A DNA stretch of 62,071 nt from contig JAQVSV010000003.1 in NCBI GenBank assembly GCA_028700325.1, positions 1-62,071 of the forward strand. The letters are read 5' to 3'. The translations under genes were made by a program, and so were the position numbers. This DNA comes from Elusimicrobiaceae bacterium (GTDB lineage Bacteria > Elusimicrobiota > Elusimicrobia > Elusimicrobiales > Elusimicrobiaceae). Positions 1 through 62,071 of this stretch are shown here, one piece after another (positions within the stretch are counted from its first letter, which is position 1; each line of letters starts with the position of its first letter). Under the pieces are notes generated by a model, which saw nothing but the letters and a program-made list of their open reading frames with translations, did no database searches and had not been told where the DNA came from.

Positions 1-522
1 GCTGATGTTGACCGGGCTGATAACACCGCAGTTTTTAAGCACGTTCTTGACCTGCTTTTTGAAAAAGGGATGATCGTTAAGATACGGAATGTTTTCCCAG
101 CCCTGATCCTCGCCGTGGTACTGCCCCAGCGTCATTTCCGGCGTTACGCCGCCGCTGAAAACCGCGTCAAGCAGGGCGGGAACCCTGTCGGCCGTAATTT
201 TATGGAAAGCAATGCGGTTTCTGCCCGGCAGCCACACGTCCACAAGCGGTTCCATGGCGCAGAACCCCACACAGCCCACCTCAACCACTTCGGCGGCGAT
301 TTTCCTGTCCGCCAGATATTTCCTGACCGCCTCCAGAGTCCGGCCCGCGCCGGTGGCGAGCCCGCAGGTGCCCGCACCCACCAGAATCATCGGAACGGAA
401 GGCTTGCGCTCCCTGAAAACCTCTTCGATATCGGCGGCGGACAGACGCTTTAAAAACGCGTCCTTTATTCCAGCCGGCAGACAGTTCAGGCCGTCTTTAT
501 ACGCTTTATCAATCGCCGCCAT
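1..522 (-). CDS. NuoF/HndC/HydB-like NADH-binding subunit, N-terminal part (cut by window edge)
   Basis: Reading leftward from ATG at 522, 174 codons are visible before the window ends. The visible part is a thioredoxin-like [2Fe-2S] domain, with TCGLATGAG near residue 50 and GCVGFC near residue 84, as at the front of HndC/HydB-type NuoF homologues. The FMN/NADH-binding core should lie beyond the edge. The start has GGAGGG seven bases upstream and lies one base after the stop of the NuoE-like gene, so the two are translated together. The family passes electrons between NAD(H) and a [FeFe]-hydrogenase or a quinone/ferredoxin partner. Which complex this is cannot be told without the next genes; linkage to rex favours a soluble hydrogenase or NADH-oxidising complex. 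Confidence 0.85.
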   Translation of the reverse strand, partial: MAAIDKAYKDGLNCLPAGIKDAFLKRLSAADIEEVFRERKPSVPMILVGAGTCGLATGAGRTLEAVRKYLADRKIAAEVVEVGCVGFCAMEPLVDVWLPGRNRIAFHKITADRVPALLDAVFSGGVTPEMTLGQYHGEDQGWENIPYLNDHPFFKKQVKNVLKNCGVISPVNIS

Positions 523-523
523 A

Positions 524-988
524 TCATTTCCCTCCCTGTTTGTACTGCGCTACCAGCCTGTCCAGCGAGTCAGGCGTCATCTTGGCGTGAAATTCGCCGT
601 TGATGCTGACCACCGGCGCCAGCCCGCACGCGCCTATGCAGGCGACCACCTCGATGCTGAACTGGCCGTCTTTCGTCGTTTCTCCGGCTTTGATGCCAAG
701 AAGCTGCTCAAGCCTCTCCAGCACGCCCAGCGAACCCTTGACGTGGCAGGCGGTGCCCCGGCATAAGAGGATATGGTTCCTGCCCTTGGGCGAAAAACTG
801 AACTGGTTATAAAAAGTAGCCACCCCGTAAATCTTGCTTACGGGCACGTTCAGATATTCCGACGCGGCTATCATGTTCTCGCGCGACAGGTAGCCGAAAG
901 TTTCCTGAAATTCCTGCAACACGGGTATGAGCATGTTGCGCTCGCCCGCGGGATATCTGCTGAGTATTTCTTTAGTTTCCGTTTTCAC
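524..988 (-). CDS. NuoE/HndA-like [2Fe-2S] subunit
   Basis: A 154-residue protein of the NuoE/HndA (24 kDa) family, which carries one [2Fe-2S] cluster in a thioredoxin fold and hands electrons to the NuoF-type partner. The two cysteine pairs are visible as CRGTACH and CIGACG, followed by LAPVVSING, which is typical of the family. I prefer the GTG at 988 because AAAGGTGAT lies just upstream; another in-frame GTG at 1012 would add eight residues. The gene lies between rex and the NuoF-like gene, all on the minus strand and with almost no gap to the latter. Expression is probably controlled by Rex in response to the NADH/NAD+ ratio. Confidence 0.9.
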   Translation of the reverse strand: MKTETKEILSRYPAGERNMLIPVLQEFQETFGYLSRENMIAASEYLNVPVSKIYGVATFYNQFSFSPKGRNHILLCRGTACHVKGSLGVLERLEQLLGIKAGETTKDGQFSIEVVACIGACGLAPVVSINGEFHAKMTPDSLDRLVAQYKQGGK

Positions 989-1046
989 TGTAGTATCACC
1001 TTTGCTGCACACGTTATAGTCTGGCGGCCGCCAGGCGGCACGCCTT

Positions 1047-1667
1047 TTATAAATTGTTGGAAAAATACGCGGTCTTTTCGATCGCGGTGGTAATATCTAT
1101 GTTTTCCAGATAAATGCCCTCGCGCACGGCGACGCTCGCCGGGGCGAAGTTAACTATGCCTCGGATGCCCGCGGCGGTCATCGCGTCAGCGGTGCGCTGG
1201 GCGTCATCCGCCGGAACGGAGATGATGCCAAGCGTTATCCCTTTTTCCTTCACCACTTCGGACAAACGCTCCGGCGGATAGCACTTGCAGCCGGAAATAA
1301 CGCGATCCGCCTTGTCCGGGTCGGAATCGAAGGCCGCCACAATCGCTATGTTCGGCCGCCGCTTGGCGAAATATGAAAGCACCGCCCGCCCCAGATTGCC
1401 CACCCCGACTATTGCCACATTCACTTTCTGCGGCACCAGCCGCGACTCAATCTCTGCCAGAAACTCTTCTATTTTGTACCCCTTCTGCGGCCGCCCGTTT
1501 ATCTGAAGACGCATTATATCCCGCCTAACCTGTTCCGGCGAAATATCCGCCGCGCTCGCCAGTTCATGCGAAAAAACATTTTCACGGCCCTCCTGACGAG
1601 CCTGCAAAAGAAACTGCCGGTACTTCAGCAACCGACTGACTTCACGACAGGAGATCTTCTCACCCAT
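1047..1667 (-). CDS. rex: Redox-sensing transcriptional repressor Rex
   Basis: About 206 residues. An N-terminal winged-helix DNA-binding domain (residues 1-75, with QVRRDIMRL) is followed by a Rossmann NAD(H)-binding domain with the GVGNLG fingerprint, and by VNFAPA further on, as in Rex. Rex represses fermentation, hydrogenase and respiratory genes and lets go of DNA when NADH is high. I chose ATG 1667 because a purine-rich GGGG tract precedes it and the protein then begins like other Rex proteins; ATG 1688 is the longer alternative. It is the first gene of the rex-nuoE-nuoF group, and its promoter carries a candidate Rex site, so autoregulation is likely. Confidence 0.95.
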   Translation of the reverse strand: MGEKISCREVSRLLKYRQFLLQARQEGRENVFSHELASAADISPEQVRRDIMRLQINGRPQKGYKIEEFLAEIESRLVPQKVNVAIVGVGNLGRAVLSYFAKRRPNIAIVAAFDSDPDKADRVISGCKCYPPERLSEVVKEKGITLGIISVPADDAQRTADAMTAAGIRGIVNFAPASVAVREGIYLENIDITTAIEKTAYFSNNL

Positions 1668-1735
1668 ACTGTTTTCCCCGTGCTCCATACCAAATTCAAC
1701 ATTCGTTATTTTGCAAACAAACCAGCTTCACGGTC

Positions 1736-1753
1736 TTGTTACTTTATAAACGA
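1736..1753 (-). promoter_or_regulatory. Candidate Rex operator
   Basis: The 18-base site TCGTTTATAAAGTAACAA (minus strand) matches the general Rex pattern TTGTTAA-N4-TTAACAA at 11 of 14 specified positions. It sits just downstream of the rex -10 hexamer, about +2 to +19, where a bound repressor would block transcription. The match is by eye only. Confidence 0.5.
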
Positions 1754-1761
1754 TTATTGAT

Positions 1762-1790
1762 ATTATAAACAAATTACAGTTGATTTTCAA
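1762..1790 (-). promoter_or_regulatory. Sigma-70 promoter of rex operon
   Basis: On the minus strand, TTGAAA (1790-1785), a 17-base spacer and TATAAT (1767-1762). This is a near-consensus housekeeping promoter about 95 bases upstream of the rex start, with transcription expected to begin near 1755. Confidence 0.8.
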
Positions 1791-1988
1791 TGGTTTACTG
1801 ATTTTCACTGTACTTTTACAGGAATAATATTTTCGGCTAAAATACTGTTCGTTTTATTATCACGAATTTACAACGGCGGCTCGTTATTTTATTAACGTAA
1901 CTACCGAAAACACCCCGATGGCACCAAAACCGGGTAACGGCTTTATTTTTTGAAAGCGGATTTCCTTTAAATGCCGTAACAATTAAGG
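1791..1988. other. Remaining AT-rich rex/lipoprotein intergenic stretch
   Basis: This completes the 330-base divergent region between rex and the gene at 2001. It is clearly more AT-rich than the coding DNA around it. I looked for SAM, SAH and other riboswitch cores because ahcY lies downstream and found none I could support. Confidence 0.4.
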
Positions 1989-1994
1989 TAATAT
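1989..1994 (+). promoter_or_regulatory. -10 hexamer six bases before lipoprotein gene
   Basis: TAATAT ends six bases before the ATG at 2001. AAGG just upstream of it is too far from the ATG for a normal Shine-Dalgarno site. It is one of a set of such sites in this window that point to leaderless mRNAs. Confidence 0.45.
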
Positions 1995-2000
1995 ATACAT

Positions 2001-2759
2001 ATGAACAGGATAATGGCGTTTGCTCTTGCCGTAATTTCCCTTTCCGGCTGCGCAGCGCCCGGGAAAATGTCCGCCGCAACAGCATCGGTCGCCAAACCGA
2101 TACGGGTAGGTGTCTATCAAAACAAACCCGCCGTTTTCATTCTGCCTGATGGCAGCGTCGGCGGACTTTCCATCGCGCCGCTTATCGCCGCGGCAAAAGC
2201 TAACAACTGGAACCTTCAATTTGAAGAATGTTACTGGGCGCAATGCCTTATGCTTCTGGAAACCGGCGGCATGGACCTGATGGTTGATATCGCCTATACT
2301 CCGGAGCGGGCCAAACTGTACGATTTTTCCCATGAACCGGTTTTTCTGACCTGGGGCCAGTTATATCAGAAGCCCGGAGCCGGACTTGATACCCTCGCCG
2401 CGCTTAAAGGAAAAACCGTGGCCGCGCTCGCCAACGATGTGCACAATATCGGGCCGGACGGAATCCGGAAAATGCTGGCTGACGCCGGCGTAAACTGTGA
2501 AATCGCTGAAACCGAGTCTTATCTGGACGCTTTCTCCGCGGCAGCTTCCGGCAAAGCCGACGCCGCCATGGTGCCCAGCATGTGGGGCGCGGAAAACGCA
2601 CGCACATTCGGGCTGGAACCGGCGGGGATCCGTACCGGCTCGAAGGAAATCCGTTATGCCGCGCGCAAGGGAACAGATCCCGCCATTCTGACCGCCATAG
2701 ACAAAATCCTCAAAACCAATTCAACAACAGCCAGGGGGAATCCGCAAAATGACCGCTAA
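2001..2759 (+). CDS. Solute-binding lipoprotein, SBP_bac_3-like
   Basis: 252 residues. A short hydrophobic signal with lipobox LSGC (Cys17) predicts a lipid-anchored periplasmic protein. The rest resembles family 3 solute-binding proteins: IRVGVYQN near residue 36, the conserved motif [13 protein letters not shown] with YDFS after it, and a second lobe starting [12 protein letters not shown]. Such proteins bind amino acids or other small polar ligands for ABC importers or for sensor proteins. No permease or ATPase gene is nearby. The last 11 bases overlap the start of ahcY, so the two are probably translated together. A link between its ligand and the methionine/SAH cycle is possible but is inference only. 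Confidence 0.75.
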
Positions 2760-4161
2760 AACCGTTGTGACCGATTATAAAGTAAAAGATATTTCGCTTG
2801 CCGCCTGGGGCCGCCGGGAAATTGAAGTGGCCCAGCATGAAATGCCGGGCCTTATGGCGATCCGCGCCAAATATGCGGCGGCCAGACCGCTTGAGGGCGC
2901 GCGGATCATGGGCTCGCTGCACATGACAATCCAGACCGCCGTGCTCATCGAAACGCTCCACGCGCTGGGTGCGCAGGTGCGCTGGGCAAGCTGCAACATT
3001 TTTTCCACACAGGATCACGCCGCCGCGGCTATCGCGGAGGCCGGCATTCCGGTTTTCGCCTGGAAAGGCGAAACCCTCGAGGAATACTGGCGCTGCACCG
3101 CACGGGCTCTTGATTTCGACGGAAAAGGCCCGCACCTGATAGTGGACGACGGCGGCGACGCGACGATGATGATCCATAAAGGCTGCGAAGCGGAAAAAAA
3201 TCCCGCCTCGCTCGACTGCGAAGCTGCCGGCGAGGATGAAATTGAACTCATTAAATATCTCAAGGCCGAACTGAAACGCAATCCGCAGCGCTGGACAAAA
3301 GCGGCCAAAGAAGTGCGCGGCGTATCCGAAGAAACCACAACCGGCGTGCACCGGCTGTATCAGATGATGGAGCAGGGCAAACTGCTGTTCCCGGCGATCA
3401 ACGTAAACGACTCTGTCACCAAATCAAAGTTCGATAATCTCTACGGCTGCCGCGAATCGCTGGCCGACGGCATCAAGCGCGCGACTGACGTTATGGTGGC
3501 GGGCAAAGTTGTTGTCGTGTGCGGCTACGGCGACGTGGGCAAAGGCTGCGCCAAAGCGATGCGCGGGCTTGGCGCGCGTGTGATCGTGACCGAAATTGAT
3601 CCCATCTGCGCGCTTCAGGCCGCGATGGAAGGCTATGAAATCACTACCGTGGAAGACACGCTGGGCCGGGGCGACATTTATGTGACCACCACCGGCAACT
3701 GCGATGTCATACGGGTTGAGCATATGCTCGGAATGAAAGACCAGGCCATCGTCTGCAATATCGGGCATTTTGACAATGAAATACAGGTGGGCAAACTGAA
3801 CGCGGCAAAGGGCGTGAAAATCGTGGAAATCAAGCCGCAGGTGGACAAATATATCCTGCCCGGCGGCAATGAACTGTTTATTCTGGCGAAAGGACGGCTG
3901 GTCAACCTCGGCTGCGCCATGGGGCACCCGTCGTTCGTGATGAGCAATTCTTTCTCAAACCAGACGCTCGCCCAGCTGGATCTGTGGCAGAAAGATTACA
4001 AGACGGGCGTGTACCGGCTGTCGAAGGAGCTGGACGAGGAAGTTGCGCGCCTGCATCTTGAAAAAATAGGCGTGAAACTCACCAGGCTCACGCCCGAACA
4101 GGCCGCCTATCTCGGCGTAAACCCCGCCGGGCCCTACAAGCCGGAACATTACCGGTATTAG
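2749..4161 (+). CDS. ahcY: Adenosylhomocysteinase (SAH hydrolase)
   Basis: 470 residues, full length. The enzyme splits S-adenosylhomocysteine into adenosine and homocysteine, using a tightly bound NAD+, and so relieves product inhibition of methyltransferases. Visible hallmarks are the substrate-binding [16 protein letters not shown] region near residue 55, [13 protein letters not shown], the NAD motif [19 protein letters not shown], and the C-terminal KPEHYRY that caps the neighbouring NAD site in the tetramer. The ATG at 2749 lies inside the previous gene. A perfect bidirectional terminator follows. No metK or metE is in the window. Confidence 0.98.
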
Positions 4162-4180
4162 CGGCCGGCATGGCCTTTAA

Positions 4181-4218
4181 ACAAAAAGGAACTCTCCGGC
4201 CGGAGAGTTCCTTTTTGT
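4181..4218. terminator. Bidirectional terminator, 38-base perfect palindrome
   Basis: A perfect inverted repeat with its centre at 4199/4200. A-rich and T-rich arms flank a GC-rich core, so it can act as an intrinsic terminator in both directions, for ahcY (plus) and the RDD gene (minus). Confidence 0.9.
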
Positions 4219-4234
4219 TACCGGACTGAAATCC

Positions 4235-4999
4235 TTATTTATAAACCACGAAAGTGTTCAGCATTTTGTCATGCAGCCCCTGCTTATATCGGGTGAAACC
4301 GGGCATGCATATAACCACTATTCCCGCGATGGCGACCGGTAACACGATTAACGGATGAACGGCTTTTGAAAGAAACAGCGCCGTTCCGTAAACGAGCGGG
4401 AACACCGCCGCGATCAGAAAATACCGCATAAAAGCGCGCCCGAACGACAAACGCCCTCCCGTCGCGCCGATCACCTGTATTTTAAGAAGCATTTTGCCGG
4501 GCGTGGCCATTTTATCCGAGCTGTCAAAAAGAGTGAAATACAAGGCGCTTGCAACAAATGACACGAGCGACGGCACCCCCGTGAATTTCAACACCACTTC
4601 AACAATCAGCAGGATGATGCCGTCTATCACGCTGGCTACGAACCGGCTGTTTAATGTGGCATAGCGCACGGCATTGGCCGTTTCGGGTTCGCTCTGCGCG
4701 ACAAAAGCGGAAAAATCCGGAACCGGCGCAATCGAATCGGGAATCTGCTCTGGCAAATCCGGCTGCGGCAACTCGGCAGGCGGCAATTGAGCCTCAAGAG
4801 GCTGGCCGGCGGGCCGTTCCGGGGCCTGATTGCCCGGCAAATCAACCGACTGGCCGGCCTGCGGATTCTGCGGCCCGGCCGGTTTTATTTTCGGAAACCA
4901 CTCTTCCGGCGGCAACGCTTGCGGCGACTGAGAGCCGCCCGACTGGCCCGGAGTCATGTCCTGCGGATCGAAATTCAACTGGTTATTGTTTTCCGGCAT
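4235..4999 (-). CDS. RDD family membrane protein with Pro/Gln-rich N-terminus
   Basis: 254 residues from ATG 4999, which has GGGAG seven bases upstream; the in-frame ATG at 5038 is only two bases from the -10 hexamer and is unlikely. Residues 1-105 are rich in Pro, Gln and Glu and probably disordered. The rest is an RDD domain: YATLNSRFVASVIDG with the family's Arg and Asp, then about three membrane segments, with ATPGKMLLKI between them. RDD proteins are inner-membrane proteins of unclear function; some act in ion or proton transport. It stands alone, divergent from the HIT gene. Confidence 0.85.
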   Translation of the reverse strand: MPENNNQLNFDPQDMTPGQSGGSQSPQALPPEEWFPKIKPAGPQNPQAGQSVDLPGNQAPERPAGQPLEAQLPPAELPQPDLPEQIPDSIAPVPDFSAFVAQSEPETANAVRYATLNSRFVASVIDGIILLIVEVVLKFTGVPSLVSFVASALYFTLFDSSDKMATPGKMLLKIQVIGATGGRLSFGRAFMRYFLIAAVFPLVYGTALFLSKAVHPLIVLPVAIAGIVVICMPGFTRYKQGLHDKMLNTFVVYK

Positions 5000-5040
5000 G
5001 AGATCTCCCTGAGGCAGCCATATTGCATGGCGTTTCATAA

Positions 5041-5049
5041 ATTATAGCA
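5041..5049 (-). promoter_or_regulatory. Extended -10 promoter of RDD gene
   Basis: On the minus strand the sequence reads TGCTATAAT, an extended -10 element with a perfect TATAAT. It gives a leader of about 35 bases that contains the Shine-Dalgarno site for ATG 4999. Confidence 0.65.
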
Positions 5050-5058
5050 TAGTCGCCC

Positions 5059-5087
5059 TTGATAAACCCCGCCAAAACCGCTAGAAT
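5059..5087 (+). promoter_or_regulatory. Sigma-70 promoter of HIT gene, start codon 13 bases from -10
   Basis: TTGATA (5059-5064), 17-base spacer, TAGAAT (5082-5087). The ATG at 5101 is 13 bases on, so the 5' leader would be only about 5-8 bases and has no Shine-Dalgarno site. Confidence 0.7.
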
Positions 5088-5100
5088 TGAATGGTAAATT

Positions 5101-5439
5101 ATGCCGGACTGCATCTTCTGTAAAATAGCCGCCGGACAAGTCCAGTCGCGTATGGTATACGAGACGGAGGATATTGTCGCATTCGCCGACCTCAACCCTC
5201 AGGCGCCGACCCATATCCTTATTATTCCGGTAAAACACATCGCAAAACTTACCGCCGCGGAACCGGCCGAGCTGGAACTGCTGGGCAAACTGCAGCTCGC
5301 CGCCGCGGCAATAGCAAAGCAGTTCGGAATAAAAGATTTCCGGCTCGTCACCAATAACGGCAGGGGCGCGGGCCAGTCGGTTGACCACCTGCATTACCAT
5401 CTGCTGGCCGGCAGGCGGATGAACTGGCCTCCGGGCTGA
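5101..5439 (+). CDS. HIT family nucleotide-binding hydrolase (HinT-like)
   Basis: 112 residues, the usual length for HinT. It starts MPDCIFCKIAAG, with the two Cys of the family, and ends with the histidine triad HLHYHLLAGRRM, in which the middle His is the catalytic nucleophile. HinT-type enzymes hydrolyse purine nucleoside phosphoramidates and adenylated lysine in the cytosol. The protein N-terminus firmly fixes the start. It lies 54 bases upstream of rpsU and may be cotranscribed with it. Confidence 0.95.
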   Translation: MPDCIFCKIAAGQVQSRMVYETEDIVAFADLNPQAPTHILIIPVKHIAKLTAAEPAELELLGKLQLAAAAIAKQFGIKDFRLVTNNGRGAGQSVDHLHYHLLAGRRMNWPPG

Positions 5440-5493
5440 CCGCCGCAGATTTTGTTGCAAATAATTTAAGGCAAAAAAGGCAGGTGATCGAGA

Positions 5494-5688
5494 GTGGTTT
5501 TCATTAAAGTGAGAGATGGCGAATCGTTGGAAGAAGCCCTTAAGCGCTTTAAACGTGAATGCGAGAAGAACGGCATTCTGAAAGAAATCAAACGCCGCGA
5601 GTTTTACCAGACCCCGAGCGTAAAGCGCAAATTGAAATCACAGGAAGCCCAGCGCAAGATGCGCCGGGCCAAACGCCGCCGTTATTAA
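5494..5688 (+). CDS. rpsU: 30S ribosomal protein S21
   Basis: 64 residues, highly basic, with the family's [18 protein letters not shown] core near the N-terminus and an Arg/Lys-rich tail. The start is GTG at 5494 with AGGTGAT a few bases upstream, giving [11 protein letters not shown]21 binds the 30S platform near the anti-Shine-Dalgarno end of 16S rRNA and aids initiation on mRNAs. It is the first gene of the rpsU-dnaG-rpoD set. Confidence 0.97.
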
Positions 5689-5707
5689 TACGGCCAATCA
5701 AAACGCG

Positions 5708-5743
5708 GACAGCCGCCCTTGCCGGACAAGCGGGGCGGTTGTC
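5708..5743 (+). terminator. Hairpin between rpsU and dnaG (possible attenuator)
   Basis: An 11-base-pair stem (5708-5718 with 5733-5743, one G-U pair) around a 14-base loop. There is no U tract right after it, so it is a candidate partial terminator or RNA-processing site that would lower dnaG expression relative to rpsU, as the T1 terminator does at the same place in E. coli. Confidence 0.5.
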
Positions 5744-5763
5744 TGCCTGTAATTTTACGGTAA

Positions 5764-7542
5764 ATGGCGCAAAACAGCCAGATTGAAACGATCCGGGAAC
5801 GGGTTGACATCGTTGATGTCATCCGGGAATATGTGCCGTCGCTTAAAAAAGCGGGGCGCACCTATAAAGCGAGATGCCCGTTCCATAACGAGAAAACCCC
5901 CTCCTTCACGGTCAATCAGGACAAGGGGATGTTCTATTGTTTCGGCTGCCAGTCGGGCGGTGACGTTTTCGCGTTCGTGATGAAGATCGAAAACATCCCG
6001 TTCAACGAGGCCGCAGAAAAACTGGCGAAACGGGCGGGAATAGAATGGCAGCAGGACAGCCGCACGCTCGGCCCGGAACAGAAAGAGCGGCTGGAAATCA
6101 AAAAAACGCTGGATTTTGCGGCCGGTTTTTTTCATAAAACGCTGCTTGAAACCGCAGCGGCCGGGCCGGCGCGGGACTATCTGGCGAAACGCGGCCTGAC
6201 CCGCGAAACGACCGGAAAATTCATGCTCGGCTATGCGCCGGGCACGGCAACCGCCCTGGCGAACGCCGCGAAAAAAGCCGGCTACTCCGCACAGCAGCTG
6301 CATAAAGCCGGTCTGGTTTCAGCCGCGGAAACCGGCTCGCGGGACTATTTCCGCGACCGGGTAATATTTCCGATAACAGACCAGCGCGGCGATACCGTCG
6401 CGTTCGGCGGGCGGGTGATGGGTGACGGCCAGCCCAAATACCTGAATTCGCCGGAAACGGCCGTTTTCGTAAAAAGCCGCGTGCTGTACGGGCTGAATCT
6501 CGCGGCGCAGCCGATCCGCAGGACCGGACGGGCCGTTCTGCTGGAAGGCTATATGGACGTGATCGCCTGCCACCAGCACGGCGCGGATTACACCGTGGCG
6601 CCACTGGGCACTTCGCTGGGCGAAGGTCACGCCGCGCTGCTTAAACGCTACGCGTCGGAAGCGGTGGTGCTGTTTGACGGAGATTCCGCCGGCATCCGCG
6701 CCGCGCTCCGCGCGGGCCGGATCCTGACAGCGGCGGGGATTTACACGAAGATCTCGCTGCTGCCCGACGGGCAGGACCCGGACGATTACGTCAGGGCGCA
6801 CGGCAAAGACGGGCTTGAAAAACTGCTCGCGCGGGCGGTTGACGTGGCGGCGTTTCATACGCAGCTGGCTCTGGCGGAAGTGAAGAAACCGCTTTCTCCG
6901 GTTGACAAAACCCGGCTGGCGGATCTGCTTGCCGAAACCGTGGCGATGCAGCCGGACGAGATAGTGCGCGCGGAATGGCTGCGCGACACGGCGGAAAAAA
7001 TAGGCGTGTCGGAAAACCTGTTCGCCAAACGGGTTCGGGAAGTCAAAGGCGGAGCGTCCGCGCCCGAACGCGAGGGGAAAACAGCCGCGCCGGAAGAACT
7101 GCCGAACCCGCCGGCCGAAGAACGCGACCTGGTGCGCCATCTGCTGCGGCACCCGGAACTCATACGGCTGGCGGATGAACGGACAGAGGAGGAATTTTCC
7201 TCCCGCTCCGCCTGGGCGGCGCTTGCGGAACTTAGAATTCTGCTGGATGACGGAGTGGCGCAGGCCGCGCTGGTTACGGAACTTGCGGCGCGCCGGCCGG
7301 AACTGGGGAAATGGCTGTTCAGCCTGGCGGTTGAAGAATTTCCCGCGAGCGCGACGCCGGCGCGTGAGATCGCCGCCTGCGCCGAAATGATCAAACGCGC
7401 CCATTTAAGCCGCCGGTACAGGGAAATCACCGGCCGGCTTTTACAGCTGCAAAAAACGGGCGAACAGCCGCCCGCGGAACTTTTGAGAGAGCAATTCAAG
7501 CTCGGCGTACTGCTTAAATCAAGCCGGACCACAAAGGAGTAG
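5764..7542 (+). CDS. dnaG: DNA primase DnaG
   Basis: 592 residues. The N-terminal CHC2 zinc-binding domain has Cys38, His41, Cys59 and Cys62 (CPFH and CFGC). The TOPRIM catalytic core follows, with LLEGYMDV near residue 260 and the metal-binding VLFDGDSAG near residue 302. The C-terminal part is a helical helicase-interacting region. The enzyme makes RNA primers for chromosome replication with DnaB. No Shine-Dalgarno site is evident before ATG 5764, so low translation is likely. It is the second gene of the macromolecular synthesis operon and ends two bases before rpoD. Confidence 0.98.
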
Positions 7543-7544
7543 GT

Positions 7545-9257
7545 ATGGCAGAAGAATATAACAAGGCGTTACAGGATCTCATCGAGCACGGCAAGGAACA
7601 CGGTTACCTGACGCTTGAGGAAATCAACAGGTCGCTTACCACGGCATCCATGAGCAGCGAGGAAATAGACGGCCTGATGACCACGTTCGAGGACCTCGGC
7701 ATCGCCGTGGTTGACCGCAAGAAATACAAGGCCATGGCGCTGGCAGAAAAAGAAGCCTATACCGAAGAGTGGGTTTCCAGCCCCGACATATCCAATTCGA
7801 TCCGGATGTATCTGTCGGAAATGGGGAAAGTGCCGCTGCTGTCGCGCGACGAGGAAATAACGCTCGCCCGCAACATCCGCGAACGCGAGAAGGAGCTGCG
7901 GCAGCTGGTGCTGGAGTCGCAGGTCACGATGCGCGAAATCTGCAGCTGGGAAGACCTGATTGAGCAGGATGAAATGACCCCCAAGGAACTCATGCCGCGC
8001 GGAAGGAAATCAGCGCAGGAACTGTCGGGCATGAGGCGGAAAATAAAGAAAGTCGCGCAGTTTATCGAAACGAACGAGCGGGAAATAACCCGTCTGTCCG
8101 ACGAGATCCGCTCCGGCAGGCTGAAAGAAGCCGAAAAGCACAAAGCGATCCAGGCGGTTGAGAAAAAGAAGAAAGCAGTAGTCGCGCAGATTACATCGCT
8201 TAACCTTAATCAGGACAAGATCAAGCGGCTCACCAACAAGATCAAAAGCATCGCGATGAAACTTGACGAATGCAACCGCGAGAAGGAGGCATACGAAGCC
8301 AAATTCGGGAACCTCGCAAAAGCGGCGCAGGAATACAAGAAACATAAGGCGGGGAAGCTGACAAAAGAGCAGTTCCGGTCGGCGACGGGCGCGTCGGTCG
8401 CCAATTACGAACTGGCCCTGGAAAACTGCAGCCAGCTGGAAAAACGCATGGAGCGGCTGTGCAAGACCATTCCGGTCCCGCCGGCCGAATTCATGGCGCT
8501 CAACGACCGGATCGTGTTTCTGGAAGACATGATTTTGCAGGACAAGCTCAAACTTATCAAGGCAAACCTGCGGCTGGTGGTTTCAATCGCCAAGAAACAC
8601 GTCAACTCCAACCTGGAACTGTCCGACCTGATTCAGGAAGGCGGGCTGGGTCTGATGAAAGCTGTGGAAAAATTCGAATACAAACGCGGCTTCAAGTTTT
8701 CAACATACGCGACGTGGTGGATCCGCCAGTCAATCAACCGCGCGATAGCCGACCAGGCCAACACCATCCGTATTCCCGTACACATGAAAGAGCTGGTTTC
8801 CAAGCTGACCAAGGTAACCAACCGCTACCGCCAGGAAAACGGGCGCGAGCCTACGATCGAGGAATATAAAAAACATCTGCATATCTCGATCGAGAAAGTG
8901 AAAAACGTGCTCAAGATCATGCAGGATCCGATCTCGCTGTCCACTCCGATCGGAGAGGACGAGGACTCGCACCTTGAAGATTTTATCGAGGACAAGAGCG
9001 GGCCGGGCCCGTCTTTTTCAGCCGTGGATTTTCTGCGCCGGCAGGAAGTCGCCAACGTGCTCGACACCCTGTCGGAGCGCGAAGCGAAAATCATAAAACT
9101 GCGTTTCGGCATAGATTCCGGGTATCCGCGCACGCTTGAGGAAGTGGGCCGGATATTTAAAGTGACCCGCGAACGCGTGCGCCAGATCGAGGCCAAAGCA
9201 ATCCGCAAACTGCGCCATCCCTCGCGCAGCAAACTGCTGCGCGATTACATGGACTGA
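7545..9257 (+). CDS. rpoD: RNA polymerase primary sigma factor (sigma-70/RpoD)
   Basis: 570 residues. It has a region 1.1-like N-terminus, region 1.2 ([18 protein letters not shown], near residue 85), a long charged helical insert of roughly 200 residues, and region 2 with the -10 recognition and melting segment [20 protein letters not shown]. Region 3 follows, then region 4 with [13 protein letters not shown], the -35 recognition helix. AAAGGAG precedes the start. It recruits RNA polymerase to housekeeping promoters, including the TTGAAA/TATAAT and extended -10 sites noted in this window. It is the last gene of the rpsU-dnaG-rpoD operon. Confidence 0.98.
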
Positions 9258-9279
9258 CGGCAGATTGAAGTTATCCGGG

Positions 9280-9310
9280 CATGGCGCCTGCGGAAACCGC
9301 CGGCGCCATG
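9280..9310 (+). terminator. Hairpin after rpoD, candidate terminator
   Basis: CATGGCGCC (9280-9288) pairs perfectly with GGCGCCATG (9302-9310) around a 13-base loop. The nearest T run is about a dozen bases downstream, so termination efficiency is uncertain. Confidence 0.5.
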
Positions 9311-9402
9311 TCTGTTGATACGGTTTTTTTGCGTAAAACCCGCCTGCCCGCGCAAAACGCACAGCCGCCCGGTTTGGCGCGCATACCGGGCGGGACGGAA
9401 AT

Positions 9403-9411
9403 TGGTATATT
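9403..9411 (+). promoter_or_regulatory. Extended -10 six bases before ATP-grasp gene
   Basis: TGG-TATATT ends six bases before ATG 9418, with no Shine-Dalgarno site between. Transcription would start at or next to the start codon. Confidence 0.55.
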
Positions 9412-9417
9412 GATAGC

Positions 9418-10257
9418 ATGATTCCGTTACTTTATCTGACCGACCGGAAAAACCGGGCCCTCATACCCGACGAAAAGGGCATCGCCGGAGCGTTCGCCTC
9501 GGCGGGAATGAACGTTGCCATCGCGATCTGGGATGAAACCGACTGGGACCCGTATCCGAACATTCTTATCCGCACGACGTGGGATTACACTTTGAAACCG
9601 GACCTCTTTTTAAGCAAAATACGCGCCGCAACCCGGCGGGGCCAGGCCGTCATTCATCCAGAACACGTCATAAGATGGAATATAGACAAACGCTATCTGG
9701 TGGAACTGGCCCGGGCCGGACACAAAGTGGTGCCCACCTGCGTGGAAGAAAATTTCCGGCCCGGAACGCTCGCAAAATATTTCGGGCAATACCCGGCACT
9801 GGTGCTCAAACCCGCCATAGGCGCGGGCGGACGCGACACTTTCAAAATGTCCGCCCACGATGATCCTTTGAAACCCGCCGCGCTATTCGGCGGAACGGTT
9901 CTCATACAGCCTTTCATCCCGGAAATCGAAACCGTCGGCGAACATTCTTTCATTTTCTTCAATGAAGAGTTTTCGCACGCGGTTCTGAAAAAAGCCGGAA
10001 CCGGCGAATTCAGGGTGCAGGACGACCACGGCGGCACGGTGGAGGCATACAGCCCGTCCGGAGAAGAAATACGGCAGGCGCGGCGGCTGCTGCAATCAGC
10101 CGGTCGCGATACGACTTACGCACGCGTTGACGCGGTGAAATGGAACGGCGAATTTCACCTTATGGAACTGGAGATTATCGAGCCGGAACTGTTTTTCCGG
10201 TTTTCAAACCACGCAATGAACCGCTTCGCGCTGGCGGTGCGGGCGAAGTGCGGCTAG
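9418..10257 (+). CDS. ATP-grasp domain protein (DcsG-like family)
   Basis: 279 residues. The layout is that of ATP-grasp ligases: a preATP-grasp region with IRTTWDYTLKP (residues 50-60), the central VLKPAIGAGGRDTF segment near residue 130 that holds the nucleotide, and the C-terminal metal-binding stretch YARVDAVKWNG then MELEIIEPELFF. It resembles the group containing DcsG of cycloserine biosynthesis and many uncharacterised bacterial proteins. These enzymes join an amino group to an acyl-phosphate formed with ATP. The substrate cannot be inferred, because it stands alone between rpoD and a membrane protein gene. Confidence 0.8.
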   Translation: MIPLLYLTDRKNRALIPDEKGIAGAFASAGMNVAIAIWDETDWDPYPNILIRTTWDYTLKPDLFLSKIRAATRRGQAVIHPEHVIRWNIDKRYLVELARAGHKVVPTCVEENFRPGTLAKYFGQYPALVLKPAIGAGGRDTFKMSAHDDPLKPAALFGGTVLIQPFIPEIETVGEHSFIFFNEEFSHAVLKKAGTGEFRVQDDHGGTVEAYSPSGEEIRQARRLLQSAGRDTTYARVDAVKWNGEFHLMELEIIEPELFFRFSNHAMNRFALAVRAKCG

Positions 10258-10318
10258 CTTGTCATGCCGAAACAGGCCCGGCGCGGCAAGCCGCGCGGAA
10301 CAGTCGGGTTGACATTAA

Positions 10319-10351
10319 AAAGGGCCCCCCGTCAGTGACGGGGGGCCCTTT
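10319..10351. terminator. Bidirectional terminator
   Basis: A GC-rich stem (AAAGGGCCCCCCGTCA and its complement) with A and T runs at the outer ends. It is shared by the converging ATP-grasp (plus) and MscS-like (minus) genes. Confidence 0.9.
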
Positions 10352-10366
10352 GAAAACATCCGCGTT

Positions 10367-11047
10367 TTACTTTTTCGCGTGGTCGGCCGAATAATTCTCC
10401 AGCAGCCGTGCCACGGAGTCTTTCGCGCCCAGCCCCACTGCCAGCGCAACCCCCAGCCCCACAGAGGCCAGAACCGTTATAATCAGATAATTGATTATCG
10501 TGGTGGCGATCTGGAGCTGTTCCAAAGCCATCTGGATGGCGAACATTATGATGGACACATAGACCAGTTTTGCCAGCGCATTGCCGCCGGGCACATTGTT
10601 CGCCGTGGCGGAATTTTCCACGATCTGCCGAACAAACCGCGCAAACAGCAGTCCGCCGAATACGATTATTATGGAAACCGCCAGGCTGGGAATGAAAGCG
10701 ATCAGCCTGTTAAGCAGAACCGTTATGGCGTCCAGCTTCAGCGCGCCTGCCGCCAGCGAGAAAAAAACCAGCATGATCATCCAGTACACGGCATAGGAAA
10801 TCACGTTGGTGGGCGATTTGCCGAACCCCACCCGGGTAAGAATTTCGTTGATGCCGAACCGGGAGGTGGACTCGTCCAGCCTGAATTTCGACAGTATTTT
10901 CACCGCCAGCATTTTCGCCGCGCGCGACAGATAAAGCCCGATCAGAAGAAATACCAGCGAAGCCAGTATGTTGGGCACAATATTCATGAATTTAGTCCAG
11001 ACCGCCAGCAACGGCTCTTTAAACAGCGCGACGATTTCAGTTGCCAT
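10367..11047 (-). CDS. Membrane protein with MscS-type conserved TM helices
   Basis: 226 residues and about five hydrophobic segments: near residues 25-45, 80-105, 115-140, 160-180 and 185-205. The repeated pattern of a membrane helix followed by a Gly/Ala-rich amphipathic stretch (LGVALAVGLGAKDSVARLLE near the C-terminus) resembles the conserved TM helix family seen in CmpX and small mechanosensitive channel relatives. It lacks the MscS beta-domain, so a channel role is inference. AAGGAG lies just before ATG 11047. It is monocistronic and divergent from the mutase gene. Confidence 0.75.
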   Translation of the reverse strand: MATEIVALFKEPLLAVWTKFMNIVPNILASLVFLLIGLYLSRAAKMLAVKILSKFRLDESTSRFGINEILTRVGFGKSPTNVISYAVYWMIMLVFFSLAAGALKLDAITVLLNRLIAFIPSLAVSIIIVFGGLLFARFVRQIVENSATANNVPGGNALAKLVYVSIIMFAIQMALEQLQIATTIINYLIITVLASVGLGVALAVGLGAKDSVARLLENYSADHAKK

Positions 11048-11090
11048 AATCTCTCCTTGGTTTCAGCTAAAAGCTGTCCGTACCTGTTTG

Positions 11091-11099
11091 ATTATAGCA
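11091..11099 (-). promoter_or_regulatory. Extended -10 promoter of MscS-like gene
   Basis: The minus strand reads TGCTATAAT, the same nine bases as at the RDD promoter. It gives a leader of roughly 37 bases with a good Shine-Dalgarno site. Confidence 0.65.
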
Positions 11100-11104
11100 A
11101 AGTT

Positions 11105-11469
11105 TAGCGCGCGGCACGGCTGGCCGTATTGCGCAATCTAAAATCCAGCCACAGGACCAATCGGTGCAATTTACCAGCTAACCCTTTAGCGGCCCGTTTT
11201 CGTGGGCCGCAAGGGGCGGATAATGACACGACAAACCCGTATGGCATATGCTTCGCAATCCAAAAAAGATACCGGCAGGCATCCGAAGCTGTTGAGAAAA
11301 AGCTGACGGCGGTTTACAGACTGGCGAAAAGGGCGAAAACAGTCAAAATGACTGATTTTAAGAACAGGAGAAAACCGCCTCATGGCCAGATTCCCGGCTT
11401 GCTTGACAGTTGGCCCGCAAACCTGAAATACACGGTTTTGCGGGAAGCGATAAATTCCTATAATATATA
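11105..11469. other. Intergenic region with several inverted repeats, no supported gene
   Basis: About 365 bases between divergent genes, less GC-rich than the surrounding genes. I see three paired elements: 11189-11195 with 11204-11210 (7 bp), 11308-11315 with 11372-11379 (8 bp), which encloses a small hairpin at 11340-11354, and 11414-11423 with 11434-11444 (one bulge). A small structured RNA is possible. Open frames here have no family resemblance. The mutase promoter lies downstream of these elements, so they are not part of its leader. Confidence 0.4.
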
Positions 11470-11478
11470 TGCTATTAT
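11470..11478 (+). promoter_or_regulatory. Extended -10 before mutase gene
   Basis: TGC-TATTAT ends 11 bases before ATG 11490, predicting a leader of about 4-6 bases without a Shine-Dalgarno site. A second TATAAT at 11459-11464 is an alternative. Confidence 0.5.
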
Positions 11479-11489
11479 AAAATACGTTT

Positions 11490-12995
11490 ATGACAAATAT
11501 TAATCTATCCTCTTATCCCGCCGCCGTGAAATTCGGCACTTCCGGCTGGCGCGCTCCCATAGCCGACGGGTTCACCGCATTCAACCTGCAGCGGTTAACC
11601 CAGGCCCTTCTTTCCCATATCATTGAAAATCCGGAATACGGATTCCAGGGCGACCAGTACCGCCGCCACTTGAAAGAAAAAGGCCTCAAACACAAGAAAC
11701 CGCTTGTCATAGTCGGGTACGACACGCGTTTCATGTCGGAACAGTTCGCCCGGCTGGTGGCGGACGTGCTGGCCTCCAATGCGGTGTCGGTAAAACTGGC
11801 GCAGAACCCCGCGCCCGTTCCGGCGGTCGCGTTCGCGGTGGTAAAATACGGCGCGGTCGGCGGAGTGACCATCACCGCCAGCGAGGGCCGGCATTTCCTG
11901 AGCGGCTTTAAATGGACCCCGTTCTGGGGCGGGCCCGCGATTCCTGAAGTAACCGAGGATATTGAAAAACGCCTGCACGGAACGATTTCTTCGGTAAACC
12001 GCGCGGGCCTGCATGAATTCGCGTTCAACAGTCCGCTCGTGGAACCCGTTGACATAAGCGAATGCTACCTGCAGCACATTGAAACGCTGATTGATTTCAA
12101 ACGGATAAAGAAAGCCGGCTTGAAAATATGCGTGGATCCGCTGTTCGGGTCGGCCATTTCATACCTGCGCCCGCTGCTTGAGCGGGCCGGGCTCAAGCCC
12201 GACGGCATCCACGAATACCGGGATGTGCTGTTCGGAGGGAAACCCCCCTACACCGGGCCGGATTCCCTGGCGGACCTTTCCAAGCGCGTCACCGGAAACA
12301 GGCTGGATATCGGCGTCGCGTGCGACTGTGACGGCGACCGGTTCGGCATTATTGATTCCGACGGCAACTGGATCTCGCCCAATGAAGTGCTCGCGCTCGC
12401 GCTGGATCATCTGGTGCGCAACCGCGGCATGAAAGGCCGGGTATGCCGCAGCGTGGTGACTTCGCATTTCGTGGACGCGGTGGCCCGCAGCCACGGCCTG
12501 GAAATACGCGAAACGCCGGTCGGCTTCAAATTTGTGGGCGAACTGATGCGCACGGGCAATTATATTATCGGAGGCGAGGAGTCGGGCGGGTTTTCCATTC
12601 TCGGCCATGTGCCGGAGAAAGACGGAATGCTCGCCTGCATGCTGATTATCGAAATGCTCGCCTACGACAAGAAACCGCTAAAAAAAATACGGCAGGATCT
12701 GCATAAGCGGCTCGGCGAATTTTTCAGCGTGAAGACCAGCATGCCCATAATGGACGACATGGAACGCATGATCGAACGGCTGACGCTCAAGCCGCCGCTG
12801 GCGCTGGCAGGTTTTTCAGTCTGGCGCATAGACCAGACCGACGGGTTCAAATTCATCCTGCGCGACGGTTCATGGCTTGGGCTGCGGCCCTCGGGCACGG
12901 AGCCGATGGTGCGCATTTACGCCGAAGCGACGGGCCAGAAAAAACTGGATCAGCTGGTGCAGGCCGGAAAAGAGATAATCAAGGGGAAATTCTAA
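11490..12995 (+). CDS. Phosphoglucomutase/phosphomannomutase family protein with altered active-site loop
   Basis: 501 residues of the alpha-D-phosphohexomutase family, which moves phosphate between C1 and C6 of hexoses. FGTSGWR is at the N-terminus, the metal loop DCDGDR is near residue 280, the sugar-binding GGEESGGF near residue 362, and the phosphate-binding LRPSGTEP near residue 470. The catalytic serine loop, usually TASHNP, reads TASEGR here (Ser131 kept; His, Asn and Pro lost). The family often supplies glucose-1-phosphate for glycogen or sugar nucleotides; a glycogen-type cluster lies at 36-43 kb. Exact substrate is unknown. The stop is one base before eno. Confidence 0.9.
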
Positions 12996-12996
12996 G

Positions 12997-14283
12997 ATGA
13001 AAACCAAAATAACCAAAATAACTGCCAGAGAAATTCTTGACTCCCGCGGCTTTCCCACGGTGGAAACGGAAGTGCTTCTTGCCGACGGATCAGTGGGCCG
13101 CGCCGCGGTCCCCAGCGGCGCGTCAACCGGAAGCCATGAGGCGCTCGAACTGCGCGACGGCGGCAAACGCTACAACGGCAAAGGCGTGCTCAAGGCTGTC
13201 AGAAACGTCGCCCGGATTGAAAAGGCGGTCAAAGGAATGGATGCGCTGAAAATCCGCGCGCTTGACGAAACCCTGCTCAGGCTCGACGGCACCGCCAACA
13301 AAAGCAAGCTCGGCGCCAACGCGATGCTGAGCGTTTCCATGGCCGCGCTCAGAGCCGGAGCCGCCAGCAAAAAAACCGCCCTTTACAAACACATCCGCGC
13401 CGCCTATTCAATAAAGGAAAAAAACTATCTGCTGCCCGCGCCGATGCTTAACATCATAAACGGCGGCAAGCACGCCGATTCCGGGCTGGACGTGCAGGAG
13501 TTCATGATCGTGCCGGTCGGCGCGCCGAATTTTTCCGAAGCGCTGCGCAAGGCGGCGGAAATCTACCAGCAGCTGAAAAAACTGCTCGCGTCGCGCAAAA
13601 TGACCGTATCCGTAGGCGACGAAGGCGGGTTCGCGCCCCAGATCAGGCGGCATGAAGACGTGCTCAAAACCATCATGGAGGCCGTGCGCAACGCGGGCTA
13701 TTGCGACAAGGACGTTAAAATCGCGCTCGACTGCGCCGCCAGCGAATTCTGCCATGACGGAACATATGTGTTCGAGGGCAGGAAATGCGACGCCCGGCAG
13801 ATGACCGCGACCTACGCCGAATGGGTGAAGAAATATCCGATCATTTCAATAGAAGACCCTCTTGCGGAGGACGACTGGGACGGCTGGAAGCACCTGACCG
13901 ACAAACTGACATCAAAAATCAGCATAATCGGCGACGACCTGTTTGTCACCAACCCCGGCAGGCTCGAAGAGGGCATCAGCCGCCAGATCGCCAACGCGAT
14001 CCTCATCAAGCTCAACCAGATCGGCACCGTGACCGAAACGGTGGACGTGATCAAAACCGCGCACAAAGCCGGTTATACCTGCGTCATTTCGCACCGGTCG
14101 GGTGAAACGGAAGACGCGTTCATCGCCGATCTGGCGGTCGCCGCCAACGCCGGCGCGATCAAAACGGGCGCGCCCTGCCGGTCGGAACGGCTGTGCAAAT
14201 ACAACCAGCTGCTCCGGATTGAAAACGAACTGGGCGCCAAAGCGAAATACGCCAAAGGCCGCGTTTTCAAAGCGGTGAAGTGA
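12997..14283 (+). CDS. eno: Enolase
   Basis: 428 residues, full length. It dehydrates 2-phosphoglycerate to phosphoenolpyruvate in glycolysis and is also often part of the RNA degradosome. Visible signatures are [14 protein letters not shown] at the N-terminus, [15 protein letters not shown], the metal ligands in [10 protein letters not shown] and [20 protein letters not shown], catalytic Lys in [10 protein letters not shown], and SHRSGETED. It starts one base after the mutase gene, so the two sugar-phosphate enzymes are probably cotranscribed. Confidence 0.98.
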
Positions 14284-14296
14284 TTTTAACGCAAAA

Positions 14297-14342
14297 CCGG
14301 TTCCAGTCCCCGTGCCGGCAACAGGGCGGGGACAGGAACCGG
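14297..14342 (+). other. Long hairpin in the eno-ftsB gap
   Basis: CCGGTTCC-A-GTCCCC (14297-14311) pairs with GGGGAC-A-GGAACCGG (14328-14342): 14 base pairs with one A-A mismatch. There is no U run, so it is more likely an mRNA stabiliser, processing site or weak attenuator than a terminator. Confidence 0.6.
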
Positions 14343-14358
14343 CTCCGCGCACGACTGT

Positions 14359-14670
14359 ATGAAAAAATTGCGGAAATACTGGATCTATATCGCGGTCGCG
14401 GCTACGGCGCTGTTTCTGGCGACCCGCAGCGATTTCCGGGTGCTGATTCTCAACAGCATCGAACTGCACCGGCTCAAGGGCGAAAACGCCCGGCTGGACG
14501 CGGAATATGACAGGCTGGCGGCCGAGCATAAAAAACTTCAGGACTCGGACCGGTATCTGGAGCGCGTCGCCCGGAAAGAGCTGAACATGACCAAGCCCGG
14601 CGAACTGGAATACCGGTTCGACCCGCCCGGGAAAACGGATAGCCATGACAATCAGGGTAATTCAGATTGA
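14359..14670 (+). CDS. FtsB/DivIC-like septum formation initiator
   Basis: 103 residues: a short basic N-terminus, one membrane helix (residues 7-22), then a coiled coil rich in Leu, Glu and Lys (residues 32-65), and the ending VARKELNMTKPGE that marks FtsB/DivIC proteins. Such proteins form a trimeric complex with FtsL and FtsQ/DivIB that activates septal wall synthesis. The position after eno is common for ftsB in many bacteria, which supports the call. The last 26 bases overlap the next gene. Confidence 0.85.
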   Translation: MKKLRKYWIYIAVAATALFLATRSDFRVLILNSIELHRLKGENARLDAEYDRLAAEHKKLQDSDRYLERVARKELNMTKPGELEYRFDPPGKTDSHDNQGNSD

Positions 14671-15271
14671 AACGGGCCGCATGGCCAATTTCTCCTATCT
14701 GGTCTGCGCCGAAAACGCCGGCAGGGCGGTGCTGGTGGATCCGTCGTGGGATATGGCGAAACTGGAAAAGCATGCGGCGCGGGAAAAAGTCGCCATAGAA
14801 GCCTGCCTGCTGACACACGGGCATTATGATCATTCGATGCAACTCGCGCCATTGCTTGAAAAGCTCGGCATCAAGGCGCATATTGACGAACGCGACATTT
14901 TCATGCTCGAAGATCTGCCGCAGCGCCTTCTCGCTCCGTTAAACAGCGCCACGAAACTTGAACTGGCCGGCCTGACAATTGAAGTCGTCCCCACGCCGGG
15001 CCATTCGCCCGGCTCGGTCTGTTACATCATGGACGGCAATATTTTTACCGGCGACACGCTTTTCACGGGCGCCTGCGGCCGGGTGGATCTGCCCGGCTCG
15101 GATCCGCGCGCGATGACGGAAAGCCTGCGCAGGATCGCCACGCTTGATCCGGCGCTTGTCATGTGGCCGGGCCACGCGTACGGAACCGTAAACTCAATTA
15201 CGCTGGGCGCGGAAACGAAAACCAATCCTTACATAAAATTCGCGCTGCGCGGCATAACGCCGGCCGAATGA
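14645..15271 (+). CDS. MBL-fold metallo-hydrolase (glyoxalase II-like)
   Basis: 208 residues. The metallo-beta-lactamase signature THGHYDHS near residue 58 binds the two metals, and TPGHSPGSVCY, FTGDTLF and WPGHAYG supply the other ligands. The compact form without a C-terminal helical domain is that of YcbL-type glyoxalase II relatives, which hydrolyse thioesters such as S-lactoylglutathione. Substrate is not certain. It overlaps the ftsB-like gene by 26 bases and the next gene by ATGA. Confidence 0.88.
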   Translation: MTIRVIQIETGRMANFSYLVCAENAGRAVLVDPSWDMAKLEKHAAREKVAIEACLLTHGHYDHSMQLAPLLEKLGIKAHIDERDIFMLEDLPQRLLAPLNSATKLELAGLTIEVVPTPGHSPGSVCYIMDGNIFTGDTLFTGACGRVDLPGSDPRAMTESLRRIATLDPALVMWPGHAYGTVNSITLGAETKTNPYIKFALRGITPAE

Positions 15272-15942
15272 CTTCGAAACCCGAAAAATGGGCGGTGGTG
15301 GCCGATTTCGACGGCACGGTTTCCATGAAAGATGTTTCTGACGAATTATGCTTTCATTTCAAAACCGCCAGCCGGGCCGGGATACGCGGCTCCTACGCGC
15401 CGGGCGTGAAAGTCGAGGACTGGCTAGCAGCCTCGTTCGGCGCCATAACCGCGCGGCGCGGCGAAATTGAAAAATTTGTTTCCGGATTTGCGCGCCCGCG
15501 CGCGGGTGCGCGCAGATTTTACGAATATTGCAGGCGGAACGGACTCCCTTTTGAAATAGCGAGCGGCGGGCTTGATATTTACATCGCGCCTCTGCTGGAA
15601 AAATGGGGGCTTGGCGACAGCCGGTATTTCTGCGCCGCGGTCACTCCCGCGCGGCCGGCCGGGTACAGTGTAAACTACCGGAAAATGCTCGGCCGCGCCG
15701 CGACGGTGGACGAATTCAAGGCACAGCGGGTTCGCCGACTGAAAAAACAGGGGTTCAGAGTGCTTTTCTGCGGCGACGGGACAAGCGATCTTCTGGCCGC
15801 GCTTGAGGCCGACGCGGTATTCGCGCGCTTCAAACTCGCGCGGCTGTGCGCGCGGGCCGGGAAAAAAACGAAACGCCTTGTCAGCTTTGACGCGGCGCTT
15901 AAATTTTTAAAGGACAGAGAACATGCATCCGGAGCTGTTTAA
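15268..15942 (+). CDS. HAD-family phosphatase, MtnX/SerB-like
   Basis: 224 residues from ATG 15268, which overlaps the previous stop as ATGA. HAD motif I is VADFDGT (residues 12-18), motif II is near IASGG, and motif IV is CGDGTSDLLAA near residue 165. The insertion pattern matches the HAD-IB group with MtnX (2-hydroxy-3-keto-5-methylthiopentenyl-1-phosphate phosphatase) and phosphoserine phosphatase. No other methionine-salvage genes are visible, so the substrate is open. An upstream in-frame start at 15163 would lie inside the MBL gene and is unlikely. Confidence 0.82.
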   Translation: MTSKPEKWAVVADFDGTVSMKDVSDELCFHFKTASRAGIRGSYAPGVKVEDWLAASFGAITARRGEIEKFVSGFARPRAGARRFYEYCRRNGLPFEIASGGLDIYIAPLLEKWGLGDSRYFCAAVTPARPAGYSVNYRKMLGRAATVDEFKAQRVRRLKKQGFRVLFCGDGTSDLLAALEADAVFARFKLARLCARAGKKTKRLVSFDAALKFLKDREHASGAV

Positions 15943-16735
15943 TTTAGGACCAGTCCATATCGCCTCGTACGGCGTGATGACGCTGATCGGTTATACCGCC
16001 GCCATCTGGTACGCGCACGCGAATCTGGTGCGCATGCAGCTGGATGCCGACCGGTTCTGGAACCTCGTCACCGCCATCATTATCGGCGCGCTGCTGGGCG
16101 GAAAACTGCTTTATGTGGCAATCTACTGGCACGGGATGGGCGCCGACTTTTCCGGGCGGCTGCGCGAAGCTTTAACGGGCATCCGTTATGGCTTTGTATT
16201 TTATGGCGGGCTGCTGGGCGCGCTCGGTCTGAGCTGGTGGTATGCGCGGCGCGCTAAAATACGGTTCTGGCAAACGGCGGATTGCTTCGGCCCGGCCATT
16301 GCGCTGGGCCACGCATTCGGCCGGATAGGCTGTTTTCTGGCAGGCTGCTGTTATGGACGGATTGCGCCGCGCTGGGCGGGCGTATCGTTCAGCGATCCGC
16401 AGTGCCTGGTTCCGGCCAGTCTGCTGGGCGTGCCGTTATATCCGGTTCAGCTGTTTGAATCGGCGGCGAATTTCGCGTTGTTTGCCGTGCTGCACCGGCT
16501 GCTGACAAAAAAATCCGCCGGATATGGAAAATACGGGATCGTAATGCTTGGATACGCGGGCGGATACGCCGTCATACGGTTTATTACGGAATTCTTCCGC
16601 GGCGACGACAGGGGCGGCGCGCTGCTCGGCCTTTCGCCTTCACAGCTGCTGGCGCTGTCGGCGGCGGCGGCGATAGCGGCGGTTTACAGGGTTCTGCCCG
16701 AACGAAAACCCGGCCGCCCGGCAGGAAAGGATTGA
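15923..16735 (+). CDS. lgt: Prolipoprotein diacylglyceryl transferase
   Basis: 270 residues with about seven membrane segments. The Lgt signature HAFGRIGCFLAGCCYG (near residues 128-143) and the N-terminal ASYGVMTLIGY are clear, and the C-terminal RFITEFFRGDDRG matches the family. Lgt moves diacylglycerol from phosphatidylglycerol to the lipobox Cys of prolipoproteins, the first step in making lipoproteins such as those predicted at 2001 and 33007. The start has AAGGA upstream and overlaps the HAD gene by 20 bases. Confidence 0.97.
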   Translation: MHPELFNLGPVHIASYGVMTLIGYTAAIWYAHANLVRMQLDADRFWNLVTAIIIGALLGGKLLYVAIYWHGMGADFSGRLREALTGIRYGFVFYGGLLGALGLSWWYARRAKIRFWQTADCFGPAIALGHAFGRIGCFLAGCCYGRIAPRWAGVSFSDPQCLVPASLLGVPLYPVQLFESAANFALFAVLHRLLTKKSAGYGKYGIVMLGYAGGYAVIRFITEFFRGDDRGGALLGLSPSQLLALSAAAAIAAVYRVLPERKPGRPAGKD

Positions 16736-16739
16736 TTAT

Positions 16740-17654
16740 ATGAAGAAAGAAGTTTTTCAGTTCAACGGGGAGTTCCCGGAACGGCTGGACGCGTTTGTCA
16801 CTCAGCAGCTGGAAAAATACTCGCGCGCTTTCGTGCAGGACCTGATAAAAAACGGCGGCGTGAAGGTGGACGGCAAACTCAAAAAACCGTCGCATCTGCT
16901 GGAAAAGAAATGCGCCGTTGAAATTGCCTGGCCCGAGCTGGAAAAACCCGCGATGAAACTGTCGGACATGATCATTTTCGAGGAAGAACGGTTCCTGGCG
17001 GTTGACAAACCGGGCGGACTGCTGGTTCACCCCACCCGCGACGACTGGGGCACGGACGACCGCATACTTTATTCCGGCGAGGACACTCTCGCCGGGCTTA
17101 TTCTCAAGGACCGGCCAGAACTGAAAAAACTTGACCGCGCGGGCATCGTGCACCGGCTCGACCGCGACACCAGCGGCGTGATGCTGATCGCCAAAACGCC
17201 GGCGGCGCAGAAAAGCCTGCTCAAGCAGTTTCATGACCGCAAGGTGCATAAAACCTACAATTGCATAGCGGTGGGCGAAATACCGGACGAACGCGGTATC
17301 ATTGACGTGCCGATCGGGCGCATAACCGGCGGCAAGATCAAGGCCTCTCCGATGGGCCGCTCCGCGGTCACCGAATATCACTGTCTGCAACGCAGGCACG
17401 GCTACACCTTTGCGGAACTGTTTCCGAAAACGGGCCGCACCAACCAGATCCGCGTTCATCTGGCGTGGCTGGGGTATCCGGTGCTGGGCGATACCGTGTA
17501 CGGCAAAAAACCCGTGCCGAGGCTGATGCTGCATTCGCGCCGGATCGAGTTTGCCTGCCCCGGAACGCGCAAAAAGGTCAGTTTCGAGTCGCCGCTGCCA
17601 AAGGATTTTGAAGCCATCTGGCGGAAAGTGACGGGCGCGGCGATCGGAACGTAA
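16740..17654 (+). CDS. RluD-type 23S rRNA pseudouridine synthase
   Basis: 304 residues. An S4 RNA-binding domain (residues 1-75, with GGVKVDGKLKKPS) precedes the RsuA/RluD catalytic domain with GIVHRLDRDTSGVMLIAK (catalytic Asp near residue 143) and the later GRTNQIRVHL motif. The family turns uridine to pseudouridine in rRNA, often in helix 69 of 23S rRNA. The exact target cannot be read from sequence. It starts four bases after lgt and ends the co-directional run before the tmRNA gene. Confidence 0.92.
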   Translation: MKKEVFQFNGEFPERLDAFVTQQLEKYSRAFVQDLIKNGGVKVDGKLKKPSHLLEKKCAVEIAWPELEKPAMKLSDMIIFEEERFLAVDKPGGLLVHPTRDDWGTDDRILYSGEDTLAGLILKDRPELKKLDRAGIVHRLDRDTSGVMLIAKTPAAQKSLLKQFHDRKVHKTYNCIAVGEIPDERGIIDVPIGRITGGKIKASPMGRSAVTEYHCLQRRHGYTFAELFPKTGRTNQIRVHLAWLGYPVLGDTVYGKKPVPRLMLHSRRIEFACPGTRKKVSFESPLPKDFEAIWRKVTGAAIGT

Positions 17655-17734
17655 AAAACGGTGTTTATTTTAAGCCGGCAATAGAGTAGAATGATAATAA
17701 CCTTAATAATGACGCGTTTGCGGCGGCATTCATC

Positions 17735-18086
17735 GGGGGCGACTAGCTTCGACGGGCGGATGTGAGGCTGGCTTCGCAGGCCATGGTTGACCAGGCCATG
17801 TAAAACAGGGTCAAAAACATAGTTGCCAACAGCAACGAAATGGCCTGGGCACACGCCTAAGTGAGCCCGCGCGTTCGTCCCGTGTCCGCGGGGGCTGAAC
17901 GCGTTCATAAGCGGACTGCCGCGTCGCAAGCTTGATTCCGTGCTTGCGGAGCGAAAGCTGAACGGAATTCTTGTTCGGGTCGGCGGTTCCGGTGCCAGCC
18001 CGGCAAGTACCAAAACCGGGACTATGCCTGTAGTGAACCAGAGTAGCTCCGGCCGGACCCGGGTGCGAATCCCGGCGCCTCCACCA
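17735..18086 (+). ncRNA. ssrA: Transfer-messenger RNA (tmRNA)
   Basis: 352 bases. It begins GGGGGCGACTAGC and ends with an encoded CCA; the ends pair as a seven-base tRNA acceptor stem (17735-17741 with 18076-18082), and a T-arm (CCCGG GTGCGAAT CCCGG) lies near the 3' end. The tag frame starts at GCC 17825 after ATAGTT and runs 11 codons to TAA at 17858-17860: A-NSNEMAWAHA. tmRNA with SmpB rescues stalled ribosomes and marks the peptide for proteolysis. The tag end AHA differs from the common LAA. TAGAAT at 17686-17691 is a possible -10. Confidence 0.96.
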
Positions 18087-18096
18087 AATAGCGCTT

Positions 18097-18127
18097 ACGC
18101 ACCGCGTTTAAAACGCGGTGCGTTTTT
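18097..18127 (+). terminator. tmRNA terminator
   Basis: ACGCACCGCGTTT pairs perfectly with AAACGCGGTGCGT, followed by a run of Ts. It is a strong intrinsic terminator 10 bases after the tmRNA CCA end. Confidence 0.95.
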
Positions 18128-18208
18128 AATGACGGCAATTTTGGTATGATCTTAGAATAACCGGGTAAGACGCCGCGCACAGCAACAGGGAAAACGGAGC
18201 AGGGTTTA

Positions 18209-22569
<4,361 letters not shown>

Positions 22570-22573
<4 letters not shown>

Positions 22574-23094
22574 GGATATGGTCACTGCACCCGGCCTATC
22601 TTGATCCTGCCGGGCTGGTCGCAGTCTGGCGGGAAGCCCTGCTTGCACGAAAAGTACTGGAAAACAAAACGTCCGGATACAGACATCACCCGCAGCTGGA
22701 CCGGTTTAAAACCTGCCGGTCACCCGCAAAAACGGCTGACCGGTATCTGCGGGCGTTATATCTGCACTCGCTGAGCCGGGGTTATCATTTCGATTCGGAA
22801 AAACTGTATGAAAGCAACCGTACGCGCGAAAAAATCTTCGTAACGGACGGTCAACTGGATTTCGAACTGAAACATCTGCTGCGCAAGCTCAGGGTGCGCT
22901 GTCCCGCCAGATGGCGCGAATTGCGCGGGCTGGAAAAAGCCTTGCCCCACCCGCTTTTCACCGTTGTGCCCGGCCCTGCCGAGCCATGGGAAAAAACACC
23001 CGGAAGAACGCGGCCTCGCCGCCGGAAACACCATAAAAACAGCTTAACCGGCCGGCAAAAAACAACCGTTCAGGCAACCCCTCCGATCCGATAA
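22570..23094 (+). CDS. Pyrimidine dimer DNA glycosylase family protein (Pyr_excise)
   Basis: 174 residues. The N-terminal MRIWSLHPAYLD, then GLVAVWREALLARKVL and GYRHHPQLDRF are hallmarks of the family that excises or binds UV-induced pyrimidine dimers. The central part (RYLRALYLHSLSRGYHFD) also fits. The last 35 residues form a basic Arg/Lys-rich tail that could bind DNA. It overlaps the stop of the large histidine kinase as ATGA, so translation is coupled. Repair activity in this branch is not proven for this sequence; the family call rests on recognised motifs. Confidence 0.8.
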
Positions 23095-23128
23095 CTGGGC
23101 GGCGCAGCTCCGCCTGAAAAACAACCGG

Positions 23129-24370
23129 TCAGGCGAAACAGGTGCCGTCCTGCGCGCGCAGCACGGTAACGGCGCGCAATATATTTTTTTCGGAGCAGTT
23201 TTTCAGGATGATTTTCTGGAAATTGCCGGCCACACCCAGCGCGGAACCGTCCGGTCGGCATTCCTCTACGGTCACCAGCTGACTGGTGCCCGCCAACGCG
23301 GCCGCAAACGCCTTTCTTAGCATACCGTCAAGCGCGCGCAATTCATCGGCCCGGCGTTTCAGTTCGGACGGAGCGTGCCCCTCAAGCGCGGCGGCTTCGG
23401 TGCCCGGCCTCGGCGAAAACCGGAATACATGCAGGCCGGAAAGTTGCAGCGCCTGCACGAATGCTTTTCCGGCCTCAAAATCCGGCGCGGTCTCGGCCGG
23501 ATAACCGGCTATCAAATCCGCGTAAATTCCCGGCTCGGCGAATGCCGAACGCAGCAGCGCCACCCGGCTGGCGTAAAAATCCGTGTCATAGCGGCGGCCC
23601 ATAGCCGCCAGCACGCGGTCGGTTCCGGCCTGAAGCGGAAGATGGAAATGCGCGCAGAATTTATCGGCTCCGGCGGCGCAGGCCGCGATAAAACGCGGCG
23701 TGATGTTTTTAGGCTCCAGGGACGACAGGCGCACCCGGAACCGCCCCTCCAGCGCAAAAACGGCCGTCAGTAAACCGTCCAGCTCCGCGCCGGTTTCCGG
23801 GCAGCGGTAATTGCCGACGTTAATGCCGGTCAGCACTATTTCGGGATACCCGGCCTCCACCAGACCGCGTATTTCGGCGACAGCGTCCGCCAGCGGCTTG
23901 GAATACATTACCGAACGCGCTTTCCACACTATGCAGTAGCGGCAGCCGTCGGAGCACCCGTCCTGGATTTTGACAAACGCGCGGGTATGGCCCAGATGTC
24001 CGGCGATCGTCCAGCGCCCGGCGTCGTCACCCGCGCAGGACCCGAGCAGCAGCGCGGAAATGTTTTTTTTATCCGCATTGCCGATCACTTCAGCCGACGG
24101 GATGACCTCGCGTATTCGCCGGCTGTGCATGGTGGCGTAGCACCCGGTCAGTATCAGCCGGGCGGAGGGATTTCTGCGCGCTATCCGGCGCGCCAGCCGC
24201 TCGACATCCCGGTCGGCTTCGCCTGTAACAGTGCAGGTATTAAGCAGGCACACGTCGGCACACTCGAACGTGCCGCACAATTCGCACCCTGCGGCCAGAA
24301 ATTTCTCGCTCAGATGCTGGCTCTCAACCTGATTGACCCGGCACCCGAAAGTTTTTATATAGATTTTCAT
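23129..24370 (-). CDS. mtaB: tRNA t6A37 methylthiotransferase MtaB-like radical SAM enzyme
   Basis: 413 residues of the MiaB/MtaB methylthiotransferase family. The N-terminal UPF0004 domain has TFGCRVNQ, NTCTVT and TGCYA, whose Cys hold the auxiliary iron-sulfur cluster. The radical SAM motif CSDGCRYC is near residue 139. The TCTVTGEAD form and length fit MtaB, which turns t6A37 of ANN-decoding tRNAs into ms2t6A. The C-terminal region is short, with TRAM-like residues EECRPDGSALG. It is the last gene of the heat-shock operon, a frequent place for mtaB after dnaJ and rsmE. Confidence 0.92.
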   Translation of the reverse strand: MKIYIKTFGCRVNQVESQHLSEKFLAAGCELCGTFECADVCLLNTCTVTGEADRDVERLARRIARRNPSARLILTGCYATMHSRRIREVIPSAEVIGNADKKNISALLLGSCAGDDAGRWTIAGHLGHTRAFVKIQDGCSDGCRYCIVWKARSVMYSKPLADAVAEIRGLVEAGYPEIVLTGINVGNYRCPETGAELDGLLTAVFALEGRFRVRLSSLEPKNITPRFIAACAAGADKFCAHFHLPLQAGTDRVLAAMGRRYDTDFYASRVALLRSAFAEPGIYADLIAGYPAETAPDFEAGKAFVQALQLSGLHVFRFSPRPGTEAAALEGHAPSELKRRADELRALDGMLRKAFAAALAGTSQLVTVEECRPDGSALGVAGNFQKIILKNCSEKNILRAVTVLRAQDGTCFA

Positions 24371-24424
24371 TCAGAGGATACCGCTCCCGCAAACCGGCGC
24401 GCCCGGCTTGACCGCGCGCTTTTG

Positions 24425-25141
24425 CTAAGCCGCGCACAATATGGCGCATGCGGCTGCGCAGGCGGTTTCGGCGCGCAGGGTATTGACGCCAAGGCTCACG
24501 GGAACCAGGCCGGCGCACACGGCGGTTTCCGTTTCGTCCGCAGTAAAACCGCCTTCCGGGCCTATGAAAACGGATACTCGCGCGCCGGCCAAAAACCCGA
24601 GCCTTTTCAGCCCGTCCGGCAAAGGCGCCGCATCCGCCGCAAGCAGGGCGATAAAACCGGGACTCGCGGCCCGCACAGCCTGCCCCAACTCCAGCGGCGC
24701 GCGCAACTCCGGGAGATCCGCCCGGCCGCACTGCTTGCAGGCCGCCAGCAGCGTTCTGCGCTAGGCCGCGGACTTGCTTTCAAACCGATCCGCTATCTTA
24801 TGCTCGCATCTGGCGGTAAGAACGGGCGTAAAAGAACAAACCCCGAACTGAGTGCAGGAATCAAGCAGTTCCTGCACCGCGTTTTTAGATACGGGCGCAA
24901 AATAAAGATCCACCAGCAAACGCGGACTCCTGACAGACAGCTCCCCGATAATCCTGCCGGTTAATTCACCGCGCCCGGTTTCGATAACCGCGGCGCGCCA
25001 TTTTTTCCCGCATCCGTCGAAAAGAGTCAGTTCCGCGCCTGGCGCAAGCCGCATAACCCGCACGGCGTGTTCCGCTTCCGGCCCTTTCAGCACGAAAACG
25101 CCGGACTCCAAATCCTGTCGTTCGATAAAATATTGCGGCAT
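24425..25141 (-). pseudogene. rsmE: 16S rRNA m3U1498 methyltransferase RsmE, interrupted by in-frame TAG
   Basis: Both halves of RsmE are present in one frame: an N-terminal PUA-like part (MPQYFIERQDL through VLTARCEH) and the C-terminal SPOUT part with FIGPEGGFTADE and LRAETA. They are split only by TAG at 24763-24761 (codon 127 of 238). By ungapped comparison with the family pattern W-x2-I/T-x3-A-x2-Q-x-G-R, the stop falls on a usually conserved Trp, so one TGG to TAG change explains it. The enzyme methylates U1498 of 16S rRNA. The rest shows no decay, so the break is recent, an assembly or consensus error, or is read through. ATG 25141 lies 12 bases after dnaJ. Confidence 0.88.
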
Positions 25142-25153
25142 ATCCGGCGCACT

Positions 25154-26254
25154 CTAGCCAAAAACTTTTTTCAGCAGACCGGGCCCGGAACCGGTGTCGA
25201 CGTTCATCGTCTGCGCCAGTTCCTTGAGCAGCTTTTTCTGTTTCTCGCTGATCGCGGCCGGCACGTCTATATTCGCCTGCACCAGCATATTCCCGCGCCG
25301 CCCGCTGCGCAGATGCGGCATCCCCCTGCCTTTCGAGGTGAAAACCGTGCCGTGCCGGGTGCCCGGCGGAATGCTGACGGCGACGGAACCGCCGTCTATG
25401 GACGGCACTTTGACCGTGCCGCCCAGCACCGCTTCAGGATAGGAAATGACGGCTTTATACACAAGATCGTCGCCCTGCCGCTCGAAATCCCTGTGCCGCG
25501 CGATCTCTATCTCCACATACAGATCGCCGTGCGACGCGCCTTTCTCGCCGGCGTTTCCGCCGCCGGACACGCGCAGGATCGTGCCGGAATCAACGCCCGG
25601 CGGAATCTTTATATTGGTTTTCGCCGCCGCGCGCACACGCCCCGCGCCGGAACAGGCGGGACAGGGTTTTTCAATAACGCTGCCAGAGCCTCCGCATTCG
25701 CCGCAGGTCTGCGCGAACGAAAAAAAGCCCTGCGAATAGGTGACCCGTCCGCTGCCGCGGCAGGCGCGGCAGGTTTTCCTGCCCGACCCGGACGCCGCGC
25801 CCGTTCCAAGACACGCGGAACAGGTGTCATGCCGGGCATATTCCACCGAACGCTCCGCGCCGTTGAAAGCCTCTTCAAGAGTCAGGCTGACGGAATGCTG
25901 CAGATCAGCGCCGCGCCGGGGGCCCTGCCGCCCGCCGCCTCCGCCAAAGATATCGCCGAACACGCTGCTGAAAATATCGCCGAAATCGGCCGCGCCGCCG
26001 GCTCCGAACCCGCCCGGCCCGCCGCTCAGGCCGGCATGCCCGTAATGGTCATACACTTCGCGTTTCTGCGGATCGGACAATACGCCGTACGCCTCGTTCA
26101 ACTGCTTGAATTTTTCCTCCGAAACGTGATCGCCGGGATTGCGGTCCGGATGGTATTTCATAGCCAGTTTACGGTACGCGGATTTCAGTTCCGGCGAATC
26201 GGCCTCTTTCGATACGCCAAGAACCTGATAGTAGTCTTCTTTGTTGTCTGACAT
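25154..26254 (-). CDS. dnaJ: Chaperone protein DnaJ
   Basis: 366 residues. The J domain has the HPD tripeptide that stimulates DnaK ATPase ([10 protein letters not shown], near residue 35). A Gly/Phe-rich linker follows (residues 78-110), then four CxxCxGxG-type zinc repeats ([32 protein letters not shown]) and the C-terminal substrate-binding domains. It delivers unfolded proteins to DnaK. It is transcribed from the hrcA promoter behind a small zinc-ribbon gene and before rsmE. Confidence 0.98.
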
Positions 26255-26302
26255 TAAATCCCTCTGCGCAGCCGCTTTCGCCCCGCGCTGCCACCATTAC
26301 CG

Positions 26303-26569
26303 CTAGTTTGCGTACCTGCGCGATTCCGCAAGAAACATGAACGGGTTAACGCTGGGAACCCGTTCCCGGCCCGAACCGCAATGCACACAGCCGATGGTAT
26401 AGCCGTCCGGCCCGTCGCTCATTAACAGAAACTCGCGGCCGGATATCGTTCCGCCGCAGAAAATACAGCGGATCCCCTCATGCAGCCTGCGCCGCCTGAG
26501 ATATCCGTCCCGTTCGCTTATCAGGTTAACTACCGCCTGAGAAAAAACCATTTTTTCCGTTGCAGTCAT
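26303..26569 (-). CDS. Small zinc-ribbon-like protein between dnaK and dnaJ
   Basis: 88 residues that I do not recognise as a named family. Two Cys pairs, CIFCGG (near residue 35) and CVHCGSG (near residue 61), are spaced like a zinc ribbon. The N-terminal 30 residues are helical and basic (RDGYLRRRRLHEG). GAGGAG lies eight bases before the ATG, so it is well translated. It lies inside the hrcA-grpE-dnaK-dnaJ operon, 53 bases after dnaK and 48 before dnaJ, and should be heat-induced with them. Its role is unknown; a co-chaperone or redox-sensing part is possible but speculative. Confidence 0.75.
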   Translation of the reverse strand: MTATEKMVFSQAVVNLISERDGYLRRRRLHEGIRCIFCGGTISGREFLLMSDGPDGYTIGCVHCGSGRERVPSVNPFMFLAESRRYAN

Positions 26570-26622
26570 GCCTGAAACTCCTCGCCCGCCCCGGCTTGAC
26601 GCGGGGCGGGCGGGTTTGAATT

Positions 26623-28491
26623 TTATTTCTTGTCTTCCACCACTTCAGCGTCCACCACGTCTTCCTTGCCGGCAGCCGCTCCGTCGCCCTGCTGCGCGGC
26701 CGCTTCCTCCGCGCCCGGACCCGCGGCGGACGCCTTGGCCTGCGCGTCTTTATAAATAATTTCACCAAGCTTCTGTGAAGCCGCAAGCGCGGCTTCGGTG
26801 TTTTTCTTGATGCTGTCAACGTCGTCGCCCTTGAGCGCTTCCTTGAGGTCGGCCAGCGCGCGGTCAATAGCGAGCCGGTCGTCCTGCGAGATTTTGTCGC
26901 CGTGTTCCTTGAGCGCTTTTTCGGTCTGGTAAAGCACTCCGTCAGCCTGATTCTTGGCCTCGACTTTCTCTTTGTATACACGGTCGCTTTCGGCGAATTC
27001 CTCGGCTTCCTTGATGTATTTCTTGATATCGTCGTCCTTGAGCTTGTTGGGCGCGGATATCGTTATATGCTGCTGCTTGCCGGTGCCCAGATCCTTGGCC
27101 GACACTTTCAGCAGGCCGTTAGCGTCAATATCAAAAGTGACCTCGATCTGCGGCACGCCGCGCGGCGCGGGCACAATGCCGTCGAGATCGAACTTTCCGA
27201 GCGACACATTGTCCACCGCCTTGGGCCGTTCGCCCTGCAGCACATGAATGGTGACCGCGGGCTGGTTATCGCTCGCGGTGGAATAAATCTGCGTCTTGCG
27301 CACGGGAATGGTGGTGTTGCGCTCGATCAGCCGCGTGGTCACTCCGCCCAGCGTTTCCAGACCCAGCGACAGAGGCGTGACGTCCAGCAGCAGCACATCC
27401 TTCACCTCGCCGGTGAGCACGCCCGCCTGAACCGCCGCGCCGACCGCCACGCATTCCATCGGGTCAATGCCGCGCTCTATAGGCCGGCCCACATGGGTTT
27501 CCACGAACTTCTGCACGACCGGCATCCGGGTAGGCCCGCCGACAAGAATGATCTTGTCAATCTGCGAAGCGCCTAGCTTGGCGTCCGACATAGCGATGTC
27601 TATGGACTTGCCGCACCGTTTGACGATATCGTCAACCAGCGATTCCAGTTTCGCGCGGGAAATTTTCAACTGCAGATGCTTCGGGCCGGACGCGTCCGCC
27701 GAAATGAACGGCAGGTTTATTTCCGTTTCCATCACGGTCGAAAGCTCTATCTTGGCCTTCTCTCCGGCTTCCTTGAGCCGCTGCTGCGCGGTCTGGTCGG
27801 AGCGCAGGTCAATGCCCGTGTTCTTTTTGAACTCGTCGCAGATAAAGGCGATTATCGCGTTGTCCATATCGGTGCCGCCGAGCTGCGTGTCGCCGGAAGT
27901 GGAAATAACGTCAAACGTGCCTTCCTTGCCCATCTCCATGACCGTCACGTCGAGCGTGCCGCCGCCCAGGTCGAACACCATCACTTTCTGTTCCTTGCCC
28001 GCCTTGTCAACGCCGTAAGCGAGCGCCGCCGCGGTCGGTTCGTTTACCAGCCGCACCACTTCCAGGCCCGCGATGGTGCCCGCGTCCTTGGTGGCCTGCC
28101 GCTGATTGTCGTTGAAATAGGCCGGCACCGTGATAACCGCCTTTTCCACCTTGTCGCCCAGAAACGCTTCCGCGTCCGCCTTGACCTTCTGCAGCAGAAA
28201 CGCCGACAGCTGCTGCGGCGTGAATTCTTTTCCGATAATGGAATATTTATGGGTGGTGCCCATTTTCCGCTTGAACGCGGTTACGGTTCCTTCAGGATTG
28301 GCCACCGCCTGCCGCCGCGCCGGCTCGCCCACCAGCATCTGCCCGTCGCGCGTAAACGCCACATACGAAGGAAACGCCTTGCCGCCCACCGAACTGCCTT
28401 CCGCCGACGGGATTATAGTGGCGTGTCCGCCTTCCATCACCGCCGCCGCCGTATTCGAAGTGCCGAGATCTATGCCTATTATTTTTGCCAT
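26623..28491 (-). CDS. dnaK: Chaperone protein DnaK (Hsp70)
   Basis: 622 residues. The nucleotide-binding domain starts [15 protein letters not shown] and has [13 protein letters not shown] and VGGPTRMP; the substrate-binding domain follows the linker [13 protein letters not shown], and the C-terminal lid ends in an Ala/Gly-rich tail and DAEVVEDKK. It binds exposed hydrophobic segments in an ATP cycle run by DnaJ and GrpE. TSN replaces the more common TTN near the N-terminus, which is also seen in some other bacteria. Confidence 0.98.
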
Positions 28492-28524
28492 GCTTCCTCC
28501 TTATTTTTCCCTGCGCTGAAATTT

Positions 28525-29127
28525 TTACTCGCCTTCCGCCGGCGTTCCGGGCGCCGCCTGCGCTTTCTGCCGCGCGATGCTGACCCGCGCCGGCCGCAGC
28601 ACCTTGTCGCCGCAGATAAACCCTTTCTGCATCTCCGCGACCACATGCCCGTCGTTCTCCGAACCGCCTTCCACAACGCTGAGCACCTCGTGCTGCATGG
28701 GATTGTACGGCTGGCCCACGCAGTCCATCGGACGCACGTTGTGACTTTCAAAAACCTTTTCAAATTCCTTGAAAATCATGTCTATGCCGACCGCCAGCTC
28801 CCGCACCGCCGCTTCCGGCGGCTCGCCGCTCATAATTTTCTCAAGCTGGCACCGCGCCTGAAGCATCACGTCGTAAACCGGCAGCAGGCTGACCAGCATG
28901 TCGCGTTTGCCCCAGGCTATCAGCTCCGGCCTGTCCCGTTCGACACGTTTGCGGTAATTGTCAAATTCCGCCTTGAGGCGCAGCAATTGATCGTAGTAGT
29001 CCGGCGCGGCTTCCGCCGGACAGGCGGGCGCCTGCTGCCCGTCCTGCTGCAAGGCCTGCTCCTGCTGCGCCGCGTTCTGCGCCTCGGCCGCCTTTCCGTC
29101 GTGCTTATGTTGCTTGTGCTGTGTCAT
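28525..29127 (-). CDS. grpE: Nucleotide exchange factor GrpE
   Basis: 200 residues. The N-terminal 45 residues are Gln/Ala/His-rich and probably disordered; the long dimer helix follows with LLRLKAEFDNYRKRVERD, and the beta domain ends with GFICGDKVLRPARVSI, the usual GrpE C-terminus. It opens DnaK to release ADP. The ATG at 29127 directly follows the TAA of hrcA without a spacer, so translation is coupled. Confidence 0.97.
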   Translation of the reverse strand: MTQHKQHKHDGKAAEAQNAAQQEQALQQDGQQAPACPAEAAPDYYDQLLRLKAEFDNYRKRVERDRPELIAWGKRDMLVSLLPVYDVMLQARCQLEKIMSGEPPEAAVRELAVGIDMIFKEFEKVFESHNVRPMDCVGQPYNPMQHEVLSVVEGGSENDGHVVAEMQKGFICGDKVLRPARVSIARQKAQAAPGTPAEGE

Positions 29128-30255
29128 TTAAAAATCCTGTTCTCCGCCGGAGCTGCGTTCGCCGGCGCCGTCGTCGTTGAGCAGGCCGTCCCACTGGCTT
29201 ATGGTTTCCTCCATAAGCGAACCCATGAAATCCACCAGCGAAAGCATGCGGCCGTACTCCATATGCCGGGGGCCCAGAATGCCGATCATCCCGACCGGCT
29301 TGGAGCCCACGCGGCAGGTGCGGGTGACAAGGCTCATGTTATGCAGTTCTTTAATGTCATTCTCGCTGCCGATGGATACGCTGGCGCGGCGCAGCTTGTC
29401 GCATTCCAGCCCCTTGATGCGATCCTTGAGCATGGCAATGAAGCGCTGTTTTTCGTCCATGACGCTGAGCATTTCAAAAAACCCGTCGAACTCGGTTTCC
29501 TCAACCTCGCCCGCCAGCTGGCCCAGCCCTTCGATATGCAGTTCCTGCCCGCCCGACGACTGCCGCTCAACCGTTTCCAGAAACCGGCCGGCCAGATCGG
29601 CGGCGTCGCGCAGTTCGTCCCGGCCCGAGCGAAGATAATCCCACAGCACCCGCCGCGCCTGCCCTATCGGCAGGCCGGCAACCTGCTCGTTAAGAAATGC
29701 GGCCATCAGGCGCAGCCGCCGGGGCGAAAGATCAATATCCGTCTTCACCGGCCAATGCTTTACGGCGCCCGATTCCGACACCAGCAGCACCAGTATGCAG
29801 CCCGGCCCCATCGGCACGAAATCAATGCGCGCGATGCACTGCTCCCCGATGCCGGACGACAGCACAAAACCCGCCGAATGCGAAACCGCGGCCAGCAGTC
29901 TGGAGGTTTGCGCCATGATCCGGTCAATCTCGTCCATCTGGCTGTGATACTCGTTTTCTATGCGCCGGCGTTCTTCAAGCGCGAGCTTGCGCGCCTCGGA
30001 AAGATAATCAACGTAAAACCGGTACGCCTTGTCAGTCGGATAGCGCCCGCCGGATATGTGCGACTGGCTGAGATAGCCTTCCTCCTCCAGCTTTTTCATG
30101 ATGCCGCGCACCGTCGCGCTGGACACGCCCAGCCCGCACCGGCACGCCACCTGCTCCGACGCAACCGGCCGCCGGTGCTGCACAAAATCCTGTATCACCC
30201 AGCGCAGGATGCGCCGCTCGCGTTCAATGGCAATTTCAGGTTTCAAGACTCGCAT
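29128..30255 (-). CDS. hrcA: Heat-inducible transcription repressor HrcA
   Basis: 375 residues. An N-terminal winged helix (residues 1-75, with VSSATVRGIMKKLEEEGYLSQSH) is followed by a GAF-like domain and the C-terminal dimer region containing GMIGILGPRHMEYGRM, typical of HrcA. HrcA binds CIRCE with help from GroEL and shuts off the operon at normal temperature. AAGGA lies six bases before ATG 30255. It is the first gene of hrcA-grpE-dnaK-x-dnaJ-rsmE-mtaB and so controls its own synthesis. Confidence 0.97.
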   Translation of the reverse strand: MRVLKPEIAIERERRILRWVIQDFVQHRRPVASEQVACRCGLGVSSATVRGIMKKLEEEGYLSQSHISGGRYPTDKAYRFYVDYLSEARKLALEERRRIENEYHSQMDEIDRIMAQTSRLLAAVSHSAGFVLSSGIGEQCIARIDFVPMGPGCILVLLVSESGAVKHWPVKTDIDLSPRRLRLMAAFLNEQVAGLPIGQARRVLWDYLRSGRDELRDAADLAGRFLETVERQSSGGQELHIEGLGQLAGEVEETEFDGFFEMLSVMDEKQRFIAMLKDRIKGLECDKLRRASVSIGSENDIKELHNMSLVTRTCRVGSKPVGMIGILGPRHMEYGRMLSLVDFMGSLMEETISQWDGLLNDDGAGERSSGGEQDF

Positions 30256-30296
30256 CGCTATTCCTTATAGTAACGGAGATCCGCTTTCGCAGATAA

Positions 30297-30323
30297 TTAG
30301 CACTCTGCGTTTATGACTGCTAA
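30297..30323. promoter_or_regulatory. CIRCE operator for HrcA
   Basis: TTAGCACTC, nine bases, then GACTGCTAA. It matches the CIRCE consensus TTAGCACTC-N9-GAGTGCTAA at 17 of 18 positions. It lies at the transcription start of hrcA, just downstream of the -10 hexamer. Confidence 0.95.
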
Positions 30324-30324
30324 T

Positions 30325-30354
30325 ATTTTACACCTAAACGCGGATTTATGTCAA
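30325..30354 (-). promoter_or_regulatory. Sigma-70 promoter of the hrcA-dnaK operon
   Basis: On the minus strand, TTGACA (30354-30349), an 18-base spacer and TAAAAT (30330-30325). CIRCE begins two bases after the -10, so bound HrcA would block RNA polymerase. Confidence 0.88.
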
Positions 30355-30445
30355 CCACCGCTTAAACGGAATTCAAACTTTCCTCCACGGCAGCGCGATA
30401 TTTTTGTAGAATATGTAAAAGCGTTTCTGTTCTTTTTCAAATATT

Positions 30446-30868
30446 ATGGGTAAACGACGGCTGGCACGCGAGTTCTGTCTGCAGGCTTTATACCTGTCCG
30501 ATACCGGCAGGCTGACCAGAGAGGAAATAACCTCCGCTCTGGCGGAATCGTTCCGGCTTGACGCCCCGACCCGGGAATTTGCGGGGCTGCTGCTGGCGGG
30601 CACCATTGAAAACCTTCCCGAACTGGACCGGCTGATAACGGAATACGCGAAAAACTGGTCGCTGACGCGGATGTCCGCGGTGGACCGGAGCATACTGCGG
30701 ATGTCGGTTTATGAAATTGTGTACGGCGCGGGCACTCCCGTGCCCGCCATTATAGACGAAGCGATCGAGCTGGCAAAAAAATTCTCCACTGAAAATTCGG
30801 GGTCGTTCATCAACGGACTGCTCGACCGCATGAAAAACGAACGTATCAGGACCGCCGGCGGAAAATAA
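30446..30868 (+). CDS. nusB: Transcription antitermination protein NusB
   Basis: 140 residues, all-helical. RRLAREFCLQALY at the start and SAVDRSILRMSVYEIVY, then IDEAIELAKKFSTENSGSFINGLLD near the end are the NusB hallmarks. It binds boxA RNA with S10 (NusE) during antitermination of rRNA operons. TAGAAT at 30407-30412 is a likely -10, giving a leader of about 27 bases without a clear Shine-Dalgarno site. It is followed at once by ligA and is divergent from the heat-shock operon. Confidence 0.96.
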   Translation: MGKRRLAREFCLQALYLSDTGRLTREEITSALAESFRLDAPTREFAGLLLAGTIENLPELDRLITEYAKNWSLTRMSAVDRSILRMSVYEIVYGAGTPVPAIIDEAIELAKKFSTENSGSFINGLLDRMKNERIRTAGGK

Positions 30869-32944
<2,076 letters not shown>

Positions 32945-32961
32945 AAAAAGAGCCAATTAAT

Positions 32962-32990
32962 AAAGGCCGCCACAAGTGGCGGCCTTTTTT
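32962..32990 (+). terminator. ligA terminator
   Basis: AAAGGCCGCCAC pairs perfectly with GTGGCGGCCTTT around AA, followed by Ts; the A-rich left arm lets it work in both directions, also for the minus-strand lipoprotein gene. Confidence 0.92.
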
Positions 32991-33006
32991 GCCGGACACA
33001 AACCGG

Positions 33007-33417
33007 TTACAAACGCTGAATCGCCTGTAAATTTATGCTGCGGCCATCGGCGGCGTCCTCGATCCGCTGCAGCACGTCGCCATCCGGAAACGCAAACCCT
33101 TCTATTTCACGCAGATTCCAGAATATCGTGGTGCCTCTTGGCAGGGCATCCAGAACCTGCAGGAACCCGTCAACACCGGTTATGGATTTGTAGGTCGCGA
33201 TAATTTCGTCGAAAGAGCTTAGCCTGCTCGTGCCGGACACAAGAATAAAGTCCCACGCCTCTCCGGTTTTCCAGCTATAGAGTTCATATGTGCCCGGAGT
33301 GCGGCTTATCAGGCGGGTGGCATCCGCCTGCGTCATGCTTCGGGGCTGGGCGAATTCCCCGCCGCAACCCGCTGTAAACGCCATTGCGGCAAGTAAAAAA
33401 ATTGTAAATATTCTCAT
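33007..33417 (-). CDS. Small predicted lipoprotein, unknown function
   Basis: 136 residues from ATG 33417. The N-terminus MRIFTIFLLAAMAFTAGC is a signal peptide with lipobox TAGC (Cys18). The mature part has no family I recognise; it contains TPGTYELYSWKTGEAWDFILVSGT and an ending with FWNLREIEGFAFPDGD. The codons upstream to 33447 are open but would spoil the signal peptide. The start is seven bases from a -10 hexamer, so the mRNA may be leaderless. It is divergent from the hemerythrin gene. Confidence 0.75.
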   Translation of the reverse strand: MRIFTIFLLAAMAFTAGCGGEFAQPRSMTQADATRLISRTPGTYELYSWKTGEAWDFILVSGTSRLSSFDEIIATYKSITGVDGFLQVLDALPRGTTIFWNLREIEGFAFPDGDVLQRIEDAADGRSINLQAIQRL

Positions 33418-33424
33418 CGGGAAT

Positions 33425-33433
33425 ATGATACCA
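33425..33433 (-). promoter_or_regulatory. Extended -10 seven bases before lipoprotein gene
   Basis: The minus strand reads TGG-TATCAT, ending seven bases before ATG 33417, with no Shine-Dalgarno site. The signal peptide fixes the start codon. Confidence 0.6.
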
Positions 33434-33435
33434 TT

Positions 33436-33465
33436 TTGACAATCCATTTCAAAAAAGAATATGAT
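33436..33465 (+). promoter_or_regulatory. Sigma-70 promoter of hemerythrin gene
   Basis: TTGACA (33436-33441), 18-base spacer, TATGAT (33460-33465). It gives a leader of about 25 bases with CAGGAG before ATG 33497. Confidence 0.8.
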
Positions 33466-33496
33466 ATAGGCATTATCGGGGAGCCAGGAGCGCTTG

Positions 33497-33916
33497 ATGT
33501 CAGTCAGATGGAGTAAAAATTACGAGACCGGTTTCACTGCCATTGACAATCAGCACCACGAGCTGTTTAACAAAGCTGACGAATTCGTGCTGGCCATCAT
33601 GGCCGAGAAAGAAGACGAGGAACTGGAAGGCCTGTTCACTTTTCTCGAGGGCTATGTCAAAAGCAGTTTTTATGAAGAAGAGGCAATGCTCATAAAAACC
33701 GGCTGGCCCGATACGGACAAACATATCGCGCAGCATGAATACTTCAGACGCCGTTACGCCCAGCTCCAGCGCGATTTTCTGTTCAAAGGCGCGAATGAAT
33801 TTCTCGTGCGCGACATCCACCAAAAAGTGGTGGCCTGGATGAGCGGACACATCCAGAATGAAGACAGCCAGTGGGCCCAGTGGATCCGCGCCAACCACGC
33901 CGAATACAACAAATAA
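33497..33916 (+). CDS. Bacteriohemerythrin-like protein missing one His ligand
   Basis: 139 residues. Hemerythrins bind O2 (or sense it) on a two-iron centre. Present are the first His in IDNQHHELF (His20), the Glu in EEEAM, the HIAQH pair, and SGHIQNED with the last His and the Asp. The second His, normally in YxxxHFxxEE, is Ser57 here (YVKSSFYEEE). Loss of one of five His ligands may change or abolish O2 binding. The start is ATG 33497 with CAGGAG upstream. A terminator follows. It is a single-gene unit with its own promoter. Confidence 0.9.
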   Translation: MSVRWSKNYETGFTAIDNQHHELFNKADEFVLAIMAEKEDEELEGLFTFLEGYVKSSFYEEEAMLIKTGWPDTDKHIAQHEYFRRRYAQLQRDFLFKGANEFLVRDIHQKVVAWMSGHIQNEDSQWAQWIRANHAEYNK

Positions 33917-33948
33917 CCCGGGCGCGCGGCATTTTTTCAAATCCTCTC

Positions 33949-33976
33949 AAATCCTCCGGTCAGGCCGGAGGATTTT
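33949..33976 (+). terminator. Terminator after hemerythrin gene
   Basis: AAATCCTCCGG and CCGGAGGATTTTTT form a stem with a short loop and a T run. It overlaps the stop codon of the converging transporter gene. Confidence 0.88.
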
Positions 33977-34847
33977 TTATTTCCGGGGCCAGCGCGGAAC
34001 CGGCGCAATAAACGGACAGCTCGCTAAACAGCAGCGCCGCCATGATCAGCCCGCCGCCCGCGATAGCCGGGCCGGTTACGGGTTCGCCGCCCAGCGTCCA
34101 GGCAAAAACGGCGGCGAAAACCGGCTCCAGCGCGAAAATCAATGCCGCCCGAACCGGTGAAACCGTCCGCTGCGCCCACATCTGCACATAAAACCCGGAC
34201 AGGGTCGGAAATACCGCGAAAAAAATCAGGATACCCGTGCATTTCAAAGGCGATTGCATAACATGCGGGAAGCCAAAAAGCAGCACCGCCGCAAGGCACA
34301 GCGCGCCCGTCATCCACATCTGCTGGAAAGTAAGCACCGTGATATCAAATCGAGCTTTGGCGTAACGGTCCATAAGCAGCACATGAAGCGCATAGGTAAC
34401 GGCCGTTATGAGCGAGAGCCCGTCCCCCAGATTAAACCCGTTTATCCCGCCAGTAAGAACCCACAGACCCGACAGCGCTATCGCCGAAGCCGCCCACTGG
34501 GCTTTCGGAACCGGTTTCCTGAAAATCAAAAACAGGAACAAAGGCACCAGCACCACGAACAGCCCGGTAATAAACCCCGAATTGGACGCGGTGGTATACT
34601 TCAGCCCCCATGCGTTTGACACATACATCGGAGCCAGCAGCAGCGTAAGCAGGAAGCTTTCCCGCAGATACCTGTGCACGCCGCGCTTGAGCAGCACAAA
34701 AGGCAGCAGCAGCAATGCCGCTATCAGAAACCGGTACGCCACCATTGTGACCGGATGCACCAGTTCAAGCGTATCCTTGACTAGGAAAAAAGTGCTTCCC
34801 CAGATGGCGGAACAGTACAAAAGAGCGAGATCATAAAGGTAACGCAT
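33960..34847 (-). CDS. DMT-superfamily EamA transporter
   Basis: 295 residues with ten predicted membrane helices in two EamA repeats. AIWGSTFFLVK in the first helix region, ASNSGFITGLFVVLVPLF and the ALEPVFAAVFAW motif near residue 245 are typical. Such exporters move amino acids or other metabolites out of the cell; the substrate cannot be told. ATG 34847 is fixed by homology and lies five bases from TAGAAT, so the mRNA is probably leaderless. It is monocistronic. Confidence 0.9.
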   Translation of the reverse strand: MRYLYDLALLYCSAIWGSTFFLVKDTLELVHPVTMVAYRFLIAALLLLPFVLLKRGVHRYLRESFLLTLLLAPMYVSNAWGLKYTTASNSGFITGLFVVLVPLFLFLIFRKPVPKAQWAASAIALSGLWVLTGGINGFNLGDGLSLITAVTYALHVLLMDRYAKARFDITVLTFQQMWMTGALCLAAVLLFGFPHVMQSPLKCTGILIFFAVFPTLSGFYVQMWAQRTVSPVRAALIFALEPVFAAVFAWTLGGEPVTGPAIAGGGLIMAALLFSELSVYCAGSALAPEIKNPPA

Positions 34848-34852
34848 ACCGT

Positions 34853-34858
34853 ATTCTA
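34853..34858 (-). promoter_or_regulatory. -10 hexamer five bases before EamA gene
   Basis: The minus strand reads TAGAAT, ending five bases before ATG 34847 (TATAGA seven bases away is an overlapping alternative). No Shine-Dalgarno site is possible. Confidence 0.55.
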
Positions 34859-34889
34859 TAAATTAAAACGCCCGTTTTCAAACCTATTT

Positions 34890-36092
34890 TCAGATAATAC
34901 CCAGCTGCCTGCCGACTTTGGCGAATTTCCCGACCGCCGTTTCCAGATCCTGCTGCGTATGTCCGGCCGTGACAATCGTGCGCAGGCGCTCCTTGCCCTT
35001 GCTGACAGTGGGGAACCCGATCGAAAGCGCAAACACCCCTTCCTCGAACAGCATCGAGGAGAACTGCTGCGCCTTCACCGTATCGCCCACCATGACGGGC
35101 GTGATGGGCGTTTCGCTGCGGCCCGTGTCGAACCCGGCTTTTTTAAGACCTTCCTTGAACTGCCGGGAATTTTCCCACAGCCGCTGCAGCCGCTGCGGCT
35201 CGTTATAAAGCACGTCGAGGCCCGCCGAGCAGGTGGCCACCACCGAAGGCGGGTGGGAACTTGAAAACAGGAATGGCCGGGCGGTGGAGATGAGATACTG
35301 CCGCAGTTCCTTCGTGCCCGCCGCATAGCCCCCGATCGAGGCGAACGCTTTGGACAGGGTGCCGATCTGGATGTCAACGCGGCCTTTAAGGTTGAAATGG
35401 TCCACCGTGCCGCGGCCCTGCCTGCCGAGCACGCCGCTTGAATGCGCGTCGTCTACCATAAGCGTCACGCCGTACTTCTCGCACAGTTCGACGATTTCCG
35501 GCAGTTTCGCTATATCACCGTCCATGCTGAACACGCCGTCGGTAACGAGCAGTTTTCTGCGGGCCTTGCGCGCTTCGGGCGACTGAAGAATCTGCTCCAG
35601 GCTTGCCATGTCGGAATGTTTGTAAATCTTGCGCGCGCTTTTGGCCAGCCGCGCGCCGTCAATAATGGACGCGTGGTTCAGCTCATCGGAAACAAGCAGG
35701 TCGTCCGGGCTGGTCATCAGCGACTGGCAGACCGCCACGTTCGTGGAAAACCCCGACTGCAGCATCAGCGCCGCTTCCGTGCCCTTGAACTCCGCCAGCC
35801 GGGCCTCCAGCTCCTCGTGAATGCACATCGTCCCGATAATGGAGCGCACGGCGGCGGTGCCCACTCCGTATTTCTCCGTGGCCTCCACGGCGGCCTTTTT
35901 CACTTTCGGATGGGTGGTGAGGCACAGATAGTTGTTGCTGGTAAGATTGATCACTTTCCTGCCGTCAATCACCGAAACCGCATCCTGCGCGCTTTCCAGC
36001 ACACGCGGCACGATGAGCCTGTGTTCCGCTTGCAGCTGGCGCACTTCGTCTTTAAGAAAATCCAGCCTGTCCGACTTGCTGACTGTAGCCAT
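34890..36092 (-). CDS. kbl: Glycine C-acetyltransferase / 2-amino-3-ketobutyrate CoA ligase-type enzyme
   Basis: 400 residues of the PLP alpha-oxoamine synthase family. NLTSNNYLCLTTHP, GVGTAAVRSIIGT, VDDAHSSGVLG and the PLP Lys in GTLSKAFASIGGY are clear. Family members include Kbl (threonine breakdown to glycine and acetyl-CoA) and BioF (biotin). Kbl-like features such as the length and RSIIGTMCIHEELE favour Kbl, but no tdh or bio gene is near, so BioF-like activity is not excluded. ATG 36092 has GGGAGG eight bases upstream; the frame is open to 36140. Confidence 0.85.
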   Translation of the reverse strand: MATVSKSDRLDFLKDEVRQLQAEHRLIVPRVLESAQDAVSVIDGRKVINLTSNNYLCLTTHPKVKKAAVEATEKYGVGTAAVRSIIGTMCIHEELEARLAEFKGTEAALMLQSGFSTNVAVCQSLMTSPDDLLVSDELNHASIIDGARLAKSARKIYKHSDMASLEQILQSPEARKARRKLLVTDGVFSMDGDIAKLPEIVELCEKYGVTLMVDDAHSSGVLGRQGRGTVDHFNLKGRVDIQIGTLSKAFASIGGYAAGTKELRQYLISTARPFLFSSSHPPSVVATCSAGLDVLYNEPQRLQRLWENSRQFKEGLKKAGFDTGRSETPITPVMVGDTVKAQQFSSMLFEEGVFALSIGFPTVSKGKERLRTIVTAGHTQQDLETAVGKFAKVGRQLGII

Positions 36093-36180
36093 TTCAAATG
36101 CCTCCCGGCAATAGATTTCAAAGCTATCGCGCATCCGCACCGCGCAGGAATATTTTACATAATTACCCGCCGGTGTAAAG

Positions 36181-36210
36181 TTGACAAAGGAGAGCGATTT
36201 AGGGGATAAT
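36181..36210 (+). promoter_or_regulatory. Sigma-70 promoter of DUF4912-GH57 genes
   Basis: TTGACA (36181-36186), 18-base spacer, GATAAT (36205-36210), with a leader of about 30 bases before ATG 36249. Confidence 0.7.
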
Positions 36211-36248
36211 GTATACGTCGTCGGAAGCTGTGTTCAGGGGACTGTTTT

Positions 36249-36692
36249 ATGACGGACGCGAAAACTTACTGGAACGAAAGCCTCGGCTCGGCGCGGGACA
36301 GGCTGATTATCCTGCCGCGCGGGCCGCAGTCCATGTTCGTTTACTGGGAATGGACGGCGGCGCGTTCCGCGCTGTTCCGGGCCGGCAAACTGGATCCGGC
36401 GGTCAAGATAAGGCTTTTTTTCGCAGGCGCGAATTCACCGGCGGCGGAATATGCGCGCCCGTGGGACACGCTGAAAATGTATATCGAGCCGCCCCAGCGG
36501 GGCCGCCAGTATTACGCCATGCTGGAAATCAACAGTCCCGGCGGCGGGCATCATACCCACCTTAATTCAAACACGATTCTGATACCGTCGGGTTTTCCGG
36601 CAGGCGCGCCGGAAGATTATGTGCCGTCAAGCGGCGAGCGGATGCTGTGCATGCCGTCAAGCATGGAAGCCATCCGCCCGGAGCATCTATGA
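36249..36692 (+). CDS. DUF4912 domain protein
   Basis: 147 residues. LPRGPQSMFVYWEWT (residues 22-36), the middle RLFFAGANSP and YYAMLEINSPGGG match DUF4912, an uncharacterised domain often encoded next to GH57 branching enzymes. A polysaccharide-binding or accessory role is inferred from that linkage only. Its stop overlaps the start of the GH57 gene as ATGA, so the two products are made together. Confidence 0.85.
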   Translation: MTDAKTYWNESLGSARDRLIILPRGPQSMFVYWEWTAARSALFRAGKLDPAVKIRLFFAGANSPAAEYARPWDTLKMYIEPPQRGRQYYAMLEINSPGGGHHTHLNSNTILIPSGFPAGAPEDYVPSSGERMLCMPSSMEAIRPEHL

Positions 36693-38293
36693 GCGCAAAA
36701 GGCTCGCTGGCCATTGTGCTGCACGCGCATCTGCCTTATATCCGGCACAGCGAAGCCCAGCAGTTTCTTGAAGAAGACTGGTTCTTTGAAGCCGTAACCG
36801 AATGCTATATCCCGCTGATCACCATGATCGAACGGCTGGCGGGCGAGTATATCCGCGCCGCGCTTACGATTTCCCTTTCCCCCACTTTATGCGCGCTGGT
36901 CGAAGATCCCGGCATGAACGACCGCTGCCGCCGTTACATTGACCGGCGGCTGGAATTGCTGAAGCTGGAACTCACGCGGATACCGCGCGGCTCCGCCGCG
37001 GAAAAAACCGCGCTGATGTACCGCGCCATGTTCGAGCAGTCGCGCAAGACGCTTGACCGGTTCGACGGCAATCTTCTCAACGCCTTCAAACTGCTTCAGG
37101 AAAAAGGCCATATCGAAGTCATAACCACCACCGCCACGCACGCGGTTCTGCCGATCATGATCCACCCGGAAGCCGTGCGCGCGCAGGTGCTGGCCGCGGT
37201 GAACGACTACCAGCGCCGGTTCGGCACGCGCCCCAAAGGGCTGTGGCTGCCGGAATGCGCGTTCACGCCGGCGATCGTTTCCGCGCTTCAGCTGTCCGGC
37301 ATCAAATACGTTTTTCTTGAAAAACACGCTATAGATTTCGCCAATCCGCGCCCCCGCAGCGGCGTGTTTACGCCCGTGCTTATGAAAGGCGGCCTGTTCG
37401 CCTACGCGCGGGACGCGGAATCGGCGCGCGGAGTGTGGAGCTCGAAATACGGCTATTCCGGCGCGCCGGAATACCGCGAATTTTACCGCGATCTGGGGTT
37501 TGACGCCGATTACGAATACATAAAACCGTACCTGCATGAGGACGGGGTGCGCCGCAGCCTGGGAATAAAATACCATAAAATAACCGGCAGCGTGCAGCTC
37601 GCCAGCAAAGAAGCATACGACCCCGAAGCCGCACAGAACAAGGCCAGAGAACACGCGCGCGATTTTCTCGACAAGCGGATAAAACAGGTGGAAAAAATCA
37701 ACGCGGAGCTTAATATCCGGCCGGTCATAACCGGCACCTACGACGCCGAGCTGTTCGGGCACTGGTGGCTGGAAGGCCCGGCGTTTCTGGAAAACGTGCT
37801 CCGCTATATCCGGTCAGAAAGGCTGCCGATACAGGTCATAACTGCGTCCGAAGGGCTTAACCTGATGCACGACAGCACGGAAACCGAGCCGGAGGCCTCG
37901 TCGTGGGGCGAAGGCGGCTATTTCGAGCCGTGGATAAACGAAAAGAACGACTGGATCTATCCGCGCCTCAACGCCGCGGCGGAACGCATGATAGAACTGG
38001 CAAACCGGTTCCAGCATCAGGAAACAACCATTTTGCAGCAGCGCGCGCTCAATCAGGCGGCGCGGGAGCTGCTGCTGGCGCAGTCGTCCGACTGGGCATT
38101 CCTGCTGTATGTGCAGTCGCACAGTTCTTACGCCGAAACCCGCATAAACAAGCACTGCGAGCGGATGTTCAAACTGGCGAATATGCTCAGCGACAACAAT
38201 ATTGACGAGGAATATCTGGCCGACGCCGAACGCCGCAATCCGGTGTTTTCCGGGCTGGATTACCGGATCTTCGCATCACCCGCTTCATTCTGA
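36689..38293 (+). CDS. GH57 1,4-alpha-glucan branching enzyme
   Basis: 534 residues from ATG 36689, which overlaps the previous stop; the upstream frame lies inside the DUF4912 gene. The GH57 motifs are visible: HAHLPYIRH near the N-terminus, the nucleophile Glu in GLWLPECAFTP (near residue 190), the acid/base Asp in TYDAELFGHWWLEG (near residue 350), and the C-terminal helical DUF1957 part with SSDWAFLLYVQS. It makes alpha-1,6 branches in glycogen in the cytosol. No glgA or glgC is nearby. Confidence 0.93.
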   Translation: MSAKGSLAIVLHAHLPYIRHSEAQQFLEEDWFFEAVTECYIPLITMIERLAGEYIRAALTISLSPTLCALVEDPGMNDRCRRYIDRRLELLKLELTRIPRGSAAEKTALMYRAMFEQSRKTLDRFDGNLLNAFKLLQEKGHIEVITTTATHAVLPIMIHPEAVRAQVLAAVNDYQRRFGTRPKGLWLPECAFTPAIVSALQLSGIKYVFLEKHAIDFANPRPRSGVFTPVLMKGGLFAYARDAESARGVWSSKYGYSGAPEYREFYRDLGFDADYEYIKPYLHEDGVRRSLGIKYHKITGSVQLASKEAYDPEAAQNKAREHARDFLDKRIKQVEKINAELNIRPVITGTYDAELFGHWWLEGPAFLENVLRYIRSERLPIQVITASEGLNLMHDSTETEPEASSWGEGGYFEPWINEKNDWIYPRLNAAAERMIELANRFQHQETTILQQRALNQAARELLLAQSSDWAFLLYVQSHSSYAETRINKHCERMFKLANMLSDNNIDEEYLADAERRNPVFSGLDYRIFASPASF

Positions 38294-38405
38294 CGCAAAA
38301 ACATTTCAGCCGGAGCCGTCCGCATACCGGGCCGCGGAAGGGCTTGCCCTGCCCGCACGCCTCCCGGTTCTCCGACGACGATCGTTGAACGCGCGGCCGG
38401 TAAAA

Positions 38406-38414
38406 TGATATAAA
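38406..38414 (+). promoter_or_regulatory. Extended -10 five bases before alpha/beta hydrolase gene
   Basis: TGA-TATAAA ends five bases before ATG 38420. No Shine-Dalgarno site is present. Confidence 0.5.
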
Positions 38415-38419
38415 AAGAC

Positions 38420-39307
38420 ATGGTTGATATCTGGATAATCGTCTTGACGGCGTTTCTGCTCGCGCTGCTTATCGCCTGGTCCGCTTACGCCGTAAGTTCC
38501 ACGGTGATCCATCCCCGGAACCTGCGCAAACCGGTCACGGTATTCCCCGACCAGCTGCATCTGGTGCATGAAAACGTCACCTTCCGCACAGCCGACGGCA
38601 TAAAACTGTCCGGCTGGTTCATACCCGCGCCGGAAAACTCGGGCAAAACGATCATCGTCCTGCCGGGCCGCGGCCAGAACCGCGGAGAAATTCTGGCCTC
38701 CACGCATTTTCTGCGCCGGTTCGGCTTCAACCTGCTGTATTTTGATTTCCGCGGCGCGGGCGACAGCGGTGGCACGACCTCGTCCATCGGCTATCTGGAA
38801 TTGCGCGATTTCGACGCGGCGTTCGAATTTTTAAAGCGCAACAAAGAGGAAGAGTCGCGCAATATCGGCGTATACGGGCTTTCCATGGGCGGCGCCGTCG
38901 CGCTCTATGAAACCGCTAACCGGCCCGAAATAAAATGCGTGGCGGCGGAAGCGGCATTCGAATCTTTTAACAGCATAGTGGCGCGCTACGCCTGGGTCAA
39001 CAAGAAAACGCCCTATTTCCCGGTCGTGCAGCTCGGCCTGATGCTGATACGCCTGCGGCTCGACGTTGACCCCGAACCGTTCAGCCCGCTGTACCACATT
39101 GCGAAAATCAGCCCGCGCCCCATTTTCTTCATAGCCGGCAGCCACGACGCGATCATGCCGGTCAAGGAAGTGGAACGCCTGTTCAGCAATGCACGGCATC
39201 CGAAAGAAATGTGGGTGGTGCAGGGCGCGGCCCACGGCAAATGCGCGGAAGTGGGCGGCGAGGAATACAAACAGCGCCTGTCCGCGTTTTTTTCTAAAAA
39301 CCTTTAA
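38420..39307 (+). CDS. Membrane-anchored alpha/beta hydrolase
   Basis: 295 residues. An N-terminal hydrophobic helix (residues 4-25) is followed by an alpha/beta hydrolase domain like the YqkD/BAAT group. The nucleophile elbow is GLSMGG (Ser near residue 157), with FDFRGAGDSGG before it, the acid in GSHDAIMP, and the catalytic His in GAAHGKCAE. Substrate is unknown; esters or amides are usual. The 3' end overlaps the converging glycerate kinase locus by 14 bases. Confidence 0.88.
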   Translation: MVDIWIIVLTAFLLALLIAWSAYAVSSTVIHPRNLRKPVTVFPDQLHLVHENVTFRTADGIKLSGWFIPAPENSGKTIIVLPGRGQNRGEILASTHFLRRFGFNLLYFDFRGAGDSGGTTSSIGYLELRDFDAAFEFLKRNKEEESRNIGVYGLSMGGAVALYETANRPEIKCVAAEAAFESFNSIVARYAWVNKKTPYFPVVQLGLMLIRLRLDVDPEPFSPLYHIAKISPRPIFFIAGSHDAIMPVKEVERLFSNARHPKEMWVVQGAAHGKCAEVGGEEYKQRLSAFFSKNL

Positions 39308-40430
39308 GGATGCGTTTCAATCCTATTGAAAAAGCCCGCCCCAGATAAACGGCGGGTTTTTTCATGGCCTGTGCCGCAGTCGCGCCGGCGTCATCAACCG
39401 CGCTGACGGCGCAGGTTATTCCATGCCGGGCAAGCGTCTTGCGGGGCAGATTATCGCGCCCGCCCGCGACGAACAGCACCGGCCTGCTGTGCCTGCGCGC
39501 CAGTTCCGCCACGGCGCAGGGCGCCTTTCCGAAAAAAGTCTGCTGGTCGAGAAATCCCTCTCCGGTAACCACGATATCGGCCGCTTTAACGCGCCGCTCC
39601 GCATCCAGCAGTTCCAGCACGAATTCCGCGCCCGGCGCGATTTCCGCTCCGCAAAACGCCATCAGCCCCGCCGCCAGCCCGCCCGCCGCGCCGCCGCCGG
39701 GCACCGCGCCGATATCGGCGCCCAGATCACGCTTTACCACAAAAGCGACATGTTTGAGCGCGCGCTCCATTTCCAGCACCTGCGCCGGAGTCGCTCCTTT
39801 TTGCGGCCCGTACACGGGAGCGGAGCCCTGTTTACCCAGCAGCGGATTGCGCACGTCGGTCACGGCAAAAAATTTCGCTTACCGCACAAGCGTATCAAAC
39901 CCGGACAGATCTATCTTGCGCAGCCGCGCGGCCGGCCCGATACCGGGCGGGAGTTCCCGCCCCGCGCAATCGAGAAAACGCGCGCCGAGCGCGGCCGCCA
40001 TGCCCAGCCCCGCGTCGTTGGTGGCGCTTCCGCCCAGCCCGATATATACTTTCCGCGCGCCTTTCTCCAGCGCGTGCGCGATCAGCTCTCCGGTTCCCCG
40101 CGAAGTCGCGGTCATGGGACGCAGCGGCCGCTTTCGCACCAGCGCCAGCCCGCTCGCCCGCGCCATTTCAATGAGCGCGACGCCGCTTTTGCGCGCGAAC
40201 ATATAGGAAGAAGCCGTCCTGTCGCCGAACGGGCCGGTAACGCGCAATTTAACCGTTCTGCCGCGCAGACGGAAAGAAAGCGACTCGGCGAACCCGTCGC
40301 CCCCGTCCGCAACGGGCATCTGCTCGGTCTCCAGTCCGAATTCGGTTCCGGCGATTTCAGCGAAAAGTTTAGCGGCCGAAGCCGCGCCGAATGATCCTTT
40401 ATAGGCGTTCGGCGCCAGCAGTATTTTCAT
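39294..40430 (-). pseudogene. Glycerate kinase (GlxK/GarK type), interrupted by in-frame TAA
   Basis: ATG 40430 has AAGGAG upstream and opens MKILLAPNAYKGSFGA, the type II glycerate kinase N-terminus; PVADGGDGF and GLGGSATNDAGLG follow. After codon 183 there is a TAA (39881-39879), and the same frame continues at once with TDVRNPLLGKQGSAPVYGPQKGA and the C-terminal GAVPGGGAAGGLAAGL. One substitution (for example GAA, AAA or CAA to TAA) explains the break. The intact enzyme phosphorylates glycerate to 2-phosphoglycerate, the enolase substrate. The frame ends at TAG 39294, past the converging terminator. Either a recent nonsense mutation or a sequencing error. Confidence 0.88.
39328..39362 (+). 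terminator. Terminator of alpha/beta hydrolase gene, inside glycerate kinase frame
   Basis: AAAGCCCGCC (39331-39340) pairs with GGCGGGTTTT (39351-39360), followed by more Ts. It terminates the plus-strand transcript but lies within the 3' coding end of the minus-strand kinase frame. Confidence 0.75.
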
Positions 40431-40482
40431 TTTTCTCCTTGCGGCGGCATTGCGGGGGCGCGCTTGTTTGCGGCTCAGTAAA

Positions 40483-40491
40483 TGATAGAAT
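40483..40491 (+). promoter_or_regulatory. Extended -10 six bases before radical SAM gene
   Basis: TGA-TAGAAT ends six bases before ATG 40498; TTGTTT 16 bases upstream is a possible -35. No Shine-Dalgarno site. Confidence 0.6.
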
Positions 40492-40497
40492 AATAAT

Positions 40498-41130
40498 ATG
40501 AATAAGTCATCCGAATGCGTATACCGGTTCAAGGACGCGGTCTATTTCAATATCACGAACGAGTGTCCCAATTCCTGCGTTTTCTGCATAAAACGGAAAT
40601 GGGACATGCAGTTCATGGGCCATAACCTGGCGCTCGGCGCACCGCCGCCAGCCGAAGAAATCATCAGCGCGCTTGACGCGGAATTGAAACGCGCGCCGGC
40701 GCGCGAGGCGGTTTTCTGCGGGTACGGAGAATCCACGATGCGGCTGGAAACCCTGCTCGCGGTAGGCCGGGCCGCCAAAGCGCTGGGCCTGAAGCTGCGG
40801 CTTAACACGGTGGGGCTGGGCAATCTGGTGAACGGGCGCGACATCACGTCCGATCTGGCGGAAGTGCTCGATTGCATAAGCATAAGCCTCAATTCGGCTG
40901 ATCCGGGCCAATGGAAACAGCTCGTGCGGCCGCTGAAAAAATACGAGGCGGAAGGCTTCGGATCCGTGCTGGAATTCATCCGCCTGTGCGCCGCAAAAAT
41001 ACCGGAAACGGTGGTGACGGCGGTGGAAGATCCCGCTGTTGACATGCGGCTGCTCGAAGCAACGGCCGGGCAGCTGGGCGCGAAATTCCGGGCGCGCCCC
41101 GCGCTGGGCGAAAACGGACCGGAAGGCTAG
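40498..41130 (+). CDS. Radical SAM protein, TatD-associated type
   Basis: 210 residues. The radical SAM triad is CPNSCVFC (residues 24-31), followed by CGYGESTMRLE and the late LDCISISLNS strand. The short form and the NITNECPNSC opening match the group usually found beside or fused to TatD nucleases, function unknown. No tatD is present here. It reads into the CBM48-like gene, with five bases between. Confidence 0.8.
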   Translation: MNKSSECVYRFKDAVYFNITNECPNSCVFCIKRKWDMQFMGHNLALGAPPPAEEIISALDAELKRAPAREAVFCGYGESTMRLETLLAVGRAAKALGLKLRLNTVGLGNLVNGRDITSDLAEVLDCISISLNSADPGQWKQLVRPLKKYEAEGFGSVLEFIRLCAAKIPETVVTAVEDPAVDMRLLEATAGQLGAKFRARPALGENGPEG

Positions 41131-41134
41131 CCTT

Positions 41135-41599
41135 ATGCATACCCGCCGCGCCACTTTCTATACTGCGCTGATCGCCATTTTCGCAGCACTGCTGGCGGTT
41201 CCTTCGACTTTTTTTGTGGATTCATTCACCGATTATTTCACGTTTCTCGCGCGCTGGAGTTCCGGCCTGACCCGTTCCGAACAGCTTGATATGACCGCGC
41301 CGCCGGCGCATACCGCGCGTTATCGCCCTAAAAAGAAACCGAATGTAAAACTGGTCAGCCTGAAATACCGCACGACCCGCGCCCGCTCGGTACGGCTGGC
41401 GGCGGATTTCAACCACTGGAAACCGGAATTCGCGTCTTTCGAAAAAATCGCGGGCAGCGGCTGGCAACTGACGCTGCCGCTCCCGGCCGGACGCTACCGC
41501 TACCTGCTGGAAGTGGACGGCGAACTCAAAACCGACAGCGAAAATCCCTTAAGCGAAACTTTCAATGGCAGAACTGTTTCCGTACTGGAGGTAAAATGA
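41135..41599 (+). CDS. Membrane-anchored protein with CBM48/AMPK-type glycogen-binding domain
   Basis: 154 residues from ATG 41135, with GGAAGG upstream. An N-terminal membrane helix (residues 8-26) is followed by a linker and an early-set carbohydrate-binding fold: VRLAADFNHWKP, WQLTLPLPAGRYRYLLEVDG and DSENP, the pattern of CBM48/AMPK-beta domains that bind alpha-glucans. The Trp in FNHW is the usual sugar-stacking residue. Its position near the GH57 enzyme and before the GH57-like secreted protein (ATGA overlap) supports an alpha-glucan role. It has no catalytic domain. Confidence 0.82.
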   Translation: MHTRRATFYTALIAIFAALLAVPSTFFVDSFTDYFTFLARWSSGLTRSEQLDMTAPPAHTARYRPKKKPNVKLVSLKYRTTRARSVRLAADFNHWKPEFASFEKIAGSGWQLTLPLPAGRYRYLLEVDGELKTDSENPLSETFNGRTVSVLEVK

Positions 41600-43350
41600 A
41601 AAGATTTTTTCTCGCGGCCGCCTGCGCGGCGGGTTTGCTGTGCGGCCCGTGCGCGGCCCAGCAGGGAGTAGCCCTGTTGTGGATACCTGAACCCGGCTCC
41701 GACATCCTGCCGGTGCTTTCGGAAACCGGCGCGAATCCGGATTTCAAATTCACCGTGGCAATCGCGCCGGAAAACGTAACGGAGCAGGTGAAACCGCGTC
41801 TTCAGCAGCTGGAAACGGACGGGCGGGCGGAAACCGCCCTTCGCATAGTCGGAGATCCGCCTCTGCCGCTGCTTTTTTCGCCCCAGAGCGCTGAAGTCGT
41901 CTGGCCCGGAAAAACGGACAAGAAGCTCTGGTCCACCCGGCTTGACGAACTTGCGTCCTGCATTTTCAAGGAGCGGAACCTGTTTGAAAAGAAATTCGTC
42001 AGCGAACCGCTGGGCTGGGTGCCACAGGCCGGCGGCATAACGCCGGAAATGATCTCGCTCACCAAAGCCTACAGCATGAAGTGGCTCGCCGCCGGCCCGA
42101 ACGGGGCGGGCGGCAACACCGTGTACGGCGACGATGATATCAGCGTGGTATCGTTCTCGCGAATCGCCAGCACGGCCGCGTTCGCCGAGCTGCTGGGCGG
42201 CCGGGAAACGGACTTCGTGTTCGCCGTAATAGATGAAACGCTGCCGCGCGGCGGTGACGAGCCGGACCCCCGGCAGACGCTGCTTTCGCTAATCCGCGAA
42301 TCCACAGCCACGCCGAACTGGCAGACCGTCTCGCAGGCGCTGGCCGGCGACATTTACAAAGCCTCGCTTGACCCGGAATCTTCCTCATACCAGCCGTGGA
42401 CCGGCGACTACGCGCTCTGGGCAGGTTCGGCGCGCCAGCAGGGCGCGCTCAGAAGCCTCGACGAAGCCCGGCGCAATTACGGAATTTTCATAAATTCCGG
42501 GAGCAATACCCGCGCAGCCGCCGCGCTGCAGCGGGAATTCGATGAAATCCAGTCATCCTCGAACCTGCTGGTGCTTGGCAGCACCGTGCCCGAAACGGGA
42601 AACGCGGCCGAGGAAACTTTCAAAACGCGGCTCAAAAGCATCTACCGCAAAATGAACAGGCCGATACCGCCCACTTTGTCGCAGCCGCTTTCGGCTTCCG
42701 ATGCGGCCTCGGCCGACCTGTCAGCCGCCGCGCCGCAGTCCGCCTCCATGAAAAGCGGGCCCGGCTGGCTGAAAATTGACAATCCGGCGGAGCAGCTGAA
42801 ACTGCCGGAAACGCTTGCGAAAATGAAAAATCTTTCCGCCGAGGCGTTCAGCGTCGCTTCGTTACAGGCCGAATGGACTGACAGCACGATCACCTTTACG
42901 GTTAAATCCGAGTCCGGCGCGGATTTCAAAAACCTTTTTCTGGCGGATCTGTATATAGATCAGAACCATCGCGCGCGCTCCGGGCTTACCGAACTGCTCG
43001 ACGGCCGCGGCGGGCTCAGAACGTCCCCGGAAGACGCCTGGGAATTCGCCTTCAGCGTGTACGGCGGCGGCGCCAGATTTTACCAGGCCACGCCCGACAA
43101 GGCCCTTTTTCTCCGCAGTTATCCGGTCCGGCAAAAAAACGGCTCGCTTTCGTTTGAAGTGCCCCGGACGGATTTGCGCGGCAATCCGGAAAACTGGGGT
43201 TACTGCCTGCTGGTAATGGCGTACGACTCAACAGCGAACGACCTTTATTACCCGCTGCAGTTTGACGACAAAACTGCCGTGATAGACACCGTAGCGCTGG
43301 ACAGACTGGGTTCCACGCTGTACTTTTTCCGGCTTCCCAAAAAATACTGA
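41596..43350 (+). CDS. Secreted protein with degenerate GH57-like region and glucodextranase-type C-terminal domain
   Basis: 584 residues. A signal peptide (residues 1-22, ending CAAQ) exports it. Residues 24-280 recall the GH57 barrel by pattern (LPVLSETGANPDFKFTVAIAP; PLPLLF; GWVPQAGGITPEM; MKWLAAGP), but the Glu expected in the WPxEG-type nucleophile motif is Ala. Residues 390-580 resemble the Glucodextran_C module (LFLADLYIDQNHRARSG; DAWEFAFSVYGGG). I infer a non-catalytic or weakly active alpha-glucan-binding protein of the envelope. The resemblance is by eye and should be treated as tentative. The start overlaps the CBM48 gene as ATGA. Confidence 0.6.
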   Translation: MKRFFLAAACAAGLLCGPCAAQQGVALLWIPEPGSDILPVLSETGANPDFKFTVAIAPENVTEQVKPRLQQLETDGRAETALRIVGDPPLPLLFSPQSAEVVWPGKTDKKLWSTRLDELASCIFKERNLFEKKFVSEPLGWVPQAGGITPEMISLTKAYSMKWLAAGPNGAGGNTVYGDDDISVVSFSRIASTAAFAELLGGRETDFVFAVIDETLPRGGDEPDPRQTLLSLIRESTATPNWQTVSQALAGDIYKASLDPESSSYQPWTGDYALWAGSARQQGALRSLDEARRNYGIFINSGSNTRAAAALQREFDEIQSSSNLLVLGSTVPETGNAAEETFKTRLKSIYRKMNRPIPPTLSQPLSASDAASADLSAAAPQSASMKSGPGWLKIDNPAEQLKLPETLAKMKNLSAEAFSVASLQAEWTDSTITFTVKSESGADFKNLFLADLYIDQNHRARSGLTELLDGRGGLRTSPEDAWEFAFSVYGGGARFYQATPDKALFLRSYPVRQKNGSLSFEVPRTDLRGNPENWGYCLLVMAYDSTANDLYYPLQFDDKTAVIDTVALDRLGSTLYFFRLPKKY

Positions 43351-43370
43351 TCCGGACACGCTATTAACAG

Positions 43371-43400
43371 GGCAGGCCCCCGCAATTGCGGGGGCCTGCC
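43371..43400. terminator. 30-base perfect palindrome between converging genes
   Basis: GGCAGGCCCCCGCAA and its exact complement form a GC-rich hairpin. There is no T run, so it may block or stabilise converging transcripts (plus 41596, minus 43414) rather than terminate by itself. Confidence 0.65.
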
Positions 43401-43413
43401 GCATAAAAACCAG

Positions 43414-43707
43414 TCAGCGTGATGGCGGCGGCCAGCCGGACGCGGAGTCTCGCCGGTCAAGTATTTTCATGACAGTCCACAAAATCACAAGCTCGGCCGT
43501 GAAAAGCGCAAGCAGCGGCATCACGAATTTTGCGGGGATCAGCCCGAACGGCAGCAGCGCCAGAAAAATTCCATACCCCAGCACGGAACCAAGAACCAGC
43601 AGCCCGAACACCTTGCGGCGAGACCGGAGGTATTGAAGCCGTATCCGCTCCGCTTCCTCCTGCCCGGCGGCCATTTCCATGGCGGATTTTTCTTTCATTT
43701 TTTCCAT
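43414..43707 (-). CDS. Small membrane protein, unknown function
   Basis: 97 residues: a charged N-terminal helix with Glu, Arg and Lys (residues 1-32), two membrane helices (about 34-53 and 59-80) and a short Arg/Pro tail. I recognise no family. The start has GGAGTT seven bases upstream and overlaps the end of the VanZ gene by 13 bases, so the two are translated together. Confidence 0.75.
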   Translation of the reverse strand: MEKMKEKSAMEMAAGQEEAERIRLQYLRSRRKVFGLLVLGSVLGYGIFLALLPFGLIPAKFVMPLLALFTAELVILWTVMKILDRRDSASGWPPPSR

Positions 43708-44111
43708 TTGGCAACTCCTGACCGGTGCCGGATATAAAGATACAGCCCGGCGAGCGCGCCCGCCGCGTCAACAGCGACATCCGCCGAACTGCAGAACCGG
43801 CCCGGCACAAAGCTCTGGTGATATTCGTCCGTCACGGCGTAAAGAACCGCCAGACAAAGCGCGCAGGCCGCGCGCCTGCGGACCGACAGGCGCGCTCCCG
43901 CTCCGGCGCGCGCCAGCAGAACGCACAACACCGCATATTCAAACGCGTGCGCGGTTTTGCGCAACGCATAGTCCCATTCCAGCGGCGTTTTCAGGCCCGG
44001 CACCGAAGACAGATAAAAAATCAGCCAGGCCCACACCACCGGCGGACCCGCGTATCCCGGCAGATAGTCCGCCACTGGCTTTAAACCGGAAAATGAATAA
44101 CCGCGCGGCAT
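43695..44111 (-). CDS. VanZ-like family membrane protein
   Basis: 138 residues and four membrane segments. LRKTAHAFEYAVLCVLL, AVTDEYHQSFVPGRFCSSADVAVDAAG are the VanZ-family signature, with the conserved His, Asp, Glu and Arg. VanZ proteins are small inner-membrane proteins; the founding one gives low teicoplanin resistance, but most have unknown roles. The start is six bases from GATAAT, so the mRNA is probably leaderless. Confidence 0.88.
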   Translation of the reverse strand: MPRGYSFSGLKPVADYLPGYAGPPVVWAWLIFYLSSVPGLKTPLEWDYALRKTAHAFEYAVLCVLLARAGAGARLSVRRRAACALCLAVLYAVTDEYHQSFVPGRFCSSADVAVDAAGALAGLYLYIRHRSGVAKWKK

Positions 44112-44117
44112 CGGTTC

Positions 44118-44126
44118 ATTATCCCA
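44118..44126 (-). promoter_or_regulatory. Extended -10 six bases before VanZ gene
   Basis: The minus strand reads TGG-GATAAT, ending six bases before ATG 44111; the same TTGGGATAATG string precedes hemW. Confidence 0.55.
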
Positions 44127-44207
44127 ATTTATCAGCCGGACCGCCAGCCGCTCTATTGCTCAAATTGCCAGAAACTGGTTTAATATTGTACTCAATGGAG
44201 GCGTAAT

Positions 44208-44552
44208 ATGGATATATTAATCTCGGTTCTGTCTGTAATAGTGGTCGGAGCGATGGTCACCGCGGCCGTTTTTTTCATTAACCTTACGCTTCAGCTGCGG
44301 GAAACCGCGAAAGCGGTGGAACTGGCGGCAAAATCCGTTGCGGCGGCCACACAGCGGCTGGAGCAGTCAATTGACCGGATTGACGAAACCGCCGCAGCTT
44401 ATGCGGGGCTGGCAAAATCAGTGGAAGCGCGCGTGGAAAGCACAAAAGAAATGTTTGACGCGGTCAACGCCATCACGCACGGCGCGAAAACCGGCTGGCT
44501 TAACCTGGCCAGATTCGCGCTGGGATTTATCACCGGCCTCAAGCGCGCCTGA
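44208..44552 (+). CDS. DUF948-like membrane-anchored coiled-coil protein
   Basis: 114 residues. One N-terminal membrane helix (residues 4-27) followed by a long helical region with heptads rich in Ala, Val, Leu and Thr (residues 30-85), as in DUF948-type proteins, then a hydrophobic C-terminal stretch. GGAGG lies six bases before the ATG. It heads a run with the cyclic-nucleotide protein and the PerM-like gene. No function is known. Confidence 0.7.
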   Translation: MDILISVLSVIVVGAMVTAAVFFINLTLQLRETAKAVELAAKSVAAATQRLEQSIDRIDETAAAYAGLAKSVEARVESTKEMFDAVNAITHGAKTGWLNLARFALGFITGLKRA

Positions 44553-44581
44553 CGCGCGGCAATACCGGGAGGTGTCCGCCA

Positions 44582-45079
44582 ATGAATTCCAATTTCGCGT
44601 ACAGCATGTTTCTTGACGACGAACAGCGCGCCAAACGCGCCTTTCTCACGAAACTGCCCATTTTCAAAAATCTCCATTACAGCGACTTCACCTATCTCCT
44701 GCGCACACTGCAGGAACACACCTATCTGAAAGGCGAAACGCTTTTCGAGGAAAGCGATATCGGGCGCGCGCTGTTCATTGTGATCAGCGGGCGCATAAAC
44801 ATTTACCGCAGCATACCGGGCGGCGGCACGGAAAAAATCGCGTGCGTGGAGCAGGGCGAGCTGTTCGGCGAAATGGCGCTGCTTGAGGAAATGCCCAGAA
44901 CCGGCAGCGCCGTGGCCGACGAAAACACCCGCGTTTACATGCTGTTTAAAAGCAAGCTGGATTCGCTGCTTTATTCGCATCCGCGCATCGGCGTGGTGAT
45001 CACGCATTATCTGGCGCAGACACTGTCGGCGCGCCTGCGCGCCCAAATCGAAGCGCAAAACCTGGAACAGATAAAATGA
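44582..45079 (+). CDS. Cyclic-nucleotide-binding domain protein
   Basis: 165 residues: a single Crp-type cNMP-binding beta-roll (about residues 27-145) with FKNLHYSDFTYLL, GRALFIVISGRINIY and the phosphate cassette GELFGEMALLEEMPRTGSAVA, which keeps the Glu and the Arg that bind cyclic nucleotides. There is no helix-turn-helix or effector domain, so it probably acts on a partner protein. Its stop overlaps the PerM-like transporter start as ATGA, which makes that transporter a candidate partner. Confidence 0.88.
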   Translation: MNSNFAYSMFLDDEQRAKRAFLTKLPIFKNLHYSDFTYLLRTLQEHTYLKGETLFEESDIGRALFIVISGRINIYRSIPGGGTEKIACVEQGELFGEMALLEEMPRTGSAVADENTRVYMLFKSKLDSLLYSHPRIGVVITHYLAQTLSARLRAQIEAQNLEQIK

Positions 45080-46179
45080 GCACGGACAGGCCAGTATATT
45101 TCCAGAAAAAAATCTGGAAACGCACCGAACTCATTATCCCGGGCATAACAGTCCTGGGGCTTCTTGTTCTGCTGATCTCGGTGCGCGGCGCGGCATTTCC
45201 GTTTGTCATAAGCATTGCGGTGGCTTATCTGCTTAATCCGGTGGTGGAGTTTTTCGAATCACGGGGAATCAAGCGGGTTTACGCCGTAAGCGGGATCTAC
45301 CTGTTTTTCGGGCTGCTGTGCATTGTCGCAATGGCGGTGCTGGTGCCGTTCATAAACGCCCAGGCGGCGATAATCGCCAATTCCTGGCCGGAATACATGG
45401 CCAAAATGCAGCAGCTGATCATAGAGCTGCAGGAGAAGATTTACCGGTCCACCCCGATCCTGCGCCAGTTCGGCGACTGGAAAACCCTGTTCGCTAAAAT
45501 TTCAGTCCTGCTGGAACGGCTGCCGGGCTTTTTCATCAGCCTTGTGCCGATGCTGACCACGCTGCTGCTGGTTCCGCTGATCGCGTTTTTCTTTCTGCTT
45601 GACGGGCCGTTCATGATTGACGCGCTCAAAAACCTCATCCCGGCAAAATATGTGGAAATAGTGGCGCATATCACCAATGAAATTGACGAATCGCTCGGAA
45701 ACTACCTGCGCGGCATAATGCTGGAAGCGATGATCCTGTTCGTGCTCGCGCTCGCCGGCCTGTTCTTCATGGAAATCAATTACGCCGTCCCGATAGCCAT
45801 TATAATGGGGGTCAGCTGTCTGGTGCCGTATGTGGGGCCGGTGGTGGGCGGACTGCTGGGCGCGATAGCGGCGTTTCTGCAGTTCGGTTCACTGATCATG
45901 GTGCTGAAAGTATTGCTGTTTTTTGTGGCGCTCCGGTTCATTGACGACTGGTTTCTTCAGCCTCTTATTCTGGAGCGGGCGGTCAAAGTCCATCCGGCCA
46001 TCATCATTTTCGCGATCATGTCGGGCGCGGAGATGTTCGGCATCTGGGGCGTTATTTTCGCCATGCCGGTTACCTGCATAGCCAAGGTGCTCATCAGCAT
46101 CGCGTTCGAACTGCAGCGCACGGAATTCGCGTGGAAGCCAAAACCTGAACCGACCCGGGTAAGTATTCCCTACCTGTAA
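45076..46179 (+). CDS. AI-2E/PerM family membrane transporter
   Basis: 367 residues with about seven or eight membrane helices. LISVRGAAFPFVISIAVAYLLNPVVEF, the central soluble domain, and GVSCLVPYVGPVVGGLLGAIAA match the AI-2E exporter family, whose members export autoinducer-2 or exchange ions across the inner membrane. The start overlaps the cNMP-binding gene. A terminator hairpin follows. Confidence 0.9.
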   Translation: MSTDRPVYFQKKIWKRTELIIPGITVLGLLVLLISVRGAAFPFVISIAVAYLLNPVVEFFESRGIKRVYAVSGIYLFFGLLCIVAMAVLVPFINAQAAIIANSWPEYMAKMQQLIIELQEKIYRSTPILRQFGDWKTLFAKISVLLERLPGFFISLVPMLTTLLLVPLIAFFFLLDGPFMIDALKNLIPAKYVEIVAHITNEIDESLGNYLRGIMLEAMILFVLALAGLFFMEINYAVPIAIIMGVSCLVPYVGPVVGGLLGAIAAFLQFGSLIMVLKVLLFFVALRFIDDWFLQPLILERAVKVHPAIIIFAIMSGAEMFGIWGVIFAMPVTCIAKVLISIAFELQRTEFAWKPKPEPTRVSIPYL

Positions 46180-46196
46180 CTCTTTTTCACATTCTT

Positions 46197-46230
46197 CGGC
46201 CCCCGCTGCGAGCTGCACCGGGGGCCGTTT
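46197..46230. terminator. Terminator between PerM-like gene and rdgB
   Basis: CGGCCCCCG pairs with CGGGGGCCG (46219-46227) around a 13-base loop, followed by TTT. It lies between converging genes. Confidence 0.7.
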
Positions 46231-46251
46231 AAATTACAGCGCGCCAGACAG

Positions 46252-46863
46252 TCACTGCGCGCAATTGCGGGCTCCGTCCGCGTAAATCTTGAGATGTTTA
46301 GCCATCAGCCGCACCGCGTTGAAGCGGTGGCTCAGCCTGTTTTTTTCTGGAGCAGGCATTTCCGCCAGAGTGCTGGCATACCCGTCCGGCGCGAAAAGCG
46401 GATCATATCCGAACCCGTTCGTTCCGCGCGGCGCGGCCGTTATAACGCCTTCAAGCACGCCCGCCTCCGTGATGACAGTTCCGTCCGGCGAAGCCAGCGC
46501 CATCACGCACCGGAACCGCGCGGTGCGTTTTTTTGCGTGCGCCATAAGCTGGAGCAGTTTGCTGTTGTTGGCGGCATAGTCCCGTTCCGGCCCAGCGAAC
46601 CGCGCGCTGAAAACACCGGGCGCGCCGCCGAGCGCGTCCACCTCCAGCCCCGTATCGTCTGCCAGCGCCCACAGCCGGCAGTTCATGGCGGCGGCGCGGG
46701 CTTTGATGACGGCGTTTTCAGCGAGCGTCAGCCCGTCTTCCGGCGGCATCTGAAACCCGGGGAAATCACGCAGCGTGAGATACTCCAGCCCAAGCTCCGG
46801 CATCAGCGCCGCCAGTTCCCGCGCCTTATGCTCGTTTTCCGTTGCGATGAGAAGTTTTTTCAT
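46252..46863 (-). CDS. rdgB: XTP/dITP pyrophosphatase (RdgB/HAM1)
   Basis: 203 residues. IATENEHKARELAAL at the start, ALADDTGLEVDALGGAPGVFSARFAG in the middle and GTNGFGYDPLFAPDGY near residue 150 define the family, with SHRFNA near the end. It removes deaminated purine nucleotides (XTP, dITP) from the pool to protect DNA. It starts 18 bases after valS on the same strand, so it is likely cotranscribed. Confidence 0.96.
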   Translation of the reverse strand: MKKLLIATENEHKARELAALMPELGLEYLTLRDFPGFQMPPEDGLTLAENAVIKARAAAMNCRLWALADDTGLEVDALGGAPGVFSARFAGPERDYAANNSKLLQLMAHAKKRTARFRCVMALASPDGTVITEAGVLEGVITAAPRGTNGFGYDPLFAPDGYASTLAEMPAPEKNRLSHRFNAVRLMAKHLKIYADGARNCAQ

Positions 46864-46881
46864 GGCAGTTGCGCCGCGCTC

Positions 46882-49599
<2,718 letters not shown>

Positions 49600-49720
49600 A
49601 ATAATCTCTCGCTGTTTTTTATGCCGCCGGTTAACCCGGCAGGCACTTGTTTATGATATTTTAGAACTTAATGGCCTTATAATGCAAAGCGCCCGGTTCC
49701 GCCAAACAGGCGGGATATTT

Positions 49721-49729
49721 TGATATCAT
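49721..49729 (+). promoter_or_regulatory. Extended -10 seven bases before small membrane protein gene
   Basis: TGA-TATCAT ends seven bases before ATG 49737, with no Shine-Dalgarno site. Confidence 0.5.
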
Positions 49730-49736
49730 TTTATAT

Positions 49737-50111
49737 ATGGATGAACATGCCCTGCGCATTATTCCGTCCGGCCCGGCCCGTCAGCCGGGCCCGGACGAAG
49801 CGATAGAGCCCGAAATACTCGAACCCGGCATGCGGCCGGACTTTGCCGAGGGAGCGGAAGAGCCGCGCGTGTATTCTTGCGGCTCCGCGCCGAAACGCGG
49901 CCTTGTGTCCGCCGTGCTCGGAGGCGCGGCCGGCCTGGCGCTGGCTGTTGCGGCCGGCCTGTTTTTCCTGATAGTGGCGGGCACGGCAATAATTATTGCG
50001 GCATTTTACGGTCTGGCAAAACCGGTGCTGGCGTTGTTCGGCATCCGCGCCAGCCCGGCGATGAACATTAAAACCTTCCGGTTCGGATCTCGCGGATTCG
50101 GCGGACACTGA
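49737..50111 (+). CDS. Small membrane protein, unknown function
   Basis: 124 residues. Residues 1-50 are acidic and Pro-rich; a long hydrophobic stretch (about 54-100, rich in Gly, Ala and Leu) can form two membrane helices; the tail is basic (FRFGSRGFGGH). I recognise no family. It lies 13 bases before the ygiQ-like gene and may be cotranscribed with it. Confidence 0.65.
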   Translation: MDEHALRIIPSGPARQPGPDEAIEPEILEPGMRPDFAEGAEEPRVYSCGSAPKRGLVSAVLGGAAGLALAVAAGLFFLIVAGTAIIIAAFYGLAKPVLALFGIRASPAMNIKTFRFGSRGFGGH

Positions 50112-50124
50112 CAACAGGACACTT

Positions 50125-52404
50125 ATGACTCTGGCTTTTCTGCCCGTAACTCAGGAAGAAATAAAACAGCTCGGCTGGGATTATGTTGACGTAGTGCTGG
50201 TTTCCGGCGACGCCTATGTTGACCATCCCAGCTTCGCCGCCGCCGTGATAGGCCGCAACCTTGAGGATCTGGGCCTGCGGGTAGCCATCCTGCCGCAGCC
50301 GCGCTGGGCCGGGCCGGATGATTTCCGGCGGTTCGGGCGGCCGCGCCTGTTTTTCGGAATCAGCGCCGGCAATGTGGACTCGATGATCAACCATTACACC
50401 GCCGCGAAAAAACCGCGCTCCGACGACCAGTATTCTCCGGGCGGACAGGCGGGCCTGCGGCCGGACCGCGCTTCGATCGTTTATTCCCAGCTGGCGCGGC
50501 AGGCGTACCCCGGAGTGCCGGTGGTGCTGGGCGGGGTGGAAGCGTCGCTGCGCCGCGCGGCGCATTACGATTTCTGGAGCGATACGGTAAAACGCTCCAT
50601 CCTGCTCGACTCGAAAGCCGATATCCTGGTATACGGAATGGGAGAATATCCCGTGCGCGAAATTGCCATGCGGCTGAACGCCGGACAGGATGTCAAAACA
50701 ATAAGGGATCTGCGCGGCACCGCTTTCGCGCTCGGAGCCAACGAAGCGCCCGATCTGGCAACAGCCGCAGCGCTGCCGTCTTTCGAAAGCGTGAAAACCG
50801 ACTTCAAAGCGTTCAACCTGGCCACAAAACTCATTCTGGAGAACACCAACCCGCTCAGCGCGCAGCCGCTGGTGCAGTATCACGACAAACGCGCGGTGGT
50901 CATCAATCCGCCGGCGCTGCCGCTTACGGAAGCGGAAATGGACGCCACTTATTCGCTGCCCTACAGCCGCGCTCCGCACCCGGTTTACCGGGCACCCGTG
51001 CCGGCGTTCGAGATGATACGGGATTCCGTCACCATCCACCGCGGCTGTTTCGGCGGGTGCGGGTTCTGCTCGCTTACGCTGCATCAGGGGCGGATTATCC
51101 AGACCCGCAGTGAAAAATCAATCATCGCGGAGCTGAAGCTTCTGGCCGCACGGCCGGGGTTTCACGGCATCATTTCCGATCTGGGCGCGCCGACCGCCAA
51201 CATGTACGGCCTCAACTGCAAAAACCCCGCCGCGCGCAAACGCTGCCGCAGAACCTCCTGTCTGTATCCCGGGGTCTGCCCCAATCTGGACACCTCGCAC
51301 ACGAAACTGTTCCACCTGCTTGACGAAGCCGCTAAAATAAACGGCATCAAAAAAATACTCATTAATTCCGGCATCCGCATGGATCTGGCGATTCTCAACC
51401 CCGAATACATCAAACGGCTCGCATGCAGGCACACCGGCGGACAGTTAAGCGTCGCGCCGGAACACATCTGCCCCGACGTGCTCCGGTATATGCAGAAACC
51501 GCCGGTCGAAACGTGGGAACAGTTCGACCGGATTTTCAGCGAAGCCAGCTCGGCCGCCGGGAAAGACCAGTTTCTCGTGCCGTATTTCATCGCCGCGCAC
51601 CCCGGCTGCGGGCTGAGCGGCATGATAGATCTGGCGCTGTATCTCAAACGCAACGGCTACCACCCGCGCCAGGTCAACGATTTCATTCCGTCGCCGATGG
51701 ACTATGCCACCGCGATTTATCACACCGGAATGGACCCCTTCACCAGCCGCGAAGTTTTTGTGGAAAAAACGGAACGCGGCAAAAAACTCCAGCGCGCGCT
51801 GCTGCAGTTTTTCAAGCCGGAGAACAAACCGCTTGTCATTCAGGCCTTGCGGCTGGCAAAACGCATGAACGACGCAAGCGAGCTTATTTCCGCCGCGCCC
51901 GGCCAGAAATTTCTGCTCCGCAAGCAACAGGAGCGGAAACAGGAAAAAGCCGTGCGCGACGGCACCGCCCGGCCCCATGACAACAGCTGCCGCGGCAATG
52001 CCGGACATAACCGGCCCCGCAATTGCTCGCCAACCGCCCGGCCTGACCGGCGCGGCGGACAGCGTTGCGCCCGCGCTACGCGATATGACGCAACCCGGCG
52101 CGCGCCCGCCGCAGCGCCGGACGCGCGGCAGTCCGGTCCGCGCCGCAGCCCGCCAGCCGGCCATTCCGGCCGGGCCGCGCACGATAAACCGTTTTCGGGC
52201 GGCAAGGGTGACAGGCGCGGATCAAAAAATCCGTCCGCGCAGCCCGCGCGACACCCTGACGACACCGCGCGCGAGCCGAAAAAATCAATGCGCGAACTGA
52301 TCCGCGAATCGGACAGCAGGCCCGGCAAAACCAAACGCCGCAATGAGCAGGACGAGCGAGCCGCGCCCGGCAAACACAGGCCCTTTGACAAATTCAGAAA
52401 ATGA
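50125..52404 (+). CDS. YgiQ family radical SAM protein
   Basis: 759 residues. The UPF0313 N-terminal domain starts FLPVTQEEIKQLGWDYVDVVLVSGDAYVDHPSF; the radical SAM Cys triad is RGCFGGCGFCS near residue 310, followed by GAPTANMYGL and CRRTSCLYPGVCPNLD, a second Cys-rich segment typical of the family. Function is unproven. The last 150 residues are low-complexity and very rich in Arg, Pro and Gly, ending KHRPFDKFRK, which also occurs in other YgiQ proteins. It overlaps the next gene as ATGA. Confidence 0.93.
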   Translation: MTLAFLPVTQEEIKQLGWDYVDVVLVSGDAYVDHPSFAAAVIGRNLEDLGLRVAILPQPRWAGPDDFRRFGRPRLFFGISAGNVDSMINHYTAAKKPRSDDQYSPGGQAGLRPDRASIVYSQLARQAYPGVPVVLGGVEASLRRAAHYDFWSDTVKRSILLDSKADILVYGMGEYPVREIAMRLNAGQDVKTIRDLRGTAFALGANEAPDLATAAALPSFESVKTDFKAFNLATKLILENTNPLSAQPLVQYHDKRAVVINPPALPLTEAEMDATYSLPYSRAPHPVYRAPVPAFEMIRDSVTIHRGCFGGCGFCSLTLHQGRIIQTRSEKSIIAELKLLAARPGFHGIISDLGAPTANMYGLNCKNPAARKRCRRTSCLYPGVCPNLDTSHTKLFHLLDEAAKINGIKKILINSGIRMDLAILNPEYIKRLACRHTGGQLSVAPEHICPDVLRYMQKPPVETWEQFDRIFSEASSAAGKDQFLVPYFIAAHPGCGLSGMIDLALYLKRNGYHPRQVNDFIPSPMDYATAIYHTGMDPFTSREVFVEKTERGKKLQRALLQFFKPENKPLVIQALRLAKRMNDASELISAAPGQKFLLRKQQERKQEKAVRDGTARPHDNSCRGNAGHNRPRNCSPTARPDRRGGQRCARATRYDATRRAPAAAPDARQSGPRRSPPAGHSGRAAHDKPFSGGKGDRRGSKNPSAQPARHPDDTAREPKKSMRELIRESDSRPGKTKRRNEQDERAAPGKHRPFDKFRK

Positions 52405-53165
52405 ACCCGGCTATCTCCATAAAAACAGTGCTTGTGCGGCCACGCAATTCGCTTAACGTGGGCGCCGCGGCGCGGGCGATGGCTAATTTCGGGTTGTCCG
52501 AACTGGCACTGGTGGATCCGTACGAACCGACGTGGGATGCGGTCGTCTCGGCCGTGGGCGCGGAAGAAATAATAAAAAACGCGCGGCTTCATAAAACCGT
52601 GGAAGAAGCCGTGGCGGACTGCCATCTCGTACTCGCCACCACCGCCGGCCAGCGCAGAATGCCGGACCGGGACGTGGTACTGCTTGATACCGCCGCGGAA
52701 TTCATTGAAAAACGCGCGCGGCCCGGCATATTCAAGACAGCCGTTCTGTTCGGCTCCGAAAAAACCGGCCTGACCAACGAGCATATCGCATTTTCCCACG
52801 CGCTGCTCAATATACCCACTTATCCGGGCCAGCCGTCCATGAATCTGGGGCAGGCGGTGGCGGTGACCTGCTACGAACTGTCCAAAACCTCCGGCCGCAC
52901 CCGCGCGCTGACGCGCGCCGGCGGATCGGCGGCCGTGACCGTTGCGGATATCGAGCGGCTGGCGCGCGACATCAACCGGGTATTCCGGCTGACCTCGATA
53001 GAATCCGGCGCGAGAGAAGAAACGCGTCTGAAACGAATCCGCCGGGTACTGTTCGAGCTGAATCTGTCGTATGACGGGCTTAAATACGCGCGGTCGCTCG
53101 CGTCAAAAATCCAGGCGCGGCTTGACTCCATCGAAAAAGCCGCGAACGAACCCGAAAGCGCATGA
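52401..53165 (+). CDS. TrmJ-like RNA 2'-O-methyltransferase (SPOUT)
   Basis: 254 residues of TrmH family group 1. VLVRPRNSLNVGAAARAMANFGL at the N-terminus, LFGSEKTGLTNEH near residue 117 and NIPTYPGQPSMNLGQAVAV form the SPOUT knot that binds SAM. TrmJ methylates the ribose of nucleotide 32 in some tRNAs; a different RNA target is possible. The C-terminal 80 residues are a helical extension. The start overlaps ygiQ. Confidence 0.88.
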   Translation: MNPAISIKTVLVRPRNSLNVGAAARAMANFGLSELALVDPYEPTWDAVVSAVGAEEIIKNARLHKTVEEAVADCHLVLATTAGQRRMPDRDVVLLDTAAEFIEKRARPGIFKTAVLFGSEKTGLTNEHIAFSHALLNIPTYPGQPSMNLGQAVAVTCYELSKTSGRTRALTRAGGSAAVTVADIERLARDINRVFRLTSIESGAREETRLKRIRRVLFELNLSYDGLKYARSLASKIQARLDSIEKAANEPESA

Positions 53166-53168
53166 AAT

Positions 53169-53181
53169 TTTTTGTAGAATA
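53169..53181 (+). promoter_or_regulatory. Possible -10 region of mscS gene, shared with nusB
   Basis: TTTTTGTAGAATA, with -10 TAGAAT at 53175-53180. The identical 13 bases occur before nusB at 30401-30413. Here the leader is about 40 bases and has a Shine-Dalgarno site. Confidence 0.5.
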
Positions 53182-53226
53182 AAACCAATAATCGGAGTAT
53201 CGGCGCAATGCGCCGGGGAGCCTGAA

Positions 53227-54747
53227 ATGTTTAGCGGCATGAATTGGCGGATCTGGAAAACCGGAGCGGCGCTCGCCGCGTTGCTGGCGGGTTTCTGCGC
53301 GCAGGCCCCATTTGCTTTCGCCGCGCCGGACGCGCCGTCAAAAGCGGTACGCATAGGCGAAGTGGCTATTTTCGAAATGGTGCAGGGCACCACTCGCTAT
53401 ATCACTGTGGAGGAAAGCGCGGATCTGGCCAACACCCGCATAAAAACCCTGCTGGCCGACACCGTCACCGGGCCGGACGAGATCCGGCTGGAGGAACGAG
53501 CAGGAGCGTTTTACATAATGGCCGGCACCGCCACGATCGCCATACTGACTCCGGAGATGACCGGCCTGGACATAGAAGCCACCCGCGCGCAGGCCGGCGA
53601 AATCACCGAAAAAATACGCCGGGAATTCGAGCTCCTGAAAAAACGCGACATAAGCGTTTCCCTGCTGACCAAGTTTTTCGTTTCGTTCGTATATCCGCTG
53701 CTGATGGTGGCACTGCTGGTGGGCCTGCGGCTTTTATACAGAGCGCTGCTGCATGTCATTTACCGGATAGAGGAAGGCATAAAAATCGGGCAGTTCGAGC
53801 TTATTTCGCCGCACCGGCTGCGGATCTCGCTTAAAATAGCGCTGATCACGGGCATTTGCGCCGTCATTCTGGTGACGGTCTATATCTTCCTGGCGGTCAC
53901 GTTCTACTATTTCCCGGTCACCCGCAGTTACGCGCTGAGCATGTACTGGTTCACGAAAAGCGTCTGGTCGGCTTTCACGCACAAGCTGGTGCTGGTGGCC
54001 TGGCGCATTCTGGCAGCCGCGTTCATAGTGGGCGGCGCGCTCGCGCTTGTCAACACGGTTGACAAGCTGTTCGATGAAATCGAGCTCGGCCGGGTGCAGC
54101 CGACCTCGTTCATCAAAATCGAGCATATAGACATATTCGAGTATCTGGCCAAGGCCGCGATAGTGCTTTTCGCCATAACGCTTATTATCCTGCTGTTGCC
54201 CGGCCGGGGCAGCAACGTGGGGATGGTGGTGCTGGCTTTTCTGGGCCTGTCCGTTTCGTTCGGCTTCGTGCCGGTGCTGAAAAACGCGGCGGCCGGGTTC
54301 CTGATCGCTTTTTCAAAATCGCATCACAAAGGCGCGGTGCTCATCATTGACCAGCAGGAAGCCGCGATCATGCGCACGGGCGTGTTTTTCACGTCGCTGC
54401 GGTTTGCCAGCGGCGAAATCCACCAGCTGCCGAACAGCCAGATTCTAAAGGGCCGCACGCGCCTTACGCCCAACGGCGACATCATCACCTGGGCCGGCTG
54501 CATACGGGTGGCGCACGACTATCCCGTTTCCGAAATACAGGAATCGCTGGAGGAGTGGTCGGCCGGCTGGAGCGGCAAAGCGATGGTGCGGATCAGCGGC
54601 ATAGACAACGGACATGTGCGGTTCGAAATAAAGATGCCGTACCTGCAGTCCAGTTCCGAGGTGTTCCTGCCCGCGGCGTTTGACGGCCTGCGCGAGACCA
54701 TGCTCGAGAAAAAGGCCGACCTGTTAAGCTTCGCCCTCAAGTCCTGA
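53227..54747 (+). CDS. MscS family mechanosensitive ion channel
   Basis: 506 residues from ATG 53227, with GGGGAG six bases upstream; the open frame further up overlaps the methyltransferase gene. A signal peptide (residues 1-33) precedes a periplasmic domain (about 34-140), then four or five membrane helices. The pore-lining helix and beta domain follow: LAFLGLSVSFGFVPVLKNAAAGFLIA and the later QLPNSQILKGRT, as in MscS. It would release solutes during osmotic downshock. The next gene, a potassium transporter, starts 11 bases on, suggesting a joint role in turgor control. Confidence 0.88.
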   Translation: MFSGMNWRIWKTGAALAALLAGFCAQAPFAFAAPDAPSKAVRIGEVAIFEMVQGTTRYITVEESADLANTRIKTLLADTVTGPDEIRLEERAGAFYIMAGTATIAILTPEMTGLDIEATRAQAGEITEKIRREFELLKKRDISVSLLTKFFVSFVYPLLMVALLVGLRLLYRALLHVIYRIEEGIKIGQFELISPHRLRISLKIALITGICAVILVTVYIFLAVTFYYFPVTRSYALSMYWFTKSVWSAFTHKLVLVAWRILAAAFIVGGALALVNTVDKLFDEIELGRVQPTSFIKIEHIDIFEYLAKAAIVLFAITLIILLLPGRGSNVGMVVLAFLGLSVSFGFVPVLKNAAAGFLIAFSKSHHKGAVLIIDQQEAAIMRTGVFFTSLRFASGEIHQLPNSQILKGRTRLTPNGDIITWAGCIRVAHDYPVSEIQESLEEWSAGWSGKAMVRISGIDNGHVRFEIKMPYLQSSSEVFLPAAFDGLRETMLEKKADLLSFALKS

Positions 54748-54758
54748 CGGGCGCTGAT

Positions 54759-56501
54759 ATGCCACAGCGAATTTTACCGGCGTTATACCGTGTCATCCAG
54801 TCGCTGATGTTTGCGATAGGAACCATAGCCACGGCGGCGCTTGTTTATGAATACGGGTTCGGCATGCCGGACAACTGGTACGCCCGTGCGCACCAGTATG
54901 AATTCACCGCCGCCTATGTATTCTGTTTTCTGCAGCTGCTGAAATTGCTGCTCGTGCAGCATCCGATCCGTTACCTGCGCAAGCACTGGCTCCAGTTTAC
55001 CCTGGTGCTGCTGATGCTGTTCCAGCTGGCGGCGGGGATCGGGATCAGCATGTCGCCGGAATACAAATACCTTGAGCAGCATTATGGCCAGGTGCCGCTG
55101 TCCTCGATCTCGCTGGCATTCGTGCAGTTATATTTCATCATCGCCGCGTTTATCGGCTCGGCGGCCTTCCACCGGCTGCTTGCCCGGCTGCGCATGCAGC
55201 CGGTGTTTATGGTGGGGACAAGTTTCGCGTCGCTTATCGCGCTGGGCGCGGTATTTTTAAAATTTCCGAAATCAGTCAATCCCGGCCAGCATATAAGCTG
55301 GACTGACGCGTTCTTCACCGCCGCCAGCGCGGTTTGCGTAACAGGCCTTGGCACCGTTGACACCGGCACGACCTTCTCGCTGTTCGGGCAGATTGTCACG
55401 CTGCTGCTGTTTCAGATAGGCGGGCTGGGCGTTATCACGTTCACGGCGTTCATGGCGTTTTTCAGCGGCGCGGGCATTTACGGCGACAACGCTAAAAAAA
55501 TCATGGTCATTCTGGACGAGGACCAGCACAGCGCGGGCCGGGTGCTGTTTAAAATCATCGCCGCCACGCTGGCCATCGAAGCGATAGGAGCGTGGCTGCT
55601 CTATCACGGCTGGCGCAACGAAATTTCAGACCCGCTCATGCGCGGCTATTTCGCGCTTTACCACAGCGTTTCCGCGTTTTGCAACGCCGGGTTCGGGCTT
55701 TACTCCGACAGCCTGTTCCGGTTCCGCGCCGACACCGCTGTAATGCTCTGCTTCTGCTGCCTGATAACGCTGGGCGGGCTGGGCATGCCGGTTCTGTTTA
55801 ATGCGCCCGGCTCGCTAGCAAAAGCCCTGCGCGGACGCTTTGATGAAATCCCCGCGCACTTCAAGGCGGTTGTGGGGATCAGCGCCTTTATGATAATAGC
55901 CGGAACAGCCGCTTTTTTCGCGCTGGCCGGGCCGGGATTCATGGAAGGTTTCAGCCTGAAGGAAAAATTCCTTTCCGCGCTGTTTCTTTCAATCACGACC
56001 CGCACCTGCGGATTCGCCACCGTTGATCTAGCCGGAATAAGCGCCCTGGCGGCGGGGCTGTTTGCGCTGTACATGCTTGTTGGCGGTTCGCCCGCATCCA
56101 CGGCGGGCGGAATCAAGACAACGGGTGCCGGCGTGCTGTGCGCCGCAGCCTATAAAAAATTATTCCGGAAACCGTATGAAGCGGTGCGGCTCGCCGGCGA
56201 GATTGTCATCGGCAAAACCGTGCGAAAAGCGCTGGTTATCGCCGCAGTGTTTCTGGGCGTGGCGGCGTGTTCCGTAATGCTGCTTGCGCACCTTGAGACC
56301 TTCCCGCTGAAAAAAATTGTTTTCGAGGTTTTTTCTGCGATCGGCACGGTAGGCCTGTCCATGGGAATAACGCCGCTGCTTTCCTGCGCTTCGAAATGGA
56401 CGCTGATCCTGTGCATGTATATCGGGCGGGTTTCTCCGGGCATTATCGTCATACTGATCAACAACCGCGATCAGGAAAAAGAAGACATCATTCTTGGCTA
56501 A
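54759..56501 (+). CDS. TrkH/KtrB-type potassium transporter, membrane subunit
   Basis: 580 residues. The four pore loops of the SKT superfamily are visible: SAVCVTGLGT (near residue 190), SAFCNAGFGL, TTRTCGFATVD and SAIGTVGLSMG, each with the filter Gly. An extra N-terminal region with about four membrane helices (residues 10-150) precedes the core. It takes up K+ together with a TrkA/KtrA regulatory subunit, which is not in the window. It follows the MscS gene by 11 bases and is probably in the same operon. Confidence 0.92.
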   Translation: MPQRILPALYRVIQSLMFAIGTIATAALVYEYGFGMPDNWYARAHQYEFTAAYVFCFLQLLKLLLVQHPIRYLRKHWLQFTLVLLMLFQLAAGIGISMSPEYKYLEQHYGQVPLSSISLAFVQLYFIIAAFIGSAAFHRLLARLRMQPVFMVGTSFASLIALGAVFLKFPKSVNPGQHISWTDAFFTAASAVCVTGLGTVDTGTTFSLFGQIVTLLLFQIGGLGVITFTAFMAFFSGAGIYGDNAKKIMVILDEDQHSAGRVLFKIIAATLAIEAIGAWLLYHGWRNEISDPLMRGYFALYHSVSAFCNAGFGLYSDSLFRFRADTAVMLCFCCLITLGGLGMPVLFNAPGSLAKALRGRFDEIPAHFKAVVGISAFMIIAGTAAFFALAGPGFMEGFSLKEKFLSALFLSITTRTCGFATVDLAGISALAAGLFALYMLVGGSPASTAGGIKTTGAGVLCAAAYKKLFRKPYEAVRLAGEIVIGKTVRKALVIAAVFLGVAACSVMLLAHLETFPLKKIVFEVFSAIGTVGLSMGITPLLSCASKWTLILCMYIGRVSPGIIVILINNRDQEKEDIILG

Positions 56502-56545
56502 GCGGCCCGCGGCTTCACTCGCCATTACCGCACCACCGGCCAAGG

Positions 56546-57691
56546 TTAAAACGGCTCCACGAACTCCCGGAAGACGCTGTTGGAAAGATAAAGCCCTTCA
56601 GAAGAAAGCCGGACGGCATGGCCGGTCCGCTCAAGCAGGCCGGACGCCTCCAGTTCCTCAAACTGCCGGGCAAAAGCGTCTTCCATTTCGGGCGTGACGG
56701 TTATGCCGCATAACATCCGCAATCCCAGTATGATACGCTCGCCGAGCGCGGCTTTGCCCGCCAGCCGCTCGTGAAACCGCACAGCCGGAGAAACCGCGCG
56801 CGACGGACAGATGCTCCCGCGCACCGCAATATGACCTCCTGAAAACGCGCCCAGATATTCGTCCAGCACGGCGGTATTGACCGTGCGCTCTCCGCGCAGA
56901 TAAGACGCGGCGGAACAGCCCAATCCCATATATTCTCCTCCGCGCCAGTAATTCATGTTATGGGCGGACTGGCGGCCCGGCAGCGCGAAATTTGAAATCT
57001 CGTAATGCTCATAGCCCGCGGCGGCAAGCAGTTCGCGGGCGGCATCATACTCGGCGCGCGCGAGCTCGTCGTCCGGCGCGACGCCGCTGTCATGAAATAA
57101 CGTGCCTTCCTCCACGCTGAGCGCGTAAAGCGAAATATGCTCCGGTTTCAAAGCCGCAAGCCTTTTAAGCTCCGCGCGGAAAGCGGTTTTGCCGCGCCGG
57201 GCGACTCCGGTGATCAGGTCGGCGTTGATATTGTCGAATCCGTTTTTGCGAAGCGCGGAAAACACGCGCTCGAAATCCGCGCCGGAATGCGCGCGGCCGA
57301 GGAATTTAAGAACCGCGTCGTCGAAAGACTGAAGGCCCAGGCTCACCCGGTTAAACCCGCCGGTTTTTACCGCCCGGATTTTCTCCGCCGTGAAAGTTTC
57401 CGGGTTGGCTTCGAACGTGCTTTCCGAAAATCCGCCCGGCGCCTTGAAATGCGCTGCGATAACAGCGCAAAGTTTTTCTATCCGCTCCGCGCTGAGCAGG
57501 CCCGGCGTGCCGCCGCCAGCATACAAAGTGTCCGGGGCGATACGCGCGCCGTCCGGCGCGTAAAACCCGGCTTCGCGCTCCAGAGCGGCGAGATATTCGC
57601 CGGCCTGGTCCAGCCGGTCAGCGAACGAGACGAACGAGCAGTACGCGCATTTGCGCGCGCAGAAGGGAATGTGGATATACAGGCCGGCCAT
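56546..57691 (-). CDS. hemW: HemW-like radical SAM protein
   Basis: 381 residues. The radical SAM site IPFCARKCAYCSF has Cys11, Cys15 and Cys18; GGGTPGLLSAERI and NPETFTAEKI follow, with GFNRVSLGLQSFDD, all typical of HemW (formerly called HemN-like). HemW is a heme chaperone that passes heme to membrane targets; the family lacks coproporphyrinogen oxidase activity. ATG 57691 is fixed by homology and lies five bases from GATAAT, so the mRNA is probably leaderless. Confidence 0.93.
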   Translation of the reverse strand: MAGLYIHIPFCARKCAYCSFVSFADRLDQAGEYLAALEREAGFYAPDGARIAPDTLYAGGGTPGLLSAERIEKLCAVIAAHFKAPGGFSESTFEANPETFTAEKIRAVKTGGFNRVSLGLQSFDDAVLKFLGRAHSGADFERVFSALRKNGFDNINADLITGVARRGKTAFRAELKRLAALKPEHISLYALSVEEGTLFHDSGVAPDDELARAEYDAARELLAAAGYEHYEISNFALPGRQSAHNMNYWRGGEYMGLGCSAASYLRGERTVNTAVLDEYLGAFSGGHIAVRGSICPSRAVSPAVRFHERLAGKAALGERIILGLRMLCGITVTPEMEDAFARQFEELEASGLLERTGHAVRLSSEGLYLSNSVFREFVEPF

Positions 57692-57696
57692 ATTCC

Positions 57697-57705
57697 ATTA
57701 TCCCA
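57697..57705 (-). promoter_or_regulatory. Extended -10 five bases before hemW
   Basis: The minus strand reads TGG-GATAAT, ending five bases before ATG 57691. The same string precedes the VanZ gene. Confidence 0.55.
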
Positions 57706-57723
57706 AATTTACCCGCCGCCATA

Positions 57724-57760
57724 AACAAAAAGCCCCGGCTCGCAATGAGCCGGGGCTTGA
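57724..57760 (-). terminator. Terminator of slipin gene
   Basis: AAGCCCCGGCTC (57730-57741) pairs with GAGCCGGGGCTT (57747-57758); on the minus strand the hairpin is followed by TTTTTGTTT. Confidence 0.9.
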
Positions 57761-57774
57761 CCGCAAAACAGCGG

Positions 57775-58527
57775 TTATTTCTTTTCCACCAGCTTGTCGC
57801 CCAGTTTATTAAGCGTTTCAAACAGATTGACGGGGATCGGGAACAGCGTAGTTGAATTGTTCTCGGTCGCTATTTCAGACAGGGTCTGCAGATACCGCAG
57901 CTGGATCGCCGCCGGGTTCTGGCCCAGAATGATGGCGGCTTCAGCCAGTTTCTGCGCCGCCTGCTGTTCGCCTTCGGCGTGAATTACTTTGGCCCGTCTT
58001 TCCCGTTCGGCTTCGGCCTGACGGGCGATCGCGCGCTGCATCTCCTGCGGCAGGTCCACATTCTTTACCTCTACGCTAGACACTTTAATGCCCCACGGCT
58101 CGGTATGCAGATCAAGAATCTGCTGGAGGCTCTTGTTGATTTTGTCGCGGTTGGCAAGCAGATCGTCGAGCTCTTCCTGGCCCAGGATACTGCGCAGCGT
58201 CGTCTGCGCCAGCTGGCTGGTGGCGTAAATGTAGTTTTCCACATTAAGAACCGCCGCCTGCGGGTCAACCACCCGGAAATAGATAACGGCGTTGACGCGG
58301 ACGGATATGTTGTCGCGCGTGATCACATCCTGCGGCGGCACGTCCATCACCACCACGCGGGTGCTCATCCGGAACACCTGCTGAATGCCGGGAATCACAA
58401 AAATGAGCCCCGGCCCCTTGACTCCGCTGAACCGCCCCAGCGTAAGCACCACGGCGCGCTCATATTCGTTAAGCACGCGCAGGCACATGAAAACAAAAAC
58501 TATCACTATTATCAACAGAAGACCCAT
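57775..58527 (-). CDS. Slipin (stomatin-like SPFH protein)
   Basis: 250 residues. One N-terminal membrane helix (residues 2-20), then the SPFH/Band 7 domain with [27 protein letters not shown] and [16 protein letters not shown]-type pattern, and a coiled coil with [23 protein letters not shown] that drives oligomer assembly. Slipins scaffold membrane microdomains and are often paired with an NfeD protease, which is not seen here. AAGGAG precedes the ATG. Its own terminator follows. Confidence 0.93.
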
Positions 58528-58731
58528 ATCACACTCTCCTTTTAACCCGCTCAGTTTAACTTCATATTGCGCATGATGCCAGGCAGCGCCTTCACACCCT
58601 GATCCGGAAACAGGCGTTTATCAGGCGCGCCACAACAGCAGTCTAGCAAAATAACGCCGCCGCGCCAAATGCGGCGGCTCTGGATCGCGCGCACGCAAAA
58701 ACACCGCCTTTACTCCGCCGCCGATAAAATT

Positions 58732-58737
58732 TACAAT
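58732..58737 (+). promoter_or_regulatory. -10 hexamer ten bases before outer-membrane protein gene
   Basis: TACAAT ends ten bases before ATG 58748; TTTACT 17 bases upstream (58709-58714) is a plausible -35. The leader would be about 3-5 bases. Confidence 0.5.
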
Positions 58738-58747
58738 ACTGATCATT

Positions 58748-59521
58748 ATGAAAAACCAGCTAAGAACCGTCATTGCCGCGTTCATTGTTTTCTCCGGGCC
58801 GGCATTCTGTTCAGACACCGTTGCGCCCGCGGAAAAAATCATTTCCTGTTCCGCGGAAATGGATGTGGTTTCAAAGTATGTCTGGCGGGGAATACCGCTT
58901 TCCGCAAAAGAAGCCTATCAGCCGTCGGTTAATATCGCCGCTTACGGGTTCAATGCGAACATCTGGTTCAATTACAGCGTGGAACAGCCAAATTTCAACA
59001 AATTCAGCGAGGCGGATTTGAATTTTTTCTATGAACGGGAATGGGCGGGCCTGGTCATAACACCCGGATACGTTCAGTATGCCTATCCGGCCGCTTTGCC
59101 TTATGGCGAAGGCTATATCAAACTGTCCTGTCCGCTCGGTTCCGTCAGCGTTTTCACGAGCCAGAACATATCCGTGCTGGGCACTTACGCGCCGGGCGCG
59201 TATTACGGCGACGCCGGCCTGAGTTACGGCAGGACGACGCAATCGCTTGACTGGAAAATTTCCTCCTCGCTAGGCTGGGCAAACGGCAAATTCAACGCCG
59301 TGAATTATGTCGGCGGCGCGGGCGGTATATACGGGCAGAGCGCGTTTAACATGATCGCGCTGGACGGGTCCGCCACCTTCCGGCCGCAGGAAAGCCTATA
59401 CATAAGGCCGCACCTTGCCTATTACCGGACGCTGTCAGGCGGACTGCGCGACGCCATGTCCGCTTCCGCGCTGCAGCGCGACAACCTTGTTATCGGCATC
59501 GCAATCGGCGCCCTGTTCTGA
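58748..59521 (+). CDS. Predicted outer-membrane beta-barrel protein (TorF-like)
   Basis: 257 residues. A signal peptide (residues 1-21, ending AFCS) is followed by alternating polar and aromatic strands. VVSKYVWRGIPLS near residue 42 is the mark of the Gcw_chp/TorF putative porin family, and the C-terminus ends in Phe, as many barrel proteins do. It would lie in the outer membrane and supports a diderm cell plan. The solute is unknown. It is monocistronic. Confidence 0.78.
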   Translation: MKNQLRTVIAAFIVFSGPAFCSDTVAPAEKIISCSAEMDVVSKYVWRGIPLSAKEAYQPSVNIAAYGFNANIWFNYSVEQPNFNKFSEADLNFFYEREWAGLVITPGYVQYAYPAALPYGEGYIKLSCPLGSVSVFTSQNISVLGTYAPGAYYGDAGLSYGRTTQSLDWKISSSLGWANGKFNAVNYVGGAGGIYGQSAFNMIALDGSATFRPQESLYIRPHLAYYRTLSGGLRDAMSASALQRDNLVIGIAIGALF

Positions 59522-59641
59522 ACCTGGCCTGCGCGCCCGCACGTCGCTGGCCGGGCGGCTTGCGCGACGGCACGCCCCCGGCGTGCGCTCTTGTAATCCG
59601 TGCCATAAATTTGTTTAATATATACGCTTAACAGCTGGATT

Positions 59642-59713
59642 GCCGCGGTAGCTCAGTGGTAGAGCAATGGTCTGAAAAACCATGTGTCGTTAGTTCGATC
59701 CTAACCCGCGGCA
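59642..59713 (+). tRNA. tRNA-Phe (GAA)
   Basis: A 72-base cloverleaf. The acceptor stem is GCCGCGG with CCGCGGC, the D arm contains GCTCAGTGGTAGAGC, the anticodon stem ATGGT/ACCAT holds loop CTGAAAA with anticodon GAA, and the T arm is GTTAG TTCGATC CTAAC. Discriminator A; CCA is not encoded. It reads UUC and UUU. Confidence 0.95.
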
Positions 59714-59774
59714 ATCCATTTTTCTGCCTTTTTACGGAAGTTTAACCTATCCGCTGTTGAAAAAATTACCTTTT

Positions 59775-59783
59775 TGCTATACT
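59775..59783 (+). promoter_or_regulatory. Extended -10 six bases before response regulator gene
   Basis: TGC-TATACT (TATACT 59778-59783) ends six bases before ATG 59790; TTGAAA 15 bases upstream is a possible -35. There is no Shine-Dalgarno site. Confidence 0.6.
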
Positions 59784-59789
59784 TACAGT

Positions 59790-60203
59790 ATGAATAAAAC
59801 TATCCTGATTGTAGATGACGACGAAATTATCAGGACTCTCGTTTCCGAAATCCTCAAGGCCGCCGGATATCGGACCGATACCGCCATCAACGGGCGCGAC
59901 GCGGTTGACAAAACTCTTGTCAGTTCGCCCGATTTAATCCTGCTCGATATAGTCATGCCGGAAATGAACGGTATTGACGCCTGCCGCGCGCTGAAAGCGA
60001 ACCCCGCGACAAAAAACATTCCGATCATAATGCTCAGTTCCGCGGGACAGATCACCGAAATCGAGGAAGCCCTGTCCGCCGGCGCGATCACTTATGTGGC
60101 CAAGCCGTGCGAACGCGACCGGATAATTCACATCATAGAAGACACTCTTAATCCGCCAAAAGAAGCCGAATGGCTTAAAGTGCAGCGGCCGAAAAAATCC
60201 TGA
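59790..60203 (+). CDS. Single-domain response regulator
   Basis: 137 residues: one receiver domain only. ILIVDDDEI has the acidic pocket, Asp near residue 54 in LILLDIVMPEMNG is the phosphorylation site, then MLSSAG and the Lys in VAKPCERD. No output domain, so it works by protein contact, like CheY or Spo0F. The conserved start MNKTILIVDDD makes ATG 59790 certain, rather than the upstream frame from 59757. No kinase gene is next to it; the hybrid kinase at 18 kb is one candidate partner in this window. Confidence 0.93.
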   Translation: MNKTILIVDDDEIIRTLVSEILKAAGYRTDTAINGRDAVDKTLVSSPDLILLDIVMPEMNGIDACRALKANPATKNIPIIMLSSAGQITEIEEALSAGAITYVAKPCERDRIIHIIEDTLNPPKEAEWLKVQRPKKS

Positions 60204-60246
60204 GCCGGCATTTGCGCGGAACCGGCGCTCCTGCCTAAAAAAATTC

Positions 60247-60278
60247 AGCCCCCCGATAAATAATTATCGGGGGGCTTT
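60247..60278. terminator. Bidirectional terminator
   Basis: AGCCCCCCGATAA pairs perfectly with TTATCGGGGGGCT, flanked by A-rich and T-rich sequence, between the converging response regulator and methyltransferase genes. Confidence 0.9.
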
Positions 60279-60297
60279 GCGCCGTATCGGCAGATTA

Positions 60298-61491
60298 TTA
60301 ATGCACCCGCAGCAGCGCGCCGTTGAGATACGCGGTTTCCGGCACGCCCACCCGAACAGGATGGTCCTTCGCCTGCATCCCGGTCCACAGCAGCGTGGCG
60401 CGCCGCCCGCTGCGCGCGGCGGCGACGTTTATGATATCCATGAACGCTTCGCGGCTGACGTGATGCGAGCAGGTGAACGTAGCCAGCAGTCCGTCCTCCG
60501 GCAGGCCGGTAAACGCGGCGGCGTTGAGCATGATGTAATGCTGGCGCGCCTGCGGGAAATTCTTGCGGCCCTTTACGAGATTGGGCGGATCAAGCACCAC
60601 GAAATCCGGCATTTCGGGAAGCTCGCCTTTTTTAAGAGCGGACAGCGCGCGTTCCGCGTCCTCGCGGTGAAACACCGCCCTGTCGGCCACTCCGTTCCGT
60701 TCGGCGTTTTTGGAGGCGAACTCAACCGCCTGCGCCGACGAATCTATCCCGAACACTTTTTCCGCGCCGCATTTTGCCGCCTTGATGCCGAACCCGCCCG
60801 CATAAGAATACAGATCAAGCACGACGCGCCCTTCAAAATACGGAGCGAGCGCGTCGCGGTTGTCGCGCTGGTCATAATAGAACCCGCTTTTCTGGCCGGA
60901 CATCAACGGCACTTCGTATGCCACGTCGCCCTGCTCCACAACCGCTGTTTCGGGAAATTCGCCTTCCGGCGCGGCCGGCAGGGTGGACAATCCCTCCAGT
61001 TCCCGGAACGGGCTTTCGTTATTGAAGTGAAGGCCGGCGGGCTTGAAAATCTTTTTCAGCGCGGCGGTTATTTCCGGCTTGTGCAGTTCCATTCCCGCCG
61101 ACTGGATATTAACCGCCAGATAATCGCCGTACCGGTCAACAATAAGCCCGGGCAGGCAGTCCGCCTCGCCGTAGCATACACGGCAGAACTTGCGATAGCC
61201 CATGTCCGACCGGTAATCGTAGGCCGCGCGCAGGCGCGCCTGAATGAAATTGTCCTCCAGCTCCACGCCCGGCGCGGTGAGCAGGCGCACCGCTATCAGG
61301 CTGTGCGGATTGAAATACCCGGTACCCATGTCACGGCCTTCGGCGGACATTACGCGGCACAACCCGCCCGGCTCGGCTTTCCGGTCGAACGGCTCCAGCT
61401 CGTTCGAAAATACCCAGCAATGCCCGTGCGCGATACGGCGTTCCTCGCGCGCTTTAAGTTTAAGTTCCGGCAGATTAGCGGTTTTTTCCAT
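60298..61491 (-). CDS. RlmI-type class I SAM-dependent rRNA methyltransferase
   Basis: 397 residues from ATG 61491, with GAGG upstream; the frame is open to 61512. An N-terminal PUA-like domain (ELKLKAREERRIAHGHCWVFSNEL) is followed by a central linker domain with GLIVDRYGDYL and a C-terminal Rossmann methyltransferase (VLDLYSYAGGFGIKAAKCGA; catalytic-loop VLDPPNLVKGRKN; TCSHHVS). RlmI methylates C1962 of 23S rRNA to m5C; relatives act on other rRNA sites, so the target is inferred. Confidence 0.92.
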   Translation of the reverse strand: MEKTANLPELKLKAREERRIAHGHCWVFSNELEPFDRKAEPGGLCRVMSAEGRDMGTGYFNPHSLIAVRLLTAPGVELEDNFIQARLRAAYDYRSDMGYRKFCRVCYGEADCLPGLIVDRYGDYLAVNIQSAGMELHKPEITAALKKIFKPAGLHFNNESPFRELEGLSTLPAAPEGEFPETAVVEQGDVAYEVPLMSGQKSGFYYDQRDNRDALAPYFEGRVVLDLYSYAGGFGIKAAKCGAEKVFGIDSSAQAVEFASKNAERNGVADRAVFHREDAERALSALKKGELPEMPDFVVLDPPNLVKGRKNFPQARQHYIMLNAAAFTGLPEDGLLATFTCSHHVSREAFMDIINVAAARSGRRATLLWTGMQAKDHPVRVGVPETAYLNGALLRVH

Positions 61492-61674
61492 GTTATCCTC
61501 GCAACAAAACAACCTTGACGCTGAATTTTCCCGGCCGGAACAATTAGCAACCGCGTTTTCACCGCGACGTTTGCGCCTGGCAATTTCAACATACCACCCG
61601 GCGCAGCCGCCGCGCCATGCGCGTTCAGCCCCGTCGGCGGGACACCTGGCCGGACGCTGCCGCCCGGCAAAGCT

Positions 61675-62071
61675 CTATTCTTCCTCCGGCTCCGCGCCTT
61701 CGCCCGGCTTGATCGGAGAACCCGGCACCGTCAGCGGAATATTATCGGCGCACAGCGGGCATTTGTGCGGAGGATAAACCTGAAGCGGATAAGACAGCAG
61801 CGCCCGCACCGGCACGGTCAGCGCGAGATCACCGGTGGAACGGTCCACAATACCCGCCACGCCGATAACTTTCGCGCCGTAACGCTGGGCCAGCACCACC
61901 GCCCGGCTGGTCAGGTTGCCGGTCGTGATGACATCGTCCACGACCAGCACCCTGTCGCCGGACTCTATTTTGAAGTTGCGTTTGAGGATAAGCCCGCCAG
62001 GCGTTTTTTCCGCGTAAATCGCGCGGCAGCGTTTAACCCGCGCCACCTCCTGGGCTATCACCGCGGTGCTG
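61675..62071 (-). CDS. pyrE: Orotate phosphoribosyltransferase, C-terminal part (cut by window edge)
   Basis: 132 codons are visible; the start lies beyond the window. AIYAEKTPGG and the PRPP-binding signature VLVVDDVITTG identify PyrE, which joins orotate and PRPP to make OMP in pyrimidine synthesis. A C-terminal extension, PPHKCPLCADNIPLTVPGSP, with two Cys, is typical of the PyrE branch found in many deep-branching bacteria and archaea. The tail ends with Glu residues. No terminator is evident between it and the methyltransferase gene. Confidence 0.93.
   Translation of the reverse strand, partial: STAVIAQEVARVKRCRAIYAEKTPGGLILKRNFKIESGDRVLVVDDVITTGNLTSRAVVLAQRYGAKVIGVAGIVDRSTGDLALTVPVRALLSYPLQVYPPHKCPLCADNIPLTVPGSPIKPGEGAEPEEE

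Follow-up and report, generated by a model that had tools for sequence, protein, structure and literature searches.

Among GH57 proteins, those that lack catalytic residues are recognised as a class of their own, the "like" proteins (PMC6037648, an in silico analysis of GH57 subfamilies from 2018). In the sections of that paper that were available, these groups are derived from GH57, have a substituted catalytic residue, are predicted to be non-enzymatic, and show all five GH57 conserved regions; the same sections describe no "like" group that is paired with a membrane CBM48 protein or with a sensor locus, and the paper makes no mention of Elusimicrobia. Here, we describe a protein of the Elusimicrobiota, GHL, that shares with these groups its derivation from GH57, a substituted catalytic residue, and a predicted non-enzymatic nature. 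GHL is, however, more diverged than the known GH57 "like" proteins: it has degenerate versions of conserved regions 1 and 3, and the copy that served as our starting point is undetectable by the GH57 profile PF03065. No description of the GHL family, its locus, or its gene context was found in a literature search that had few subscription papers in reach.

Three further known families touch upon the locus. The first is Glucodextran_C (PF09985), the C-terminal binding module of glucodextranase, where it rides on a working enzyme; the same domain is found at the C-terminus of GHL, where it sits on what appears to be a dead GH57-like barrel. The second is the AMPK beta glycogen-binding domain/CBM48, whose FN.W ... 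L.L..G.Y.Y...VDG...D pattern recurs in the protein encoded next to GHL. Unlike its AMPK beta and CBM48 counterparts, this protein stands alone: it has a transmembrane (TM) anchor of its own and is joined to neither an enzyme nor a kinase, and most of the canonical glycogen contacts are changed within the order concerned, the Elusimicrobiales. Finally, the gene immediately upstream of the CBM48 gene encodes a clear member of the TatD-linked radical SAM family (TIGR04038), and we know of no link between this family and GH57 or CBM48 proteins.

The window, by which we mean the whole 62,071-nucleotide stretch of DNA that was analysed, is contig 3 of a 2.2-Mb Elusimicrobiota genome that is 99% complete. 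Two loci related to GHL both come from Elusimicrobia MAGs, which puts the family, and through it the window, in this phylum. Both genes of the pair were recovered at the positions that the initial annotation had given them, and the features of the region are as follows.

36249-36692: DUF4912 protein (family match confirmed)
36647-38293: GH57 branching enzyme (family match confirmed)
40498..41130, + strand: TatD-linked radical SAM protein (TIGR04038, 180.6 bits, cut-off 129.7)
41135..41599, + strand: CBM48/AMPK1_CBM-like, membrane-anchored protein of 154 aa (PF16561, 31.7 bits; hydropathy)
41162..41218, + strand: TM anchor of the CBM48 protein, TALIAIFAALLAVPSTFFV, with RR before it (positive-inside; hydropathy maximum 2.23 over 19 residues)
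41596..43350, + strand: GHL, a secreted, predicted non-catalytic GH57-like protein of 584 aa with a Glucodextran_C-like C-terminus (sequence, profile comparison)
41596..41658, + strand: GHL signal peptide, MKRFFLAAACAAGLLCGPCAA (sequence, hydropathy; cleavage predicted after CAA)
41659..42360, + strand: GHL GH57-like beta/alpha barrel region, roughly residues 22-255 (hhalign, residues 37-168)
42013..42048, + strand: GHL degenerate GH57 conserved region 3, GWVPQAGGITPE, residues 140-151 (alignment, 71 members)
42028-42030, + strand: GHL Ala145 codon, in place of the nucleophile Glu (profile alignment)
42361..42693, + strand: GHL post-barrel helical region, roughly residues 256-366 (conserved positions; low-confidence model)
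42826..43230, + strand: GHL Glucodextran_C-like beta domain, about residues 411-545 (PF09985 in relatives; conservation)

The stop codon of the CBM48 gene overlaps the start codon of the GHL gene by 4 nt (ATGA), and a gap of 4 bp separates the radical SAM gene from the CBM48 ATG. The radical SAM and CBM48 genes, which are direct neighbours in this order in nearly all Elusimicrobiales loci, probably form one operon; at one locus outside the order (L160), TatD itself lies upstream of the pair. Within the GHL helical region, the conserved positions read PWTGDY...NSG...Y350..P358. In family f2 (L036-L054, e.g., L036:5650-6405), a DUF34/NIF3 protein gene follows GHL in most loci; in this family, as in the window, the radical SAM gene has a divergent glycerate kinase gene on its upstream side. 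Elsewhere in the window (18209-22573, + strand), a 1454-aa hybrid histidine kinase is encoded, with GAF, several PAS, HisKA, HATPase_c, and two receiver domains.

The pair that the initial annotation had singled out in one locus is conserved in relatives. Of 77 GHL loci in genomes with a listed CBM48 match, 76 have the CBM48 gene immediately upstream of GHL and on the same strand, the sole exception being a second GHL copy in one genome (G055), and the exact 4-nt start/stop overlap recurs in many of the pair loci. Gut Elusimicrobiaceae (genera g2, g3, g5, and g6) keep the radical SAM-CBM48 arrangement, with TsaE-TsaB-RimI-TPR where GHL would be, and GHL has no adjoining CBM48 gene in families f15, f19, f21, and f26; neither gene, therefore, strictly needs the other. 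At the GHL-less gut loci (L056-L071, e.g., L064:5073-9294), the tiny CBM48 protein has been retained in reduced genomes. Since there are families in which one gene is present and the other is not, in either direction, the two proteins could be thought to have separate roles and to share an operon merely by descent, but adjacency in 76 of 77 loci across many families, together with the frequent start/stop overlap, makes co-location of this kind a very improbable explanation.

The GHL protein of the window, taken alone, has no Pfam match even at an E-value of 1 and none in NCBIfam, and its best match in the PDB has an E-value of 0.69; a PDB search with a family profile built from Elusimicrobiales only (A1) likewise returned nothing. 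Relatives of GHL are found in 180 of 295 Elusimicrobiota genomes and in 76 of 90 genera, with many of the weaker matches falling mainly over the C-terminal domain, and four distant members score above the cut-off for PF03065 (L146, 90.5 bits; L160, 57.1 bits; L147, 55.3 bits; and L159, 43.0 bits). In a profile-profile test, 27 GHL members, including that of the window, were compared with ten GH57 enzymes of the same order that have intact catalytic motifs, and the two profiles matched over residues 37-168 (hhalign, 96.1%, E 2.9e-9). A positive control of one GH57 profile against another gave 97.8%, and negative controls with eight unrelated neighbour-gene profiles and a CBM profile stayed at or below 6.4% (E at least 0.0058). 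The match is convincing only with the phylum-wide profile, as the Elusimicrobiales-only alignment A1 aligned weakly with GH57 (7.8%, E 0.0045). At the level of sequence, these matches show that GHL descends from a GH57 amylase barrel. The initial annotation had read the protein as a GH57 barrel joined to a Glucodextran_C-like module, and a search with both families recovers the relation through relatives, the window protein alone being silent. Predicted structures of GHL were too poor to judge the (beta/alpha)7 barrel fold by (pLDDT 46 and 40, with weak secondary-structure support), since the input alignment contained only two relatives besides the window protein.

In the profile alignment, the GHL segment G140-W-V-P-Q-A145 falls on G-x-W-L-A-E122 of active GH57, in which Glu122 is invariant among the set from the same phylum. 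The GH57 nucleophile Glu of conserved region 3 is thus absent from GHL, and Ala145 stands in its place in the window, just as the initial annotation had it by eye. Position 145 is occupied by Pro in 34 members, Ala in 9, Gly in 9, Tyr in 6, and Ser in 5, with other residues in the rest and Glu in none of the 71; a mutation specific to the window was accordingly rejected as the explanation, and the alignment indicates that the catalytic nucleophile has been lost in every GHL member sampled. The HQP motif of GH57 region 1 was likewise found in no aligned member, the first strand reading ALLWIP or similar in the order.

Two acidic residues further along are well conserved, with Asp213 found in 58 and Glu214 in 51 of the 71 members, and the former is a candidate for the region-4 Asp, the GH57 proton donor, although it lies outside the significant alignment, which ends at residue 168. 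These residues could point to an enzyme of changed mechanism, in which GHL would use Asp213 and a nucleophile from elsewhere, or would act as a lytic or deacetylase-like member of the same barrel clan. The CE4 deacetylase fold clan includes GH57; a Foldseek search with the low-confidence GHL models gave no significant PDB match and a weak resemblance to CE4 deacetylases, and in Pfam one member (L159) matches Polysacc_deac_1 with an E-value of 0.0031. The Foldseek matches were not significant, however, the first strand of GHL carries neither the GH57 His-Gln-Pro nor the CE4 Asp-Asp motif, and conservation is poor in the second barrel half, which is largely absent from the short f16 member L147, as would not be expected of an active site. 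Catalysis by an altered route is, for these reasons, quite improbable.

The C-terminal part of GHL is better preserved. PF09985 scores above its cut-off in many GHL relatives over the aligned region (up to 127 bits), bearing out the Glucodextran_C-like module that had been proposed, and the window's own copy, while below detection, aligns throughout with those of the relatives. Conservation is highest in this module, at 2.01 bits per column, as compared with 1.29 in the second barrel half, which varies most among the folded parts of the protein; what selection maintains, therefore, appears to be the C-terminal module rather than a catalytic cleft. Its conserved positions are Y453, D455, N457, G463, W482, P531, and W534.

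The CBM48 protein is present in 239 of the 295 Elusimicrobiota genomes. By hydropathy, it has one N-terminal TM helix (residues 10-28), following MHTRRATFY, with the CBM at about residues 80-154, and the CBM domain is predicted to lie outside the cytoplasmic membrane. In the window, it scores above the cut-off for AMPK1_CBM (PF16561, cut-off 26.8 bits) and below that for CBM_48 (PF02922, 18.3 bits, cut-off 22.4). This match, the TM helix, and the ATGA overlap uphold the suggestion that GHL is translationally coupled to a membrane-anchored, CBM48-like partner. A second CBM48 fragment occurs at a contig end in the genome that contains L072 (7920-8126 of L072, G000:C35:12000-20128), and in most genomes of the order, an additional CBM48 match of lower score falls in a frame of approximately 170-240 aa. 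Four residues of AMPK beta1 that contact glycogen, W100, K126, W133, and N150, were compared. Of these four contacts, the window protein keeps W100 (as W95), with the equivalents of K126, W133, and N150 changed, so glycogen-type binding may have been lost; the distant CBM48 partner in L147 keeps three (W100, K126, and W133).

The initial annotation had also drawn a GH57 branching enzyme and a DUF4912 protein, located just upstream, into the proposed system. Both proteins are what they were said to be, but the neighbourhood survey led us to reject their membership: in relatives, the two genes are paired with each other on contigs other than that of GHL, and no branching enzyme was found beside the GHL loci of relatives, except for one that lies 6.5 kb off in L052. 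Their closeness to GHL in the window is, therefore, incidental. The arrangement of a DUF4912 gene directly upstream of a GH57 branching enzyme gene is conserved in its own right across the order (G036:C28, G042:C9, G045:C15, and others). Many genomes also encode a further DUF4912 protein, longer than the first, next to a different GH57 gene. In the open-access literature, no paper on the function of DUF4912 was found.

A different set of neighbours was seen outside the order. There, a LysM-FecR gene and a dCache histidine kinase gene are both found near GHL in 17 of 34 loci, representing eight families, and an HtrA gene in 8 loci, representing five. For example, the f16 locus (L160) encodes, in order and on one strand, TatD, a class II aldolase, the CBM48 protein, GHL, HtrA, a histidine kinase, and a LysM-FecR protein. 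In families f3 and f9, genes for HtrA and a response regulator-GGDEF protein come after GHL, and in f7, f8, f10, f13, f17, f21, and f26, genes for a LysM-FecR protein and a dCache-HAMP-PAS histidine kinase lie nearby in convergent orientation. Two of the LysM-FecR proteins (L161:8761-10164 and L144:10285-11931) also match Glucodextran_B (34-38 bits, cut-off 27). The idea that the pair binds or senses glycans, first raised by the initial annotation, gains independent support from these sensor-kinase, LysM-FecR, and HtrA genes in other families. No sensor, LysM-FecR, or HtrA neighbours were found with the same profiles at the gut loci examined. A search of the window's genome gave no clear orthologue of LysM-FecR and one weak LysM-region match, and the HtrA gene of this genome is on a contig other than that of GHL; a sensing role in the window's organism is, therefore, an extrapolation.

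HtrA and LysM-FecR neighbours could also be expected if the three folds involved (GH57 barrel, Glucodextran_C, and CBM48) had become protein-protein interaction modules that help to assemble the envelope or to control its quality, together with HtrA and LysM partners, and no glycan were bound. Such a scaffold would also suit the degenerate catalytic region of GHL, the loss of the canonical glycogen contacts of CBM48 in the order, and the absence of linkage between the glycogen-type genes (DUF4912 and the branching enzyme) and the locus in relatives. Three carbohydrate-related folds in two adjoining genes would, however, be an odd recruitment for pure scaffolding, and two further points argue against it: some distant CBM48 partners, such as that in L147, keep both tryptophans and the lysine of the AMPK site, and the GHL Glucodextran_C domain has conserved aromatic residues. 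We consider a scaffold unlikely, and it retains the weight that it does because W100 is the only one of the four AMPK contacts kept by the window's CBM48 protein.

Taken as a whole, the evidence inclines us, with confidence slightly above even, to regard the two genes as a non-catalytic, envelope glycan-recognition pair that was ancestrally tied to envelope sensing. Since signalling and envelope-stress genes adjoin the pair elsewhere in the phylum, its role is probably to recognise sugars rather than to act on them as an enzyme. As a glycan-recognition pair, the CBM48 protein and GHL would work jointly, each of them outside the cytoplasmic membrane, with the former tethering or co-presenting the latter. 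The dead cleft and the two beta-sandwich modules may then bind a glycan without cleaving it, an alpha-glucan being the likeliest class. Ancestrally, this binding would have reported the state of the envelope or of a surface glycan to the dCache histidine kinase/LysM-FecR/HtrA module, which would no longer be adjacent to the pair in the window's order. It is tempting to go further and to suggest a phylum-wide ancestral sensing locus, in which the CBM48 protein and the pseudoenzyme served as the receptor, the dCache kinase as its reader, and LysM-FecR and HtrA as effectors of envelope homeostasis, with the Elusimicrobiales having kept the receptor and dropped or moved the signalling genes; this larger scheme is possible but doubtful.

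Dead GH57 relatives have so far been known as groups to which no function is attached, and GHL is conserved across most of the Elusimicrobiota genera sampled. Its gene context provides a starting point for testing the function of a GH57 pseudoenzyme. In addition, the pair and its neighbours may supply a set of markers with which to study the envelope of the Elusimicrobiota, a little-studied phylum with very few cultured members.
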